Source: Catenuloplanes niger
GTDB taxonomy: Bacteria; Actinomycetota; Actinomycetes; Mycobacteriales; Micromonosporaceae
Direction of reading: 5' to 3'
NCBI RefSeq assembly: GCF_031458255.1
Contig: NZ_JAVDYC010000001.1
Location: forward strand, 6,271,001-6,335,000
Length of the DNA: 64,000 nucleotides
Positions 1 through 64,000 of the stretch are shown one piece after another. The stretch's first letter is position 1. The number at the start of each line of letters is the position of its first letter. The notes under the pieces are model-generated. The model saw only the letters and a list, made by a program, of their open reading frames with translations. It searched no databases and had not been told where the DNA came from. The position numbers and the translations under genes are program-made.

Positions 1-755
1 GCGTGCCAGGCGCTCTCCTTGGCCTCGCGCAACCGGCACGCGTCCCGCAGCCGCTCCTCCCGGTCCGCGGCGGCGCCGCCCACCAGCACCGGCACCGAGA
101 CCAGGCCGTCCGTGATCGCGGAGGCGAGCGGATAGCGGAACACCACCCGGTCCCGGTCCGCCCGGTCCGGCGTGGCCGTGAAGCCGATCAGCGCGCGTGG
201 CGCGAGGTCCCGCACGGCCGCGCCGAACGCGCGCGCCGACTCCCGGTACACGTGGTGCTCGTCCGCGATCACCACCAGGTCGTCCGTCTCCGCCAGCCGC
301 TGGTACAGCCCGCCGCCGAGCGACTCGTCGACCGCGCGCAGCCGGCGGTTGACCGTGGCGCCCGGCCGGATCAGCTGCTGCACCGTGAAAACGTAGAGCG
401 TCAGGCCGTCCCGCGGTGGTGCCGGCCCGGTCACCACCGAGACCGGGTGCTCGGCGCCCGGCACGAAGCGCGGGTGGCCGGGCGTGAAGTTGCCGATCGT
501 CTTGTCCCGGACCGCGGTGCCGGGCGTGACGATCAGGACGTGCCCCACGCCGTGCTCGGCCAGGTAGTCGACCAGCGCCGCGCTCACGTACGACTTGCCG
601 ACGCCGGTGGCCAGCTCGCAGACCACCTCGCGCCCGTCACCCGGCGCGACCGCACGGGCCGCCGCCGCCAGCGCGGCCGCGTTCGGCGCCCGCAGGTCCA
701 TCGTGGCCGCGATCCGCGCGACCAGGCCCGGGTCGTACGGCAGCCAGTCGCTCAC
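1..755 (-). CDS. DEAD/DEAH-box helicase, type III restriction subunit-like (partial)
   Basis: Only the N-terminal 251 codons are in the window; the gene continues past the left edge. The protein starts MSDWLPYDPG and carries Walker A (ATGVGKS, residues 49-55), a DEHH motif II (165-168) and a GFTATP motif III (191-196), the order expected of superfamily 2 helicases such as type III Res subunits. The GTG start overlaps the stop of the upstream methyltransferase as GTGA, so the two are translationally coupled. The role as restriction translocase is inferred from this pairing; whether a C-terminal nuclease domain follows cannot be seen. Confidence 0.85.
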   Translation of the reverse strand, partial: MSDWLPYDPGLVARIAATMDLRAPNAAALAAAARAVAPGDGREVVCELATGVGKSYVSAALVDYLAEHGVGHVLIVTPGTAVRDKTIGNFTPGHPRFVPGAEHPVSVVTGPAPPRDGLTLYVFTVQQLIRPGATVNRRLRAVDESLGGGLYQRLAETDDLVVIADEHHVYRESARAFGAAVRDLAPRALIGFTATPDRADRDRVVFRYPLASAITDGLVSVPVLVGGAAADREERLRDACRLREAKESAWH

Positions 756-2512
756 CGCACCACCCGCCGGTGCCGGAGCAGGTCGTCCGGCGCCTTCAGC
801 ACGCGCGAGCCGGGCCGCAGCGCGCGCAGCAGCGTGGCCGTGCCGGGGAGCACGGCCCGGCCGACGATCGTGACGGTCTCGTCCGGGCGCAGCGCCGCGA
901 CCGCGTCCGCCGCGACCCGGTCGTCGACCACGCCGTCCGCGACCGCGAGCCGGGTGCGCCCGCGGACGCCGCTGAACGGCCCGTGCGGCAGCACCCGGAA
1001 GCCGAGCTGCGCCGCCACGAACTCGGGCGGCAGCGTCTCCAGCAGCAGCCGCCCGCCGGAGAGCCGGTAGCGCGCGGGGGAGACGGCCAGCGCCCGGAAC
1101 CCGCCGCCGCCGGGCCACTCGCGCACCACCGTGCGACGCGTCCGGGAGGCGAGGCCGAGCCGCCGGTGCAGCACGCCGAGCGCGTCCGCGCCGACGCCGT
1201 CCAGCAGTCCGTGACCCGCGAGCGCCGTCACGGTACGCCGCGCGGCCACCACGTCGGCGGGCGTGACGCCGTCCGGCAGCGGCTCGGCGGGCGAGACGGC
1301 CTCGTCGCGGGTGACGCCGCCCGGGTCGGTGCCGTCCACCACCATCCGCAGCCGGGGCAGCGTGAACGCCGCGACCGTGGCCGCGCTCTGCTCGACCGCG
1401 ACCCAGCGCCGGCCGAGCTTGTGCGCCACCGCCGCGGTGGTGCCGGAGCCGGCGAACGCGTCGACGACCAGGTCGCCGGGGCCGGTGGCGATCTCGATGA
1501 TCCGGCGCAGCAGCGGCTCCGGCTTGGGCGTGGCGAACGGCTCCGCGCCCGGGAAGAGCCGCCGCAGGTGGTCGCGCTTGGCGTCCTGGTTCGTGCCGAC
1601 CTCGTCCGCCGGCCACCAGGTGCGCGGGACCAGGCCGGGCTGCACCTCGTGCCGGTACCGCTTGATCACCGGCAGGCTGTCGCCGGTGCGGCCGAACCAG
1701 ACCCGGCCCTCCGCACGGGCGCGGTCCAGCGTGGCCGGGCTGAACCGCCAGTACGACCCGGCCGGCGGGCGGACCACCCGGCCGGACGGCAGCTCGACCG
1801 CGAACCGGTTGCGCTCACTGCCGCTCTTCGCGGTGCCGTTGTCGCCCTGCAGCCACGGCCCGCGCGGGTCGCCGTCCGGGTTCCGGTACCGCCCGTCGAC
1901 GAGCGCGGTGCGCGGCAGCAGGTTCCGCACCGAGCGCCAGCCGGGCCCGGACGGCGCGTAGACGTGGATGTAGTCGTGCGCGGAGGAGAGGTCCGTGTCG
2001 TTGCGGCGGCCGCGGTCCTTCTCCCAGACCACGGTGCCGACGAACGCGGGCCGGCCGAAGATCTCGTCCAGCAGCACCTTGCAGTACGCGCTCTCCGCGT
2101 CGTCCAGATGCACCCAGAGCGAGCCGTCCGGCGCCAGCAGGTCGCGGGCCAGCAGCAGCCGCTCGCGCATCATGGCCAGCCAGATCGAGTGGTCCAGGCC
2201 GTCGTCGTACTGCGCGAAGGTCTGCCCGGTGTTGAACGGCGGGTCGAGGTAGACCAGCTTGGCCGCCCCCCGGTACGCCGCCGCCCACTCCGGGATGTGG
2301 GTCAGCGCGCGCAACGCGTCCCGGCAGTCGCCCTGGATGAGCAGGTTGTCGCGCGGCCCGCCGGTGACGTCGCCGACCCGGCCGGTCTCGCCGAGCAGCC
2401 GCACCTCGGCCAGCCGTGGATCATCGGGGTCCACCCACGCGTAGCCGCCGTTTCCGTCGCACAGCAATGCCCGGTCCCGATGGACCCAGGAAAGGTGTAG
2501 GCGACCGCTCAC
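752..2512 (-). CDS. Site-specific DNA methyltransferase (type III Mod-like, beta class)
   Basis: A 586-aa adenine- or N4-cytosine-type DNA methyltransferase. The catalytic motif IV DPPFNTG (residues 90-96) precedes the SAM-binding motif FAGSGTT (353-359); this order defines the beta class and is that of type III Mod proteins. The last 200 residues, after the SAM motif, resemble neither motif block and may be recognition or partner-binding sequence. The GTG start is chosen at the 5' end because the Mod-like N-terminus is complete from there. It is the first gene of a two-gene minus-strand operon with the helicase, a restriction-modification or related phage-defence pair. An orphan methyltransferase is less likely given the 4-nt overlap. 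Confidence 0.88.
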   Translation of the reverse strand: MSGRLHLSWVHRDRALLCDGNGGYAWVDPDDPRLAEVRLLGETGRVGDVTGGPRDNLLIQGDCRDALRALTHIPEWAAAYRGAAKLVYLDPPFNTGQTFAQYDDGLDHSIWLAMMRERLLLARDLLAPDGSLWVHLDDAESAYCKVLLDEIFGRPAFVGTVVWEKDRGRRNDTDLSSAHDYIHVYAPSGPGWRSVRNLLPRTALVDGRYRNPDGDPRGPWLQGDNGTAKSGSERNRFAVELPSGRVVRPPAGSYWRFSPATLDRARAEGRVWFGRTGDSLPVIKRYRHEVQPGLVPRTWWPADEVGTNQDAKRDHLRRLFPGAEPFATPKPEPLLRRIIEIATGPGDLVVDAFAGSGTTAAVAHKLGRRWVAVEQSAATVAAFTLPRLRMVVDGTDPGGVTRDEAVSPAEPLPDGVTPADVVAARRTVTALAGHGLLDGVGADALGVLHRRLGLASRTRRTVVREWPGGGGFRALAVSPARYRLSGGRLLLETLPPEFVAAQLGFRVLPHGPFSGVRGRTRLAVADGVVDDRVAADAVAALRPDETVTIVGRAVLPGTATLLRALRPGSRVLKAPDDLLRHRRVVR

Positions 2513-2623
2513 AAATTGATTACCCTAGCCGTACCAGCGGCAGGTTTTTGCCCGGAAACGCGCAATCGCGCAGCAGATGAACGTCGAGTCGGCTTTCCGT
2601 CGGATGCGGGTAAGGCGTCGACC

Positions 2624-4054
<1,431 letters not shown>

Positions 4055-4073
4055 GGACCGCGCAGCCCCGCCG

Positions 4074-4115
4074 CCCCGCCATCCCGTCCGACGTCCGCCG
4101 GACGGGATGGCGGGG
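4074..4115. terminator. Bidirectional hairpin terminator
   Basis: A perfect 17-bp inverted repeat (4074-4090 with 4099-4115) around an 8-nt loop lies between the convergent permease gene and the small minus-strand gene, so it can end transcripts from both sides. Confidence 0.8.
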
Positions 4116-4132
4116 CCGGACTGTCCCGGTGC

Positions 4133-4357
4133 TCACGCGGTGCGGCGGATGGCCGCGGCCCGCGCGAGCACCTCGCGCTCCTTGATCTCGCGTCCGTCGT
4201 CGGCCAGCTGGATGCCGCGCAGCTGGATCCAGTCGCGGCGCTGGCCCGCGCCGATCGCGGTGATCCGGAGCGTGAGCGTGCCGAGTCCGTAGCAGTAGTC
4301 GGGCTCCGGGATCTGGACGGTGTCGCCGATGCGCAGTGGTGCCGATGGGCCGGTCAC
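4133..4357 (-). CDS. Small hypothetical protein
   Basis: A 74-aa protein (MTGPSAPLRIGDTVQIPEPD start) with the composition of a small beta-barrel: RIGDTVQIPEPDYCYGLGTL followed by TLRITAIG and a charged C-terminal helix rich in Glu and Arg. No signal peptide or membrane segment. I do not recognise a named family. It is monocistronic between a strong terminator on its 3' side and a 120-bp intergenic gap on its 5' side. Codon usage is normal for the window, which supports a real gene. Confidence 0.65.
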   Translation of the reverse strand: MTGPSAPLRIGDTVQIPEPDYCYGLGTLTLRITAIGAGQRRDWIQLRGIQLADDGREIKEREVLARAAAIRRTA

Positions 4358-4480
4358 GGCAGCCAGCTCCTTCGAGGTACCGGGAACCGCCGCGCGGTGG
4401 TCGCGGCAGGCTGTCGGGGGTTCTGTGGATACAGCGCCAAACGACGCAGCGACGCCCGGGGTGATCGGAGTGACTGACGC

Positions 4481-5137
4481 CTAATCGGGGGACGACGGAC
4501 GCAGCACGGTGGCGTGCTTGGTGTCCGCGTTCTCCAGCGCGCCGACCATCGGCACGTCGTACCCGGCGACCACGGTCAGCCGGCCGTGCGGCAGGTAGGC
4601 CCGGCCCGGGTCCCCGGCCAGCACGTCCGTGCCCCGCGCGGCGGCGCGTTCCAGGAACGTGAGCATGTGGCCGGACATCTCCCGGCTGTAGAAGACGTCG
4701 CCGGCGAGGAGCACGTCCACGTCCGGGCTCGCCGCCGCGGTCAATAGATCGTCGCCGTTCGGTGTCACCGTTCCATGTACCGCGTTCGCCCGTGCGTTGA
4801 GCGTGATAGCGGCGACCGCGTACGGGTCGATGTCGTTGGCGATCACCTGCCGGGCGCCGGCGAGCGCGGCCGCGACCGCCACCAGCCCGGAGCCGGACGC
4901 GAGGTCGAGGACGGTCTTTCCGCGTACGATGTCAGGAAAATTCAGGATGTGGCGGGCGACGGCCTGGCCACCGGCCCACGCGAACGCCCAGAACGGCGGC
5001 GGCTGCGACTCCCCGGTGTGCGACTCGGTGTGCTCCCACAGGTCGATCGCGTCCTGTGCCAGGTGCAGGCGCACCTCCGGCACGAACGGCACCGGCGCGA
5101 GCCGGGTGTGCGCCAGCACGAACGCGGTCGCGGACAC
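4481..5137 (-). CDS. Class I SAM-dependent methyltransferase (PrmA/ETFKMT-like)
   Basis: A 218-aa methyltransferase. The SAM-binding motif VLDLASGSGLVAVAAA is followed by the acidic motif ANDIDPYAV, and the PPFWAFAWAGG stretch before it is typical of the PrmA / electron-transfer-flavoprotein lysine methyltransferase type. GTG 5137 is chosen over upstream starts because an AGGAGG-like site (GGAGG) lies about 9 nt before it and because the family normally has about 215-220 residues; the frame is open to 5320. It is divergent from the sugar dehydrogenase gene. Protein substrate unknown. Confidence 0.8.
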   Translation of the reverse strand: MSATAFVLAHTRLAPVPFVPEVRLHLAQDAIDLWEHTESHTGESQPPPFWAFAWAGGQAVARHILNFPDIVRGKTVLDLASGSGLVAVAAALAGARQVIANDIDPYAVAAITLNARANAVHGTVTPNGDDLLTAAASPDVDVLLAGDVFYSREMSGHMLTFLERAAARGTDVLAGDPGRAYLPHGRLTVVAGYDVPMVGALENADTKHATVLRPSSPD

Positions 5138-5222
5138 GGGGGATTGGCCTCCAGGGAAACGGGAACCGAGCAGGTGCTCGGTGAACCGGGTAGGAAGAAG
5201 GAAACCACGCGGGAGGTCGGGC

Positions 5223-6383
5223 ATGACGCAGCGGGTAGGAACGAGCCTCGGGCTGGCACTGATCATGGTGCTGGCGGCGGGCTGCGGCGAGGACGAGTCC
5301 CCGGAGGCGGCCGCCACCACCGGTCCGCCACCGGCCGCGTCCGCGCCGCCCCAGCCCTCCGCGCCGAGTGCGTCGCCGCGCCCGGCCGGCCCGCCCGACC
5401 TGGGCGCGCAGCCGCAGCAGATGGCGACGGACGTCGAGGTGCCGTGGGGGCTGACGTTCCTGCCGGACGGCTCCGCGTTCGTCGCGGAGCGGGAGACCGC
5501 ACGGGTCCGGCACGTCCCGGCGAACGGCGGCGAGACGCACGAGGTCTACGAGGTCCCGGGCGTGGAGCCGGGCGGCGAGGGCGGGCTGCTCGGGCTCGCG
5601 GTCAGCCCGGACTTCGCCACCGACCGGTGGCTCTACGCGTACTTCACGGCCGCGGACGACAACCGGATCGTGCGGGTGAAGGTGCGGGCGGACAACCGGG
5701 GCGTCGACGGCGACCCGGAGGAGATCTTCACCGGCATCGCGAAGGCGAACATCCACAACGGCGGCCGGATCGCGTTCGGGCCGGACGGCCTGCTCTACGT
5801 GGGCACCGGTGACGCGAACGTGAAGCCGCGCTCGCAGGACCCGCGCAGCCCGAACGGCAAGATCCTGCGGCTCACCCCGGAGGGCGACGCCGCACCCGGC
5901 AACCCGACCGAGGGCTCGCCGGTCTTCTCGCTCGGCCACCGGAACGTGCAGGGCCTGGCCTGGGACGCGGACGGCAAGCTGTGGGCGACCGAGTTCGGGC
6001 AGAACCGGCTGGACGAGGTCAACCAGATCGAGCCGGGCCGCAACTACGGCTGGCCGGACGTGGAGGGCGAGGGCGACACCGCGGACGGCAAGTACACCAA
6101 CCCCAAGGTCACCTGGGGTACGTCCGAGTCGTCGCCGTCCGGGATGGCGATCGCGGGTGACACGATCTACGTGGCCGCGCTGCGCGGCGAGCGGCTCTGG
6201 GCCATCCCGCTGGACGGGCAGAACACCGGGGAGCCGAAGGCGGAGTTCAGCGGCGAGTACGGCCGGATCCGCACGGTCGAGATCGCGCCGGACGGCGCGC
6301 TGTGGATGACCACGTCCAACACCGACGGGCGCGGCGACGTCCGCGACGGCGACGACCGGATCCTGCGCTTCCCGGCCGGATGA
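5223..6383 (+). CDS. PQQ-dependent sugar dehydrogenase-type lipoprotein
   Basis: A 386-aa exported lipoprotein. The N-terminus has a hydrophobic segment ending in a lipobox LAAGC (Cys21), then a Pro/Ala-rich linker (to about residue 60), then a glucose/sorbosone dehydrogenase-type six-bladed propeller: VPWGLTFLPDG, GEGGLLGLAVSPDF, HNGGRIAFGPDGLLYVGTGD and GHRNVQGLAWD are family hallmarks. ATG 5223 has GGGAGG 5-6 nt upstream. Known homologues oxidise soluble aldose sugars with PQQ; activity here is inferred. It ends at a shared hairpin terminator. Confidence 0.88.
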   Translation: MTQRVGTSLGLALIMVLAAGCGEDESPEAAATTGPPPAASAPPQPSAPSASPRPAGPPDLGAQPQQMATDVEVPWGLTFLPDGSAFVAERETARVRHVPANGGETHEVYEVPGVEPGGEGGLLGLAVSPDFATDRWLYAYFTAADDNRIVRVKVRADNRGVDGDPEEIFTGIAKANIHNGGRIAFGPDGLLYVGTGDANVKPRSQDPRSPNGKILRLTPEGDAAPGNPTEGSPVFSLGHRNVQGLAWDADGKLWATEFGQNRLDEVNQIEPGRNYGWPDVEGEGDTADGKYTNPKVTWGTSESSPSGMAIAGDTIYVAALRGERLWAIPLDGQNTGEPKAEFSGEYGRIRTVEIAPDGALWMTTSNTDGRGDVRDGDDRILRFPAG

Positions 6384-6389
6384 CCGAAC

Positions 6390-6425
6390 AACCGCGCCGG
6401 GGGTACGCGTACCCCCGGCGCGGTT
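6390..6425. terminator. Palindromic bidirectional terminator
   Basis: A perfect 36-bp palindrome centred on ACGCGT starts 6 nt after the sugar dehydrogenase stop and ends 9 nt before the convergent serine hydrolase stop. Confidence 0.8.
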
Positions 6426-6434
6426 GCCGCCCGG

Positions 6435-7550
6435 TCAGCGGCAGAACGCGGTGTCGACCGCGTCGATCACGTGCTGGTGGCGTTCCGCCGAGTCCGGCGT
6501 CGTGGTGAGCGCGATCGAGACCGCGCGCCCGTCCTCGGTGGCGCCGCCGCGGGTCTCGAAGCCGGGCAGGTCACCGCCGTGTCCCCAGTAGACGCCGCCG
6601 CAGCTCAGCGGCGAGCTGGCCAGGCCGAGACCGTAGCGGGCACCGGGCCACAGACCCGCGGACGCGTCGACCGTCGTCCGCATCTCGGCCAGCTCGGCCG
6701 CGCCGAGCAACTTCCCGTCGAGCAGCGCGCGGAAGAACGTGTTCAGGTCGCGCGGCGTGGAGATCATCTGGCCGGCCGCCCAGCCCCACGACGGGTCCAT
6801 CTCGGTGACGTCGGTCCGGTCCGGGCCGAGGTAGCCGCGCGGATGCGGGGTGCGGATCGACTCGTCGCCGACGCCGGGGAAGTACGTGCGGCGCAGCCCG
6901 GCGCGGTCGATCACCCGCTCGGTGATCTGCTCGGCCAGCGGCCGGCCGGTCACCCGCTGGATCAGCAGGCCGAGCAGCACGTACCCGGTGTTGCTGTACC
7001 GCCACCCGGCCCCCGGCGCGAAGTCCGGCGCGTGCGCGAACGCGACGTCGAGCAGCTCACGCGGCTCCCGGTAGCGGTGCCGGCCGGCGTCGAAGCTCTC
7101 GTCCGGCAGGTGGTCGGTGTAGTTCGCCAGCCCGCTGGTGTGCTGCAGCAGCTGGCGGACCGTGATCCGCGCGCCGTTCGGCACCAGGCCCGGCAGGTAC
7201 GTCTCGATCGGCTCGTCCAGCCCGACCGTGCCCTCGCCGACCAGCTGGAGCACGACCACGGCGGTGAACGTCTTGGTGTTGCTGCCGATCCGGACGTACC
7301 CGTCGCGCGGCGGCTTCGCGCCGGTGCGCAGGTCACCGACGCCGGCGATGAGATCGCGGTGGCGGCCGGCGCGGTCCGTGATCGAGGCCAGCGCACCCGG
7401 GAAGCCGTCCGCCCGGACCAGCGCGTCCAGCGCGGCCTGCGCGGCACCGCCGGAGTGCGCCGACACCGGCGCCGGCGCGGTGACCAGGGTGAGGCCGGTG
7501 AGCAGGGCCAGCGCGGTGCCGGTGCACCGGCGGATCGTCGTTGTCGTCAT
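6435..7550 (-). CDS. Secreted serine hydrolase (class C beta-lactamase / D-Ala-D-Ala carboxypeptidase fold)
   Basis: A 371-aa exported penicillin-binding-fold hydrolase. A signal peptide (about residues 1-31, ending PVSAHS) precedes the catalytic SNTK tetrad (90-93, SxxK), the YSN motif (185-187) and HGG (323-325, replacing KTG). QLLQHTSGLANYTD is typical of the beta-lactamase/esterase EstB/R61 group. Role is either D-Ala-D-Ala carboxypeptidase or esterase; sequence alone does not decide. The next gene on the same strand is a close paralogue, indicating a tandem duplication. Confidence 0.9.
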   Translation of the reverse strand: MTTTTIRRCTGTALALLTGLTLVTAPAPVSAHSGGAAQAALDALVRADGFPGALASITDRAGRHRDLIAGVGDLRTGAKPPRDGYVRIGSNTKTFTAVVVLQLVGEGTVGLDEPIETYLPGLVPNGARITVRQLLQHTSGLANYTDHLPDESFDAGRHRYREPRELLDVAFAHAPDFAPGAGWRYSNTGYVLLGLLIQRVTGRPLAEQITERVIDRAGLRRTYFPGVGDESIRTPHPRGYLGPDRTDVTEMDPSWGWAAGQMISTPRDLNTFFRALLDGKLLGAAELAEMRTTVDASAGLWPGARYGLGLASSPLSCGGVYWGHGGDLPGFETRGGATEDGRAVSIALTTTPDSAERHQHVIDAVDTAFCR

Positions 7551-7658
7551 GCCGAGAAGCCTCGCGGAATCCGCGGCCGGGGACGATCCGCGCAGCCCCC
7601 GTTCCGGGGGTGGGGCCAGGCCTACCCGGTGATCACCCCGTCACCCCCCGGCACGTCG

Positions 7659-8864
7659 TCACGAGCAGAAGGCGGTCTCCACCGCGCCGACCACGTGCAG
7701 GTGCGCGGCGCGCCCGGACGGGCCGGCGGTGACCGCGACCGTGACGGCGCGTCCGTCGGCGCGGATGCCGCCCCGGGTCTCGAAGCCGGGCACGTCGCCG
7801 CCGTGGCCCCAGTACGCGCCGCCGCACTTCAGCGGCGTGCGGGTGAGGCCGAGGCCGTACCGCACGCCGGGCCACATCTGGTCGCCGGTGTCCACGGTCG
7901 TGCGCATCTCGGCCAGCTCGGCCGGCCCGAGCAGGCGGCTCTCGAAGAGCAGCGCGCGGAAGAACGTGTTCAGGTCGCGGGGCGTGGCGATCATGGCGCC
8001 GGCCGCCCACGCCCAGGACGGGTCGGCCACCGTGACGTCGTCGCGCGGGTCGCCCTCGTACGCCCGGGGGTGCGGCGCGCGCAGCGTCTCCTCGTCACCC
8101 TTCGGGAAGTAGGTCTCGCGCAGGCCCAGCCGGTCGATCACCCGCGTGGTGATCTCGTCCGCGACCGTGTGCCCGGTGAGCCGCTCGATCATCAGGCCGA
8201 GCACGACGTACCCGGTGTTGCTGTAGCGCCAGCCCTTCCCGGGCGGGAACGTGGGCGGCTTCGAGAACGCGATCCCCAGCAGGTCCGCCGGGCTCCGATA
8301 GAGGTGCCGGCCCTCGTCGAAGTCGGAGTCGCGCATGTGGTCGGTGTAGTTCGCCAGGCCGCTGGTGTGCTGCAGCAGCTGCCGCACCGAGATGTTCTTG
8401 CCGCCCGGGACCACGCCGGGCAGGTAGGTCTGGATCGACCGGTCGAGCTGGACCCGGCCCTCCGCGACCAGCTGCAGCACGACCACGGCCGTGAACGTCT
8501 TCGTGTTGCTGCCGATCCGGACGTACCCGTTGGCCGGTGGCGCTTCGCCGGTGGCCAGGTCACCGGCGCCCGCGGTGTAGTCCCGGGCGTCGCCGCCGGG
8601 GTCCTCGACGGACGCGAGCACACCCGGGAACCGGTCCGTCGTGACCAGCGCCGCCAGGCTGCGCCGGAACGCGACGTCGGGCTCGTTCTCCACGGCCGGC
8701 GCGTCCGGGGCGCCCCGGACGGCCGGTGCCGGTGCCGGCGTGGTGGCCGGCGGCCGCGCCTCCGGCACGGCCGGTTCCCGCGCGGCGGTCGTGCCGGCGA
8801 CGGCGATGCCGACCGCGAGGAGCAGCGCGATCGCCGCGGTGATGGCCTTCGCGCGGATCGTCAT
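7659..8864 (-). CDS. Secreted serine hydrolase, paralogue of its neighbour
   Basis: A 401-aa member of the same class C beta-lactamase / D-Ala-D-Ala carboxypeptidase fold as the gene at 6435-7550, with the same GSNTKTFTAVVVLQLV active-site block, QLLQHTSGLANYTDH, RYSNTGYVVLG and WGHGGDVPGFETRGG. It differs by an extra Pro/Ala-rich stretch of about 35 residues between the signal anchor and the catalytic domain. ATG 8864 is preceded immediately by GGAGG; the in-frame ATG at 8882 (MPHSGG...) would give better spacing for an upstream site and cannot be excluded. The open frame continues far upstream but overlaps the aldo/keto reductase gene. Confidence 0.88.
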   Translation of the reverse strand: MTIRAKAITAAIALLLAVGIAVAGTTAAREPAVPEARPPATTPAPAPAVRGAPDAPAVENEPDVAFRRSLAALVTTDRFPGVLASVEDPGGDARDYTAGAGDLATGEAPPANGYVRIGSNTKTFTAVVVLQLVAEGRVQLDRSIQTYLPGVVPGGKNISVRQLLQHTSGLANYTDHMRDSDFDEGRHLYRSPADLLGIAFSKPPTFPPGKGWRYSNTGYVVLGLMIERLTGHTVADEITTRVIDRLGLRETYFPKGDEETLRAPHPRAYEGDPRDDVTVADPSWAWAAGAMIATPRDLNTFFRALLFESRLLGPAELAEMRTTVDTGDQMWPGVRYGLGLTRTPLKCGGAYWGHGGDVPGFETRGGIRADGRAVTVAVTAGPSGRAAHLHVVGAVETAFCS

Positions 8865-8930
8865 GCCTCCAGAGTGCGGCATGACGGCATGTCCGCGAAA
8901 CGACGATCGGTGCCCGGCGCCGGACCGCGA

Positions 8931-8943
8931 TAGATTGCGGCCA
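8931..8943 (+). promoter_or_regulatory. Putative leaderless promoter of the aldo/keto reductase gene
   Basis: The hexamer TAGATT (8931-8936) is followed by 6 nt and then ATG 8943. No Shine-Dalgarno is present, so transcription probably starts at or next to the ATG. No clear -35 hexamer is seen. Confidence 0.5.
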
Positions 8944-9722
8944 TGACGGTTCCCACGGTCACCCTTCCGCTGCCGGACGGTTCGGCCGCCGAGATGCCGA
9001 TGGTCGGCTTCGGCACCTGGCGGATGCGGGGTCAGCAGGCCTACGACGCGACCCGCGCCGCGCTCGACGCCGGTTACCGGCACATCGACACCGCCACCAT
9101 GTACGGCAACGAGGCCGAGGTCGGCCGTGCGCTCCGGAACAGCGGCGTGCCCCGCGAGGACGTCTTCATCACCACGAAGCTGCTGCCCGAGGACGCCGGC
9201 CGGGAGAAGCGGGCGCTCACCGCCAGCCTGCGCAGCCTCGGCGTGCAGCAGGTCGACCTGTGGTTGATCCACTGGCCGCCCGGCGGGCTGGCCGCGCCCG
9301 AGGTGTGGCGCGAGTTCATCAGCGCGCAGGACAGCGGGTTCGTCCGGTCGATCGGCGTCAGCAACCACGCGCCGGAGCAGATCGACGAGCTGGTCGCGGC
9401 GACCGGGCGGCGGCCGGTGGTGGACCAGATCCCGTGGAGCCCGGTCCGGCACGACCTGCCGCTGCTGGCCGACCTCCGCTCGCGTGACGTGGTGGTCGAG
9501 GGTTACAGCCCGATCAAGCGCACGCCGATGACCTCGCCGGTGCTGTCCGAGATCGCCGGACGGCACGGTAGGACGCCGGCCCAGGTGGTGCTGCGCTGGC
9601 ACCTCCAGCACGACATCGTGATCATTCCGAAGTCGGCGCACCCGGACCGGATCGCGGAGAACATCGACCTGTTCGGCTTCACGCTCACCGCCGACGAGAT
9701 GCGCGCGATCGACCGCCTCTGA
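8943..9722 (+). CDS. Aldo/keto reductase
   Basis: A 259-aa cytosolic NADPH-dependent oxidoreductase of the AKR superfamily. The catalytic tetrad is visible: Asp49 and Tyr54 in DTATMYGNE, Lys79 in TTKL and His110 in IHWPP. The GFGTW start and the late IIPKSAHPDRIAEN motif (cofactor pyrophosphate site) are also family signatures; length matches the short 2,5-diketo-gluconate reductase-like group. It is monocistronic, divergent from the serine hydrolase pair. The natural carbonyl substrate is unknown. Confidence 0.9.
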   Translation: MTVPTVTLPLPDGSAAEMPMVGFGTWRMRGQQAYDATRAALDAGYRHIDTATMYGNEAEVGRALRNSGVPREDVFITTKLLPEDAGREKRALTASLRSLGVQQVDLWLIHWPPGGLAAPEVWREFISAQDSGFVRSIGVSNHAPEQIDELVAATGRRPVVDQIPWSPVRHDLPLLADLRSRDVVVEGYSPIKRTPMTSPVLSEIAGRHGRTPAQVVLRWHLQHDIVIIPKSAHPDRIAENIDLFGFTLTADEMRAIDRL

Positions 9723-9789
9723 CCGCCCGCCGCCCCGTCACGGCGTGGCCGGACAGGGCGGGCCGGCGAGGCGACCGCCCACCGCTTTT

Positions 9790-11139
9790 TCACGGCGTGG
9801 GTGGGTAGTGGCGGTCGGCGAGGCGACGGCGGCGCTCGTCGCGCAGGCCGGTGAGGTAGGCGCGCGGGCCGGCCAGCAGCCCGGCCCGGTGTGCGCCGCG
9901 CAGCGCGGCCGGTGCGTCCGGCGGCAGCGCCGGTGCGCCCAGGCTCCGTCGCGCCTGGCCGAGCAGCGGCAGTGCCAGCAGCGGGTCGGCCAGCACGATC
10001 GCGGTGTAGACCGCGGCCAGCCCGGTGCCGTGCCCGGCCAGCTGCGCGCGCAGGCCGTCCAGGCCGCGGTGGTGGCGGCGGCGGACCAGCACGGACGGCT
10101 CGTACGCGATCGTGCCGCCGTGCAGTCGCACCTGGGCGAACGCGAGCGTCTCCGCCGCGCTCCGGGCCGGCGTGCCGGCGCCGAGCGCCACGTCCCAGCC
10201 ACCGATCCGCTCGATCACGTGCGGCCGGAACACCATGTTCGTGCCGGACCCGGCCGGTGGGACCGCGGCCAGCGGGTGCCGCCGGTGCTCGGTCGCGGGC
10301 CCGAACCGCTCCGGGACGAACGACGGCTCGGCCAGCCGTTGCGCCCACAGCTGCGCGTCCGTCTCCAGCTCCGCGGGCACGACCGAGCCGGTGATCACGT
10401 CCGCGTCCGGGTGCCGGGCGAGCGCGCGGGCGATCTCGGCCAGCCAGTGCACGTCCGGCACCGCGTCGTCGTCGATGAACGCGAGCGTCTCGCCCGGCGC
10501 CGCGGCCACCGCCCGGTTCCGCGCGTGCGACAGGCCCGGCGTCTCCTCGCGCAGGTAGTCCACGGTGATCCGGCCCGGTGACTCGGCCGCGCGGGCGGCG
10601 TCCAGCACCACCTCCGCGGTCTCCCGGGTCTGCGGCGCGTTGTCCACGACCAGGATCCGGAAGCGCGGGTACTCCTGCGCGAGCAGCCCGTCCAGGCAGC
10701 GGGACAGCGCGTCCGGGCGGTCCCGGGTGCAGATCACGACGGTCAGCGCGGGCGCGTCCGCCAGCAGGGCGACCCGGTCGGACAGATACGCCGGTACGGC
10801 CGTGGGCACCGCGCCACCGAGCGGGAGCGGCCCGGCGGCGTCGATCCCGGCCGCGGTCAACCGTGACCGGACCGCGTCGCCGAGCCGGGCGTCGATCGCG
10901 TCCGCGACCGCCTCCGGCGTCAGCCCGCCGTCCGGCACGTCCAGCAGCAGCGCGCCGACCGGCTCGGTGAACGCGCGGACCAGCAGCCAGGCGTGCGCGA
11001 CCCGGCGGCCGTCCGGGTCGATCGCCGGGACGGCCGGGAGCGGCTCGTAGAGCTCGACGTCGTGGACCGACGCGGCGCGGGTGAGCCGGACCGGGCGGAG
11101 GATCCGGCGGATCGCGTGTTCCATGCCGGGCAGGCTCAT
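9790..11139 (-). CDS. Family 2 glycosyltransferase with N-terminal extension
   Basis: A 449-aa protein. Residues about 1-130 form an extension unlike a glycosyltransferase core (RRILRPVRLTRAASVHDVEL start, Asp/Glu-rich). The GT-A domain follows: LTVVICTRDRPDALSRCLDG, ILVVDNAP, and AFIDDDAVPD carrying the metal/nucleotide-sugar DxD. ATG 11139 overlaps the preceding gene's stop as ATGA, so the frame's further upstream opening is not used. With its partner it probably adds sugars to a cell-surface polysaccharide or natural product; donor and acceptor are unknown. Confidence 0.85.
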   Translation of the reverse strand: MSLPGMEHAIRRILRPVRLTRAASVHDVELYEPLPAVPAIDPDGRRVAHAWLLVRAFTEPVGALLLDVPDGGLTPEAVADAIDARLGDAVRSRLTAAGIDAAGPLPLGGAVPTAVPAYLSDRVALLADAPALTVVICTRDRPDALSRCLDGLLAQEYPRFRILVVDNAPQTRETAEVVLDAARAAESPGRITVDYLREETPGLSHARNRAVAAAPGETLAFIDDDAVPDVHWLAEIARALARHPDADVITGSVVPAELETDAQLWAQRLAEPSFVPERFGPATEHRRHPLAAVPPAGSGTNMVFRPHVIERIGGWDVALGAGTPARSAAETLAFAQVRLHGGTIAYEPSVLVRRRHHRGLDGLRAQLAGHGTGLAAVYTAIVLADPLLALPLLGQARRSLGAPALPPDAPAALRGAHRAGLLAGPRAYLTGLRDERRRRLADRHYPPTP

Positions 11140-12074
11140 CGCCGTACCCCCGCGGTGATCTTCTGGGCCGGGACCGGCGCCGGCCGGGGCGCGGGCGGCC
11201 GCGTGGTCAGCTCCAGCACGCCACCGGCCGCGGCCGCGGCCGCGCCCGCGGCGACCGCACCGGCCCGGCGCAGCGCACCGGGGACGCCACCGCGCAGCAG
11301 CGCCCGCAGGTGCCGGAGCGGCGCGCCGGGCAGCACGGCCCGCAGCGGGCCGCGGCCGGACGTGGCGGCGATCCGGCCCTCGTGGAAGCACCGGCGCAGC
11401 ACGTGGCGCAACGTCATCCGCTCCGGCCCGACCGGGTGGTGGACACGCGCGTCCGGCACGAAGATCCACAGGCCGCCGGCCTCGGCCGCGCGCCGGTACA
11501 GCTCGGCCTCGTCACCGCAGCCGTCGAAGCCACCGACCGCGACGAACGTCTCGCGGCGCACGGCCATGGCGGCGGACCGGACCCGCGCGGTGGGCGCGGC
11601 GGGCCGGCCCGGGTCGGTGGCGCCGACGGTCCAGAGGAACTCGTCCGGGAACCAGGCGGGGCGGCGGCCGCTCCACGCCGGCAGGATCGCGCCGCCGGTG
11701 CCGGTCACGGCCCGGTCCGCGAACGGTGCCAGCAGACCGGCCAGCCAGCCGTGGTGGGCGCGCACGTCGTCGTCGAGGAACGCGACCAGCGGCGTGATCG
11801 CGTGGAACGCGCCGGTGTCCCGGGCGCCGGCCGCGCCGCGCCGGAAGCGGTTCGCCAGCACGGTCACGCCGTCCAGCTCGTGCCGCGCCTTGTCGTACAG
11901 CGCGGCGTTGTGGTCGACCACCACCACGATCTCGGCCGGCGCCGGGCTCTGCGCCCTCGCGGACTCGACCGCGTGCCGCAGCGAGATCCAGCGGTGCTCG
12001 GTGTGGCAGGGGATGACCACGGTCACCGGGGAGATGGCGTTCACGTTCACGTCGGAGTTCACCGAGGGTGACAT
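11136..12074 (-). CDS. Family 2 glycosyltransferase
   Basis: A 312-aa GT-A glycosyltransferase: PVTVVIPCHTEHRWISLRHA (nucleotide-binding start), EIVVVVDHN, and AFLDDDVRAHHGWL with the DDD metal site. The C-terminus (about 270-312) has an Ala-rich hydrophobic run (AGAVAAGAAAAAAGGVLEL) that may be a membrane-associated helix. ATG 12074 has AGAGGA upstream. It is the first gene of a two-gene operon with the downstream glycosyltransferase (ATGA overlap), implying sequential sugar additions in one pathway. Confidence 0.85.
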   Translation of the reverse strand: MSPSVNSDVNVNAISPVTVVIPCHTEHRWISLRHAVESARAQSPAPAEIVVVVDHNAALYDKARHELDGVTVLANRFRRGAAGARDTGAFHAITPLVAFLDDDVRAHHGWLAGLLAPFADRAVTGTGGAILPAWSGRRPAWFPDEFLWTVGATDPGRPAAPTARVRSAAMAVRRETFVAVGGFDGCGDEAELYRRAAEAGGLWIFVPDARVHHPVGPERMTLRHVLRRCFHEGRIAATSGRGPLRAVLPGAPLRHLRALLRGGVPGALRRAGAVAAGAAAAAAGGVLELTTRPPAPRPAPVPAQKITAGVRR

Positions 12075-12456
12075 GCGGGTCCTCTCAACGACAGCGGCGC
12101 CGGTGGGGAGGGCGGCGCGCGTCTCGAAACTAGCCGCCGGTCACGAAGAGTCAACCGGTCGCCGGGGCGGCGGCCGGGACGGTGCGTGACCGGGGCCGGT
12201 GCGACGACTCTCAGCTGCGGTTATTGGCTGTCGGGGCCGTCACCGGCGTCACGGTTTACGGGTCTAAGGAATGCGCGCGGCCCGGCCGGAACGGCGTGTC
12301 CGCGGGTATTTCGGAGGGGCGTTCCGGCGCCGGACAAACCGGACGCGACGCGGTCACTCAGCGCGATGTTGTGTTCCGCGTCACAACTTCTCAGAACTAC
12401 GGAGTGTGATCGGCGGGTTGCGATTAGGCGGCGAGCGCGCTGGATACAGTGCTCAT
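12075..12456. other. Non-coding region between the glycosyltransferase operon and the small Cys protein
   Basis: About 380 bp with no gene I can support. It holds the divergent promoters. A 6-bp inverted repeat GTTGTG (12368-12373) / CACAAC (12382-12387) with an 8-nt spacer looks operator-like. Open frames here have poor codon usage for this genome. Confidence 0.5.
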
Positions 12457-12457
12457 G
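12445..12457 (+). promoter_or_regulatory. Putative leaderless promoter of the 44-aa Cys protein
   Basis: TACAGT (12445-12450) is followed by 6 nt and GTG 12457, with no Shine-Dalgarno. A TTGCGA at 12418 is too far upstream (21-nt spacer) to be a convincing -35. Confidence 0.45.
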
Positions 12458-12591
12458 TGCTGGTCAAGCCGTGCGTCTGCGGGCACCCGGGAAGCGCCCA
12501 CGAACACTTCCGCCGGGGATCGGACTGTGCCGTCTGCGGCCCGGAGAAGTGCCCGAAATTCCGGAGGCGCCGATGGTGGCGGCGGACGTAG
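12457..12591 (+). CDS. Small cysteine-rich protein, possible zinc-binding
   Basis: A 44-aa protein beginning MLVKPCVCGHPGSAHEHF. It has five cysteines and three histidines arranged as CxCGHxxxxHEH...DCAxCGxxxC, followed by a basic tail (KFRRRRWWRR). The Cys/His spacing suggests a small zinc ribbon or knuckle. GTG 12457 is picked because the conserved-looking Cys block starts there and a -10-like box sits exactly 6 nt before it; upstream in-frame sequence (to 12271) is compositionally random. It lies 43 nt before the LLM oxidoreductase gene and may be co-transcribed. No function assigned. Confidence 0.55.
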   Translation: MLVKPCVCGHPGSAHEHFRRGSDCAVCGPEKCPKFRRRRWWRRT

Positions 12592-12633
12592 TGTCGGAGC
12601 AACCGATTATCTGCTCGACCGATGGGATGCCGT

Positions 12634-13503
12634 GTGAAACTCGGCCTGCACATCTCCGACTTCACCTGGGGCGTCGGCGCCGACCAGCTCGCGCCGACGG
12701 TCGCCCGGATCGCCCGGGACGCCGACGAGGCCGGCTTCGACCGGATCAGCGTCATGGACCACGTCTGGCAGATCGCGGTCCACGGGCCGCCGGAGCACGA
12801 GATGCTGGAGGCCTACACCACGCTCGGCTTCCTGGCCGCGCACACCAGCCGGGTCAAGCTGCTCACGCTGGTCACCGGCGTGGTCTACCGCGAGCCCGGG
12901 CTGCTCGCCAAGATCGTCACCACGCTGGACGTGCTCTCCCAGGGGCGCGCCATGCTCGGCATCGGCGCGGCCTGGAACGAGGACGAGTCGCGCGGCCTCG
13001 GGCTGTTCTTCCCGCCGACCAAGGAACGGTTCGAGCGACTCGAGGAGGCGCTGCGGATCTGCCGGCAGATGTTCGACGGGCCGGAGGGCGAGTTCCGGGG
13101 CCGGCACTACACGCTCGGGCGGACGCTCAACAACCCGCGCCCGGTCAGCCGCCGCGTGCCGATCCTGATCGGCGGCAGCGGCGAGAAGAAGACGCTGCGG
13201 TTCGTCGCGCGGTACGCGGACTCGTGCAACCTGTTCGCCGGGCCGGACGTCGCGCACAAACTCGAGGTGCTCAAGCAGCACTGCGCGGACGTGGGCCGCG
13301 ACTACGACGAGATCGAGAAGACCGTGATCTACCGGTACGACCTGGGCACCGACGGCTCCCGGGTCGAGCGGACGCTGGAGGACCTGGCCGGCCTCGCCGC
13401 GCTCGGCTTCGCGGTCGCGCACGGCGGCGTGCGGAACGTGGCCGACCCGGCGACGCTCGCGCTGTTCCGGGAGCGGGTGGTGCCGGAGGCCGCCCGGCTC
13501 TGA
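12634..13503 (+). CDS. LLM-class F420-dependent oxidoreductase
   Basis: A 289-aa luciferase-like monooxygenase-fold protein. KLGLHISDFTWGVGADQL, RISVMDHVWQI, GVVYREPGLLAKIVTTLDVL and GIGAAWNEDES are signatures of the actinobacterial F420-dependent LLM subfamily. GTG 12634 places the conserved KLGLHISDF at the N-terminus with GGGA 6 nt upstream; ATG 12622 in the same frame would add four residues. It probably transfers hydride from reduced F420 to an unknown substrate in the cytoplasm. Confidence 0.85.
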   Translation: MKLGLHISDFTWGVGADQLAPTVARIARDADEAGFDRISVMDHVWQIAVHGPPEHEMLEAYTTLGFLAAHTSRVKLLTLVTGVVYREPGLLAKIVTTLDVLSQGRAMLGIGAAWNEDESRGLGLFFPPTKERFERLEEALRICRQMFDGPEGEFRGRHYTLGRTLNNPRPVSRRVPILIGGSGEKKTLRFVARYADSCNLFAGPDVAHKLEVLKQHCADVGRDYDEIEKTVIYRYDLGTDGSRVERTLEDLAGLAALGFAVAHGGVRNVADPATLALFRERVVPEAARL

Positions 13504-13560
13504 CCGACATTCACCGCGAGCTATGGACTTGGCCGGCGGGAGCGGCCACAGTGGTGTTCC

Positions 13561-14952
13561 ATGGGCATCGAATCCGGCGGTGTCGGCCGCCGCGCCGTAC
13601 TGACCGCCGCGGCCGCCGCGCCGCTCGCCGCCGCCTCCGCTCCCGCTCCCGCCTCGGCCGCCGTGGTCACCGGCCCCGGCCGGCCGGTCACCCCGCAACC
13701 GCCGGAGCCGGAGCTGCGCCGGGCGCTGCGGGAGATCTCCCCGGCCCGGATCGAGGCGATCGTGCGCAAGCTCGCCTCGTTCGGCACCCGGCACACGCTC
13801 TCCGTCCAGGACGACCCGGTCCGCGGCATCGGCGCGGCCCGCGACTGGATCTTCGAGGAGCTGAGCCGGTACGCGGCGGCGTCCGGCGGGCGGATGACCG
13901 TCCGGAAACAGTCCTACGTCCAGGAACCCGCGAACCGGATCCCGGAGCCGACGGTCATCACGAACGTGCTGGCCACGCTGCGCGGCGACGAGGAGCCGAA
14001 CCGCACCTACGTCGTCTCCGGCCACTACGACTCGCGGGTCAGCGACGTCATGAACGCCACCGCGGACGCGCCCGGCGCCGACGACGACGCGTCCGGCGTC
14101 GCGGTCGCGATGGAACTGGCCCGGGTGTTCGCCACCCGCCACCTCAAAGCCACGATCATCTTCGCGGCGGTGGCCGGCGAGGAACAGGGACTCTACGGCG
14201 CCGCGCACCTGGCCGCCCAGCTCAAGGCGGCGGCCGTGGACGTCCAGGGCATGTTCACCGATGACATCGTCGGCGCGCCCAACGAGGCCGGGAGCGCGCG
14301 CGTCGTGCGGCTCTTCGCCGAGGGGGTGCCCAGCTCCGAGACGCCGGCGCAGGCCGCCACCCGGCAGTCCGTGGGCGGCGAGAACGACTCGCCGGCCCGG
14401 CAGCTGGCCCGGTTCGCGGCCGGCACCGGGGCGAACGCGGCCACCGGCATGGACCTCCGGGTGATCTACCGCCGGGACCGGTACCTGCGGGGCGGGGACC
14501 AGATCCCGTTCCTGCAGCAGGGCTATCCGGCGGCCCGGTTCACCGAACCGCGCGAGGACTTCGCGCACCAGCACCAGGACGTCCGGGTCGAGGACGGGGT
14601 GCGGTACGGCGACCTGCCGGAGTTCTGCGACTTCCCGTACATCGCGCGGGTGGCGCGGGTCAACGGCGCGGTGCTGTGGTCGCTCGCCCAGGGGCCGGGC
14701 ACGCCGAAGGGCGCCACCATCGTCACGTCCGACCTGACGAACGACACCACGCTGCGCTGGCAGGGCGGTGCCCCCGCCTACGAGGTCGTGTGGCGGGAGA
14801 CGACCGCGCCGGACTGGACGCACGCCGTCGCGGTGGGCGCGGCCACGACCGCGACCGTGCGGCTGTCCAAGGACAACGTGTTCTTCGGGGTCCGCGCCGC
14901 CGACCCGGCGGGTCGGCGCAGCCCGGTGGCGTTCCCGGTGCCGGGCGCCTGA
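13561..14952 (+). CDS. Tat-exported M28-family zinc aminopeptidase
   Basis: A 463-aa secreted metallopeptidase. A twin-arginine signal (GRRAVLTAAAAAP, residues 9-21) is followed by the catalytic domain with SGHYDS (His155, Asp157), the bridging Asp in GADDDASG (173-179) and AGEEQGLYGA (Glu207-208), all canonical M28 zinc-ligand and catalytic positions. The last about 80 residues (from TNDTTLRWQGGAPAYEVVWR) resemble a fibronectin-III-like domain. It likely trims N-terminal residues from extracellular peptides. Monocistronic, ending at a GC-rich hairpin. Confidence 0.88.
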   Translation: MGIESGGVGRRAVLTAAAAAPLAAASAPAPASAAVVTGPGRPVTPQPPEPELRRALREISPARIEAIVRKLASFGTRHTLSVQDDPVRGIGAARDWIFEELSRYAAASGGRMTVRKQSYVQEPANRIPEPTVITNVLATLRGDEEPNRTYVVSGHYDSRVSDVMNATADAPGADDDASGVAVAMELARVFATRHLKATIIFAAVAGEEQGLYGAAHLAAQLKAAAVDVQGMFTDDIVGAPNEAGSARVVRLFAEGVPSSETPAQAATRQSVGGENDSPARQLARFAAGTGANAATGMDLRVIYRRDRYLRGGDQIPFLQQGYPAARFTEPREDFAHQHQDVRVEDGVRYGDLPEFCDFPYIARVARVNGAVLWSLAQGPGTPKGATIVTSDLTNDTTLRWQGGAPAYEVVWRETTAPDWTHAVAVGAATTATVRLSKDNVFFGVRAADPAGRRSPVAFPVPGA

Positions 14953-14960
14953 AGCCGGCC

Positions 14961-14978
14961 GGCCGGCGCGTGCCGGCC
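14961..14978. terminator. Short GC-rich hairpin between convergent genes
   Basis: GGCCGGC / GCCGGCC with a GCGT loop directly follows the M28 peptidase stop and precedes the stop of the convergent lipoprotein gene. Confidence 0.45.
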
Positions 14979-14992
14979 GCCGGGATCGTGAC

Positions 14993-15586
14993 TCAGTCGG
15001 TGGGGCAGTGGTCCCAGGCGTCGGGGTAGGCGGCGGGATCGTCGCGGGCGTCCTGGTCGGCGCAGCTGAGGAAGCCGGAGTCCATGCTGTTCCAGGTGGT
15101 GAGCGTGCCGGTGATCGGGGTGGGGGCGGCGGTGCCGCAGGTGACGCGGAAGCCGGCCTCGACCAGGGTGGTGCCGGAGTAGGCGAGGAGCCAGCCGTGC
15201 TGGGTGGAGTTCTCCAGCATGGTGTGCAACCGGGTCAGTTCGTCGCCGGGGGACGAGTCCGGGCCGAGGCTCAGGTTGTGGCGTTCGCCGAGGGAGCGGG
15301 CGAGCGTCGGGATCCAGGAGCGGTCGGTGCCGTCGCCGGTGACCTCGGGGGTGAACGGCCGGTCGAGCAGATCGCGCCAGGTGGTGCGGGTGTCGTCGCG
15401 GTAGCGGGCGACCACGTGCAGCAGGGACGGGGTGGAGGTGGGCTCGTCCCAGTCGACGGTGCCGGTGTCGGGGGTGCACGGGGGCGGGGCCGGTGGGTCG
15501 GTCGGGGCGGGGGCGGGTGAGCCGCCGCAGGCCGTCAGGGCGAGCAGGGCTGCGATCGGTGCGGCGCGCCGGATCGGGACCCTCAT
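14993..15586 (-). CDS. Hypothetical lipoprotein
   Basis: A 197-aa exported protein with an N-terminal arginine-rich signal and lipobox LTAC (Cys about 20), then a Pro-rich linker (PAPAPTDPPAPPPCTPDT) and a globular domain with four further cysteines. WIPTLARSLGERHNLSLGPD and the aromatic C-terminus do not match a family I know. AATTCT lies 6 nt before the ATG, resembling the leaderless arrangement seen elsewhere in the window but without the consensus first T. Probably anchored on the outer face of the membrane. Confidence 0.65.
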   Translation of the reverse strand: MRVPIRRAAPIAALLALTACGGSPAPAPTDPPAPPPCTPDTGTVDWDEPTSTPSLLHVVARYRDDTRTTWRDLLDRPFTPEVTGDGTDRSWIPTLARSLGERHNLSLGPDSSPGDELTRLHTMLENSTQHGWLLAYSGTTLVEAGFRVTCGTAAPTPITGTLTTWNSMDSGFLSCADQDARDDPAAYPDAWDHCPTD

Positions 15587-15738
15587 CGACCCAGAATTTC
15601 AGGCTCGGCGGGTACGGATGGTGAGCATCGACGAAGGTGCATGAGATCCGCTACGCTGCCGGGGTCGGGCCGGGCGACAGGGCATCCCCAGCGCGGCGGC
15701 AAACCGTGCCGCGGCGCGCAGTCAGACGGAGGATACTC

Positions 15739-16230
15739 ATGCGCTGGACCAGCGCCCTGCTGGTGGCGGCGGCCACGATCACGCTGGCGGGCTGCGGCAC
15801 GGCTCCCGGGTCAGGCGGTGGCACGCCCGTGATGCCGCAGACGGCGGCCGCGGTGCCGAAGAGTGCGAACGTGGCGGACGCGCTCAAGGTGGTCACCGAC
15901 CAGTTCGCGGCGGTCAACGCGGGTGACTGGGCGAAAGCCTGGGACGCGTGGACGGAAGCGGCCAAGGACGAGATCGCCAAGGACGTCTACGTGAAGACCA
16001 ACGAGGCCTGCCCGGCGCTGGCGAAGGCCGTGTTCGAGCTGGAGCGGGTCACGCCGGTCGACGACACGACCGTGGACGTCGGCTGGCGGCGCGACGGGAT
16101 CAGTGAGCACGGCACGTCGCGCCTGGTCGGGACCGGGTGGCAGTTCGACCCGGGCACCACGCTGGTGGAGTACGCGGGCGGGGCGGACGCCGCGATCGCC
16201 AAACGCAAGCAAGCGGGGGAGTGCGGCTGA
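15739..16230 (+). CDS. Hypothetical lipoprotein
   Basis: A 163-aa lipoprotein: signal sequence ending in lipobox LAGC (about residue 18), a short Gly-rich linker, then a domain starting VADALKVVTDQFAAVNAGDWAKAWDAW, which resembles the nuclear-transport-factor-2-like/DUF4878 fold often found in actinobacterial lipoproteins; two further cysteines flank it. ATG 15739 has GGAGG about 7 nt upstream, which rules out the longer open frame from 15637. Monocistronic between oppositely oriented genes. Function unknown. Confidence 0.75.
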   Translation: MRWTSALLVAAATITLAGCGTAPGSGGGTPVMPQTAAAVPKSANVADALKVVTDQFAAVNAGDWAKAWDAWTEAAKDEIAKDVYVKTNEACPALAKAVFELERVTPVDDTTVDVGWRRDGISEHGTSRLVGTGWQFDPGTTLVEYAGGADAAIAKRKQAGECG

Positions 16231-16246
16231 GCCGGTGCGGCGGGAG

Positions 16247-17539
16247 TCACCTCCCGCCGCGCAGCACCCGCAGGACCGTGCCGGGCCGCATCAGGTCGGC
16301 GGGCGGGCGCAGCAGGTGCTGGACCTCCAGCCAGACGCGGCGCACCTCGGGCACGGTGATCGAGGCCAGGGTGAGCCGTTCGAAGTACGGCCGGGTCAGC
16401 GCCGCGGTCCGCGGCCGGCGCCCCACGGTCTCCGGATAGGCCAGGTCCGCGCCGGTCGCGAACCGCCACGGCGCGGCGGCGATCCGCGCGGTCTCGGCGT
16501 AGAACTCGCGCGCGAACCCGGACGTCGGCTCCGGATGCCCGTCGAGCAGCCGGCCGAGCGCGAGCGCGTGCAGCGCCGCGCACGCCATGCCCTGACCGTA
16601 GACCGGGTTGAAGCTGCAGAACGCGTCGCCCGCGGTCACGTACCCCGACGGCGGGTTTCGCAGTTTGTCGAAACGACGGCGCCGGCTCGCCGGATATTTG
16701 TACGAGGTCGTGCCGGACAGCGGCTCCGACCGGGCGATGAAGTCGGCGAGCAGCGACACCGGCAACTTGCCGATGCTGTCCTCATAGGAACCGAGGGAGT
16801 TGTGCACGCCAGCCACCGAGATGATCCACCGGTCGCCCTCCAGCGGCCAGGCCATGCCGGCCACCTTCTCCTCCGGCGCGACCGGGGAGATCAGCACCGC
16901 CGTGGCGCCGTCGAAGTCACCGGGCGAGCGCGGGTAGACACGCGTGGCGTACTCCGTGTCGATCGAGACCTCCTCGCGGGCCGGCGCCGGGAAGCCCAGC
17001 TCCGCGAGCCAGCGGTCGGAGCGCGTGCTGCGACCGGAACAGTCCACGACCAGCTTCGCCGGCAGCTGCTCGCCGGTGTCGAGCCGGACCCCGCCCACCC
17101 CGCCGGCCGCGGGCAGCAGACCGGAGATCGCGGTCCCGTCCCGGACCGTGACACCCGGGAGCGCCAGCAGGCGACGGCGGAGCGAGAACTCCAGCAACGG
17201 CCGGCTGACCGAGAGGATGTCCAGCCCGACCGGGAACCGCGGCCAGAACCGGCCCTCCCGGTGGATCAGCATGTCGCCGGCGGAGTCGAGCGGGACCGCG
17301 CCGGCCGCGATCAGCTCGTCGCCCAGCCCGGGGAACAGCTCCTCCAGCGCGCGCCGGCCGGAGATGAGCAGGCCGTGCGCGTGCGCGGACTGCGGGGTGC
17401 CGCGCCGGACCGAAGGCTCGTCCGGCAGCCGGTCCCGGTCCACGACCGTCACCGTCGCGAAGCGGCCGGCGAGCGCGCGGGCCGCGCACAGACCGGCGAT
17501 CCCGGCACCGATGACGATCGCCTCAGCCGGCTTCGACAC
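16247..17539 (-). CDS. FAD-dependent oxidoreductase
   Basis: A 430-aa flavoprotein. The dinucleotide-binding motif VIGAGIAGLCAARAL (from residue 9) and the later GDAFCSFNPVYGQGMACAALHA block (FAD ribityl-binding GD motif) are typical of aromatic hydroxylase/geranylgeranyl-reductase/halogenase-like monooxygenases. The tryptophan-halogenase WxWxIP motif is not seen, so a plain monooxygenase or reductase is more likely. AAGGAGG precedes the start. It is divergent from the class A hydrolase gene. Substrate unknown. Confidence 0.82.
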   Translation of the reverse strand: MSKPAEAIVIGAGIAGLCAARALAGRFATVTVVDRDRLPDEPSVRRGTPQSAHAHGLLISGRRALEELFPGLGDELIAAGAVPLDSAGDMLIHREGRFWPRFPVGLDILSVSRPLLEFSLRRRLLALPGVTVRDGTAISGLLPAAGGVGGVRLDTGEQLPAKLVVDCSGRSTRSDRWLAELGFPAPAREEVSIDTEYATRVYPRSPGDFDGATAVLISPVAPEEKVAGMAWPLEGDRWIISVAGVHNSLGSYEDSIGKLPVSLLADFIARSEPLSGTTSYKYPASRRRRFDKLRNPPSGYVTAGDAFCSFNPVYGQGMACAALHALALGRLLDGHPEPTSGFAREFYAETARIAAAPWRFATGADLAYPETVGRRPRTAALTRPYFERLTLASITVPEVRRVWLEVQHLLRPPADLMRPGTVLRVLRGGR

Positions 17540-17593
17540 GTCCCGGTCCTCCTTCGTCGCGCCCGATGACCGTACCCATTATTGAGCGTCTAT

Positions 17594-17606
17594 TAAGATC
17601 ATGAGG
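17594..17606 (+). promoter_or_regulatory. Putative leaderless promoter of the class A hydrolase gene
   Basis: TAAGAT (17594-17599) lies 6 nt before GTG 17606; no correctly spaced Shine-Dalgarno is visible. Confidence 0.45.
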
Positions 17607-18529
17607 TGCCGGCGGTGAGACGGCTTCGAGACCTCGCTGGCAGCGTGCTCGTCATGCCACGGATTCCTCTCCCGTACGCCCTGATCACGGCGGTCGTCGT
17701 GGCCGTCGCCACGGGATCGGTGCTCTCCCTTCCGATACGTCCCGGTGACGGGACCGCGGTGGCCGAGGCCGAACCGCGGGTGGCGGCCGATCCCCGCACC
17801 GAGGCGCGCCGGGCCTGGGACGCGCGGGCGGCGACGCTGACCGTGGCGCTGGCGGCGGAGAGCGCGGGAGTCGCGGTGATCGACAACCGGACCGGTTTCA
17901 CGTACGGCCATCTCGGCGACGTCGCGTTCGAGTCGGCCAGCGTGGCCAAGGTCGGCATCCTGGCCGCGGTGCTGCTGCTCGCCCAGGACCAGGGCCGCGA
18001 ACTGTCCGCGGCGGAGACCCGGCTGGCCACCCGGATGATCGGCGTCAGCGACAACGACGCGGCCACCGCGCTCTACGCCGAGATCGGCACGGCCGCCGGG
18101 CTGGGCGCGGCGGTCGCGCGGCTCGGGCTGACCGGCACCGTGCCGGACGAGAGCTGGGGACTGACCCGGACCACGCCGGCCGACCAGGCCCGGCTGATCA
18201 GTGCTCTGCTGGTGCCGGACAGCGCGGAGGGCGCGTTCAGCGACTACTCCCGGCAGGTCGCGGAGACGCTGATGACCTCGGTCGACGCGGACCAGGACTG
18301 GGGGGTCGGCGCGACGGCGGCACCGGGCGAACGAGTCGCGCTGAAGAACGGCTGGCTGAGCCGGGACACCGAGGACGGCACCTGGATCGTGAACAGTGCC
18401 GGGCGGATCACCGGCGGGTCCGCGGACCTGACGCTGGTGGTGCTGTCCCACGGCAACGCCGGCTACCGGGTGGGCGTCGACCGGGTGGAGAAGCTCGCCA
18501 CGCTCGCCCGTGCCACGCTGGCCGTCTAG
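17606..18529 (+). CDS. Class A beta-lactamase-like serine hydrolase, membrane-anchored
   Basis: A 307-aa protein with an N-terminal membrane/signal segment (about 20-42) and a penicillin-recognising domain: SVAK (112-115, SxxK), SDN (148-150) and KNG near residue 252 in place of KTG. These are the three class A motifs in order, but the Glu166-type loop is not obvious, so it may be an inactive or non-beta-lactamase homologue. GTG 17606 fits a leaderless start; ATG 17654 is an alternative giving 291 residues. Located just upstream of pcaF with about 50 bp between, but functionally unrelated. Confidence 0.78.
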   Translation: MPAVRRLRDLAGSVLVMPRIPLPYALITAVVVAVATGSVLSLPIRPGDGTAVAEAEPRVAADPRTEARRAWDARAATLTVALAAESAGVAVIDNRTGFTYGHLGDVAFESASVAKVGILAAVLLLAQDQGRELSAAETRLATRMIGVSDNDAATALYAEIGTAAGLGAAVARLGLTGTVPDESWGLTRTTPADQARLISALLVPDSAEGAFSDYSRQVAETLMTSVDADQDWGVGATAAPGERVALKNGWLSRDTEDGTWIVNSAGRITGGSADLTLVVLSHGNAGYRVGVDRVEKLATLARATLAV

Positions 18530-18578
18530 TCGGTACGCTGGACGCACTGATGTGCGGAGAGCGAACAGGAGGCGGCTC

Positions 18579-19781
<1,203 letters not shown>

Positions 19782-19782
19782 C

Positions 19783-20482
19783 CGTTTCTTGCGGTTTCGT
19801 CGGGTGGGGGTGTGGGGGCGATCGGCCGCACGACGGGCGGTCAGGCTTGATCCCGTCGTGCGGCCGATCGCCCCCACACCCCATGTGGTCGCTTTGGGTT
19901 GTTCGGCTGCGGCATTTTAGGCGGGGTCTTGGTGTTGCCGCCCACCCCACACCGACCCGGGCCCCCACCGTCACACTTCGTGGGTGCTTGTAAGCGCCGT
20001 TATTGGCCCCGAGGTCTCCGGTGCCGGTCGCGCCGTGGTCGTTTTTCAGGGTGCCTGGTCGGCCTTTACCCCCGGCGCCGCTGTCCCGGCCCGTTGCGTC
20101 CCCCGTTCCCCGGCGCTTCGCGCCTCCGCCCCGCCCCCGGCCCCCAGCGTGCTCACCCGCCGGCCCTTCCCTATGGGCCGTTGGGTGGGTGTGACGACTA
20201 CGGGTGCTTGGGAGGCGCGGAGCGGCGGTGTGGGGCGGGAGGGTGAAAGAAGCGGAAGGTGCCCATGGGGGCTGATGCTCAGCCAGGCACCCTGAAAATT
20301 GACCGCCTCGCGGCCGGCACCGGAGACCTCGGGGTCAATAACGGTGCTTACGAGCACCCACGATGTGTGAGGGTGGTGCCCGGGTCGGTGTCAGGTGGTG
20401 GTTACTCCAAGACCCCGCTTAAAAGGCCGCCGCCGTATAACCCCAAAGCGACCACCCCCCTCCGACGAAACCGCAAGAAACG
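19783..20482. repeat. Long imperfect inverted repeat between pcaF and the IclR gene
   Basis: The about 700-bp gap between the convergent pcaF and IclR genes is non-coding. Its ends form an inverted repeat: the left arm (19783-20058) reads the same as the complement of the right arm (20283-20482) from CGTTTCTTGCGGTTTCGTCGG through TTTTCAGGGTGCCTGG, with scattered mismatches. The left arm is 76 bp longer because it contains an extra perfect hairpin at 19807-19882. The 224-bp centre is GC-rich and only weakly symmetric. Apparent open frames in the arms are mirror copies of one another and are not taken as genes. Confidence 0.85.
19807..19882. terminator. 76-bp perfect hairpin, strong terminator or inserted palindromic element
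   Basis: Two perfectly complementary 31-nt arms (19807-19837 and 19852-19882) flank a 14-nt loop, 26 nt after the pcaF stop. The corresponding place in the right arm of the surrounding inverted repeat lacks it, so it looks like a precise insertion or loss. Confidence 0.8.
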
Positions 20483-20488
20483 TGAAGG

Positions 20489-21271
20489 TCAAACAACCCG
20501 AAGATCAGCTTCAATCCCCGACGCAGTCCCCAGCAGAGAAGGAAGAATCGAGTCGCGAAGAGCGTCAACGGACGTACGACTCGCGTGGACCGAGACATTG
20601 ACCGACGCCACAACCCCACCCGCCCGCCCCCGAATCGGCACCGCCATCGACCGCAGCCCCTCCTCGAGCTCCTGATCGACGATCGCGTACCCCTGCTCAC
20701 GGACCCGCCCCAGCTCGGCCCGCAGCGCGTCCTCGCTGGTGATGGTGCGTGACGTCAGCCGCCGGAGCGGGACCCGGCGCAGGTAGTCGTCGAGGACGGT
20801 GTCGGGGGCGGCGGCCAGCAGCACCCGGCCCATCGAGGTCACGTAGGCCGGGAAGCGGGTGCCCACGTTGATCGAGACGGTCATGATCCGGCTGGTGGGG
20901 ACGCGGGCCACGTAGACCACGTCGTCGCCGTCCAGGACGGATACCGACGACGATTCGCGGACCTCGGCGACCAGGCGTTCCAGGTGGGGTTCGGCGACCT
21001 CGGGCAGCGAGATGCTGGACAGGTACGCATATCCCAGCTCGAGCACGCGCGGGCTGAGCCGGAACAGCCGGCCGTCGGTGTGCACGTAGCCGAGATCCGT
21101 CAGCGTCAGCAGGAAGCGGCGTGCGGCGGCGCGGGTCAGGTCGCAGATGCGCGCCACCTCACTGAGCGTCAGCTCCGGACGGGTGGCGTCGAACGCCCGG
21201 ATGACCGCCAGCCCGCGTTCCAGCGACTGGACGAAGTGTCCCTCCCGAGCGCTTTCCGTCACGGCGTGCAA
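20489..21271 (-). CDS. pcaR: IclR-family transcriptional regulator of the pca operon
   Basis: A 260-aa regulator: N-terminal winged helix (FVQSLERGLAVIRAFD, LTLSEVARICDLTRAAARRF) and C-terminal IclR effector domain (YVTSMGRVLLAA, YAIVDQELEEGLRSMAVPI). The length and wording are those of the PcaR/PobR group, which sense beta-ketoadipate-pathway intermediates. The start is the TTG at 21271 preceded by GAGGGG; GTG 21262 is an alternative. It is the last gene of the pca operon, 2 nt after pcaL, so it is probably autoregulated. Candidate operators are listed at 27396, 27498 and 32421. Confidence 0.85.
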   Translation of the reverse strand: MHAVTESAREGHFVQSLERGLAVIRAFDATRPELTLSEVARICDLTRAAARRFLLTLTDLGYVHTDGRLFRLSPRVLELGYAYLSSISLPEVAEPHLERLVAEVRESSSVSVLDGDDVVYVARVPTSRIMTVSINVGTRFPAYVTSMGRVLLAAAPDTVLDDYLRRVPLRRLTSRTITSEDALRAELGRVREQGYAIVDQELEEGLRSMAVPIRGRAGGVVASVNVSVHASRTSVDALRDSILPSLLGTASGIEADLRVV

Positions 21272-21273
21272 CC

Positions 21274-22407
21274 TTACCCCTCGTCGGCCAGCACCCGGCG
21301 CGCGACGGCCAGCGCGGCGTTGCTCGCGGGTACGCCCGCGTAGACCGCGGTGTGCAGCAGCACCTCGCCGATCTCCGCCGCGGTCAGGCCGTTCCGGCGG
21401 GCCGCGCGTACGTGCATGGCCAGTTCGTCGTGGCAGTGCAGCGCGGTCAGCACGGCGAGCGTGATCATGCTGCGGCTGCGGCGGTCGAGCGTGTCCCGGG
21501 ACCAGATCTCACCCCACGCGTACCGGGTGATGAAGTCCTGGAACGGCGCGGTCAGTGGCGTGGTGCCGGCCACGGCGCGGTCCACGTGCTCGTCGCCGAG
21601 CACCTGCCGGCGTACGACCATGCCGGTGTTCTCCGCGGTCCGGTCCTCCAGGTGGTCGAGGAGCAGCGCGGTGACCGCGTCGGCGCGTTCGACGTTGGCC
21701 AGGTGCGCGGCCTCGGGCAGCACCACCAGGCGCGCGCCGGGAATCCCGTCCGCGATGAGCTGGCCGTGCGGCGGTGGCGTGGCCGGATCGTCGCGGCCCG
21801 CGATGACCAGCGTGGGGGCGGTGATCGTGGCGAGGTCGGCGCGCTGGTCCATGTGCTGGACGACCGCGCAGGCGCCGGCGTACCCCTCTGGCGGGGTCTT
21901 GATGATCATGGTTTTGAGCGTGTCGACCAGCTCCGGGTGACGCTCGGCGAACCCGGTGGTGAGCCAGCGGCCGGCGACCGCGTCCGCGACGGCCCGGGTG
22001 CCGTGCGCGCGGACGGTCCGTGCCCGCTCGGCCCAGCCCTCCGGCGGTCCGAGCCGCGCGGACGTGCAGCAGAGCACGAGGCGGCCGACGCGTTCGGGCG
22101 CGTGCGCGGCCAGCCACATCGCGGTCATCCCGCCGAGCGAGAGTCCCACCACGTGCGCGGACGCGACGCCGAGCCGGTCCAGCAGCGCGAGCGCGTCCCG
22201 GCCGAGATCGGCGAGGGCATAATCCCCCGGCGGTACGGGTGAGCGCCCGTGCCCCCGGGTGTCACAGCGGATCACCCGGAACCGGCGGCTCAACGCGGGC
22301 AGCTGCGGGTCCCACATGCTCAGGTCGCTGCCCAGCGAGTTCAGCAGCAGCAGCGGCGGCGCGTCCACCGGCCCGTCCACCACGTGATGCAACTCGACGA
22401 CACTCAC
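21274..22407 (-). CDS. pcaL: Fused 3-oxoadipate enol-lactonase / 4-carboxymuconolactone decarboxylase
   Basis: A 377-aa bifunctional enzyme. Residues about 1-250 form an alpha/beta hydrolase (PcaD): nucleophile Ser90 in GLSLGG, acid in AGRDDPATPP, His in EAAHLANVE. Residues about 255-377 form the PcaC decarboxylase (FITRYAWGEIWSRDTLDRRSR, HVRAARRNGLTAAEIGEVLLH). The DC fusion is the PcaL arrangement known from Rhodococcus and Streptomyces. GTG 22407 has AGGAGG 6 nt upstream; the longer open frame is rejected. It turns 4-carboxymuconolactone into 3-oxoadipate in the cytoplasm. Confidence 0.92.
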   Translation of the reverse strand: MSVVELHHVVDGPVDAPPLLLLNSLGSDLSMWDPQLPALSRRFRVIRCDTRGHGRSPVPPGDYALADLGRDALALLDRLGVASAHVVGLSLGGMTAMWLAAHAPERVGRLVLCCTSARLGPPEGWAERARTVRAHGTRAVADAVAGRWLTTGFAERHPELVDTLKTMIIKTPPEGYAGACAVVQHMDQRADLATITAPTLVIAGRDDPATPPPHGQLIADGIPGARLVVLPEAAHLANVERADAVTALLLDHLEDRTAENTGMVVRRQVLGDEHVDRAVAGTTPLTAPFQDFITRYAWGEIWSRDTLDRRSRSMITLAVLTALHCHDELAMHVRAARRNGLTAAEIGEVLLHTAVYAGVPASNAALAVARRVLADEG

Positions 22408-22513
22408 GCCGAACCTCCTGTTCCCGCGGCCGGTGTCGCGGTGCCGCCGAGCCCGGTCCCACGGCGTCGGCGGCCGCTTTCGCACCCGGCGTCCCGCGAC
22501 GGGGACGATGTGG

Positions 22514-24562
22514 TCACGCGTCGCCCTTGGGGTGGGCGGCCAGTGCGCGATCGACGAGCGGGCCCGCGCTGCCCAGGTACTCCGCCGGGTCGAGGAGCGC
22601 GGTCACCGCGTCCCGGTCCAGGTGCGCGGTGACGCGCGGATCGCCGGCGAGCGGCCGGCCGTCCCGCACCACCGCCGCGACCAGGTCGTGGGCGGCGTCC
22701 CTGCCGAGATCCTCGGCGAGCACGCCCGCGACCCGCTCGGCCAGCAGCGCGCCGCCGGTCAGGTCCAGGTTGGCGCGCATGCGGGCCGGGTCGACCTCCA
22801 GGCCGGTGAGGCAGTCCCGCAGCCAGTACGCGGCGGAACCGGTGGCCCGCAGCAGGTCGGTGAGCGGCAGCCACTCCGCGTGCCAGGCACCGGCGGCGCG
22901 CTGGTGCTCGTGCGGCATGGCCGCGAACAGCGTGCCGGCCAGTCCGGGCGCGCGGGCGGCGGACGCGGCGGCGGAGATCGCGGCGACCGGGTTGGCCTTG
23001 TGCGGCATGCTGGACGAGCCGCCGCGGCCGCCGCCCTCCCGCACCTCGCCGACCTCGGTCTGCGCGAGCAGGATGACGTCGCGGGCGATCTTCGCGATCG
23101 TGCCGGCCGCGCCGGCCAGCGCGCCGGCCAGCTCCGCGATCCGGCCGCGGTCGGTGTGCCAGGGCAGGATCGGCTCGTTCAGCTCGAGTTCGTCGGCGAA
23201 GACGGAGATCAGCTCCGGCCCGATCCGGCCGTCGCCGGCCGCGCGCACCGCACCGCTCCGGCCCGCGACCCCGCCTCGTCCACCCTCCGCGCCACCCGCT
23301 CCCACCGGCCCCGCATCCGGGCTCCGCAACCGTGCCGCATCGACGGCGTCGGCCACGCCGGACGCGCCGGCCACGCCGGACGCGCCGGCCGCGTCGTCTC
23401 GCGCCGCATCGGCGGCGTCGGCTTGTGCCGTATTTGGTGTGTCGCCTCGTGCTTGGTGGTCTCGTGCCGTGTCGGCTCGTGCCGTGTCGGCTCGTGCCGT
23501 GTCGGCTTGTGCCTGGTGGTCTCGTGCCGCGTCGGCTGTGTTGCCTTGTGCCGCACCGGCCGTATCGACGCGTGCCGCGTCGGCCGTGTCGCCCTGTGCC
23601 GGGTCGGTCTGCGGCGTGGTGCGGGTCTGGGATGTGGTGCCCGTCTGCGGCATGGCATCGCTCTGCGGCGCCCGGGTCTCGTGCGCCCGGGTCTCGTGCG
23701 CCCGGGTCTCGTGCGCCCGGGTCTCGTGCGCCTGGGTCTTGTGCGCCTGGGTCTTGTGCGCCTGGGTCTCGTGCGCGTGGGGTTCGTGCGTGTGTTGCGC
23801 GGCGAGGTCGCCGATCGCGGCCAGGGTGCCGGTGGCGCCGCCGAGCTGGGCGGCGAGCGTGCCGTGGCGGACGCGGGCCAGGCGGGCGCCGGCGGCGTCG
23901 AGCGCGGTCATCCAGCCGGCCGCGATCAGGCCGAACGTGGTCGGGAGCGCCTGCTGGAGCAGCGTGCGGCCGGCGATCGGCGTGTCCCGGTGCACGGCGG
24001 CGAGCGTGGCGGCGCGATCGGCGGCGGAGGCCAGGTCGGCGCGCAGCGGGCCGGTGGCGCGCCGGGCGACCAGCATCGCGGCGGAGTCGATGATGTCCTG
24101 GCTGGTGGCGCCCGCGTGGGCGAACCGGGCCAGGTCCGGCGGCAGTTGGGCACGCAGTGCGCGTACCAGCGGCACCACGGGGTTTCCGGCGGAGACCGCG
24201 TCGCGCGCGAGCGCGGCCGGATCGAACCGGGACGCGTGACAGGCGTTCGTGATCGCCACCGCGGCCGCCGGCGGGATCAGGCCGAGCCGGGCCTGGGCGC
24301 GGGCCAGCGCGGCCTCGGCGTCGAGCATGGCCTGCAGCCAGGCGGTGTCGCCGACGGCATCGCGCACCGGCCCGGCCGACAGCACCCCGTCGAACAGCCC
24401 GAGCCGGTCAGCGTCGCGAGCCGCGCCGGGCCCGGAATCCGCGCCGGGGCCGGAATCCGCAATGGGGCCGGAATCCGCGCCGGTGCCGGCAGCAGGGCCG
24501 GGGCCGGGAGCCGGGGTGCCGTGGGGAGGCGGGTCAGAGTGCGAAGAAGACGGTCTCATCAT
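22514..24562 (-). CDS. pcaB: 3-carboxy-cis,cis-muconate cycloisomerase with a large repetitive insertion
   Basis: A 682-aa protein of the fumarase/aspartase superfamily, far longer than the usual 350-480. The family core is intact on both sides of an insertion: LFDGVLSAGPVRDAVGDTAW, GATSQDIIDS (151-160) and QLGGATGTLAAIGDLAAQ before it; ELNEPILPWHTDRGRIAELA and the SSSMPHKANP signature loop (516-525) after it. Residues about 256-450 are an Ala/Thr/His/Asp-rich repeat tract (AHETR, ADTAR units). A second small repeat (ADSGPG) lies near residue 35. The start overlaps pcaG by 29 nt; ATG 24559 is an alternative. The enzyme lactonises carboxymuconate; whether the insertion is tolerated is unknown. 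Confidence 0.85.
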   Translation of the reverse strand: MMRPSSSHSDPPPHGTPAPGPGPAAGTGADSGPIADSGPGADSGPGAARDADRLGLFDGVLSAGPVRDAVGDTAWLQAMLDAEAALARAQARLGLIPPAAAVAITNACHASRFDPAALARDAVSAGNPVVPLVRALRAQLPPDLARFAHAGATSQDIIDSAAMLVARRATGPLRADLASAADRAATLAAVHRDTPIAGRTLLQQALPTTFGLIAAGWMTALDAAGARLARVRHGTLAAQLGGATGTLAAIGDLAAQHTHEPHAHETQAHKTQAHKTQAHETRAHETRAHETRAHETRAPQSDAMPQTGTTSQTRTTPQTDPAQGDTADAARVDTAGAAQGNTADAARDHQAQADTARADTARADTARDHQARGDTPNTAQADAADAARDDAAGASGVAGASGVADAVDAARLRSPDAGPVGAGGAEGGRGGVAGRSGAVRAAGDGRIGPELISVFADELELNEPILPWHTDRGRIAELAGALAGAAGTIAKIARDVILLAQTEVGEVREGGGRGGSSSMPHKANPVAAISAAASAARAPGLAGTLFAAMPHEHQRAAGAWHAEWLPLTDLLRATGSAAYWLRDCLTGLEVDPARMRANLDLTGGALLAERVAGVLAEDLGRDAAHDLVAAVVRDGRPLAGDPRVTAHLDRDAVTALLDPAEYLGSAGPLVDRALAAHPKGDA
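23446..23535. repeat. 15-bp tandem repeat within pcaB, block 2
   Basis: Six consecutive 15-bp units of the type CTCGTGCCGTGTCGG, three of them identical (23461-23505). They encode ADTAR-like pentapeptides on the minus strand and keep the pcaB frame. Confidence 0.85.
23669..23788. repeat. 15-bp tandem repeat within pcaB, block 1
   Basis: Eight 15-bp units of the type CGCCCGGGTCTCGTG, the first four identical and the last four drifting (CCTGGGTCTTGTG variants). They encode AHETR/AHKTQ pentapeptides in the pcaB frame. Confidence 0.9.
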
Positions 24563-25100
24563 CCCCCTGCAGCCGGATGTCGAAGCGGTAGCCGGCGCCG
24601 TCCGGCCGGGCGAGCAGCGTGGGCCGGCGGGCCTCCGGGACGGTCGCCAGCACCGGGTCGGCCGCGTTCGCGGTGGCCTCGTCGGCGAAGTAGATCCGGG
24701 TCACCACGCGGTGGAGCAGTCCGCGCGCGAGGACCGAGACGTCGATGTGCGGCGCCTGCGGGCGGCCCTCGCGGTCCGGTACGACGCCCGGCTTCAGGGT
24801 GATTATCGCCCAGTTGCCGGCGTCGTCGGTGGGACACCGGCCGAATCCGCGGAAGCCGCTGTCCGTGGCGCCGCGCGGGTCGTCCGGGTGCGCGAAACCG
24901 CCGGCCGGGTCCGCCTGCCACGTCTCGATCAGCGCGTCCGGCACCTCGGCGCCGGCGCCGTCGAACACCGTGCCGAAGATCCGGATCGCGCCCGGTGTGT
25001 CCTCCTCGACCACGGAGTGGCCGTCCGGCCAGGGCAGGCCGATCGACAGGTACGGCCCGACCGTCTGCGACGGGGTGAGCCCGTCGAACTCAGTCGTCAT
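24534..25100 (-). CDS. pcaG: Protocatechuate 3,4-dioxygenase alpha subunit
   Basis: A 188-aa intradiol dioxygenase alpha chain: SQTVGPYLSIGLPWPDG, ALIETWQADPAGGFAHP, GFGRCPTDDAGNW and APHIDVSVLARGLLHR align with the PcaG pattern. The alpha chain keeps the fold but not the iron ligands (Pro-His-Ile-Asp in place of the PAHIHF of PcaH). It pairs with PcaH to cleave protocatechuate between its hydroxyls. Its start lies 11 nt inside the end of pcaH and its end overlaps pcaB, indicating coupled translation. Confidence 0.95.
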   Translation of the reverse strand: MTTEFDGLTPSQTVGPYLSIGLPWPDGHSVVEEDTPGAIRIFGTVFDGAGAEVPDALIETWQADPAGGFAHPDDPRGATDSGFRGFGRCPTDDAGNWAIITLKPGVVPDREGRPQAPHIDVSVLARGLLHRVVTRIYFADEATANAADPVLATVPEARRPTLLARPDGAGYRFDIRLQGDDETVFFAL

Positions 25101-25800
25101 GCGGCTCCTCCGTCGGGGTACCGTCCTCGCCGGCCAGCACGATGTCGAAGCGGAAGCCGAGCGCCCACGACTCCACGGTCGCGTCCAGGTCGAACCGGGC
25201 GATCAGCCGCCGGCGGGCCCGCTCGTCCCGGACCGAATTGAAGATCGGGTCGTACGCGAACAGCGGGTCGTCCGGGAAGTACATCTGCGTCACCAGGCGC
25301 TGCGTGAACGCGCGCCCGAGCAGCGAGAAGTGGATGTGCGCCGGCCGCCACGCGTTCGGGTGGTTCCCCCACGGGTAGGCGCCCGGCTTGACGGTGACGA
25401 ACCGGTAGCGTCCCGCGTCGTCGGTCAGGCAGCGGCCCACGCCGGTGAAGTGCGGGTCGAGCGGCGCGTGGTGCTGGTCCCACCGGTGCTGGTAGCGCCC
25501 GGCCGCGTTGGACTGCCACACCTCGACCAGGGTGTGCGGGATCGGCCGGCCGCCTGCGTCCCGCACCTGCCCGTGCACGACGATCCGCTGGCCCTGTGCC
25601 TCGCCGCCGGGCGCGAGCGTGAGGTCGGCGTCCTCGGGGCGCACCCGGCCCTCGCCGAGCAGCGGGCCGGTGACCTCGGTGAGCGAGTGCGGCAGCAGCA
25701 CGAACTGTTCGCGTGGCGCCCGCAGCACGGTGGACCGGTAGCCGGGGGAGAGCAGCGGCGGATGCGTCGTACCGTCGTCGCGCCGGTAGGTCGGCAGCAT
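25090..25800 (-). CDS. pcaH: Protocatechuate 3,4-dioxygenase beta subunit
   Basis: A 236-aa iron-binding intradiol dioxygenase. The four non-haem Fe(III) ligands are visible: Tyr103 (GRYQHRW), Tyr142 (GAYPWGNHPN), His155 and His157 (RPAHIHFS). The VEVWQSNAAGRY block is the intradiol signature. It opens the aromatic ring of protocatechuate to 3-carboxy-cis,cis-muconate, the first committed step of the operon. ATG 25800 lies one nucleotide after the pcaJ stop. Confidence 0.96.
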   Translation of the reverse strand: MLPTYRRDDGTTHPPLLSPGYRSTVLRAPREQFVLLPHSLTEVTGPLLGEGRVRPEDADLTLAPGGEAQGQRIVVHGQVRDAGGRPIPHTLVEVWQSNAAGRYQHRWDQHHAPLDPHFTGVGRCLTDDAGRYRFVTVKPGAYPWGNHPNAWRPAHIHFSLLGRAFTQRLVTQMYFPDDPLFAYDPIFNSVRDERARRRLIARFDLDATVESWALGFRFDIVLAGEDGTPTEEPHDD

Positions 25801-25801
25801 G

Positions 25802-26557
25802 TCAGCCCTCCTGGCCCTCGAGCGCGCGCAGCACGCTCAGCTCGGTGTCCGTCGGCGCCTCGGTCGTCCGCAGTCCGGGGGCGACGCGCAGGTCCCAGCC
25901 GGTGGCCGCGTGCACCTCGTCGAGCGTGACGCCGGGGTGCAGGTGGGTGAGCGTGAGCTCGCACGTCTCCGGGTCCGGCGCGAGCATGCCGAGGTCCGTG
26001 ACGACCAGTTGCGGGCCGCGGCCGCGCAGCCCGTGCCGTTCGCGGTCGCCCGCCCCGGCGCCGAAGCCGAACGACGTCACGAAGTCCACCCTCGGCACGA
26101 ACGTACGCCGGCTGTGCGGCACGATCACGATGACCTCGCGACACGATGCCGCGATCTCCGGCGCGCCGCCCGCGCCCGGGAGCCGTACCGCCGGGTTCGC
26201 ATAGTCGTCGCCGATCACGGTGGTGTTGATGTTGGCGAACCGGTCGAGTTGCGCGGCGCCGAGGAAACCCACGTCGATCCGGCCGGGCTGCAGCCAGTAG
26301 TTGAAGATCTCCGGTACCGAGACGACCGCGTCCGCGGTCTCGGCCAGCACGCCGTCGCCGATGGAGAGCGGCAGCCGGTCCGGCTTCGCGCCGATCGTGC
26401 CGGACTCGTAGACCAGCACCAGGCCGGGTGCGTGGGTGCGGCGGGCCAGGTTGGCCGCCGTGCTGGGCTTGCCGATGCCGACGAAGCAACGGTCGCCGTC
26501 GGACAGCGCCCGGGACGCCGCGACGGTCATCATCTCGCCGGGTGAATGACTACTCAC
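25802..26557 (-). CDS. pcaJ: 3-oxoadipate CoA-transferase subunit B
   Basis: A 251-aa CoA-transferase beta chain. ALSDGDRCFVGIGKPSTAAN and VLVYESGTIG carry the family pattern, the Glu of ESGTIG being at the expected catalytic position; GAAQLDRFANINTTVIGD follows. GTG 26557 overlaps the pcaI stop as GTGA; the frame is open beyond it only because pcaI lacks stops in this phase. With PcaI it moves CoA from succinyl-CoA to 3-oxoadipate. Confidence 0.9.
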   Translation of the reverse strand: MSSHSPGEMMTVAASRALSDGDRCFVGIGKPSTAANLARRTHAPGLVLVYESGTIGAKPDRLPLSIGDGVLAETADAVVSVPEIFNYWLQPGRIDVGFLGAAQLDRFANINTTVIGDDYANPAVRLPGAGGAPEIAASCREVIVIVPHSRRTFVPRVDFVTSFGFGAGAGDRERHGLRGRGPQLVVTDLGMLAPDPETCELTLTHLHPGVTLDEVHAATGWDLRVAPGLRTTEAPTDTELSVLRALEGQEG

Positions 26558-27354
26558 CGGACCTCCGTCCGCAGCCAGGTGGTGAACGCGTCCCGGTCCC
26601 GGGAGATCGCGTCCCACGACCGGTAGTACGCGTTGTCCCGCTCGTAGTAGCCCATCGCGTAGGACGGCCGGGCTCCGCCGGGCACCTCGGCCACGCAGGT
26701 GATCGCCCAGCCCGGCAGCACGATCGCGCCCGGCCGGGGCGCGAGCTCGTCCACGATCTCCTCGACCGTGACCAGCGACGTCCGGGAGGCGAGCACGACC
26801 TCCTTGTGCACGCCGGTGATGCCCCAGAGCTGCACGTTGCCGTGCCGGTCCGCGCGCTGCGCGTGCACGATCGCCACGTCCGGGTTCAGCGCCGGCACCG
26901 CGGTCAGCACCTCGCCGGTGAACGGGCAGGTGATCGGCGCGATGGTGGCGGTCCGCCCGGGCAGGTCGGTGCCGGTGTAGCCGCGCAGCACCGCGAACGG
27001 CAGCCCGGCCGCACCGGCCGCGTACCGGTTCGCCATGCCGGCGTGGCTGTGCTCCTCGATCTCCAGCGGGACCGGCCAGCCGTGCTGCGCCGCGTCCCGG
27101 AACCGGTGCAGCGAGCCGACGCCCGGGTTGCCGGCCCAGGAGAAGACCAGCTTGCGCGCGCAGCCGGCGCCGATCAGCTGGTCGTAGACGATGTCCGGCG
27201 TCATCCGGACCAGCGTCAGGTCGCGGCGGCCCTGCCGGATGATCTCGTGCCCGGCGGCGACCGGGATCAGGTGGGTGAAGCCCTCCAGCGCCACCGTGTC
27301 GCCGTCGTGGACGAGCCGGGCGACCGCCTCGGCCAGCGTGGTGATCTCCGCCAT
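26554..27354 (-). CDS. pcaI: 3-oxoadipate CoA-transferase subunit A
   Basis: A 266-aa CoA-transferase alpha chain and first gene of the pca operon. It starts MAEITTLAEAVARLVHDGDT, with VALEGFTHLIPVAAGHE, RMTPDIVYDQLIGAG and FSWAGNPGVGSLHRFRDA as family landmarks. ATG 27354 has GGAG 5 nt upstream, so the 13 extra codons of the open frame are dropped. It partners PcaJ. Transcription starts in the 219-bp divergent region shared with the ABC transporter, next to a perfect 15-bp palindrome. Confidence 0.92.
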   Translation of the reverse strand: MAEITTLAEAVARLVHDGDTVALEGFTHLIPVAAGHEIIRQGRRDLTLVRMTPDIVYDQLIGAGCARKLVFSWAGNPGVGSLHRFRDAAQHGWPVPLEIEEHSHAGMANRYAAGAAGLPFAVLRGYTGTDLPGRTATIAPITCPFTGEVLTAVPALNPDVAIVHAQRADRHGNVQLWGITGVHKEVVLASRTSLVTVEEIVDELAPRPGAIVLPGWAITCVAEVPGGARPSYAMGYYERDNAYYRSWDAISRDRDAFTTWLRTEVR

Positions 27355-27395
27355 GGCGCTCCAGGATCCGCAGTGTGTGCGTCTTGCGCACAAGA

Positions 27396-27410
27396 GTTCG
27401 TCTGACGAAC
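27396..27410. promoter_or_regulatory. Putative IclR/PcaR operator upstream of pcaI
   Basis: GTTCGTCTGACGAAC is a perfect 15-bp palindrome (6-bp arms, 3-bp centre) 41 nt before the pcaI start. It shares GTTC-N7-GAAC with the 27498 site and resembles the weaker 32421 site. Confidence 0.6.
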
Positions 27411-27497
27411 GTAACGCCGGGCCCGGGGCAGCGTCAACGGCGCCCGGGCCGTAAGAATATCGACGTACGGGATTGACGTGGTTCAGCTCACGCCCCT

Positions 27498-27516
27498 ACG
27501 TTCTTCATGAGAACGT
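27498..27516. promoter_or_regulatory. Putative operator upstream of the aromatic ABC transporter
   Basis: ACGTTCTTCATGAGAACGT, a perfect 19-bp palindrome (7-bp arms). It lies about 20 bp upstream of a TATAAA box (27537-27542), so a bound regulator would cover the -35 region of the ABC operon. Confidence 0.6.
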
Positions 27517-27573
27517 CTGTTCGGATAGCGCACAGGTATAAATCGGGCAAAACACCCCACCCGGGAGATCCAT

Positions 27574-28539
27574 ATGCGCCGCTACCTCGCCGTCGCGCTC
27601 AGCGCCACGGTGCTCACCGCCGTCACCGCCTGTGGCGGCTCCCCGTCCGAGGAGCCGGACACCGGCACGTCCGGGCCGCGCCCGGTCACGGTCGGTGTCA
27701 TCCCGATCGTCGACGTGGCCCCGATCTACCTCGGCAAGGAGCAGGGCTTCTTCTCCTCGCGCGGCATCGACCTGGAGCTGGTCACCGCGCAGGGCGGCGC
27801 CGCGATCGTGCCCGGCGTGCTCAGCGGCGACTTCCAGTTCGGCTTCAGCAACATCACCTCACTGATGATCGCGCAGACGAAGAACGTGCCGGTGCGGATC
27901 GTGGCGAACGGTGCCGCGTCCACCGGCGTGCCCGGCAAGGACTTCGGCGGCGTCGCGGTCGCCGAGGGCAGCCCGATCACCGGTGCGGCCGGGCTGGCCG
28001 GGCGCAAGGTCGCGGTCAACACGCTGAAGAACATCGGCGACACCACGGTGCGCGAGTCGGTGCGCAAGGCCGGCGGTGACCCGAGCACCATCGAGTTCGT
28101 CGAGATCGGCTTCCCGGACATGCCGGCCGCGCTGGAGAGCGGTCAGGTCGACGCGGCCTGGGTGGTCGAGCCGCAGCTGTCCGCGGTCAAGGCCGCGGGT
28201 GGCACCGTGATCGCGTCGAACTTCACCGACACCGCGCCGGACCTGACGATCGCGGCCTACTTCGCCGGTACGAAGCTGATCGCCGAGGATCCGGAGCTGG
28301 TGAAGAGCTTCACCGAGGCGATCAACGAGTCGCTGGCGTACGCGGACGCGCACCCGGACGAGGTGCGGGCCGTGCTCAGCAGCTACACGAAGATCAGCGA
28401 GGAGGTCCGGGCCGCGCTGATCCTGCCGAAGTGGCCCACCGACGTGAACCGGACGTCGCTGGAGACGCTGGCCACGCTCGGCACGACCGACGGCATCTTC
28501 GGCGGCACCGCACCGGACCTGGGCAAGCTGCTGCCGTGA
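27574..28539 (+). CDS. NitT/TauT-type ABC transporter substrate-binding lipoprotein
   Basis: A 321-aa lipoprotein with lipobox VTACGG (Cys about 21). PVTVGVIPIVDVAPIYLGKEQGFFSSRGIDLELV, then GVLSGDFQFGFSN and AWVVEPQLSAVKAAGG, are typical of the SsuA/ThiY/TauA-like (NMT1) binding-protein family. It captures ligand outside the membrane for the two permeases and ATPase that follow with 4-nt overlaps. Given the divergent pca operon and the adjoining aldehyde dehydrogenase, the ligand is probably an aromatic acid or related compound (inference). Confidence 0.88.
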   Translation: MRRYLAVALSATVLTAVTACGGSPSEEPDTGTSGPRPVTVGVIPIVDVAPIYLGKEQGFFSSRGIDLELVTAQGGAAIVPGVLSGDFQFGFSNITSLMIAQTKNVPVRIVANGAASTGVPGKDFGGVAVAEGSPITGAAGLAGRKVAVNTLKNIGDTTVRESVRKAGGDPSTIEFVEIGFPDMPAALESGQVDAAWVVEPQLSAVKAAGGTVIASNFTDTAPDLTIAAYFAGTKLIAEDPELVKSFTEAINESLAYADAHPDEVRAVLSSYTKISEEVRAALILPKWPTDVNRTSLETLATLGTTDGIFGGTAPDLGKLLP

Positions 28540-29309
28540 GACCCGGGAGACTCGTCCTGGGCCTGGCCGGTCTCGCCGGATTCGTGCTGCTGCTGGAGGT
28601 GATCCCGCGCGCCGGCCTGGTCCCGTCGCGCTACCTGCCGCCGGCCGCCGACATCGCGGTCGCGCTCGCCGGCGAGCTGGCCGACGCCGGGTTCTGGGCC
28701 GCGCTGCGCGACACGCTGTCCGGCTGGGTGATCGGGCTGCTGATCGCGGCCGGTGCCGGCGTCGTGCTGGGCCTGCTGATCGGTGCGGTGCCGGTGCTGC
28801 GCGCGCTGACCGCGTCCACGGTGGAGTTTCTCCGGCCGATCCCGTCCGTGGCGCTGATCCCGCTCGTCGTGGTGCTCTACGGTGCCAGCCTGCAGTCCAA
28901 GCTGGTGCTGGTGGTCTACGCCGCGTTCTGGCAGATGCTGGTCCAGGTGCTCCACGGCGTGCGGGACGTCGACCCGGTCGCGGACGAGACCGCGCGCGCC
29001 TACGGGCTGGGCCGGGCCGCCCGGATCACGCACGTGCTCTGGCCGACCGCGCTGCCGTACGTGATGACCGGGCTGCGCCTGGCCGCCGCGGTCGCGCTGA
29101 TCCTGTGCGTCACCGGCGAGCTGGTGATCGGCGCGCCCGGGCTCGGCGCGCGGATCGCGGTCGCGCAGACGTCCGGTGCCGTCCCGGACCTGTACGCGCT
29201 GATCGTGGTCACCGGCCTGCTCGGCGTCGCGATCAACGTGGGCGCCCGGGCGATCGAGCGGTACGCGCTGCGCTGGCACCAGTCGGTCCGTGGGGAGACG
29301 GTGGGATGA
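28536..29309 (+). CDS. ABC transporter permease (NitT/TauT type)
   Basis: A 257-aa inner-membrane protein of the SsuC/TauC type with about six hydrophobic segments. RPIPSVALIPLVVVLYG and ETARAYGLGRAARITHVLWPTALPYV (the EAA loop contacting the ATPase) are diagnostic. GTG 28536 overlaps the binding-protein stop as GTGA. A second permease follows with an ATGA overlap, so the transporter uses a heterodimeric channel. Confidence 0.9.
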   Translation: MRPGRLVLGLAGLAGFVLLLEVIPRAGLVPSRYLPPAADIAVALAGELADAGFWAALRDTLSGWVIGLLIAAGAGVVLGLLIGAVPVLRALTASTVEFLRPIPSVALIPLVVVLYGASLQSKLVLVVYAAFWQMLVQVLHGVRDVDPVADETARAYGLGRAARITHVLWPTALPYVMTGLRLAAAVALILCVTGELVIGAPGLGARIAVAQTSGAVPDLYALIVVTGLLGVAINVGARAIERYALRWHQSVRGETVG

Positions 29310-30064
29310 GACTCGTCCACTGGCTGACGTTGCCGTTCGTGCTGGTCGTGGCCTGGTGGGTGGCGACCGCGGGCAGTCAGGAGTTCTACGTGCCGCCGCT
29401 GCGGACCATCGTGGAGGCCGCGCCCGGCGTCTGGACACCCGGCCGGCTCCGCGCCGACGTGCTGCCCAGCCTGCTGCGCCTGCTGGCCGGGTTCGCGCTG
29501 GCGCTGGTGCTCGGCGTCGGGCTCGGCGTGCTGATCGGCGGCCGTCCCCTGGTGCGCGCGACGGTGGAGCCGGTGCTGGAGTTCCTCCGCGCGGTCCCGC
29601 CACCCGTGCTGGTCCCCGTGATGATGCTGTTCGCCGGCATCGGTGACGGCATGAAGATCTTGGTCATCGTGTCCGGCTGCGTCTGGCCGATCCTGCTCAA
29701 CACGGTCGAGGGGGTGCGCGCGGTCGACGGCGTGCTGGCCGATACCGCCCGGGCCTACGGGCTCACCGGCCCGGCCCGGCTGTGGCGGCTGACGCTGCCG
29801 GCCGCGAGCCCGCAGATCGTCGCGGGTGCCCGCCAGGCGCTCTCGCTCGCGATCATCCTGATGGTGATCAGCGAGATGTTCGCCGCCAGTTCCGGCCTCG
29901 GCTACACCATCGTCGAGTTCCAGCGCAGCTTCGCGATCCCGGAGATGTGGACCGGCATCATCCTGCTCGGCCTGCTCGGTGTCGCGCTCTCCGGCCTGTT
30001 CCGGCTGGCTGAGAACGCGGTGCTGGGCTGGTACCACGGCCTGCGCCGCGTCCAGAAGGGATAG
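29306..30064 (+). CDS. ABC transporter permease (NitT/TauT type)
   Basis: A 252-aa partner permease: FLRAVPPPVLVPVMMLFAGIGDG and DTARAYGLTGPARLWRLTLPAASPQI carry the same membrane pattern and EAA loop as its neighbour, from which it has diverged substantially. ATG 29306 overlaps the upstream stop as ATGA. It ends 3 nt before the ATPase start. Confidence 0.9.
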   Translation: MRLVHWLTLPFVLVVAWWVATAGSQEFYVPPLRTIVEAAPGVWTPGRLRADVLPSLLRLLAGFALALVLGVGLGVLIGGRPLVRATVEPVLEFLRAVPPPVLVPVMMLFAGIGDGMKILVIVSGCVWPILLNTVEGVRAVDGVLADTARAYGLTGPARLWRLTLPAASPQIVAGARQALSLAIILMVISEMFAASSGLGYTIVEFQRSFAIPEMWTGIILLGLLGVALSGLFRLAENAVLGWYHGLRRVQKG

Positions 30065-30067
30065 GGC

Positions 30068-30841
30068 ATGCTCGACGTCACCGGCCTGCGGAAGACCTAC
30101 AGCGGCGACGGCCGCACCGTCGAGGCGATCCGCGACCTCACGTTCACGGTCGCCGACGGCGACCTGACCTGCCTGGTCGGGCCGTCCGGTTGCGGCAAGA
30201 CCACGCTGCTCAGGTGCGTCGCCGGGCTGCTCCCGCCGTCCGGCGGCACGGTCACGTTCGCCGGGGAGCGGGTGACCGCCCCGCCGCCCGGGATGGCCGT
30301 CGTCTTCCAGGAGTACGGCCGCAGCCTCTTCCCCTGGCTGCGCGTCGCCGCCAACGTCGAGCTGCCGCTGCGCCGCAAGGGCCTGTCCCGGGACCGCCGC
30401 CGCGAGCTGGTCGCCTCGTCGCTGGACGCGGTCGGCCTGGCCGACGCCCACTCCGCGTACCCGTGGCAGCTCTCCGGCGGCATGCAGCAGCGGGTCGCGA
30501 TCGCGCGGGCGCTCGCCTACGAGCCGCGGGTGCTGCTGATGGACGAGCCGTTCGCCGCCGTCGACGCGCAGACCCGCGCCGACCTGGAGGACCTGATCCG
30601 TTCCCTGTGGCGGCGCCTGGGCGTCACCGTCCTCTTCGTCACCCACGACATCGACGAGGCGGTCTACCTCGGCCAGCGGGTCCTGATCCTGTCCGCGTCG
30701 CCGACCGTCATCCGCGAGGACCTCCCGATAGACCTCCCGGCCGACCGCGACCAGCTCCACACGCGCGCGCTGCCGCGCTTCACCGAGTTGCGCACCCACG
30801 TCTACACCCAGATCCAGGCCGCGAAGGCAAAGGATCACTGA
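30068..30841 (+). CDS. ABC transporter ATP-binding protein (NitT/TauT type)
   Basis: A 257-aa ATPase energising the two preceding permeases. Walker A GPSGCGKT (38-45), Q-loop VFQEYGRSLFPW, signature LSGGMQQR, Walker B VLLMDEPF and the H-loop VTHDIDEAVYL are all present, in the SsuB/TauB style. Last gene of the four-gene operon, ending in an inverted repeat. Confidence 0.93.
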   Translation: MLDVTGLRKTYSGDGRTVEAIRDLTFTVADGDLTCLVGPSGCGKTTLLRCVAGLLPPSGGTVTFAGERVTAPPPGMAVVFQEYGRSLFPWLRVAANVELPLRRKGLSRDRRRELVASSLDAVGLADAHSAYPWQLSGGMQQRVAIARALAYEPRVLLMDEPFAAVDAQTRADLEDLIRSLWRRLGVTVLFVTHDIDEAVYLGQRVLILSASPTVIREDLPIDLPADRDQLHTRALPRFTELRTHVYTQIQAAKAKDH

Positions 30842-30893
30842 CCGATGCGAAAAGGATGTCGTACGGCGAGGATGACCTCCCTTTCGCATCGGT
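30841..30893. terminator. Inverted-repeat terminator after the ABC operon
   Basis: ACCGATGCGAAA (30841-30852) pairs with TTTCGCATCGGT (30882-30893). It follows the ATPase stop and precedes the convergent aldehyde dehydrogenase stop, so may serve both. Confidence 0.6.
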
Positions 30894-30923
30894 CGATGAT
30901 CGGCCGGCGCGCGGCGGGCGGGC

Positions 30924-32384
30924 TCAGAACGGGAAGTGCTTGGGGCGCTGCTGGAGCGTGATCCAGCGGAGATCGGTGAACGCGTCGATGCCGGCGCGGC
31001 CGCCGAACCGGCCGTAGCCGGAGGCCTTGACGCCGCCGAACGGCGCGACCGGCTCGTCGTCGACGGACTGGTCGTTGATGTGGACGATGCCGGTCTGCAG
31101 GCGGCGGGCCAGGTCCAGGCCGCGGGACAGGTCGGCGGTGAGGACGCCGGCGGTCAGGCCGTACGGGCTGTCGTTCGCGATCGCGACGGCCTGGTCGGCG
31201 TCGTCGACGGTGAGCACGGTGCAGACCGGGCCGAAGATCTCCTCGGAGTGGATGCGCATCCGTGGCTCCACGCCGGAGAGCACGGTGGCGGGGTAGAGCG
31301 CGCGGTCCGGCGCGCCACCACCGGCGGCGACCTTCGCGCCCTGGCCGGTGGCCTCGTCGACCAGGCCGGCGACGCGTCGCGCGGCGTCCTCGCTGATCAG
31401 CGGGCCGACCACGGTGGACGGGTCGGCCGGGTCGCCGGCCGGGAGCGCGGCGGCCTTCGCGGCGAGCAGCGCGGTGAACTCGTCCGCCACCGCGCGGTGC
31501 ACCAGGATGCGGTCGGCGGACATGCAGATCTGCCCGGCGTTGAGGTAGGCGCCGAACGCGACCGCGTTCACCGCGTACTCCAGGTCGGCGTCGTCCAGGA
31601 CCATGATCGAGTTCTTGCCGCCGAGCTCCAGCACGGCCGGCGTCAGGTGGCGCGCGGCCAGCTCGCCGATGCGCCGGCCGACGCCGGTGGAGCCGGTGAA
31701 GTTGACCCGGCGCACCCGGTCGTCCGCGATCAGCGTCTCCGCGATCACGGCGGCGTCCGCGCGGCCGTTGGTGATCACGTTGAGCACGCCGGGTGGCAGG
31801 CCGGCCTCGTGCAGCAGGTCCGCGAGATAGTGCGCGGCGACCAGCGGCGCGTCCTCGCTGGCCTTGACCACCACGGTGTTGCCGACCGCGAGCGGCGTGG
31901 CGATCGCGCGGGTGCCCAGGATGATCGGCGCGTTCCACGGCGCGAACGCGGCCACCACGCCGGCCGGCTGGCGCATGCCGAGCGCCAGCGCGTCCGGGTT
32001 GTCGGTGGCGAGCACCTCGCCGAGCGGCGTGCTGACCAGCGCGGCGGCCTCGCGCAGCATGCCGGTGGCCAGCCCGACGTTGAACATGGCCCAGCCGAAC
32101 GGGCCGCCGGTCTCCGCGCCCATCAGCGCGGCGGCCTCGTGCGCGTGCTCCTCGAGCAGGTCCGCGGCCCGGTTGAGGATCGCGCGGCGGGCGGTCGGGG
32201 GCGTGGCGGCCCAGGCCGGGAACGCGGCGTGGGCGGCGTCCACCGCGCGGGTGACGTCCTCCGGCGACGCGGCCGCGACGTGCGCGAGCGGCGTACCGGT
32301 CCAGGGGTTGAGGTCTTCGGTCGTGCGGCCGCCGGTGGCGGGCACGTGCTCGCCGTCTATCAGCAGGTGCCGGGTGTCTGTCAT
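30924..32384 (-). CDS. Aldehyde dehydrogenase, benzaldehyde/vanillin type
   Basis: A 486-aa NAD(P)-dependent aldehyde dehydrogenase. The general base Glu253 (LELGGKN) and catalytic Cys287 (NAGQICMSADR) are in place, with APWNAPIILGTRAIATPLA and the EEIFGPV block. The tone is that of the vanillin/benzaldehyde/salicylaldehyde dehydrogenase group. ATG 32384 has GAGGGG upstream. Oxidation of an aromatic aldehyde to an acid would feed protocatechuate formation, matching the pca operon and the adjacent transporter. A putative operator related to those of pca is at 32421. Confidence 0.85.
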   Translation of the reverse strand: MTDTRHLLIDGEHVPATGGRTTEDLNPWTGTPLAHVAAASPEDVTRAVDAAHAAFPAWAATPPTARRAILNRAADLLEEHAHEAAALMGAETGGPFGWAMFNVGLATGMLREAAALVSTPLGEVLATDNPDALALGMRQPAGVVAAFAPWNAPIILGTRAIATPLAVGNTVVVKASEDAPLVAAHYLADLLHEAGLPPGVLNVITNGRADAAVIAETLIADDRVRRVNFTGSTGVGRRIGELAARHLTPAVLELGGKNSIMVLDDADLEYAVNAVAFGAYLNAGQICMSADRILVHRAVADEFTALLAAKAAALPAGDPADPSTVVGPLISEDAARRVAGLVDEATGQGAKVAAGGGAPDRALYPATVLSGVEPRMRIHSEEIFGPVCTVLTVDDADQAVAIANDSPYGLTAGVLTADLSRGLDLARRLQTGIVHINDQSVDDEPVAPFGGVKASGYGRFGGRAGIDAFTDLRWITLQQRPKHFPF

Positions 32385-32420
32385 GTGTGGCCCCTCGGAG
32401 AGTTCGCATGGCGCACAACA

Positions 32421-32435
32421 GTTACCCATGAGAAC
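32421..32435. promoter_or_regulatory. Putative operator upstream of the aldehyde dehydrogenase gene
   Basis: GTTACCCATGAGAAC differs from the core of the 27498 palindrome at three of 15 positions. It lies 37 nt before the aldehyde dehydrogenase start on the minus strand. Confidence 0.5.
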
Positions 32436-32474
32436 GCTAGAGGCGGCCTCCGTAGCAGTCAAGAAACGCGGGAA

Positions 32475-32538
32475 CCCCGCCGATCGTGGGCCGATCGCTG
32501 CAGGGGAGGCGGCAGCGATCGGTCCGCGACCGGCGGGG
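32475..32538. terminator. Two-tier hairpin between the Cys-repeat operon and aldehyde dehydrogenase
   Basis: An inner 11-bp stem (32491-32501 with 32512-32522) and an outer 8-bp stem (32475-32482 with 32531-32538) form a large hairpin downstream of the minus-strand operon ending at 32621. Confidence 0.6.
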
Positions 32539-32620
32539 CTCCCGATGGCGCACCGGCCACCTCCGGGGCCACCGGAGAGTGAAGCCTGAGAGCCTGGTGC
32601 GCCAAGCCGTACCGGACGGG

Positions 32621-33439
32621 TCAGAGCGTGATGATCTTGATGTTCTTCAGCGTCACGTCGCCGCCCTTGCCCTCGGCCGAGCAGATGTTGATCTGCTTGA
32701 CCTTGCCGGAGCCGTCCGTGGTGTTGAAGCAGAGCACGTAGTTGTTCGCGTCGCCGCCGCGGACCTCGATCGATACGTTCTTCCGCAGGCCCTCGCCGTT
32801 GTAGCCCTTGACGTCGACGCCCTTGAGGATCCAGGCCGCGCCGCCGCCGTACGTGTTGCAGTCGTCGCGCTGGTTGAGCTTGTCCGAGACGACGTTCCAG
32901 CACTTCGCGACCGCGCCGCCGTTCGTGCCCTTCGGCACGCCGGTCCGGGCGATGGCCGCGGTGTCGATGGTCCGCGCCACGCCGCCCTTCTGCACGGTCA
33001 CGTTGTTCAAGTAGACCTTGCCGCCCTTGGCCGTGGCCCAGCACTTGGTCATCTGGCCGGTGCCCTTGGGACGGTGGTTCTCGCACTTGTCGGCCGCGAT
33101 GCCGGCCCCGGACGCGGCCCGGTCCAGCGCGGCGAGCGCGGACGCGTTCGTCCGCGCGGCGGACTGGGACACGAAGATCTCGAGGTTGCTGAGCCCCACC
33201 GAGCCGCCGGCCGCGTTCGCCTTGCAGTTGTTGAGCTGAAGCTTGTAGCCGGTCTTCTTGGCCAGGCTGAGCGCCGCCGCGACGTTGCCGCAGACCACGG
33301 TGGAGTTGCCGTCGCCGCCCTTGAGCGTGATGTCGGCGTCCGCGGCCGAGGCCGGTGCCGGGGTGACGGCCAGCGCCAGCGCCAGCGTCAGCATGCCGGA
33401 GGCGACCGCGCCGAGGCGCGTCAGGTGTTGCAGTCTCAT
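32621..33439 (-). CDS. Secreted cysteine-pair repeat protein
   Basis: A 272-aa exported protein of no family I recognise. After a signal peptide (to about residue 32, PASAAD) come four imperfect repeats of about 45-57 residues, each with two cysteines (Cys50/72, 119/133, 180/194, 237/253) and ending in a beta-rich GG-[DSK]V-x-L-x-N motif: GGSVGLSNLEI, GGKVYLNNVTV, GAAWILKGVDV, GGDVTLKNIKI. The pattern suggests stacked disulfide-bonded beta units. The protein at 34571-35077 has two such repeats. Its ATG overlaps the preceding gene's stop (ATGA); it closes a three-gene operon. Confidence 0.8.
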   Translation of the reverse strand: MRLQHLTRLGAVASGMLTLALALAVTPAPASAADADITLKGGDGNSTVVCGNVAAALSLAKKTGYKLQLNNCKANAAGGSVGLSNLEIFVSQSAARTNASALAALDRAASGAGIAADKCENHRPKGTGQMTKCWATAKGGKVYLNNVTVQKGGVARTIDTAAIARTGVPKGTNGGAVAKCWNVVSDKLNQRDDCNTYGGGAAWILKGVDVKGYNGEGLRKNVSIEVRGGDANNYVLCFNTTDGSGKVKQINICSAEGKGGDVTLKNIKIITL

Positions 33440-33936
33440 GGTGTGATCCCTGTGTCGGAGGAGGTCGCGGGCCCGGCGAGCGTCTGCACGGCGCCGGTGG
33501 CGAGGTCCCGCACCGTGACGGTGAACGTGCGGGTGAGCGTGGGACGGCAGTCCAGTCCGGTGATTCCCGGTTGCTGCACGGAGAGCCCGATGACCTGCTC
33601 GCCGGCGCGCACGCCGGAGCCGTCGGCCCGGTGCTCGGCGACGACCTCGGTCTCGGCGGACGCCTGCGAGCTGAGCGAGACGCCGCCGCCCACGCAGGTG
33701 ACGTCGACGTCCGCGGTGGCCCGGATGGACACCGGGCCGGTCGACCACGGCTTCGCCCCGGTCTCCCGGAACGTCACCGTGAGCAGCTTGCCGTCCCAGG
33801 TGGCGAAGGTCTTGTCCACGGCGAACGCCGGCTTCGGATCGGCCGCGTGCGCCGGAGCCGCCACGGCGGCCGGCGTCACCAGGGCACCGGCCACGAGACC
33901 GAGCAGGACCGCCGGGGGTACGGTGTGCGCGCGCAT
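33436..33936 (-). CDS. Secreted hypothetical protein
   Basis: A 166-aa exported protein: signal peptide (about 1-31, ending APAHAAD), then a Thr/Val-rich domain with alternating hydrophobic pattern (KLLTVTFRETG, VSIRATADVDVTCVGGGVSL, TLTRTFTVTVRDL) and two cysteines, suggesting an immunoglobulin-like beta sandwich. I do not recognise a family. It sits between an RTX-like protein (1-nt gap) and the Cys-pair repeat protein (ATGA overlap), so all three are likely made together. Confidence 0.75.
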   Translation of the reverse strand: MRAHTVPPAVLLGLVAGALVTPAAVAAPAHAADPKPAFAVDKTFATWDGKLLTVTFRETGAKPWSTGPVSIRATADVDVTCVGGGVSLSSQASAETEVVAEHRADGSGVRAGEQVIGLSVQQPGITGLDCRPTLTRTFTVTVRDLATGAVQTLAGPATSSDTGITP

Positions 33937-33937
33937 C

Positions 33938-34375
33938 TCAGGCGCCCGTGACGTACTTGCGCTCGCAGCCGGAGTACCAGGCGTTCTTCGCCGGGCCGAG
34001 GCAGCGGTCCTGGCCGGAGCCGCCGTCCACCTTGCCGCCACCGGTCCCGGCCATCAGCCGGTCGTCGTCCGCGCCGCCGTAGAGCGTGTCCCAGCCGTAG
34101 CCACCGACGAGGATGTCGTCGCCGGCGCCGCCGATCAGGATGTCGTCGCCGGCCAGCCCGATCAGGATGTCGTCGCCGCCGAAGCCGCAGATGACGTCCT
34201 TGCCGATCGTGCCGAGCAGCTTGTCCGCACCGGAGGTGCCGTTGATGGTGCAGGCCGGCCACGGCGCGGGCGCTGCCGGGGGTGCCGCCTGTGCCACGCC
34301 GGGCGTGAGCGAGGCGGCCAGGGTCAGGGAGAGCGAGGCGCCCGCCAGGAGGGCGCCCCGGAGCGGATTGGTCAT
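33938..34375 (-). CDS. Short RTX-type calcium-binding repeat protein
   Basis: A 145-aa exported protein. A signal peptide (about 1-30, ending AQAA) is followed by consecutive nonapeptide-like GGxGxDxLx units: GGDDILIGLAGDDILIGG, AGDDILVGGYGWDTLYGG, ADDDRLMAG, which bind calcium in a parallel beta roll. Three cysteines lie outside the repeats. ATG 34375 has AAGGAA upstream. Being signal-peptide-bearing it leaves by Sec rather than a type I system. First gene of a three-gene operon of secreted proteins. Confidence 0.85.
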   Translation of the reverse strand: MTNPLRGALLAGASLSLTLAASLTPGVAQAAPPAAPAPWPACTINGTSGADKLLGTIGKDVICGFGGDDILIGLAGDDILIGGAGDDILVGGYGWDTLYGGADDDRLMAGTGGGKVDGGSGQDRCLGPAKNAWYSGCERKYVTGA

Positions 34376-34537
34376 CTGCCGTTCCTTCCAGGACTGCGGG
34401 CACGAGGGGCGCGGCGTGCGCTGAGAGCCCGTGCACGCACTTGCCGACGAGTCGAGGAGCGCGGCGTCTCCGCGCCACGCGGACGACCTCGGTGGATCAC
34501 CGGTGCCGTCCGCGCGGCGGGGGAGGACCGCAGTGGT

Positions 34538-34563
34538 GAGCGGGCCGGTCACCCGGCCCGCTC
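34538..34563. terminator. Hairpin terminator after the two-repeat Cys protein gene
   Basis: An 11-bp stem (34538-34548 with 34553-34563) with a 4-nt loop lies 8 nt downstream of the minus-strand stop at 34571. Confidence 0.7.
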
Positions 34564-34570
34564 AGCGGAA

Positions 34571-35077
34571 TCAGCTGGTCTGGATGACCGTGAAGTTGAC
34601 CTTGTCCAGCTTGACGTCGCCGCCCTTGGAGTCCGCGATCGCGGCGCAGTCCTGGTTGTTCTTGGCGGTCGCGGTGCCCTGCAGCACGTTCGCGCAGGCG
34701 GCGTAGGCGGTGGAGTTGCCGCCGGCGATCTTGATGTCCGCGCTGTTGTACTTCTTGCCCTTGCCGCCGGACGCGTCCTGCAGGACGGTGACGTCCACCT
34801 CCTTCAGGACCACGCCGCCACCCTGCGCGGACGAGATGTTGCTGCAGGTCTGGTTCTTCGGGGCCTTCTTGCCCCACTTGGCGTAGACCTTGGCGTAGTT
34901 CATGCACGCGCCGAACGCGGTGGCGTCGCCGCCGACGATGGCGATGTCCGCCTTGTTGGTGGTGCTGGACGACGGGCCGAAGCCGGCGGCGGCCGGCGCG
35001 GCGGCCACGGCGACACCGAACGCGGCGGTGGCGATCATCAGGGAGATACGGCCGGTGGTGGCCATGGTGATCTTCAT
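34571..35077 (-). CDS. Secreted cysteine-pair repeat protein, two-repeat form
   Basis: A 168-aa exported protein related to that at 32621-33439. After a signal peptide (about 1-31) come two repeats: ADIAIVGGDATAFGACMN ... Cys78 ... GGGVVLKEVDVTV (43-99) and ADIKIAGGNSTAYAACAN ... Cys144 ... GGDVKLDKVNFTV (112-166), each with one pair of cysteines 16-20 residues apart. ATG 35077 (MKITMATTGR) has GGAG upstream. Transcribed alone, ending at its own terminator before the RTX operon. Function unknown; small, soluble and disulfide-rich, it may be a cell-surface or matrix component. Confidence 0.78.
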   Translation of the reverse strand: MKITMATTGRISLMIATAAFGVAVAAAPAAAGFGPSSSTTNKADIAIVGGDATAFGACMNYAKVYAKWGKKAPKNQTCSNISSAQGGGVVLKEVDVTVLQDASGGKGKKYNSADIKIAGGNSTAYAACANVLQGTATAKNNQDCAAIADSKGGDVKLDKVNFTVIQTS

Positions 35078-35367
35078 GGTGAGAGCTCCTGAAGTACACG
35101 TGCCGGAATCGGTCCGACGCCGACCCGAGGACTTGCGGTAACCGGAGGTAACCGCGTGATCACTCGGGCAGGCAAAGACTATGTACCTCAGCGGCAAAGA
35201 GCCCGTATTTTCGCCATGTGAAGGCTGTCGCGTAATTTACACTACGATTTCGTAAAAAATCCGGCATGTCGGACACCGGGATCTAGAGTGGAACGTTTCC
35301 CGGGTGTAGGGCCTGCGGCGGGCGTCCTCGGTGGAGCGCCGCCGGCCGCGGCGATGCCCAGTACCCG
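35078..35367. other. AT-richer non-coding promoter region
   Basis: About 290 bp between the Cys-repeat gene and the convergent end of the MarR gene. It is clearly less GC-rich than its surroundings around 35190-35280 (runs such as AATTTACACTACGATTTCG and GTAAAAAATCC), as expected for a promoter of the minus-strand secreted-protein gene. No gene is seen. Confidence 0.45.
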
Positions 35368-35853
35368 TTATTCGGGGATCAAACCCTTCTGTGGCAGCGG
35401 TTCCGGCGCGCCACCCAGCCGGTCGGCCACGCCCTCGTTGAAGCGCTCCAGCAGGTCGGCGAACCGCTCGCGGTCGTCGGCCGGCCACTTTCCGGTCAGC
35501 TCGCGCAGCAGCTCCCGGCGCGCCGCGCGCATGCCGAGCAGCACCTCCGTGCCGTACCCGGTGATCTCGATCAGCGCGGCGCGCCGGTCACCCGGATCCG
35601 CGGACCGGCTGATCAGACCCTCGGCCTGCAGCGCCTGCACCTGGCGGCTGACCGTGGAGACGTCCAGCGTGAAGAGCGTGGCGAGCGCGGTCAGCCGCAT
35701 CGGCCCGTCGTCGTGGAGCCGGCCGAGAATGCTGTACGCGGAGCGTTCCACGTGCCGCGCCACGCCGGGCAGCCGCAGATGGATCCGCTGGGTGCGCCGC
35801 ACCAGCAGCGTCAGCTCCCGCTCGATGCGGTCCTGCGCGTCCGTCATCGACAA
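35368..35853 (-). CDS. MarR-family transcriptional regulator
   Basis: A 161-aa winged-helix regulator: YSILGRLHDDGPMRLTALATLFTLDVSTVSRQVQAL is the helix-turn-helix, followed by the wing GLISRSADPGDRRAALIEIT. AAGAGGG lies 7 nt before the ATG. Divergent from the holin/phosphodiesterase gene. Ligand unknown. Confidence 0.88.
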   Translation of the reverse strand: MSMTDAQDRIERELTLLVRRTQRIHLRLPGVARHVERSAYSILGRLHDDGPMRLTALATLFTLDVSTVSRQVQALQAEGLISRSADPGDRRAALIEITGYGTEVLLGMRAARRELLRELTGKWPADDRERFADLLERFNEGVADRLGGAPEPLPQKGLIPE

Positions 35854-36048
35854 CCCTCTTTCTCAGACCCCAACCGGACAGCGACGACGCGATGCCACGC
35901 GCCTCCTGAGCCGAACCCGGACGCCGGACGAGAGTCAAGTGTGGCCGGATCGTGCGGCAAGCGGCAATCGTGTGCGCCGGGTCACCATCGTGGCAGGCCC
36001 CTCGCGCGTGCGGGGGACGGGCGCGCGCACCTGTGCCAGAGTGCAGGG

Positions 36049-38157
36049 ATGCTCGACCGCCCCAGCCTGAAACAGGCCGAACCAGGCCGGCTCCGGCTGG
36101 GATTCCGGGTGCTGCGCGACTGGCGGCCCACGGTCCCCCGGTTCCGGGCGCTGGTCCGCTCGATGGCCACCTCCTTCGTGGTGCTCGCGGCCACGCTCTG
36201 GCTGCTGCCCGGCGTCAACGCCAGCGGCCTGGTCGCGCTGCTCTGGCTGGTCGCGCTGGTCACCGGCGTCGGCGCGCTGCTGCGCCCACTGCTGCTCGGG
36301 GTGGCCACCGTGCTCGGCGGGCTCGGCGCGCTGCTGCTCGGCGTGGTGGTGCAGGCGATCATCATGTACGTCGCGCTGCGCCTGAACCCGGCCGCGAGCG
36401 TCACCGGCTTCGAGGTCGCGTTCGCCGCCTCCTGGATCGCGCTCGCGCTGGCCGCGGTGGTCAACTGGGTGGTCGACGCCGGCACCGACGACACGTTCGT
36501 GCTGGAGACCATGCGGCTGATGTCGCGCGTGCGGCGCAGCAACCCGGGCCCGGACGACCCCGACCGGGAGGGCCTGATCATCGTCCAGCTGGACGGGGTG
36601 TCCGCGCCGCTGCTGCGCTGGGCCGTGCGCGCCGGCAACCTGCCGAACCTGGGCCGCTGGCTGCGGGACGGCACGCACCGGCTGGCCTCGTTCCACACCG
36701 GCGTGCCGGCCACCACGCCCGCGGTGCAGGCCGGCATCCTCTACGGCGACGTGCGCCAGGTGCCCGCGTTCCGCTGGTACGAGAAGGCCGGACATCGCCT
36801 GATGGTGACGAACCGGCCGCGCGACGCCGCGGAGATCGAGCGCCGCCTCTCCACCGGCCACGGCCTGCTCCGGGACGGCGGCGTCAGCATCAGCAACGTG
36901 TTCTCCGGCGACGCGGAGACGTCGCTGCTCACCGTGTCCCGTGCGGCGCTGCCCGGCCCGTCCTCCTCCGGCTACGCCGCGTTCATGACGTTCGGACTGG
37001 CCCGCGCGCTGGTGCTCGGCTTCGGCGAGATCATGAAGGAACTGTGGCAGAGCCGCCAGCAGCGACGGCGTGACGTGCAGCCGCGGATCGGCCGTGGCGG
37101 CTACTACCTGCTGCTCCGCCCGGCCACGAACGTGCTGCTCCGCGACCTGAACGTGTCGCTGATCGCGGAACAGATGGCGAAGGGCGCGCCGGTCGTCTAC
37201 TGCGACTTCGTCGACTACGACGAGGTGGCGCACCACGCCGGGCCGGCCCGCAACGAGGCGCTGCACTCGCTGGAGGGCCTGGACCGGGTGGTCGGCGTGC
37301 TGCACCGGCTGGCCGCGGACGCGCCCCGCGACTACCACCTGGTGATCCTCTCCGACCACGGGCAGGCACAGGGCGCCACGTTCCGGCAGCGGCACGGCGA
37401 GCGGATCGAGGACGTGGTGCAGCGGCTGGTCCGCCCGGCCGGCCCGGCCCGCTCGTCGACCGCGCCGGTCGAGCAGTGGGGGCCGGTGAACGCGCTGCTC
37501 ACCGAGGCCGCGAACCGGTCCGGTGCGACCGCGGCCGCGACCCGCGCGGCCACCCGCAAGCGCTCCGAGGACGGTCAGGTCACGCTCGGCCCGGCCGACA
37601 GCGAGAAGTCCGCGGTGGAGGCCGGCGACGCGGAGTCCGTGGTGGTCGCGTCCGGCAACCTGGCCATGGTCTACCTGCCGCACCTGCCCGGCAAGGCCAC
37701 CCGCGAGGAGCTGGACGCGGCGTACCCCGGTCTGGTCGAGGGCCTGATCTCGCACCCCGGGGTCGGGCTGCTCGTCGTGGACGAGGCCGGCGGACCGGTC
37801 GCGCACGGCGCGAGAGGATCACACCACCTGGCCGGGGGTACGGTCGAGGGCGAGGACCCGCTGCTGCCGTACGGTCCGCGCGCCCGCGCCGACCTGCTGC
37901 GCCACCAGGGCATGGACCACGTCGGCGACCTGGTGCTGATCAGCCCGGTCGACCCGGCGACCGAGGACGTGGCCGCGTTCGAGGAACTGGTCGGCTCGCA
38001 CGGCGGGCTGGGCGGCTGGCAGACCGAGGCGATGGTGGTGCACCCGGCAGCCTGGGCCCGCGAGTCCGACGAGTTCGTCGGCCCGGACGCGGTGCACCGG
38101 CAACTGCTCGTCTGGCTGGAGAAACTCGGCGTGCGCACGCCCGAGATCGAGGACTAG
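36049..38157 (+). CDS. Fused phage-holin-family membrane domain and alkaline-phosphatase-type phosphodiesterase
   Basis: A 702-aa two-domain protein. Residues about 40-140 hold four hydrophobic helices (SFVVLAATLWLLPG, GLVALLWLVALVTGVGALL) of the holin-IV/DUF type. The remaining part is a phosphodiesterase/nucleotide-pyrophosphatase of the alkaline phosphatase superfamily: LIIVQLDGVSAPLL (metal Asp), HTGVPATTPAVQAGILYG (nucleophile Thr), VDYDEVAHHAGP, and ILSDHGQAQG (metal Asp/His). ATG 36049 starts just before the first helix; the upstream open frame is not used. The catalytic domain side and substrate are unknown, but an extracytoplasmic lipid- or nucleotide-phosphodiesterase is plausible. 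Confidence 0.82.
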   Translation: MLDRPSLKQAEPGRLRLGFRVLRDWRPTVPRFRALVRSMATSFVVLAATLWLLPGVNASGLVALLWLVALVTGVGALLRPLLLGVATVLGGLGALLLGVVVQAIIMYVALRLNPAASVTGFEVAFAASWIALALAAVVNWVVDAGTDDTFVLETMRLMSRVRRSNPGPDDPDREGLIIVQLDGVSAPLLRWAVRAGNLPNLGRWLRDGTHRLASFHTGVPATTPAVQAGILYGDVRQVPAFRWYEKAGHRLMVTNRPRDAAEIERRLSTGHGLLRDGGVSISNVFSGDAETSLLTVSRAALPGPSSSGYAAFMTFGLARALVLGFGEIMKELWQSRQQRRRDVQPRIGRGGYYLLLRPATNVLLRDLNVSLIAEQMAKGAPVVYCDFVDYDEVAHHAGPARNEALHSLEGLDRVVGVLHRLAADAPRDYHLVILSDHGQAQGATFRQRHGERIEDVVQRLVRPAGPARSSTAPVEQWGPVNALLTEAANRSGATAAATRAATRKRSEDGQVTLGPADSEKSAVEAGDAESVVVASGNLAMVYLPHLPGKATREELDAAYPGLVEGLISHPGVGLLVVDEAGGPVAHGARGSHHLAGGTVEGEDPLLPYGPRARADLLRHQGMDHVGDLVLISPVDPATEDVAAFEELVGSHGGLGGWQTEAMVVHPAAWARESDEFVGPDAVHRQLLVWLEKLGVRTPEIED

Positions 38158-38209
38158 GCCCGGTATCGGAGCGCGGTCCGGGCATCCCCTGTGGAACGGG
38201 GCCTGGCCG

Positions 38210-38773
38210 TCAGGCGGCGGCCTCGCGCCGGCGGTGCACCCAGCCGGCCACCTGGGTGACCACGACGACCAGCACGATCGCGGCCACCACGCCCTCCCAC
38301 GGGCGCGGGAAGACGGTGCCGCCGAGCAGGCCGACGCTGGCGTAGACCGCTGACCACAACAGGCAGGCCGGCGCGTTCGCGTAGAGGAACGTCCGCCAGG
38401 TCACGCCGATCACGCTCGCGGCCAGCAGCATCGGGATCCGGCCGCCGGGCACCAGCCGGGAGACCAGCAGCACCGGCACCTCGCGGTGGCGCAGTTCGGC
38501 GCCGAGCCGGTCCAGCCGGGCGTTGCCGCGCAGCCAGCGCAGCCGGCGGGCCAGCGCCTCGCCGCCCCACCGGCACAGCGCGTAGGTGACCAGGTCGCCG
38601 AGGTACGCGCCGAGCGCGCCGGACAGCACCACCAGCACGACCATGAACGGGTTGCCGTGCGCGGCCAGCGCGGCCGCGCCGCTCACCGCCGCGCCGGTCG
38701 GCACGACCGGCAGCACCGCGCCGAACGCGACCACGCCGAACAGGGACAGCAGGCCGCCGAGACCGAACGTCAC
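38210..38773 (-). CDS. DedA-family membrane protein
   Basis: A 187-aa integral membrane protein: GNPFMVVLVVLSGALGAYLGDLVTYALCRWGG and VSRLVPGGRIPMLLAASVIG are DedA/SNARE-associated-like signatures (the R-x-x-P-G-x-R motif). Family members flip phospholipids or support membrane homeostasis. ATG 38773 overlaps the MBL hydrolase stop as ATGA, making a two-gene operon. Confidence 0.85.
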   Translation of the reverse strand: MTFGLGGLLSLFGVVAFGAVLPVVPTGAAVSGAAALAAHGNPFMVVLVVLSGALGAYLGDLVTYALCRWGGEALARRLRWLRGNARLDRLGAELRHREVPVLLVSRLVPGGRIPMLLAASVIGVTWRTFLYANAPACLLWSAVYASVGLLGGTVFPRPWEGVVAAIVLVVVVTQVAGWVHRRREAAA

Positions 38774-39558
38774 GACGCGCCGAGGTCCGCGGTCTCGCCG
38801 GGCGCGAGCAGGTGGGTGCGCACCTCCGGCAGCCGTTCCCCGGTCAGCCGCGCGAACTCGGTGCCGGGGGAGTGGAACATGTGCGGTCGGACCCGGCCCA
38901 TGCCGACCGGCCAGAACGTGCCGTAGTGGATCGGGATCGCCGCGGACGCGCCGACCCGGCGCACCGCCTCCGCGCCGCCGGCCGGATCGAGGTGCTGCGA
39001 CGGGTGCAGGCTCGGGCCCCAGCCGCCGACCGGCACCAGCGCCAGGTCGACCGGGCCGAGCAGCGACATGCCGTCGAACAGGCCGGTGTCGCCGGCGAAC
39101 CAGGTGCGGGCCGAGCCCTCGATCAGGAAGCCGAGCGCGTCACCGCGCAGCCGTGACCAGGGGCCGCGGCCGCCGTCGTGGGCGGCGGGCACCGCCCGTA
39201 CCGTGACATCTTTGATCTTGGTTTCCTCGCCGGCCGCGAGCTCGACGCAGTTGCCGGAGTAGTGCCCGCCCAGCCGGCGGTGGATCAGGCCGGTCGCGCC
39301 GCGCGGCACCACGAACACCGTGTCCGGCGGGATCCGGCGCAGCGACGGGATGTCCAGGTGGTCGGCGTGCAGGTGGGAGACGAGCACCGCGTCCGGCGGG
39401 CCGGGCAGCACCGGGCGGGGACCACGCACCCGGCGCAGGTGGGCGAGCCGCTCACCGAGCAGCGGGTCGGTGAGCAGCCGAACCCCCGAGTCCTCCAGCC
39501 AGACCGTGGCGTGCCCCCACCACGTGGCCGTTACCGCCGCGCTGTCCACGATCCCCAC
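38770..39558 (-). CDS. MBL-fold metallohydrolase (UlaG/NAPE-PLD-like)
   Basis: A 262-aa metallo-beta-lactamase-fold enzyme. TWWGHATVWLEDSGVRLLTDPLL and SHLHADHLD (HxHxDH zinc site) match the lactonase/NAPE-phospholipase-D-like group. The later DTGLFDGMSLLG and IPIHYGTF supply the remaining metal ligands. GTG start. Translationally coupled to DedA, so a membrane-lipid role is possible. Substrate unknown. Confidence 0.85.
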   Translation of the reverse strand: MGIVDSAAVTATWWGHATVWLEDSGVRLLTDPLLGERLAHLRRVRGPRPVLPGPPDAVLVSHLHADHLDIPSLRRIPPDTVFVVPRGATGLIHRRLGGHYSGNCVELAAGEETKIKDVTVRAVPAAHDGGRGPWSRLRGDALGFLIEGSARTWFAGDTGLFDGMSLLGPVDLALVPVGGWGPSLHPSQHLDPAGGAEAVRRVGASAAIPIHYGTFWPVGMGRVRPHMFHSPGTEFARLTGERLPEVRTHLLAPGETADLGAS

Positions 39559-39596
39559 CGTACGGGACGATCATCGACCGCCCGCACGGAGACGCC

Positions 39597-40211
39597 TCAC
39601 CGGGTGATCTCGCGCAACGCCGTGGTGAGCGTCTCGCGGACCGCGGCCGGTGGCATCTGGCGCGGGTACATCAGCGCCTGCAGGGACAGCCCGTCCACGA
39701 TGACGTGCAGCCGTCCCGCGCGGGCCTCCAGGTCCGGATCGTCCAGCGGGCCGGTCAGCTCGTCCGGCGCGGGCAACCCGCGCAGCCCGGCGACCGCGAG
39801 CCGGCACAGGTAGCGGGTGCCGTTCCAGGCCGCGTCGCGCGCCGCGTCCAGCCCGCGGGCGAGCCGGGACCGGTCCGCGATGGCCACGAAGACCAGCACC
39901 TCGATGCGGCGCTCCTCGTCCAGCGGCAGCAGCTCCTCCAGCACCGCGATCACCCGGTCGAACGGGGTCAGCGACGCGTCGCCGAGGTGCACCCGGATGC
40001 GCTCCGGCACCCGCTCCATCATCAGCTGGGCCGCGAACGTCAGCAGCTCCGTCTGGGTCGAGAAGTAGTGCCTGATCGCGCCGGTGGACCAGCCGGACTC
40101 CGCCGCGACCGCCCGGACGGACGCGGCGTCCAGCCCGTCCCGGCTGATCACCCGCCACACCGCGGCGGCGAGCTCGCGCCGGCGCTGTTCATGATCCACG
40201 ATTCGAGGCAC
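39597..40211 (-). CDS. TetR-family transcriptional regulator
   Basis: A 204-aa regulator with the N-terminal helix-turn-helix GLDAASVRAVAAESGWSTGAIRHYFSTQTEL (TetR type) and a variable ligand-binding domain. It is divergent from the GAP-family membrane protein gene, whose 75-bp shared promoter carries two copies of a CACG-N2-CGTG palindrome, so it probably represses both. Confidence 0.88.
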   Translation of the reverse strand: MPRIVDHEQRRRELAAAVWRVISRDGLDAASVRAVAAESGWSTGAIRHYFSTQTELLTFAAQLMMERVPERIRVHLGDASLTPFDRVIAVLEELLPLDEERRIEVLVFVAIADRSRLARGLDAARDAAWNGTRYLCRLAVAGLRGLPAPDELTGPLDDPDLEARAGRLHVIVDGLSLQALMYPRQMPPAAVRETLTTALREITR

Positions 40212-40224
40212 CCGTCTTTTTTAG

Positions 40225-40259
40225 CACGGCCGTGTTACTTTGTTTTTCACACGACCGTG
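40225..40259. promoter_or_regulatory. Paired TetR operator sites
   Basis: CACGGCCGTG (40225-40234) and CACGACCGTG (40250-40259) differ at one base and are 25 bp apart, between the divergent TetR and GAP-family genes. Confidence 0.65.
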
Positions 40260-40285
40260 CGAAAACAAATCGGGGAAGGACGCTC

Positions 40286-40996
40286 GTGGATCTTCTGACG
40301 CTCGCCGGCCTGGCCGGACTGGCGCTCATCGACAGCACCAGCATCGGCACGCTGGTCATCCCGATCTGGATGTTGCTCTCGCCGCGGCTGCGGGCCTCCC
40401 GGTTCCTGATCTACCTGGCCACCGTCGCGGTCTTCTACGCGCTCGTCGGCGTGCTCCTGGTGCTCGGCGCCGAGGCCGCCACCACCGCGCTGTCCGGCCT
40501 GTCCGACGCGGCCTGGGTCAACTGGGCGCAGCTGGCGATCGGCGTCGGCCTGTTCGCGTACAGCTTCCGGTTCGACGGGAAGAAGAAGCGCGGACCCGGC
40601 CGCGCGGACCGCTGGAAGGCGCGGCTGACCGGCGAGAACGCCACGGTCCCCGCGATGATTGGGCTGGGGCTCGGCGCGGCCACGCTGGAGGTCGCCACCA
40701 TGCTGCCCTACCTGGCCGCGGTCGGCCTGATCACGTCCGCCGGCCTGTCCGCCCCGGCCTGGCTGACCGTCCTCGGCGGCTACGTCCTGGTGATGATCCT
40801 GCCCGCGCTGCTGCTCGGCGCGGTCCGCGCGCTGGCGCGCCGGCACGTGGAGCCGCTGCTCGACCGGGTCGGCGCCTGGTTCGCGAAGCACAGCGACAGC
40901 ACGCTCGGCTGGGTCCTCGGCATCGCCGGCTTCCTCCTCGCCCGCGACGCCGCCGTCCGCCTGGGCGTCCTCAACCAGTGGATCACCACCGGCTGA
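40286..40996 (+). CDS. GAP-family (LysE-like) membrane protein
   Basis: A 236-aa integral membrane protein with about six hydrophobic segments, beginning LLTLAGLAGLALIDSTSIGTLVIPIWMLLSP. This is the GAP (GPL-addressing protein) pattern known from mycobacteria, where homologues export glycopeptidolipids. GTG 40286 has AAGGA 6 nt upstream. Expressed from a promoter flanked by TetR operators. Cargo here is unknown. Confidence 0.8.
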   Translation: MDLLTLAGLAGLALIDSTSIGTLVIPIWMLLSPRLRASRFLIYLATVAVFYALVGVLLVLGAEAATTALSGLSDAAWVNWAQLAIGVGLFAYSFRFDGKKKRGPGRADRWKARLTGENATVPAMIGLGLGAATLEVATMLPYLAAVGLITSAGLSAPAWLTVLGGYVLVMILPALLLGAVRALARRHVEPLLDRVGAWFAKHSDSTLGWVLGIAGFLLARDAAVRLGVLNQWITTG

Positions 40997-41028
40997 CCCG
41001 GCCGTCCCGGCCGCCCGGCGCGGGTCAG
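40993..41028. terminator. Hairpin overlapping two convergent stop codons
   Basis: CTGACCCG (40993-41000) pairs with CGGGTCAG (41021-41028); each arm contains the stop codon of one of the convergent genes. Confidence 0.5.
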
Positions 41029-41831
41029 GCCGGCCAGGACAGGTCGAGAGTGGCGACCACCGGATGGTGGTCGGAGGCGGATTCGGACGCGCCGCCGGTG
41101 ACCGGTTCGCACCCGGTGCAGAGCGCGGCGAGCGGGTCGCTGCCGAGGACGTAGTCGATGCGCATGCCGTCCCGGGCGAACTCCCGGCCGCCGCCCCGGC
41201 TGGTCGGCGCCGTGAACGGCCGGCCCCGCGAGCCGGCGGCGGTCCAGAGGTCGCGATATCCGGCGGTGCGCAGCGTCTCGATCGCACGGGTGTCGGCCCT
41301 GTCCGGCAGGTGCCGGCGGACGTGGCGGGCGCGGTAGAGGCCGGGCATCGCGGCCAGGCGCTCGGTGTGGTCGGTGTCCGGGTCGAGCGCGTTCAGGTCG
41401 CCCATCAGCAACGCCATCCCGGCCGCGGGACTCGTCTCGCGGACCAGCCGGGCGGCCTCGTGGCGGCGGCGCGAGCTGGAGAACGGGTTGAGGTGGGCAC
41501 TGGTCACGGTCAGCGGACCGCGGTCGGTGTCCACCTCCACCATGGACGCGGCGTGGTGCAGCGGCAGCCGGACCGCGCGGTGGCGGCGCACCCGGCCGGG
41601 CGCGCGGACCAGCACGGCGACCGGCATGCCCAGCGTGGCGCGGGCCAGGTGCCCGCTCATGCCGAGCGCGGCGGCGGCGTGTGCGAGCCGGCGGGCGCCG
41701 TCGTTGTCCCAGCCGCGCAGTTCCTGCAGCGCGAGCAGGTCGGGCCGGTGCGCGTCGATGACGCCGAGGATGTCGTCGAGCCGCGAGCCGCCCCCGTTGC
41801 GGATGTTGTAGGTCATCACGGTCAGCGCCAT
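41025..41831 (-). CDS. Endonuclease/exonuclease/phosphatase-family hydrolase
   Basis: A 268-aa DNase I-like-fold enzyme: MTYNIRNGG start, ALQELRGW (Glu metal ligand), LMGDLNALDPD and ASDHHPVVATL (His general base) are the four EEP motifs. No signal peptide. ATG 41831 has AGGAG 7 nt upstream, which overlaps the stop of the upstream PAP2 gene, so the two are coupled. Substrate could be DNA, an inositol phosphate or a lipid; unknown. Confidence 0.85.
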   Translation of the reverse strand: MALTVMTYNIRNGGGSRLDDILGVIDAHRPDLLALQELRGWDNDGARRLAHAAAALGMSGHLARATLGMPVAVLVRAPGRVRRHRAVRLPLHHAASMVEVDTDRGPLTVTSAHLNPFSSSRRRHEAARLVRETSPAAGMALLMGDLNALDPDTDHTERLAAMPGLYRARHVRRHLPDRADTRAIETLRTAGYRDLWTAAGSRGRPFTAPTSRGGGREFARDGMRIDYVLGSDPLAALCTGCEPVTGGASESASDHHPVVATLDLSWPA

Positions 41832-41841
41832 GCGAGTTCTC

Positions 41842-42621
41842 CTAACCGGGCCGGTCCGTGCACCCACCGGCGCGCGCCGGGCGCCGGTCACCGTCGCCGT
41901 CACCCGCCGTGCCCGAGGTGCCGGCCGCGCCGGGGCGATCGGTCGTGGGGAGAGCGGGGTGCGGAGCCGGGTCGAGGCCGCCGGTGCGGAAGCTGAGCCG
42001 GAACGCGTGGGTGGTGATGCCGAGCCAGGCGAGCCCGAGCAGGCAGCCGCCGACGACGTCGGAGACGAAGTGGACGCCGAGCGCGACCCGGGTGAAGCCG
42101 ACCAGCACCACCAGCGTGGCCCACGCGGCGATCGCGACACGCCGCCGGAACGGCCCCAGCACGGGCACGAGGATCAGCAGCACGGCACCGTACGCGACGA
42201 CCGTGCCGAGTGCGTGACCGCTCGGGAAGCTGTGGCCGGGCGCGGCCGCGATCGGCACGTCGACGATCGGCCGCAGCCGCCCGACCAGCGTCTTCAGCGT
42301 CGGATCGAGGATCAGCGCGCCGAGCCCGGTGACGACCAGGTAGAGCGCGGGCCGGACCCGCCGGCGCAGCAGCAGGCCGGCCGCGACCACGGCGACGAGC
42401 AGCGGCGTGACCGGCGGGCCGCCGAGCACCGAGATCCCCCGGAGCGCCGCGACCAGCGGTTCGTGCCGGGACACGACCGCGTTGAGGTCCGCGGCGACGG
42501 CGTGGTCGAGCGCGTGCAGCGGCGGCCATTCCGCGCGGACGAGCAGCAGGAGCAACCCGAACGCGAGCAGGGCGAGCAGGCCGAACGCGGATCGCTCGGT
42601 GAAGCGCCGCCACGCCGTCAT
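41842..42621 (-). CDS. PAP2-superfamily membrane phosphatase
   Basis: A 259-aa membrane enzyme with five or so hydrophobic segments. The three phosphatase motifs are present: KTLVGRLRP, SFPSGHALG and RVALGVHFVSDVVGG, giving the catalytic His/His/Arg set of lipid phosphate phosphatases. The C-terminus is Pro/Gly/Asp-rich and disordered. Likely dephosphorylates an isoprenyl or glycerolipid phosphate. First gene of a two-gene operon with the EEP hydrolase. Confidence 0.88.
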   Translation of the reverse strand: MTAWRRFTERSAFGLLALLAFGLLLLLVRAEWPPLHALDHAVAADLNAVVSRHEPLVAALRGISVLGGPPVTPLLVAVVAAGLLLRRRVRPALYLVVTGLGALILDPTLKTLVGRLRPIVDVPIAAAPGHSFPSGHALGTVVAYGAVLLILVPVLGPFRRRVAIAAWATLVVLVGFTRVALGVHFVSDVVGGCLLGLAWLGITTHAFRLSFRTGGLDPAPHPALPTTDRPGAAGTSGTAGDGDGDRRPARAGGCTDRPG

Positions 42622-42677
42622 CTGGCTCGACCTCCGGGGGAAAGACGAGCCGGTCTCCTACCCGGCGCGGCGGCCGG

Positions 42678-43796
42678 CTACACCACGGGGCGTCTGCGCG
42701 GCCGGACGGTCTTGCGGGCGCCGTCCGGCTTGACCGCGAAGCCGGCGCTGAACGACCGTACCCGCGAGGCCTTGATGGTCTGCTGTTTCGCGGACCGGGG
42801 CCGGGGCAGGCGCGGCGCGTGCGGGCGGTCGTCCTTGGCCGTGGGCTGCCAGCGGTCCGGCTCGGCCGGTTCGGGCGCGCCGACCCGGGCCGCCTCCAGC
42901 TGGGCCGCGAACGCGAGGCCGAGGAACAGCGCGATCCCGGTCAGGTTGGCCCACAGCAGCAGCGCGATGATGCCGGTCAGCGGGCCGTACGTCTCGCCGA
43001 AGCCGCCGGAGAAGCGCACGTACGCGGCGAGCAGCAGGCTGGTCGCCCACCACAGGATCGTGGCCAGCGTGGCGCCGAACAGCAGCCAGGACAGGCCGGG
43101 CTGGCGGCGGCGCGGCGCGAACCGGAAGATCACCCCGATCGCGAAGATGACCAGCGCGAGGCTGCCCGGCCAGCGCACCACGTCCCAGACGTCCGAGAAC
43201 ATCGCGCCCCAGCCGGGGTAGCGGGCCTCGATCGAGTCGCCGAACGGCCGGCCGGCGACCAGCGTGAGGAAGCCGAACAGCGCGGGTACGCCGGCCAGCA
43301 CGGCCAGCGCGGCGGCGCGGACGTACTTCAGCACCGCCGGCCGGTCCCGCTCGACGCCGTAGATCCGGTTCGCGCCGCGCTCGATCTGCGCCATCGTCTG
43401 GGTGAGCGACACCATGCCGGTGATCAGGCCGAGCGTCAGCGCGAGCTCACCCGCGTCCTCGGTCGCGTCGTCCTCGGTGAGCAGGTCCGCGACCACGTCG
43501 TGGCTGGCACCGGGGGTCAGCGCCAGGATCGTGTCCGCCACGACCAGGCCGCCCTCCTCGACGCCGAGGTCGGTGGCGAGACCGGCGAGCGCGATCAGGA
43601 ACGGCACCACCGCGAGGCACAGCTGGAGTGCGAGCGCGCGCGAGTGGCTGAACCCGTCGCCGTAGCGGAACCGGACGAAGGCGTCGTGGAACAGGTGCCA
43701 GCGGCCGTAGACGCGCAGCGCGTGCCAGGCGTCGTCCGCGGACAGCTCGTCCCCGGACATCAGCTGCGTCTCGGGGACCTGATTGGTGCTGCTCAT
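42678..43796 (-). CDS. YihY/BrkB-family inner-membrane protein
   Basis: A 372-aa protein with about six transmembrane segments. HSRALALQLCLAVVPFLIALAGLAT and the ERGANRIYGVERDRP and GFGETYGPLTGIIALLLWANLTGIAL blocks identify the YihY/virulence-factor-BrkB family. The C-terminal tail of about 60 residues is basic and cytosolic. ATG 43796 overlaps the diacylglycerol kinase stop as ATGA. Exact role unknown. Confidence 0.88.
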   Translation of the reverse strand: MSSTNQVPETQLMSGDELSADDAWHALRVYGRWHLFHDAFVRFRYGDGFSHSRALALQLCLAVVPFLIALAGLATDLGVEEGGLVVADTILALTPGASHDVVADLLTEDDATEDAGELALTLGLITGMVSLTQTMAQIERGANRIYGVERDRPAVLKYVRAAALAVLAGVPALFGFLTLVAGRPFGDSIEARYPGWGAMFSDVWDVVRWPGSLALVIFAIGVIFRFAPRRRQPGLSWLLFGATLATILWWATSLLLAAYVRFSGGFGETYGPLTGIIALLLWANLTGIALFLGLAFAAQLEAARVGAPEPAEPDRWQPTAKDDRPHAPRLPRPRSAKQQTIKASRVRSFSAGFAVKPDGARKTVRPRRRPVV

Positions 43797-44785
43797 GCCT
43801 TCTCCTTCACCCGGTCGGCCCCCTCGGCCAGGTCGCGGGCGCGCTCCGGCCGGGGCACGCACAGCACCAGCGCCTTCGGCCGGAGCCGGACGCGCAGCAC
43901 CTCGGCCGGCGCGATCAGGTCGCCGTCCAGCTGCCGGGGCTGCGCCCGGTTGCTGCGGATCTCGACCTCGGACGCGGTGTACAGCTCCATCCGCGGCACC
44001 CGCCGCCACCGGTAGAGCACGCCGAGCCCGAGCACCACCCACTGGCCGAGGCTGCGCGCGGTGACCACGGCCACGTTGAACTGGCCGTCGTCCGGTTCCG
44101 CGTCGGCCAGCAGCCGCACCCCGCCCTGCAGCCGGCCCACGTTGCCGATCAGCACGGTACGGGCGCGCCGGTCCAGTACCCGGTTGCCGTCGAGCCTGAT
44201 CCGCACCCGCATCGGCCGGTCCCGGAGGTGCCGGGCCGCGCCGAACAGGTACGCGAACCAGCCGATCCGCTTCTTCGCCCGCTCGGACGTGCCGGCCAGC
44301 ATCTGCGCGTCGAAGCCCATGCCGGCCATCACCGCGAAGCAGTCACCGGTCTCGTCCACCTCGCCGACGTCGATCAGCCGCCGCCCGCCGTCCAGCACCA
44401 CCTGCACGGCCGCGGCCACGTGCCCTTCCAGGCCCAGGTTCGCGGCCAGCAGGTTGCCGGTGCCGGAGGGCAGCACCGCCATCGCCACGCCGGTCCCGGC
44501 CAGCCCGGTGATCGCGGCCCGCACGGTGCCGTCGCCGCCGGAGACGAACACCACCTCCGCGCCGGCCCGGACCGCGGCGCGCGCCTGGCCCAGCCCGGGG
44601 TCCTCGGGCGTGGTTTGCAGCCAGAGCGGCTCCGGCCAGCCGGCTATCGCCAGCCCCTCACAGATCAGCCGTTTGTGCTCGTCGAGGTCGGCGACCTTCA
44701 CCGGGTTGACCACCACCGCCGTCCGCACCGGCCGGGGCACGGCCGCGCGCAGCACCGCATGCGGCTGCCCGCTGTCTTCCATCAC
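43793..44785 (-). CDS. Diacylglycerol kinase-family lipid kinase
   Basis: A 330-aa lipid kinase. GGDGT (residues 83-87) in VFVSGGDGTVRAAITGLAGTG and VLPSGTGNLLAANL are the DAGK catalytic-domain (DagK/YegS) hallmarks. GTG 44785 is immediately followed by an ATG, so the exact first residue is uncertain by one codon. It phosphorylates diacylglycerol or a related lipid and is coupled to the YihY gene. Confidence 0.88.
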   Translation of the reverse strand: MMEDSGQPHAVLRAAVPRPVRTAVVVNPVKVADLDEHKRLICEGLAIAGWPEPLWLQTTPEDPGLGQARAAVRAGAEVVFVSGGDGTVRAAITGLAGTGVAMAVLPSGTGNLLAANLGLEGHVAAAVQVVLDGGRRLIDVGEVDETGDCFAVMAGMGFDAQMLAGTSERAKKRIGWFAYLFGAARHLRDRPMRVRIRLDGNRVLDRRARTVLIGNVGRLQGGVRLLADAEPDDGQFNVAVVTARSLGQWVVLGLGVLYRWRRVPRMELYTASEVEIRSNRAQPRQLDGDLIAPAEVLRVRLRPKALVLCVPRPERARDLAEGADRVKEKA

Positions 44786-44843
44786 GGCCGACAGTGTGCA
44801 ACAACCGGGCGCGGCGAGCGACCCATCGGGCGTACGCCACAGC

Positions 44844-45491
44844 TCACTCGGGTGATTCGGCGATCGCGGCGGCCACGCCGGCGGGGTCGGCGAGCATGTG
44901 CAGGTGCCCGCCGTGGAACGTGCGGACCGGCCAGCCGCGGCGCTCCGCGTCGGCGCGCTCGTCCGCGTAGGCGTCGCCGAACGCGAGGTAGGTCGCGGGC
45001 CGCGCGTCCCACCCGGCCGGTGCGTCCACGCTCGCGGTCAGGTAGGCGAACGGCATCCGCGACTGCTCGCGCTCGACGGCCGCCCGGGTCGCGGCGTCGG
45101 GGAAGAGCGCGTCCACCGCCTCCGGCGGCCACCAGCCGGTCCACGGCGGCAACCGGCCGTCCGCACCGGTCAGGTCCCGCAGCGCCCGCTGGAACCCCTC
45201 GGGAGCCACCGCGGTACGGCCGGTGGGCGGCGGCAGGATCGCGTCGGTGAACACCAGGCGGCGGGCGCGGCGGGCACTGGCCAGCGCGGGCGCGTAGAGC
45301 CCGGCGTTGCTGTGCGGGACCAGGACCAGATCGTCCCGGTCCGGGATCTGCCGCGCGAACGACGCCGCGATCTCCGCCGGGGTGTCGCCGCGCGGCGCCG
45401 GCACCACCACGTCCGGGCCGAGCAGCGCGGCGACCGGCGCCCAGACCGCGGGACCGAGGAACGGGCTGGGCAGCAGCACGTAACAGGGCAT
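44844..45491 (-). CDS. Small alpha/beta hydrolase
   Basis: A 215-aa hydrolase-fold protein (MPCYVLLPSPFLGPAVWAPV). VLVPHSNAGLYAPALA carries the nucleophile in the H-S-N-A-G form rather than GxSxG, and FHGGHLHMLADPAGVA the His. The replacement of the first Gly by His is seen in some actinobacterial alpha/beta hydrolases but weakens functional inference. ATG 45491 is used; upstream in-frame sequence runs through a repetitive tract. Substrate unknown. Confidence 0.75.
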   Translation of the reverse strand: MPCYVLLPSPFLGPAVWAPVAALLGPDVVVPAPRGDTPAEIAASFARQIPDRDDLVLVPHSNAGLYAPALASARRARRLVFTDAILPPPTGRTAVAPEGFQRALRDLTGADGRLPPWTGWWPPEAVDALFPDAATRAAVEREQSRMPFAYLTASVDAPAGWDARPATYLAFGDAYADERADAERRGWPVRTFHGGHLHMLADPAGVAAAIAESPE

Positions 45492-45531
45492 GCCACGGTT
45501 ATACGCGTCACGCCGGGCGCGCGTGGCCCGC

Positions 45532-45618
45532 GCCGGCTCACCGGCGCCGGTGAGCCGGCGCCGGTCAGGTCGCGCGAACGGCGTGGGAGCCGGGCGCCGG
45601 TCAGGGCGCGCGAACGGC
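45532..45618. repeat. Palindrome plus 26-bp direct repeat between hydrolase and xylanase genes
   Basis: A perfect 28-bp palindrome (45532-45559, two 14-nt arms, no loop) is followed by an imperfect direct repeat of 26 bp (45557-45582 and 45593-45618, period 36). It lies 30 nt beyond the xylanase stop and probably includes its terminator. Confidence 0.7.
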
Positions 45619-45647
45619 ATGACCGGCGCCCGGATCCGCCGCGCGGG

Positions 45648-47678
45648 TCAGGTCGCGGTGCAGGCGGTGCCGTTGAGCGTGAACGCGGCCGGTGCCGGGT
45701 TGGCGCCGGTCCAGCCGGCGAGGAAACCGACGGTGGTGGAGGCGCCGGGCGCGAGCGTGCCGTTCCAGGCCGCGTTGCGGATCGTGACCGCGGTGCCGGA
45801 CTGGCCACCGGTGCCGCCCCAGACCTGGCTGACCCGCTGGCCGCCGGTGAACGCCCAGTCGAGCGTCCAGGACGCGAGCGCGGTCGGTGCGCCGTTGGTG
45901 ATCCGCACGTCGCCCTGGAACCCGCCCGGCCACTGGCCGGTGACCCGGTAGGCGACCGTGCACGCGCCGGCGCTCCCGCTCGGCGTGGGACCGGTGCTCG
46001 GCGTCGGGCTGGTGCTGGGCGTCGGGCTGCCGCTGGGTGTCGGGCTGCCGCTGGGGGTCGGGCTGGTGTCGGGTGTCGGGCTGCCGCCGGTGCTCGCGGT
46101 GGGTGTCGGCGTGCCGACCGTGCCGATCCTGGACGGGTCGACCACGCCCCAGTACGCGTCCTTCGCCTGGAGCCGGGTGTCGAAGAGCAGCGGCGCGTCC
46201 TTGCGTGTCACCGGGAACGTGTCCAGCCAGGTGTCGTCGTCCGCGAGCCCCCACACCGTGACCGAGGTGATCTCCGACGCGTACCGGCGGTAGAGCGCGA
46301 ACAGGTCGCGGTACTTGTACGCCACCTTGAGCAGCCGGTCCGCCGGCGGCGTGGGGAACGACTCGGACTCGGCGGTGTAGATCGACACGTCCATCTCGGT
46401 GATCTGCTGCTCCACGCCGAGCGGGACGAACTTCGTGATCATCGCCTCGACCTCGCCGGTCGCCGGCCAGTCGATGTTGACGTGCATCTGGTGCCCGACC
46501 GCGTCGACCGGCACGCCCTCGCTCTTCAGCAGCGCGACCAGGGCGTACAGCCGGTCGCGCTTGGCCGGCACGTTCGTGTTGTAGTCGTTGATCACCAGCG
46601 TGGCGTCCGGTGCGACCTCGCGGGCCACCCGGAACGCGGTCCGGATGTAGTCCAGCCCGGCGATCTCGTACCAGCGGCTGCGCCGGTACCCGTCCGGCTG
46701 CGACTCGTCGATCACCTCGTTGACCACGTCCCACACCGGGATGTCGTCGCCGTAGCGGCCGACCACCGCGCGGATGTGCGCCTCCAGCCGGGCCAGCAGC
46801 AGCGCCTTGTGCGCCGGGGTCGCGGTCATCGGCGCGCCGTCGGCGTCCAGGAACACCCAGGCCGGCGTCTGGTTGTGCCAGACCAGCGTGTGACCGCGCA
46901 CCGCCATCCCGTTGGCCCGCGCGAACGCCACCATCGTGTCCGCGTCGGCGAACCGGAACGTGCCCTCGGACGGCTCGGTCGCGTCCCACTTCAGCGCGTT
47001 GCCGGGCGTGACCGAGTCGAAGTGCTTGGTCAGCAGCTTGCCGTGCTCGCCGACCAGCGCGGCCGGCGTGATCGCGGCGCCGACCGGGAACTCGTCCACC
47101 ACGTCCCTGATCGACGGGATGTCCGTCTGGATCGGCGTGGCCGGCAGGTACGAGACGGTGACGTCGTCCAGGTGGAAGTCGCCGGTGCCGCTCGCGGTCT
47201 CCACGTACACCGTGAGGTAGTCGACGGCGGCGGTGAGCGTGTACCGGCCGGTCAGGTTCACCCAGGCGCCGGCCGTGAGCGCGGTGTTGCCGACCACCTG
47301 ATCGTAGGAGGTGGTGCCGCCGGTGCGGCGCTCGACGCTGAGCCGCGCGCTGTCCGATCCGGTGGCCAGCCGCACCCAGGCGGAGATCGTGTACTGGGTG
47401 CCCGGCTGGAACGTGTCGAGCAGGTCCAGCACCGGTCCCTCCCAGGCCTGGGTGCGTCCGGTGACCGCGAGGCTGCCGGAACCGCCGTGCGCGACCGTGT
47501 CGCTCGGTGCGACGGTCTCACCGCCGCGCGGCACCCAGCCGCCGGCCGTGCCGTCCTCGAAGGTGCTGGTCACGACCGTGACCGGGGCTTCCGCGTGCGC
47601 GTTCGCCAGCGGTACGAGCACGGCCGCGAGAAGTCCGGCCGCGACGACGGGAGCGAGGCGCGTCCATGTCGCGCGCAT
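45648..47678 (-). CDS. Secreted modular endo-1,4-beta-xylanase (CBM4/9-like, GH10, CBM2)
   Basis: A 676-aa exported enzyme. Signal peptide (to about 30); N-terminal CBM4/9-like jelly roll (about 33-175); GH10 catalytic barrel with acid/base Glu in WDVVNEVID and nucleophile Glu in QQITEMDVS (about 180-520); Pro-Thr-Ser linker with repeated SPTPSG units (about 535-575); C-terminal CBM2 cellulose-binding module (ACTVAYRVTGQWPGGFQGDV to the end, with its Cys pair). It degrades plant-wall xylan. ATG 47678 (MRATWTRLAP) is used over upstream starts because the signal peptide begins there. Confidence 0.95.
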   Translation of the reverse strand: MRATWTRLAPVVAAGLLAAVLVPLANAHAEAPVTVVTSTFEDGTAGGWVPRGGETVAPSDTVAHGGSGSLAVTGRTQAWEGPVLDLLDTFQPGTQYTISAWVRLATGSDSARLSVERRTGGTTSYDQVVGNTALTAGAWVNLTGRYTLTAAVDYLTVYVETASGTGDFHLDDVTVSYLPATPIQTDIPSIRDVVDEFPVGAAITPAALVGEHGKLLTKHFDSVTPGNALKWDATEPSEGTFRFADADTMVAFARANGMAVRGHTLVWHNQTPAWVFLDADGAPMTATPAHKALLLARLEAHIRAVVGRYGDDIPVWDVVNEVIDESQPDGYRRSRWYEIAGLDYIRTAFRVAREVAPDATLVINDYNTNVPAKRDRLYALVALLKSEGVPVDAVGHQMHVNIDWPATGEVEAMITKFVPLGVEQQITEMDVSIYTAESESFPTPPADRLLKVAYKYRDLFALYRRYASEITSVTVWGLADDDTWLDTFPVTRKDAPLLFDTRLQAKDAYWGVVDPSRIGTVGTPTPTASTGGSPTPDTSPTPSGSPTPSGSPTPSTSPTPSTGPTPSGSAGACTVAYRVTGQWPGGFQGDVRITNGAPTALASWTLDWAFTGGQRVSQVWGGTGGQSGTAVTIRNAAWNGTLAPGASTTVGFLAGWTGANPAPAAFTLNGTACTAT

Positions 47679-47870
47679 ATCTGGGCTGCCTTTCCGGGCG
47701 GGGGACGGCACGCGTGGTGACGCGGCCACGACGGATCCCGGCACGAGCCCGCGTGCCGGCGGCGGCTCGGCACACCGGCCCGGGCTCCCGGCCGGAACGG
47801 GTGCGGCGGGCGCGTGGAGCCCGTCGAGCCACCGATGGTGATCGATGCTATGGGGTGTCGTGGCGGCGCG

Positions 47871-48500
47871 TCAACGCGCGGTCGCGGCCAGGCAGGCGGC
47901 GGCGGTCTCGGCCAGCGGGACGGCCGGCCCGGCCGGCACGATCGCGACCGCCGGGTGACCGGCCACCAGCTCGGCCAGTTCGGCGCCGCGGGCGCCGCCG
48001 GACCAGACGACCAGCCGGTCCGGGGCGACGCGGGCGACCGCGTCGGAGATCGCGGCCCACGGTACGTCCGCGCCGAGGCGCCAGCTCTCCACGCCGTGCT
48101 CGAGCAGTACCACGGCGAGCGCGGTGAGCGGCAGGTCGCCGGGCTCGCCGGGCGGGGCGGTGAGCATCACGGTGGGCGCGAGGTCGCGGCGGGCGAGGCG
48201 GATCAGGCGCTCGTCCAGTGCCGCGCGGATGCCGGCGGCGAGCGCCAGTTCGGGCGCGTTGGCCGGCCCGGCGGTGGCGGCGAGCGCGGGTGCGCAGAGG
48301 TGCGCCCAGGTGTCGAGCGTGCCGTCGGTCTCCAGCGCGTCGCCGATCAGGCGGGCCACGGCGCGGTCGTCGACCCGGCCGGCCGCCGCGAGCAGCCGGC
48401 GCAGCGTGGCCCGGAATCCGGCCGCGCCGGGCGGAGCCGGGGTGCAACCGCCGGAACCGGGTAAGGAGCGGGTGCGGCGGACGTGCGGCGCGGATGTCAC
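47871..48500 (-). CDS. B12-binding-domain-like protein with degenerate motifs
   Basis: A 209-aa protein resembling the cobalamin-binding half of CarH/LitR-type regulators without their MerR DNA-binding part. The N-terminal helical part contains TLDTWAHLCAPALAATAG, and the Rossmann part TALAVVLLEHGVESWRLGADVPWAAIS. The usual cobalt-ligand DxHxxG and the helical E-H motif are not present, so B12 binding is doubtful. GTG 48500 is chosen over TTG 48536 on codon usage and spacing. Divergent from a MarR gene, which may be a regulatory partner. Confidence 0.6.
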   Translation of the reverse strand: MTSAPHVRRTRSLPGSGGCTPAPPGAAGFRATLRRLLAAAGRVDDRAVARLIGDALETDGTLDTWAHLCAPALAATAGPANAPELALAAGIRAALDERLIRLARRDLAPTVMLTAPPGEPGDLPLTALAVVLLEHGVESWRLGADVPWAAISDAVARVAPDRLVVWSGGARGAELAELVAGHPAVAIVPAGPAVPLAETAAACLAATAR

Positions 48501-48585
48501 GGGGCGGGCCTCACAAGCGTCAGCGGTCGTGTGCAAGGTTGATACGAGGCGCGGCCACGGCCGTACCGGTGCACGGTTCTATATT

Positions 48586-48602
48586 GGTTCGATTTTCGTA
48601 CC
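48586..48602. promoter_or_regulatory. Putative MarR operator
   Basis: GGTTCGA-TTT-TCGTACC, an inverted repeat with one mismatch, 25 nt before the GTG start of the MarR gene and within the divergent promoter. Confidence 0.5.
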
Positions 48603-48626
48603 ATCCTAACGAAGAGGTGGCAACCC

Positions 48627-49091
48627 GTGGCGGACGGCCGTGCGGTGCTCATGGCGCTGGAGCGGATGAAGCAGTCGCACCTGACGCTGCACCACGCGGT
48701 GGCGCGACGACTGAAGATCAACTCGATCGACGCGGAGGCGATCGCGCACCTGATCGCGGACGAGCCGCTCGCCCAGGAGGTGTTGCGCGCCCGCCTGCTG
48801 ATCAGCAAGAGCGCGATGACCGCGCTGGTCGACCGGCTGGTGCGGGACGACTTCCTGGTCCGGCATGCGAACCCGGCGGACCGGCGCTCGACGCTGCTCA
48901 CCGTCTCCGAGCGGGCCCGGCACGGCTGGGAGAACGGGATGCGGCGCGTCTTCGACACGATGGACCCGGTGGCGGCGGCGCTCGGGCCGGACGCCGCCGC
49001 CGTAGTGGCCGAGTTCCTCGACCGCATCACCGACCTGCAGCTCAAGCTGGCCGACGACGTGATGCGCCACCGCTCAGAAGCGGGGGAGTAG
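48627..49091 (+). CDS. MarR-family transcriptional regulator
   Basis: A 154-aa winged-helix regulator: SKSAMTALVDRLVRDDFLVRHANPADRRSTLLTVSERA is the recognition helix and wing. GTG start with AGAGG upstream. The last 18 nt overlap the 3' end of the convergent LLM oxidoreductase gene. Likely autoregulatory through the 48586 site. Confidence 0.85.
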   Translation: MADGRAVLMALERMKQSHLTLHHAVARRLKINSIDAEAIAHLIADEPLAQEVLRARLLISKSAMTALVDRLVRDDFLVRHANPADRRSTLLTVSERARHGWENGMRRVFDTMDPVAAALGPDAAAVVAEFLDRITDLQLKLADDVMRHRSEAGE

Positions 49092-50024
49092 CTCCTTCTG
49101 CGCCCACTCCAGGAACTCCGGCTGGCTGTCGCCGCCGACCTGGACCACGGCCACGTGACTGAACCCGGCGTCGACGAACTTCTGGATCGCGGCGACGTGC
49201 TTCTCCACGTCCGGACCGCAGCTGACCGCCTCGGCCACGTCCTCCTCGCGCACGGTCTGGGTGGCGGCCGCGAACGACTCCGGCTCCGGCAGCTCCGCGT
49301 TCACCTTCCAGGTGAGGCCGGACCAGCGCCACTGGTCGTGCACGATCTTGCGGCAGGCCTTCTCGTCCGGGCCCCAGCAGATCGGCACCTGGCCGTACCG
49401 GTTCCCGGCGCCGCCCGCCTCCCGGTACGAGTCCAGCAGGTTCGCGTCCGGCTCGATCGCGACGACCGCGTCGCCGTACTCCGCCGCGAGCTCGGCCGAG
49501 GACTTCCCGGAGATCGCGATCGCCATCGGCACGTGCGCCTCGGGCCGGTCCCAGATCCGGGCCTCGGGCACGTCGAAGTACGTACCGGAGTAGGTCAGGC
49601 GCTCGCCGGCCAGCAGCGGCCGGATGATCTGCAGCGCCTCCTCGAACATGTCGTGCCGGTCCTGCACGTGCGGCCACGGCCCGACCACGTGCTCGTTCAG
49701 GTTCTCGCCGGAGCCGAGCCCGAGCGTGAACCGGCCCTCGGACAGCACGCCGACCGTCGACGCCTTCTGCGCCACGACCGCCGGGTGGTAGCGGCGGATC
49801 GGGCAGGTGACGTACGACAGCATCTCCACGCGGGAGGTCGCGTGCGCGACCGCGCCGAGCACCGACCAGGCGTACGGCGAGTGCCCCTGCGACTCCAGCC
49901 ACGGGTTGTAGTGGTCGGACATCACCAGGTGGCCGAACCCGGCCGCCTCCGCACGGATCGCGTAATCCACCAGCTCGCGCGGCCCGGACTGCTCACTCAT
50001 CAACGTATAGCCAATGGACACCAT
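49074..50024 (-). CDS. LLM-class F420-dependent oxidoreductase (FGD-like)
   Basis: A 316-aa luciferase-like oxidoreductase: IGYTLMSEQSGPRELVDYA, VMSDHYNPWLESQGHSPYAW, LGLGSGENLNEHVVGPWPH and the C-terminal GFSHVAVVQVGG resemble the F420-dependent glucose-6-phosphate dehydrogenase-like family. AAGGAGG precedes the ATG. The substrate may be a sugar phosphate or a small molecule; the G6P-specific residues were not checked. Confidence 0.85.
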   Translation of the reverse strand: MVSIGYTLMSEQSGPRELVDYAIRAEAAGFGHLVMSDHYNPWLESQGHSPYAWSVLGAVAHATSRVEMLSYVTCPIRRYHPAVVAQKASTVGVLSEGRFTLGLGSGENLNEHVVGPWPHVQDRHDMFEEALQIIRPLLAGERLTYSGTYFDVPEARIWDRPEAHVPMAIAISGKSSAELAAEYGDAVVAIEPDANLLDSYREAGGAGNRYGQVPICWGPDEKACRKIVHDQWRWSGLTWKVNAELPEPESFAAATQTVREEDVAEAVSCGPDVEKHVAAIQKFVDAGFSHVAVVQVGGDSQPEFLEWAQKELLPRF

Positions 50025-50139
50025 GGGTGGAAAACCTCCTTCGACGGGTACGCCTTACCCGCGCGCGGACCGGCAAACCTTGACACCGGCCATGTGACCG
50101 CTAACATTCGTACCCTTGGATCTGTTTGAGGGGGCGACA

Positions 50140-51531
50140 GTGCTTCGATCCGTGCTCGCCGGCGTCGTCCTGTCCACGTCCCTCGTCCTGTCCACGTCCC
50201 TCGTCCTGATCGGTGGCTCGGCCGCGCGGGCCGCGCCGCTGCCGGCCGGCGCCGCCTCGCTGGAGGCGGTCAACTACCCCGGGCGGTACGTGCGGCACCA
50301 GGACTCGCTCGCCCGGCTCGACCCGGTGACCGCGGCCGGCTCGGCCCAGCTCAAGTCGGACGCCACGTTCACCGTGGTCAACGGCCTGGCCTCGCCCGCG
50401 TGCCACTCGTTCCAGGCGAGGAACGGGCAGTTCCTGCGGCACCGCGACTGGCGGCTGCGGATCGACGCGAACACCGGCGACGCCACGTTCCGCGCGGACG
50501 CCACGTTCTGCGCCGTGGACGGCGCGCTCGCCTCCTACAACTACCCGGACCGGCGGATCCGGCACCGCGACTTCGCGCTCTGGCTGGACACGTTCGTCGA
50601 CACGGCGGCGTTCCGCGCGGACAGCTCGTTCCGGATCACCGCGCCGTGGGCGCCGCGGACGACGCGGAACCCGGTCGTCCCGGGCCTGTTCGCGGACCCG
50701 CACCTCACCGCGTTCAACGGCCGCTACTACCTCTACCCGACCACCGACGGGTACGCGGGCTGGTCCGGCACCTACTACAAGGCGTTCTCGTCCACCGACC
50801 TGATCACCTGGACCGACCACGGCGTCGTCCTCGACCACGGGCCGGACGTGAGCTGGGCCGACAACTCCGCGTGGGCGCCCGCGGTCGCGGCCGCGAACGG
50901 GCGCTACTACCTCTACTTCAGCGGCGGCGCGGCCACCGGGGACACGGCCAAGCAACTCGGCGTCGCGGTCTCCGACTCGCCGGCCGGCCCGTTCCGCGAC
51001 GCGCTCGGCGTGCCGCTGGTGCGGTCCGGGCAGTTCCCCGGCGGGCAGGCGATCGACCCGATGGTCTTCACCGACGACGACGGACGGTCCTACCTGTACT
51101 GGGGGCAGGGCGTGGCGCGGGCGGTGCCGCTGAACGCGGACATGGTGTCGTTCGACCCGGCACAGGTGCGGACGATCACCCCGGCCGGCTTCAACGAGGC
51201 GACGTTCGTCTTCAAGCGCAACGGGCTGTACTACCTGATGTGGTCGGAGAACGACACCCGCAGCGAGGACTACCGCGTCGCGTACGCCACCGGGCCCGGG
51301 CCGCTCGGGCCATGGACCCCGCGGGGCGTGGTGCTGCAGAAACGTCTCGACGTGGGCATCAAGGGGCCCGGTCACCACTCGGTGGTCCGGGCGCCCGGCA
51401 CCGACACGTGGTACATCGCCTACCACCGCTTCGCGATCCCGGCCGACAACGGCACCAACCGGGAGACCGCGATCGACCCGATGACGTTCAACGCCGACGG
51501 CACCATCCGCCCGGTCGTCCCGACGCCCTGA
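50140..51531 (+). CDS. Secreted GH43-family glycosidase with AbfB domain
   Basis: A 463-aa exported enzyme. Signal peptide with a precise 18-bp tandem duplication (LSTSLV twice); an AbfB-type arabinose-binding beta-trefoil (about 40-170: SLEAVNYPGRYVRHQDSLARL, SYNYPDRRIRHRD); then a five-bladed GH43 propeller with FADPHLTAFNGRYYLYPT (catalytic base Asp), IDPMVFTDDDGRSYLYWG (pKa-modulating Asp) and FNEATFVFKRNGLYYLMWSE (acid Glu). Likely an arabinofuranosidase or xylosidase acting on hemicellulose with the GH10 enzyme. GTG 50140 follows GAGGGGG. Confidence 0.9.
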   Translation: MLRSVLAGVVLSTSLVLSTSLVLIGGSAARAAPLPAGAASLEAVNYPGRYVRHQDSLARLDPVTAAGSAQLKSDATFTVVNGLASPACHSFQARNGQFLRHRDWRLRIDANTGDATFRADATFCAVDGALASYNYPDRRIRHRDFALWLDTFVDTAAFRADSSFRITAPWAPRTTRNPVVPGLFADPHLTAFNGRYYLYPTTDGYAGWSGTYYKAFSSTDLITWTDHGVVLDHGPDVSWADNSAWAPAVAAANGRYYLYFSGGAATGDTAKQLGVAVSDSPAGPFRDALGVPLVRSGQFPGGQAIDPMVFTDDDGRSYLYWGQGVARAVPLNADMVSFDPAQVRTITPAGFNEATFVFKRNGLYYLMWSENDTRSEDYRVAYATGPGPLGPWTPRGVVLQKRLDVGIKGPGHHSVVRAPGTDTWYIAYHRFAIPADNGTNRETAIDPMTFNADGTIRPVVPTP

Positions 51532-51666
51532 CCGGCGGCGCGCCTGTCCCGTCGCGCGGTGGATCACGGTGCGCTCCGGCCTGCCGACCGCGCCGACCCG
51601 CGGCCCGCGGGAGGAGAAGCGGTGGCCGGTCGGCTCTGACCGTGCCGGGGCGTCAGCGGCGGGGGA

Positions 51667-52251
51667 TCACCGGAGCTTGGGCAGGATCTTCGTGGCGACC
51701 TGCTTGGCGACCTTGAGGTTCGCGGCGTCCTCGCCGCCCCGCGCGTAGACGTCGAGCAGCAGCGTGCCGGTCCGGACGTAGAGGTGACCGGACTGGACGA
51801 AGGCGTCGTCACCGAGGCCGGGAACCGGGGTGCCGGTGGTCGCCTGCCGGGCGAACTCGGTCTTGGTGGTGTGGCTGAGGAAGACCGCGAGCTGACCGTC
51901 GGCGAGCTGCCACTGGCAGAAGCGGGCCGCGGCGGTCTCGTCCTCGCCGTCCTTGTCGATCTGGCTGACCTGGCGGCCGGTCAGCGCGATGACCTCGATC
52001 CGGGTCAGGAGGTCGCACGGGTCGCCGATCGTGGCGCCGTCGGCCGGCTTCGCGCCGCCCGGCCGGCCCGGTGCGGCGCTGGGCAGCGCGTTCGGCAGAC
52101 CGGAGGGCTTGCCGGTGGCGGCCGGTGCGGGCGTGGTGGCGGCGGGGGTCGCGGGCTCGGGATTCTCCGTGCTGATCAGGATGCAGCCGGAGAGCGCGGG
52201 CACGGTGAGGACGGCGGCGGCGATCAACGGAAGGACGCGGCGGCGGATCAT
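51667..52251 (-). CDS. DUF3558-like lipoprotein
   Basis: A 194-aa lipoprotein: signal sequence with lipobox LSGC (Cys about 23), a Pro/Ala-rich linker, then DPCDLLTRIEVIALTGRQVS ... ARFCQWQLADGQLAVFLSH, which resembles the actinobacterial DUF3558 pattern with its Cys pair. ATG 52251 has GGAGAG upstream. The frame stays open upstream through the minisatellite region but that part is not considered coding. Function unknown. Confidence 0.75.
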   Translation of the reverse strand: MIRRRVLPLIAAAVLTVPALSGCILISTENPEPATPAATTPAPAATGKPSGLPNALPSAAPGRPGGAKPADGATIGDPCDLLTRIEVIALTGRQVSQIDKDGEDETAAARFCQWQLADGQLAVFLSHTTKTEFARQATTGTPVPGLGDDAFVQSGHLYVRTGTLLLDVYARGGEDAANLKVAKQVATKILPKLR

Positions 52252-52439
52252 CTCGGACTCTCCGAAAGGCAGGTCGGGTGGCGGGACATCCCGAAGCCTG
52301 TGCCACGTCCGCGGCCCACGGCGGGCGCGCGCCGAATCACGGCACATTTCCGGGAGTCCACCGGAACACCGGCATCGCCGCAGGTCGCACCGGTCAACCG
52401 GGGGAGCGCGGACCCCGGGCTCCCGGGTTCGCTCGGCGG

Positions 52440-53090
52440 CGGTTCCCCGTTTCACGCGGCGGCGGCCGCGATGTCGCGCGGCCGGGCCGCGATGTCGCGC
52501 GGCGGCGGTTCCGATGTCGCGCGGCGGCGGTTGCTGGTTCGCACAACCCCGTCCCGGTTCGCGTGGCGCCGGTTCGCGTGGCGCCGGTTCCGCGGGTCCC
52601 GGTTCGCGGTCCCCGGGTTCGGGCGGTAGCGGTTCCCGACCTCGTGCGGCTGCCATCGCCGGTTTCGGGTGGCAACGGTTCCCAGGTGCCGGTTTCCGCG
52701 TGGCTGCGGTTCCCGGCTTCGCGTCGCTGGAGTTCCCGGTGTCGGGGCTCCGGTCCCCGCGGTGGTCGGGTGGGCCTCGGCGACCCGCGCGGCCCGGTTC
52801 CGGCGGTCCGAGGCGGCCGGACGGGCCTCGGTTCCGATGGTCGGTGGCGATTCGCGTGGCCTCGGTTCCGATGGTCGGTGCCGATTCGTGTGGCCTGGTT
52901 GCGGCGGTCGGTGGTGATTCGTGGGGGCTGGTTCCGAGGGTCGGCGGCGGATTCGTGTGGCCTGGTTGCGGCGGTCGGTGGTGATTCGTGGGGGCTGGTT
53001 CCGAGGGTCGGCGGCGGATTCGTGTGGCCTGGTTGCGGCGGTCGGCGGCGATCCGCGCGGCCCGGTCCCGATGGTCGGCGGCGGCTGGGG
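52440..53090. repeat. Minisatellite-like degenerate tandem repeat region
   Basis: The about 1.1 kb between the lipoprotein (52252) and LacI (53372) genes carries no supported gene. Most of it is built of degenerate GC-rich repeats: CGATGTCGCGCGGCGGCGG-like units (52460-52530), GGTTCGCGTGGCGCC units (52550-52600), and 33/34-bp GATTCGNGTGGCC...GGTCGG units (52800-53080). All frames are open because stop codons are absent from the repeats, not because of codon bias. Confidence 0.75.
52883..53049. repeat. Exact 67-bp tandem duplication within the minisatellite
   Basis: Units 52883-52949 and 52950-53016 are identical; a third begins at 53017 and matches for about 30 bp. Each unit is itself two related 33/34-bp halves. 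Confidence 0.9.
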
Positions 53091-53299
53091 CAAGCCGCGG
53101 TTCCGGCGGTCGCCGGAGGCCGTGCGGGGCCTCGGTGACCTGCCCGCCCGCGCTCTCCGGCCCCTGCCCGGCGGGTGTCCCACCCTCGGTCCGCCGTCGT
53201 CCGGCCGGGGTTGGGAGCCCTCCCATCGCAGGTCGGTAACGCTGAGGAAATCCCGGAGTCATGGCATTGACATGACGTACGTCTCAGTCGTAGCTTTCC

Positions 53300-53317
53300 A
53301 GTCGAAGCGTTTCGACT
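53300..53317. promoter_or_regulatory. LacI-family operator
   Basis: AGTCGAA-GCGT-TTCGACT (perfect 7-bp arms), followed by another half CGCTTCGAC at 53321-53329, lies 56 nt before the LacI gene start. The TCGAA-N4-TTCGA core is typical of LacI-type sites. Confidence 0.7.
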
Positions 53318-53372
53318 AACCGCTTCGACGCCGCTGACCTGCGGTTTTAAGACACCGAAGGAGGTGGGTCAC

Positions 53373-54398
53373 ATGGCTTCCATGGCCGACGTGGCCCGCC
53401 GGGCGAATGTGGCGGTCTCCACCGTCTCCTACGCGCTGAACGGCACGCGGCCGGTCGCGAAGGCCACCGCGGATCGCATCCACCAGGCCATGGAGGAGCT
53501 CGGCTACCGGCCGAACGCGCTGGCCCGTGGCCTGGCCAGCCGGCGCAGCCGGAACGTGGCACTGATCTTTCCGATGCTGGAGCGCGGCCTCGGCCTGACC
53601 GAGATGGAGTTCGTCAGCGCGGCCGCGGAGACCGCCGGTGACCTCGGCTATCACCTGGTGCTCTGGTCCACGCCGCTCGGCGACACCGACCTGCTCACCA
53701 AGCTGACCCGGCAGGGCCTGGTCGACGGCGTGGTGATCATGGAGGTGCACCTGGCGGACGCGCGGATCGAGATGCTGCGCCGCACCGGCGTGCCGTTCTG
53801 CATGATCGGCCGCACCGGCGACAACCGCGACGACCCGTTCGCCGACATCGACTTCGAGAGCACGATCCGCGACGCGGTGGCGCACCTGACCGCGCTGGGC
53901 CACGAGCGGATCGGCTTCATCAACCACTCGCGGGCCTCGTTCGACGCTGGGTACGGGCCGTCGGTCCGGGCCGCCCGGGCGTTCGAGGACGCCGCCGGCG
54001 CGCACGGGATCAGCCGCTTCTGCGACGACTCGCCGACGGCCGGCCGCCAGATCTGGCGCGAGATGAACGCGGCCGCACCCGGCGTGACCGGCTTGATCGT
54101 CATGAACGAGCGGGCGAGCGCGGGCGTGCTGGCCGCCATCGCGCAACACGGGGCGCGCGTCCCCGAGGATTTTTCGGTACTTTCGGTCGCTTCCTCCGAG
54201 CGGGTCGCCGAGATGACCTACCCGCCGCTGACCACGTTCCACCCGCCCGCGGCGGAGCTGGGCCGGCTGGGCGTGCAGGTGCTCATCGACCGCCTGGAGG
54301 GGCGCGAGGTTCCACTCGTGCAACAGCTCATCCCCTGCCGGCTGGTGCTGCGCGACAGCACCGGCCCGGCGACCCGACAACCGGGGACCGGGAACTGA
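53373..54398 (+). CDS. LacI-family transcriptional regulator of the xyloside operon
   Basis: A 341-aa regulator: HTH MADVARRANVAVSTVSYALNG, hinge RPNALARGLASRRS, then a periplasmic-binding-protein-like sensor domain (NVALIFPMLERGLGL...). ATG 53373 is preceded by AAGGAGG; GTG 53364 in frame is too close to it. First gene of a probable operon with the transporter and alpha-xylosidase, and an operator lies upstream of it. The effector is probably a xylose-containing oligosaccharide (inference). Confidence 0.9.
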   Translation: MASMADVARRANVAVSTVSYALNGTRPVAKATADRIHQAMEELGYRPNALARGLASRRSRNVALIFPMLERGLGLTEMEFVSAAAETAGDLGYHLVLWSTPLGDTDLLTKLTRQGLVDGVVIMEVHLADARIEMLRRTGVPFCMIGRTGDNRDDPFADIDFESTIRDAVAHLTALGHERIGFINHSRASFDAGYGPSVRAARAFEDAAGAHGISRFCDDSPTAGRQIWREMNAAAPGVTGLIVMNERASAGVLAAIAQHGARVPEDFSVLSVASSERVAEMTYPPLTTFHPPAAELGRLGVQVLIDRLEGREVPLVQQLIPCRLVLRDSTGPATRQPGTGN

Positions 54399-54477
54399 TT
54401 TCCCGGTTCCGTACCGAAGAGGCACGTCTTTCTTATCCACTCACAAGAGGCACCAACCGCTCCATCAGGAGGACGGC

Positions 54478-55782
54478 ATGTTCCGTACCAGGAAGATAGG
54501 GGTTGTCGCGGCCGCGCTGGCCGTGACCGCGTCCCTCGGACTCGCGGCCTGTGGCGGCGACGACTCCGGCGACTCCGGCGACGGCAAGACCCTGAGGCTG
54601 TGGCACTACGAGGGCCCGAACAGCGCGATGGGCATCGCCTGGGCCAAGGCCATCGAGGACTTCAAGGCGTCCCACCCGGGCGTCGAGGTGGTCTACGAGG
54701 AGAAGGGCTTCGAGCAGATCCGGCAGAACGCCGGCATGATCCTGAACTCGAACGAGGCGCCCGACCTCATGGAGTACAACAAGGGCAACGCCAGCGCCGG
54801 TCTGCTGTCCAAGCAGGGTCTCCTGACGGACATGACCGAGGAGGTCACGAAGCGCGGCTGGGACCAGAAGATCCCGGCCAGCATCGCGACGACGTCCAAG
54901 TACGACCAGAACGGCGTCATGGGCGGCGACAAGTGGTACGGCGTCACGAACTACGGCGAGTACGTGATGGTCTACTACAACAAGGACGAGTTCAAGCGGC
55001 TCAACCTTGAGGTGCCGACCACGCTGGCCGAGTTCGAGACGGTCATGCAGAAGTTCAAGGACGACGGCAAGACCCCGCTCGCGGTCGGCGGCGCGGAGTA
55101 CCCGGCGCAGCAGATCTTCTACCAGCTGGCGCTCTCCGGAGCGACGAACACGTTCGTCGACGACTACCAGCTCTACAAGAACAAGGTGAACTTCCAGGGC
55201 CCGGAGATGACCAAGGGCGCGACCAAGTTCGCCGAGTGGGTCAGCAAGGGTTACATCGCCAAGGACTCGGCCGGCGTCAAGGCCGAGGACATGGGCGTGA
55301 ACTTCATCCAGGGCAAGTCCCCGATCCTGATCTCGGGTTCCTGGTGGTACGGCCGGTTCACCGATGAGATCAAGTACGACTGGGGCACGTTCCTGTTCCC
55401 GGGCAACACGCTGCAGGCCGGTTCCGGCGGCAACCTGTGGGTCGTCCCGACCAGTGCGAAGAACAAGTCGCTGGCGTACGACTTCATCGAGATCACGATG
55501 AAGCCGGAGATCCAGGCGCTGCTCGGCAACTCCGGTGGCGTCCCGATCGGTGCGGACGTGTCCGCGATCACCGACCCGAAGAACAAGGAACTGATCGAGA
55601 ACTTCAACAAGATCAACGCCGCCAACGGTCTCGCGTTCTACCCGGACTGGCCGGCACCCGGCTACTACGACGTGCTCGTGGCCGGCATGCAGAACCTGAT
55701 CAACGGCTCCAAGGACCCGGCGGCGGTCCTGAACGAGATCGCCACGCCGTACAACGACAACCTCGCCAGCATCGGCAAGTAG
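54478..55782 (+). CDS. ABC transporter sugar-binding lipoprotein
   Basis: A 434-aa extracellular binding protein of family 1 (CUT1). Lipobox LAACGG (Cys about 24). TLRLWHYEGPNSAMGIAWAK, NEAPDLMEYNKGNASAGLLSKQGLL and the C-terminal LVAGMQNLINGSKDPAAVLNEI are typical. AGGAGG lies 7 nt before the ATG. Delivers an oligosaccharide to the two permeases that follow. A hairpin after the stop may stabilise its mRNA. Confidence 0.9.
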   Translation: MFRTRKIGVVAAALAVTASLGLAACGGDDSGDSGDGKTLRLWHYEGPNSAMGIAWAKAIEDFKASHPGVEVVYEEKGFEQIRQNAGMILNSNEAPDLMEYNKGNASAGLLSKQGLLTDMTEEVTKRGWDQKIPASIATTSKYDQNGVMGGDKWYGVTNYGEYVMVYYNKDEFKRLNLEVPTTLAEFETVMQKFKDDGKTPLAVGGAEYPAQQIFYQLALSGATNTFVDDYQLYKNKVNFQGPEMTKGATKFAEWVSKGYIAKDSAGVKAEDMGVNFIQGKSPILISGSWWYGRFTDEIKYDWGTFLFPGNTLQAGSGGNLWVVPTSAKNKSLAYDFIEITMKPEIQALLGNSGGVPIGADVSAITDPKNKELIENFNKINAANGLAFYPDWPAPGYYDVLVAGMQNLINGSKDPAAVLNEIATPYNDNLASIGK

Positions 55783-55794
55783 CAGCACCGGCAC

Positions 55795-55824
55795 CGCGCC
55801 GGCGGCCCTCGGGTCGCCGGCGCG
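55795..55824 (+). other. Intercistronic hairpin after the binding-protein gene
   Basis: CGCGCCGGCG / CGCCGGCGCG (10-bp perfect stem, 10-nt loop) 13 nt after the binding-protein stop and 31 nt before the permease start; not followed by a T run. Such stems commonly let binding protein be made in excess over the permeases. Confidence 0.6.
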
Positions 55825-55854
55825 GGTCCGCCACTGAAAGGCACCCCCCTCACC

Positions 55855-56766
55855 ATGGCCAAGACCCGGTCCCGGCAGGGCGGCAAGAGCGGCTATCTGC
55901 TCTTCCTGCTCCCCGGCGTGCTGCTCTTCACCGCCGTCATCGTCATTCCGCTGATCATGAACATCGGGATCAGCTTCACCCGCTGGCAGGGCATCGGCAC
56001 CCCGCAGTGGGTCGGGCTGGAGCACTACGAGCGGCTTCTCGGCGACGCGAACTTCTGGGCGTCGTTCCGGAACATCCTCTTCATCATCGTCGCGATGGTG
56101 GTCGTACCGACGCTGCTCGGTCTCTTCCTCGCCGCGGTCCTGTTCGACTACGTCGGCAAGAAGATCGGCCCGGGTACGGCGAGCGTCTTCCGCTCCGGCC
56201 TCTACCTGCCGCAGGTGCTCCCGGTCGCGGTCACCGGCATCGTGTGGGGCTGGTTCCTCAACTCCAGCACCGGCGTCTTCAACTCGATCCTGGACAGCAT
56301 CGGGCTCGGTTTCCTCGCGCAGAACTGGCTCGGCGACCCGAAGTGGGCGCTCTGGTCGGTGATGTTCGTGATGGTGTGGGTCCAGCTCGGCTACCCGGTC
56401 GTGATGTTCATGTCCGGCCTGCAGCGTGTCGACCCCGAGCTCTACGAGGCCGCGGACCTGGACGGCGCGGGCTGGTGGCAGAAGTTCACCCGGATCGCGG
56501 TCCACCTGATCAAGCCGGAGATCTACGTCGTGCTGGTCACGACCACCATCTCGGCGCTCAAGATCTTCGGACAGATCTTCGTGCTGACCCGCGGCGGACC
56601 CGGCAACTCCACGCTGGTCCCGTCCTATTTCGCGTGGCAGAACTTCTTCGAGAAATTCAACGCGGGGTACGGCGCGGCGATCTCCACGGTGCTGACGCTG
56701 ATCATCATCGTGCTGACCTACGTCTTCCTGCGCATCCAGACCGCCGACGAGCGGCGGGGAGCCTGA
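55855..56766 (+). CDS. ABC sugar transporter permease (MalF-type)
   Basis: A 303-aa permease with six hydrophobic segments, starting SGYLLFLLPGVLLFTAVIVIPL. YEAADLDGAGWWQKFTRIAVHLIKPEI is the EAA loop that contacts the ATPase. It is separated from the second permease by one nucleotide. No ATPase gene is present in the operon; actinomycetes use a shared MsiK elsewhere (established for Streptomyces, inferred here). Confidence 0.9.
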   Translation: MAKTRSRQGGKSGYLLFLLPGVLLFTAVIVIPLIMNIGISFTRWQGIGTPQWVGLEHYERLLGDANFWASFRNILFIIVAMVVVPTLLGLFLAAVLFDYVGKKIGPGTASVFRSGLYLPQVLPVAVTGIVWGWFLNSSTGVFNSILDSIGLGFLAQNWLGDPKWALWSVMFVMVWVQLGYPVVMFMSGLQRVDPELYEAADLDGAGWWQKFTRIAVHLIKPEIYVVLVTTTISALKIFGQIFVLTRGGPGNSTLVPSYFAWQNFFEKFNAGYGAAISTVLTLIIIVLTYVFLRIQTADERRGA

Positions 56767-56767
56767 T

Positions 56768-57622
56768 ATGTCGACTCAAACCGTGAAAAAGGCCAAGCAG
56801 GGCGGCCTCGCCACCAAGACGCTCGTGCTGGCCGGTCTGACGGTCTTCACCGGGCTGGTGCTGGCGCCGTTCCTGGTCGTGCTGATCAACGCGTTCAAGT
56901 CCTCCGAGGACTACAGCCAGGGCGGGCCGCTCGCGCTGCCGTCCACGCTCTACTTCCAGGGCATGATCGACTTCTGGAACCGGGTCGAGTTCGGCGAGAA
57001 GCTCTGGAACAGCTTCGTCATCGCGGCCTCGGTCGCGGTGCTCGCCGTGATCATCAGCGTGCTCAACGCGTACGCGATCGGCATCGGCCGGCTCCGTGGC
57101 CGTACCGCATTCCTGATGTTCTTCCTGCTGGCCAACCTGCTGCCGCAGGAGGCGCTGGTCTACCCGCTGTACTACCTGTCGAAGCAGTTCGACCTGTACA
57201 ACACGCGGCTCATGGTGATCATCATCTTGACCGCGATCCAGGCCGCGTTCGGCACCTACCTGCTCTCCAGCGTGTTCCGGGACTTCCCGCCGTCGCTGCT
57301 GGAGGCCGCGGCGCTGGACGGCGCCGGGAAGCTGCGCACGCTGATCCGCGTGGTCGTGCCGACCAGCTGGCCGACGCTCTCCGTGCTCTTCACGTTCTTC
57401 TTCATCTGGACGTGGAACGAGTTCTTCCTCCCGCTCATCTTCCTGATCGACAACGACCTGCAGACCGTGCCGCTGGCGCTGGCCGTGCTCCAGGGACAGC
57501 GCGAGGTCGACATCACCACCACGGCCGCGTCCGCGCTGCTGGGCATCGTGCCCGCGGTGCTGTTCTTCCTCATCTTCCAGCGCACGCTGACCCGCGGGGT
57601 CATGTCGGGCGCGGTCAAGTGA
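56768..57622 (+). CDS. ABC sugar transporter permease (MalG-type)
   Basis: A 284-aa permease: LVLAPFLVVLINAFKSSEDY, LLEAAALDGAGKLRTLIRVVVPTSWPTL (EAA loop) and FFFIWTWNEFFLPLIFL identify the MalG/CUT1 second permease. ATG 56768 begins after a one-nucleotide gap. It completes the membrane channel. Confidence 0.9.
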   Translation: MSTQTVKKAKQGGLATKTLVLAGLTVFTGLVLAPFLVVLINAFKSSEDYSQGGPLALPSTLYFQGMIDFWNRVEFGEKLWNSFVIAASVAVLAVIISVLNAYAIGIGRLRGRTAFLMFFLLANLLPQEALVYPLYYLSKQFDLYNTRLMVIIILTAIQAAFGTYLLSSVFRDFPPSLLEAAALDGAGKLRTLIRVVVPTSWPTLSVLFTFFFIWTWNEFFLPLIFLIDNDLQTVPLALAVLQGQREVDITTTAASALLGIVPAVLFFLIFQRTLTRGVMSGAVK

Positions 57623-57644
57623 CACATCCTCGGAGGACCCGGAA

Positions 57645-59921
57645 ATGAAGTTCAGCAACGGCTACTGGCGGATGCGGGACGGGGTGAGCCCCATGTATCC
57701 GATGGAGGTCCGCGACGTCCAGGTCGACCGGGACGCGCTGACCGTCTACGCGCCGACCAAGCGGATCGTCACCCGGGGCGACACGCTCAACCTGCCGCTG
57801 CTGACCGTCCGCGCGTCCTCGCCGGCGCCGGGCGTCATCTCGATCAAGACGACACACTTCGCCGGGCGGCGCCCCCGTACCCCGGAATTCGATCTGGCGG
57901 GTTCGGACGTCGCCGTCGAGATCACCGACGACGAGCAGTTCGCGTCGCTGACCAGCGGGGACCTGACCGTCCGGTTCCACAAGGGCGACCAGTGGAAGCT
58001 GGACTTCCTGGCCGGCGGACGGCTGCTGACGTCCAGCGGCTACAAGAACCTGGCCGCGCTGGACGTCGAGGGCGAGGGCTCGTACGTCCGGGAGCAGCTG
58101 CTGCTCGGCGTCGGCGACACCGTCTACGGGCTCGGCGAGCGGTTCGGGCCGTTCGTCAAGAACGGGCAGGTCGTCGACATCTGGCAGGAGGACGGCGGCA
58201 CCAGCAGCGAGCAGGCGTACAAGAACGTCCCGTTCTACCTGACCAACGCGGGGTACGGCGTCTTCGTCAACTACCCCGGCGGCGTCTCGTTCGAGGTGGC
58301 GTCCGAGTCGGTGTCCCGGGTCGGCTTCTCCGTACCCGGCCAGGAGCTGGAGTACCTGGTCATCCACGGGCCGACGCCCAAGGAGATCCTGCGCAGGTAC
58401 ACGGCGCTGACCGGCCGGCCCGCGCTGCCGCCGGCCTGGTCGTTCGGGCTGTGGCTGTCCACGTCGTTCACCACCGACTACGACGAGGAGACGGTCAACA
58501 AGTTCGTCTCCGGGATGGCCGACCGCGACCTGCCGCTGTCCGTCTTCCACTTCGACTGCTTCTGGATGCGCGAGTTCCACTGGACCGACTTCGAGTGGGA
58601 CCCGAAGGTCTTCCCGGACCCGGTCGGCATGCTCAAGCGGCTCAAGGACCGCGGCCTGAAGATCTGCGTGTGGCTCAACCCGTACATCGCGCAGCGCTCG
58701 GCGCTCTTCGAGGAGGGCGTGGCCAACGGCTACTTCCTGAAGACCACCGACGGCGACGTCTGGCAGTGGGACCTGTGGCAGGCCGGCATGGCGCTGGTCG
58801 ACTTCACCAACCCCGAGGCCTGCGCCTGGTACGCGTCGAAGCTGCGCGGGCTGCTCGAGCAGGGCGTGGACGCGTTCAAGACCGACTTCGGCGAGCGCAT
58901 CCCGGTCCGCGGCGTGGTCTGGCACGACGGCTCGGACACCGAGAAGATGCACAACTACTACACGCACCTCTACAACCGGGTCGTGTTCGACGTGCTGGAG
59001 GAGGTGCGCGGGAAGAACGAGGCGGTGCTCTTCGCGCGCTCCGCGACCGCGGGCGGCCAGCAGTTCCCGGTGCACTGGGGCGGCGACTGCGAGTCCACGT
59101 TCGAGGCGATGGCGGAGAGCCTGCGCGGCGGCCTGTCGCTGTCCGCGTCCGGCTTCGGGTTCTGGAGCCACGACATGGGCGGCTTCGAGGGCAAGCCGCG
59201 CCCGGCCGTGTTCAAGCGGTGGATCCCGTTCGGCCTGCTCAGCTCGCACAGCCGGTTGCACGGCAGCCAGTCCTACCGGGTGCCGTGGGAGTTCGACGAG
59301 GAGGCGGTGGACGTGCTGCGCACGTTCACCAAGCTGAAGGCGCGAATCATGCCGTACCTGTTCGGCCAGGCCGTGCAGGCCCACGAGCAGGGTGTGCCGG
59401 TGATGCGTCCGATGATCGTCGAGTTCCCCGAGGACCTCGCGGTCACGCACGTCGAGCGGCAGTACATGCTCGGCGACAGCCTGCTGGTCGCGCCGGTGTT
59501 CAGCGAGGACGGCGACACCACGTTCTACACGCCGGCCGGCGAGTGGACGCACCTGCAGACCGGTGAGACGTTCACCGGTCCGGCGTGGCACCGCCGCACG
59601 GTCGGCTTCGGTGAGGTGCCGGTGCTGGTCCGGCCGGGCACGGTGCTGGCGCTCGGCGACGTCGACGACCGGCCCGACTACGAGTACGCGCGGGGCGTGA
59701 CGCTCGCGCTCTACGCGCTGCCGGACGGCTTCGACGCGTCCGTCTCCGTCCCCGCGACCGACGGGACCGAGGCCGCGCGCTTCTCGGTCACGCGCTCCGG
59801 CGACGCGATCACGGTGACCCGCGAGTCCGGCGAGCCGCTGCCCTGGCGGGTCCGGCTCGGCCACGCCGGCGCCGTCGTGGACCTGTCCGCGGACACGTCC
59901 AGCCACGTCGTGACGCTGTAG
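57645..59921 (+). CDS. Family GH31 alpha-xylosidase
   Basis: A 758-aa GH31 enzyme of the YicI/XylS type. N-terminal beta-sandwich, then the catalytic barrel with the nucleophile Asp in FKTDFGERIP and acid/base Asp in WGGDCESTFEAMAE; FHFDCFWMREFHWTDFEWD and FWSHDMGGFEG are characteristic of alpha-xylosidases rather than alpha-glucosidases. No signal peptide, so it acts inside the cell on imported xyloglucan-type oligosaccharides. GAGGA precedes the ATG. Last gene of the LacI operon, ending at a strong hairpin. Confidence 0.92.
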   Translation: MKFSNGYWRMRDGVSPMYPMEVRDVQVDRDALTVYAPTKRIVTRGDTLNLPLLTVRASSPAPGVISIKTTHFAGRRPRTPEFDLAGSDVAVEITDDEQFASLTSGDLTVRFHKGDQWKLDFLAGGRLLTSSGYKNLAALDVEGEGSYVREQLLLGVGDTVYGLGERFGPFVKNGQVVDIWQEDGGTSSEQAYKNVPFYLTNAGYGVFVNYPGGVSFEVASESVSRVGFSVPGQELEYLVIHGPTPKEILRRYTALTGRPALPPAWSFGLWLSTSFTTDYDEETVNKFVSGMADRDLPLSVFHFDCFWMREFHWTDFEWDPKVFPDPVGMLKRLKDRGLKICVWLNPYIAQRSALFEEGVANGYFLKTTDGDVWQWDLWQAGMALVDFTNPEACAWYASKLRGLLEQGVDAFKTDFGERIPVRGVVWHDGSDTEKMHNYYTHLYNRVVFDVLEEVRGKNEAVLFARSATAGGQQFPVHWGGDCESTFEAMAESLRGGLSLSASGFGFWSHDMGGFEGKPRPAVFKRWIPFGLLSSHSRLHGSQSYRVPWEFDEEAVDVLRTFTKLKARIMPYLFGQAVQAHEQGVPVMRPMIVEFPEDLAVTHVERQYMLGDSLLVAPVFSEDGDTTFYTPAGEWTHLQTGETFTGPAWHRRTVGFGEVPVLVRPGTVLALGDVDDRPDYEYARGVTLALYALPDGFDASVSVPATDGTEAARFSVTRSGDAITVTRESGEPLPWRVRLGHAGAVVDLSADTSSHVVTL

Positions 59922-59932
59922 GACCTTCACCC

Positions 59933-59976
59933 AAAGGCAGCGGGGGTACGGCGTGCGCCGTACCCCCGCTGCCTTT
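59933..59976. terminator. Strong bidirectional hairpin terminator
   Basis: A perfect 21-bp inverted repeat (59933-59953 with 59956-59976), starting with AAA and ending with TTT, lies between the convergent GH31 and lectin genes. Confidence 0.9.
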
Positions 59977-59983
59977 CGGATCC

Positions 59984-61150
59984 TTACTTCAGCGTGCCAC
60001 CGAGGTAGGCGAAGGAGCTGTACGGGCTGCTCGGCGCCCACTGCGACTTCGCGTAGAGGGCGTTGTCCGTGCCGCGCACGAAGACGGAGATCCGCCAGTC
60101 GTGGTTGCCGGACGCCTCGATCTCGTTGGTCAGCACGCCACCCTCGCCGGCCCACTCGGTCCAGCCGGCGCTGCCGGTGCCGTGCTGCACGCGGGTGTAG
60201 AGCGCCTTGTCGGTGCCGCGCACGAAGACCTGCAGCTTGCCGCTCTTGGTGAGCACCGCGGCCGGGTTGCTGGTCAGCACGCCACCCAGGCTGGTCCAGT
60301 TCGTCCAGTTGCCGCTGTTCGGCGACATCTGGCGACGGGTCCACAGCGCGTCGTCGGTGCCCTTGGCGAAGACCTGGATGCGGCCCTTGCCGTCCAGCAC
60401 CGGCTCGGCGTCACTGGTCAGCTCGCCGCCGACCGTCTTCCACGGCGTCCAGCTGCCGCTGTTCGCGTAGGACTGGCGACGGGTCCACAGTGCGTCGTCG
60501 GTGCCGCGGGCGAAGATGTTCAGCCGCTGGTCCTTGTCGAACGACACCGAGGTCTCGCTGGTGATCTGGCCACCGAGCGACTGCCAGCTCGTCCAGTTCG
60601 TGCTGTTGCGGTCCTTCTGGCGCTTCGTCCAGACCGCGCCGTCCGTGCCCTCGCCGAAGACGGTCAGGCGGCGGGCCTGGTCCGAGGTGACGGTCGGGTC
60701 GCTGTTCAGCACGCCGCCCAGGCTGGTCCACGAGGTCCAGCTGGAGCTGTTCGGCGAGGTCTGGCGCTTGGTCCAGATCGCGTTGTCGGTGCCGCGGGCG
60801 AACACCTGGATCCGCCGGGCCTCGTCGATGCCGACGCGCGGGGCGCCGGTGACCACGCCACCCAGGCTGACCCAGTTCGTCCACGAGCTGGAACCGCGCT
60901 TGATCTGCGTCTTCACGAACACCGCGTCGTTGGTGCCGCGGACGAACGCCGAGAGACGGCCGTCGCGGTTGAGCGCGGTGTCGATCGCGGGCGCCTCGGC
61001 CGGGCCGGCGCTGCGCGTGACGACCGGCTTGGCCTCCACGACCGGCGCGGCCTGGGCCGGAGCCGAGCCGATGACGCCGCCGAACAGCGTGAGCGCGGTG
61101 GCCGTGACAATGGCGCCCCGTACACGTCGGGTTGCGACTGCACCCTCCAT
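59984..61150 (-). CDS. Secreted PLL-like seven-repeat beta-propeller lectin
   Basis: A 388-aa exported protein. Signal peptide (about 1-35), then seven repeats of about 47 residues, each with R-[IL]-x-V-F-[AV]-R-G-T-D-x-A-[IL]-[WY]-[TA]-[KR] and S-x-W-T-x-W-x-S-L-G-G: VFARGTDNAIWTKRQ, VFGEGTDGAVWTKRQ, IFARGTDDALWTRRQ, VFAKGTDDALWTRRQ, VFVRGTDKALYTRVQ, VFVRGTDNALYAKSQ and the first, AFVRGTNDAVFVKTQ. This is the PLL-like sugar-binding propeller pattern. AAGGAG precedes the ATG. Carbohydrate target unknown. Confidence 0.88.
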   Translation of the reverse strand: MEGAVATRRVRGAIVTATALTLFGGVIGSAPAQAAPVVEAKPVVTRSAGPAEAPAIDTALNRDGRLSAFVRGTNDAVFVKTQIKRGSSSWTNWVSLGGVVTGAPRVGIDEARRIQVFARGTDNAIWTKRQTSPNSSSWTSWTSLGGVLNSDPTVTSDQARRLTVFGEGTDGAVWTKRQKDRNSTNWTSWQSLGGQITSETSVSFDKDQRLNIFARGTDDALWTRRQSYANSGSWTPWKTVGGELTSDAEPVLDGKGRIQVFAKGTDDALWTRRQMSPNSGNWTNWTSLGGVLTSNPAAVLTKSGKLQVFVRGTDKALYTRVQHGTGSAGWTEWAGEGGVLTNEIEASGNHDWRISVFVRGTDNALYAKSQWAPSSPYSSFAYLGGTLK

Positions 61151-61654
61151 GACGTTTCTCCTTCCGGTTCAGGTGGCGCGGCCCCGGACCAAGCCGTCCT
61201 GGTCGGACGGATGGTGGAGGTCCGGGTCGTACGCGCCCCTGGCTGGTGGGGTTTGCGGTCGAGTCCGATACGCGCGCAATGCCCGTTCTGACCGACCACA
61301 ACGGAGCGTAATTTGCCGATGGCCTCTCCGTGGCCACTTCTTCGCGCCGCCACGCCGCGATGCCTGTCGCGTAAGTGACACTTAAAGTAAATAGGACGAA
61401 ATAACGCGATATTAACGGTTTGTTAGCGCGGGCAACCGGATGATTTGCGGCGAATCGCCGCGGTGTCACCGCTGCCCTGTGCTACCGGCCGCGCCCGTGG
61501 GCCCGTATCGACGTGGATGGCCGGGCCGCGGCGAGGCCCCAGGCGCCGCCCGGCCGCACGTCGCCCGTACAACACCGGTATGCGGGCGTCCGCGCCGCGC
61601 ACCCGGACGACCTCGCCCCGACCCCCACGTCGATACACGGCCTAGTCTGTGTCG
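61151..61654. other. Non-coding region with inverted repeats upstream of the membrane protein gene
   Basis: About 500 bp with no supported gene. An AT-rich stretch (about 61370-61430) contains TAAGTG-A-CACTTA (61372-61384), probably part of the lectin promoter. A 12-bp inverted repeat GTATCGACGTGG (61505-61516) / CCACGTCGATAC (61625-61636) brackets 108 bp just before the putative leaderless start at 61655. Confidence 0.6.
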
Positions 61655-61655
61655 A
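61643..61655 (+). promoter_or_regulatory. Putative leaderless promoter
   Basis: TAGTCT (61643-61648) is exactly 6 nt before ATG 61655; no Shine-Dalgarno. Confidence 0.5.
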
Positions 61656-62509
61656 TGCGTTGGCTCAGATCTGCTCCGGTGATCCTCGGCGTCGCCGGTC
61701 TCGCCGTCGCCGGGGCCGTGCTCCTGCTGCCGTGGGTCGCCGGTGTCGCGGCCGCGACGGCCGCGGCGCTGCTCATCACGCACCCGTCGGTCGGCCGGGT
61801 GGCGGACGCTCCGGCCCGCGTGCTGCTGCGGGCGATCCCGCTGCTGGCCGCCGGAGCGATCGTGCTGCGGATGTGGGAACTGGGCAGGTGGCGATTCGTG
61901 AACCCGCTCCAGGCGGCGCTCGACGTCGACCGCTACCGGACCGCCTACGCGGCCCAGCTCCTCGCCGTCGGCTGCCTGATCCTCGCGATCGGCTGCGTCG
62001 GCGCATCGATCACCCGATCGCTGCACCGGTCACGCCCGGCCGTGTCCGCCGGGCCGCCCGCGCCGGCGACGCCCGCCGGGTCGCCCGCGCCGGCGACACC
62101 CGCCGCGCCAGCCGTGCCCGCTGCTCGGGCGGCAGCCGTGCCGGCCACGGCCGCGCCAGCCGTGCCCGCCGCGCCAGCCGTGCCCGCTGCTCGGGCGGCA
62201 GCCGTGCCCGCCACGGCCGTGCCCGCCGGGCTCGCGGTGATCGGCGGGCTCGTGCTCGTGGCCGCGGCGTGGGTGGCCGTGCGGATCGCCGTGGCCGGCG
62301 GTGACATGTTGCGCACCACGCTCTCGCTCGCCGGACTCACTGAGGGCGGCGCGTTCGTGCAACCGGGTCTGAGGTATTCGGCGGCCTCCACGGTTCCGGC
62401 CGGCATCGTCCTCGACGCGGAGTCCGCCGCGCTCGCCGGTGCGGCGCTGCTCGGCGCGCTGCTGGCGGTGCTGGCCGGCGCCCGCCTCGCCGCACCGGAA
62501 CGGGCCTGA
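61655..62509 (+). CDS. Hypothetical membrane protein with duplicated Ala/Pro linker
   Basis: A 284-aa protein with about six hydrophobic segments: two or three near the N-terminus (VILGVAGLAVAGAVLLLPWV, AAATAAALLI), one at AAQLLAVGCLILAIGCVGA, and two after a long Ala/Pro linker (about 128-190). The linker contains a near-duplicate PAVPAARAAAVPATA segment from a 63-bp tandem DNA repeat (about 62100-62225). ATG 61655 fits a leaderless start; GTG 61649 is in frame. No family recognised. Confidence 0.7.
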   Translation: MRWLRSAPVILGVAGLAVAGAVLLLPWVAGVAAATAAALLITHPSVGRVADAPARVLLRAIPLLAAGAIVLRMWELGRWRFVNPLQAALDVDRYRTAYAAQLLAVGCLILAIGCVGASITRSLHRSRPAVSAGPPAPATPAGSPAPATPAAPAVPAARAAAVPATAAPAVPAAPAVPAARAAAVPATAVPAGLAVIGGLVLVAAAWVAVRIAVAGGDMLRTTLSLAGLTEGGAFVQPGLRYSAASTVPAGIVLDAESAALAGAALLGALLAVLAGARLAAPERA

Positions 62510-62669
62510 CCTGCCGGTCCGCGCGGCCGCCGTGGTGTTTCGGCCCGGCCACCGCGTGACCGGCAGAGAGGCCGCCCGCGGCCGACCGGTGCCCGCGGGA
62601 GCACTGGGAACCCGGCCACGCCGGAAGCGGGAAGACGGTCCTCTGATGTTCTTTCCGCTACGCGGGCCG

Positions 62670-63434
62670 CTACAGCGTCATCATCTTCGCGGCCAGCGCG
62701 ACCGGGGTCAGGTCGCCGTTGCGCAGCTCGTCGGCCGCGGCGGCCTCGCCGATCGTGTCCAGGTGCTCGGCCGCGGTGCGCAACGCGCGGTCGTCGCCGC
62801 TGAGCAGCTTGCGGGCGATGTGCGTCTGGGCCGCGGTCAGCTTCGCGAACGCGCACGTGTCCAGCGCGGTGATCATGCGCTCGTCGAGCGTGCCCTCCAT
62901 CGCGCGGCGGGTGCCGATCTCCAGCAGCCACTTCGGCCACCACGCGTAGCGGCCGACCAGGCTGCCGTACCGGATGGCCTCCTCCGGTGAGCGGCCGGCC
63001 GCCAGCAGGTTCACGGCCAGTTCGGTGTCGAAGCGCTCCAGGCGCAGTGCGGTCATCGCCAGCAGCAGCGTGGGGTGCGCGCCGAGCAGCGGTTCCGCGG
63101 CCGCGGCCGCGCCCGGGTAGTCGCCGGCCACCGCGGCGTCGACCACCTGGGCCTCGGCGAGCCGGGTGCTGTCCGCGTCCACCCGGTCGAGCGTGCTGCG
63201 CAGGCGCTGCCGGGCCGCCGCGGCGTCGTCCGCGAGACTCTCGTCCAGCGGGCGCAGCAGGTGCCGGTTCACGGTGGCGGCGGCCAGCTCGACCTCGCGG
63301 CGGACCAGCGGGTTGGCGATCCGTGGCGAGAGTGCGCTGGTCAGCTCCTCCAGGAAGTACGGCGCGTCGAAGTGCTCCGAGGTGGCGAGCAGCTCTGCCC
63401 ACCAGGCCACCGAGTGCGCGGCTACTTCCTCCAT
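62670..63434 (-). CDS. Hypothetical all-helical protein
   Basis: A 254-aa protein beginning MEEVAAHSVAWWAELLATSE, predicted almost wholly alpha-helical by its heptad-like Leu/Ala pattern (REVELAAATVNRHLLRPLDE, RQRLRSTLDRVDADSTRLAE). WWPKWLLEIGTRRAMEGTLDE is its most distinctive stretch. No signal peptide, no membrane segment, no recognised family; TPR-like repeats are possible. It is divergent from a citrate synthase gene, with TATATT 6 nt before its ATG. The longer open frame upstream lacks codon bias. Confidence 0.7.
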   Translation of the reverse strand: MEEVAAHSVAWWAELLATSEHFDAPYFLEELTSALSPRIANPLVRREVELAAATVNRHLLRPLDESLADDAAAARQRLRSTLDRVDADSTRLAEAQVVDAAVAGDYPGAAAAAEPLLGAHPTLLLAMTALRLERFDTELAVNLLAAGRSPEEAIRYGSLVGRYAWWPKWLLEIGTRRAMEGTLDERMITALDTCAFAKLTAAQTHIARKLLSGDDRALRTAAEHLDTIGEAAAADELRNGDLTPVALAAKMMTL

Positions 63435-63446
63435 TTGTCCAATATA
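63434..63446 (-). promoter_or_regulatory. Putative leaderless promoter of the helical protein gene
   Basis: On the minus strand TATATT (63446-63441) is followed by 6 nt and ATG (63434-63432). This is the closest to consensus of the five such boxes found. Confidence 0.6.
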
Positions 63447-63611
63447 TGGTGAAAAATGGCCAGAGTCTGGGCGAAAGGCGTAGGCGCGGTCACGCGGGTC
63501 GTGGCTTGGGTCACGTAACGTATCGCCCGGCGGTAACGTACGGAAAACTCCGACGAAACGACGGTTCCCCGTGCCGGGACGCCGTCCCGCGGTGCCTGTG
63601 AGGAGGGGACG

Positions 63612-64000
63612 ATGACCACGTTCAAACCCGGTCTCGAGGGTGTGATCGCATTCGAGACCGACATCGCGGAACCGGATCGCGAGGGCGGCTCGCTGCGCTA
63701 TCGCGGCGTGGACATCGAGGACCTCATCGGCCAGGTGTCGTTCGGCAACGTGTGGGCGCTGCTGGTCGACGGCGAGTTCGGCCCCGGCCTGCCGCCGGCC
63801 GAGCCGTTCCCGGTGCCGGTGCACTCCGGCGACATCCGCGTCGACGTGCAGTCCGCGGTCGCCATGCTCGCGCCGTACTGGGGGCTGCCCCAGCTGCTGG
63901 ACGCCTCCGACGAGCAGGCCCGCGCCGACCTGGCCCGGGTCTCCGTCACCGCGCTGTCGTTCGTCGCCCAGTCCGCGCGCGGGCTCGGCCTCCCCGCGGT
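63612..64000 (+). CDS. Citrate synthase 2 (partial)
   Basis: The first 129 codons of a citrate synthase running past the right edge. TFKPGLEGVIAFETDIAEPD, GGSLRYRGVDIEDLIGQVSF and GNVWALLVDGEFGPGLPPAEP are the N-terminus of the actinobacterial short (type 2) enzyme, which condenses acetyl-CoA with oxaloacetate. GAGGAGGGG lies just before the ATG. The catalytic residues are beyond the window. It would consume acetyl-CoA such as that from the beta-ketoadipate pathway, but no regulatory link is visible. Confidence 0.88.
   Translation, partial: MTTFKPGLEGVIAFETDIAEPDREGGSLRYRGVDIEDLIGQVSFGNVWALLVDGEFGPGLPPAEPFPVPVHSGDIRVDVQSAVAMLAPYWGLPQLLDASDEQARADLARVSVTALSFVAQSARGLGLPA

Follow-up and report, generated by a model that had tools for sequence, protein, structure and literature searches.

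A long in-frame tandem-repeat insertion in the core of a Catenuloplanes PcaB, at a turn of variable length

The pcaB gene of a Catenuloplanes soil bacterium, found in a 64-kb stretch of DNA (the window), encodes a protein whose catalytic core is interrupted by 195 residues carrying several in-frame tandem arrays. An earlier note on this DNA had described a long tandem-repeat tract within PcaB, in frame throughout and either recent or homogenised. Alignment, structure matches and the lengths found at the site in relatives all support an in-frame insertion in the core that is both long and recent. The best explanation, and one that we consider probable, is that in-frame minisatellites have grown by slippage or recombination in a tolerated turn of a working enzyme.

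The gene lies between pcaHG and pcaDC, the gene order expected of a pcaB, and its start is overlapped by pcaG (Table 1). The encoded protein matches the lyase fold family PF00206 with 108.6 bits (cut-off 27) and contains the GSSxMPHKxNP loop as well as the catalytic-loop and GATSQD segments. None of the 49 positions that are invariant in the 39 other rows of the alignment is changed. Its score against the whole-protein model TIGR02426 (355.4 bits) falls below the cut-off of 355.75, and the name PcaB is therefore based on orthology and gene order, not on that model. The insertion probably lowers this score, since the three short-loop congeners lie above the cut-off (370.4, 380.4 and 374.6 bits) and the one with a 72-residue loop lies below it (349.3 bits). 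Cycloisomerisation by the PcaB of this strain is a predicted activity.

Table 1. Positions of pcaB, its neighbours and the repeat features of the insertion (window coordinates).
Feature	Positions	Strand	Basis or detail
pcaDC, bifunctional enol-lactonase/decarboxylase (fused)	21274..22485	minus	NF051488 539.6 bits, cut-off 390
pcaB, 3-carboxy-cis,cis-muconate cycloisomerase	22514..24562	minus	ORF, 682 aa
195-residue insertion, residues 255-449	23216..23800	minus	separates core part 1 (residues 55-254) from core part 2 (450-682)
Gly-rich tail of insertion	23216..23398	minus	alignment with congener loop, and composition
18/9-bp array, GASGVA units	23346..23393	minus	TRF rows 23346-23390 and 23356-23393
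15/30-bp array, ADTAR and ARDHQ units	23439..23537	minus	TRF: 6.6/3.3 copies, 77/82% match
24-bp array	23524..23607	minus	TRF: 3.5 copies, 75% match
Degenerate 18-bp array	23605..23670	minus	TRF: 3.7 copies, 66% match
15-bp array, AHETR/AHKTQ units	23668..23790 (123 bp)	minus	TRF: 8.2 copies, 94% match
Second private array of pcaB, N-terminal, DSGPGA units	24421..24507	minus	TRF: 18 bp x 4.8
pcaG, protocatechuate 3,4-dioxygenase alpha	24534..25100	minus	TIGR02423 231 bits, cut-off 126.25
pcaH, protocatechuate 3,4-dioxygenase beta	25090..25800	minus	TIGR02422 347.8 bits, cut-off 296.4

The insertion lies within 3 bases of where the earlier note had put it and has the length of about 195 residues reported there; in a 40-row alignment it appears as a gap block at residues 251-444. 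Comparison with known structures places it between two otherwise adjoining halves of the enzyme. Residues 5-206 and 211-447 of 1re5 (PcaB/CMLE from Pseudomonas putida) align to residues 56-254 and 453-679 of the query, so that 4 residues separate the matched parts where PcaB has 198 (query 254 to 453). Both core halves likewise align to 1q5n (PcaB/CMLE from Acinetobacter) and to CreD (5xny), with 2 and 14 residues, respectively, between the matched parts against the 198 here.

An AlphaFold2 model of PcaB has a mean pLDDT of 76.6, with values of at least 90 at 335 of its 682 residues. Foldseek matches it to 1re5 with a TM score, normalised by target length, of 0.89; the alignment has 633 columns although the 1re5 chain has 440 residues, indicating that the insertion is gapped out. 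Conserved residues 241-250, beside the insertion, reach a pLDDT of only up to 64. The insertion is hydrophilic (GRAVY -0.99 compared with 0.22 for the core), and the flexible loop that had been suggested for it agrees with two stretches in which pLDDT is below 50 (residues 293-340 and 388-436) but not with the helices modelled at residues 265-293 (pLDDT 57-79) and 342-372 (mostly 75-89).

The repeats of the insertion exceed chance: its best TRF score is 183, whereas 200 codon shuffles averaged 29 and went no higher than 88. They make up less of it than the earlier description, mostly AHETR/AHKTQ and ADTAR pentapeptides, had implied. There are seven exact AHETR/AHKTQ/AHETQ units (35 aa) and three exact ADTAR units (15 aa), together 50 of the 195 residues; the remainder is degenerate A/D/T/R-rich or Gly-rich sequence, with 24-, 18- and 9-bp arrays. 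The reading frame is indeed kept throughout, but none of the six frames of the insertion contains a stop codon, so that an open frame by itself says little and is weak as sole evidence. All TRF periods in the insertion (15, 18, 24, 30 and 9 bp) are multiples of 3 and the arrays lie inside the ORF. This rules out a frame switch, because units of these lengths cannot shift the frame; a phase-variable gene, and with it the idea of a copy-number-variable switch in the phase-variation sense, is not supported. With tandem units in frame and a length that varies among close relatives, the insertion qualifies as an intragenic minisatellite or low-complexity loop.

To compare lengths at this site we used 114 loci (L009-L122). 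In one of these (L038) the second half of the protein was not matched, leaving 113 measured loci, or 105 after removal of identical ones. One search supplied the top 80 of its 433 relatives and another supplied 25 loci beyond the genus, so that a more distant genome may still have a long loop. At all 100 distinct PcaB-like loci from outside Catenuloplanes the site has only -3 to +14 residues, and +1 in 84 of them. The flanking core is thus contiguous elsewhere, as the two 1re5 segments had also indicated, and a tract of comparable length, which if spread across many genera would have spoken against a recent insertion, occurs at none of the 100. The five Catenuloplanes are quite different, with 195 residues in this genome (G000), 72 in G001, 22 in G002, 9 in G004 and 6 in G003, and the site is a length hotspot of the genus. 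The protein is enlarged relative to its relatives, as had been claimed, but the net gain over the nearest congener (G002, 90% identical) is smaller, at 173 residues, because G002 already has 22.

The loops of the congeners also bear on the order of events. The Gly-rich tail of the insertion ends in residues (AAGDGRIGP) that are matched in the G002 loop of 22 residues, indicating that a longer loop predated the arrays and that part of the tail is likely to be ancestral. The 72-residue loop of G001 is Ser/Pro-rich, unrelated in sequence and not repeat-identical, and so suggests that this turn has been lengthened more than once independently.

Codon use differs between parts of the insertion. Its middle block (91 residues) has a CAI-like value of 0.28, compared with 0.72 and 0.78 for the two core parts, and a GC3 of 0.68 compared with 0.96 for the core; the codon use of the AHETR block is core-like (CAI-like 0.81). 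The N-terminal 18-bp array of pcaB, which is private to this genome, has a CAI-like value of 0.24. Within the 15-bp array, identical neighbouring units have point variants in common, the pattern that serial duplication would be expected to give.

We propose that the in-frame minisatellites grew by replication slippage or unequal recombination, and that they did so at a short helix-helix turn directly after the conserved LGGAxGTLA segment. This turn is +1 residue long in most actinobacterial relatives; in Catenuloplanes it has been lengthened variously and with differing sequence, to 195 residues here. The two halves of the core would still fold together with the insertion looped out at the surface, and the insertion would be tolerated rather than selected for its sequence.

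Several other origins were considered. A mobile element is not indicated, as there are no convincing terminal repeats and the genome has no other complete copy, its 26 further matches being of 26-82 bases. Paired terminal repeats were not found at the ends of the insertion; the one 24-nt inverted pair (71%; arms 23666-23689 and 23868-23891) has one arm in the middle of the insertion and the other beyond it. No intein domains were reported for the PcaB protein by Pfam, and no tRNA or tmRNA genes were found in the 64-kb window. An antisense gene was rejected, the codon-position signal of the core being on the minus strand and open plus-strand frames being the expectation for a 73% GC sequence. 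A 10-mer common to the two repeat blocks in different frames, GCACGAGACC, is no evidence for a common origin read in two frames because 201 of 500 dinucleotide shuffles reach at least 10. Loss of the actinobacterial mismatch-repair nuclease NucS is not the cause, since PF01939 scores above its cut-off in all five Catenuloplanes.

The insertion might instead have a selected role, for example as arms, helical or disordered, by which PcaB is held to neighbouring enzymes of the pathway or its assembly is adjusted. The AlphaFold2 helix at residues 342-372 would favour such a role, but the insertion is almost without aligned homologues in the alignment used, and AlphaFold2 tends to draw Ala-rich repeats as helices. 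There are precedents, in that inserts of actinobacterial Rho raise its RNA affinity (PMC8828861) and a low-complexity insert gives a Plasmodium nuclease a broader substrate range (PMC11260460). Against this, the congeners differ at the site both in sequence, which is unrelated, and in length, which falls as low as 6-9 residues; this argues against any fixed peptide function and so against the scaffold suggested earlier. The codon use of the middle block is also unadapted. The analyses give no sign of selection on the inserted peptide, and we regard a selected role as unlikely.

A second alternative is decay of pcaB in this species, with the arrays as a first indication that constraint has been lost. 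Two private arrays in one gene would fit decay, as would the single PcaB-like match in this genome at E <= 0.001, which is pcaB itself, with no compensating second copy seen. Core changes on the G000 branch number 18 synonymous and 15 nonsynonymous, compared with 25 and 9 on the G002 branch, but this excess does not reach significance, either relative to the G002 branch (Fisher p 0.13) or relative to a pool of 12 genes (183/79; p 0.11). When the core is compared with that of G002, dN/dS is 0.18 for the N part and 0.29 for the C part, values well below 1, with 8 other window genes at 0.06-0.32 in the same comparison; against G004 the C part reaches 0.40, above the 0.06-0.35 of 8 other genes. 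The branch excess would fit mild relaxation. Decay itself appears quite improbable for a gene with a 682-codon open frame, whose product retains the invariant residues and whose pca neighbours score above curated family cut-offs. The enzyme core looks intact, and this provides indirect evidence that the PcaB of this strain may still work.

Assembly errors more often collapse tandem arrays, which counts against the idea that the array length is itself such an error. That idea draws on tandem arrays being a known source of assembly errors (PMC6868369), and is very unlikely for a genome assembled as one contig of 9,742,698 bases (99.97% complete), with non-identical units, short arrays (123 bp at 23668-23790) and a long loop of 72 residues also in G001, itself a single contig.

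We surveyed 20 stretches of 20 kb per genome (400 kb) for tandem arrays, counting as strong any array with a score of at least 140. This genome had 32 strong arrays per 400 kb, G002 had 7 and G035, from another genus, had 16; compared by stretch, G000 has significantly more than G002 (p 0.007), whereas its difference from G035 does not reach significance (p 0.10). Across the syntenic 64 kb, strong arrays per 100 kb number 7.8 in G000, G002 and G001, 14.1 in G004 and 1.6 in G003, so that the excess is not seen there, G000 not being the highest. Periods that are multiples of 3 occur in 107 of the 137 arrays with a score of at least 50 in the G000 sample, which makes such units weak as proof of selection on the frame. 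Of 47 arrays with a score of at least 100, eight combine a codon signal of 0.25 or more with 60 or more codons on either side, and each of these eight has a period divisible by 3. In-frame repeat growth is not special to PcaB; similar insertions occur in other genes and are missing in some or all of the four congeners. Of the insertions in recognised enzymes among the 52 called ORFs of the window, that of pcaB is the largest.

Other repeat-bearing loci were recorded in the course of this survey. A Pfam scan of nine array-bearing or comparison ORFs gave matches in five, including FUSC_2 and beta-lactamase. In the ORF at L154:12156-14360, which has two NIR_SIR_ferr stretches, about 35-91 and about 49-108 residues at two array sites are wholly or partly missing in the four congeners. 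The DEAD/helicase ORF at L152:1-1794 has two in-frame array sites, which are absent from G001 and G003 but mostly present in G002 and G004, and the GGDEF-EAL ORF at L140:8504-12052 has a 30-bp array directly after a GGDEF match ending at profile position 89 of 161. A long ORF at L153:17602-19998 contains 180-bp repeats (6.6 copies), which we take to be of the kind seen in Rhs/YD proteins.

In the window, a membrane-protein gene at 61646-62506 has an Ala/Pro/Val loop expansion, which is longer and of other sequence in G002 and is lacking in G004 and G001. A non-coding minisatellite at 52429-53084, with periods of 22, 33, 67 and 134 bp, lies ahead of a lipoprotein-like gene; its length exceeds that in G002, G004 and G003 by some 262, 223 and 281 codon-lengths, respectively. 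Two further candidates were set aside: the apparent 263- and 281-residue differences of the ORF at 7662-9737 lie upstream of the gene in the alignment and are not insertions, and the apparent length differences of the ORF at 42681-44342 lie ahead of the conserved protein.

The growth in PcaB may reflect a general mutational tendency of this genome to form in-frame arrays, tolerated where the protein can bulge. More tentatively, and with some doubt, Catenuloplanes and this genome above all might have a raised birth rate of in-frame GC-rich minisatellites that repeatedly plants loops or helical arms in ordinary enzymes, as a GC-rich bacterial counterpart of the Plasmodium insertions.

Similar tracts have been described in other systems. 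The low-complexity insertions of Plasmodium (PMC11260460) are likewise long tracts inside conserved enzymes that are absent from a related species; the PcaB insertion differs in consisting of GC-rich 15-30 bp minisatellites and in being bacterial. In high-GC Actinobacteria, the insertion domains at the N-terminus of Rho (PMC8828861) are also disordered, lineage-specific inserts in a conserved oligomeric enzyme. They belong to an N-terminal domain and affect RNA binding, whereas that of PcaB lies between helices of the catalytic core. In-frame tracts are also found among the intragenic tandem repeats and low-complexity regions of prokaryotic proteins, where PMC6821194 attributes them to slippage, recombination and repair; the tract of PcaB is set apart by lying within one catalytic domain and by varying in length among five congeners. 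Among the open-licence papers listed, no title concerned a PcaB insertion or repeats in Catenuloplanes. Slippage-grown protein tracts are already known, and PcaB is an extreme case of a known kind, inside one catalytic domain.

The five Catenuloplanes provide a natural length series of 6, 9, 22, 72 and 195 residues at one turn of a conserved enzyme core in closely related species. This series allows tests of how much unrelated sequence a fumarase-fold enzyme carries at a turn without losing activity, and of whether such loops gain functions. If the excess of arrays holds genome-wide, the genus could be a bacterial model for the growth of low-complexity sequence in coding regions.
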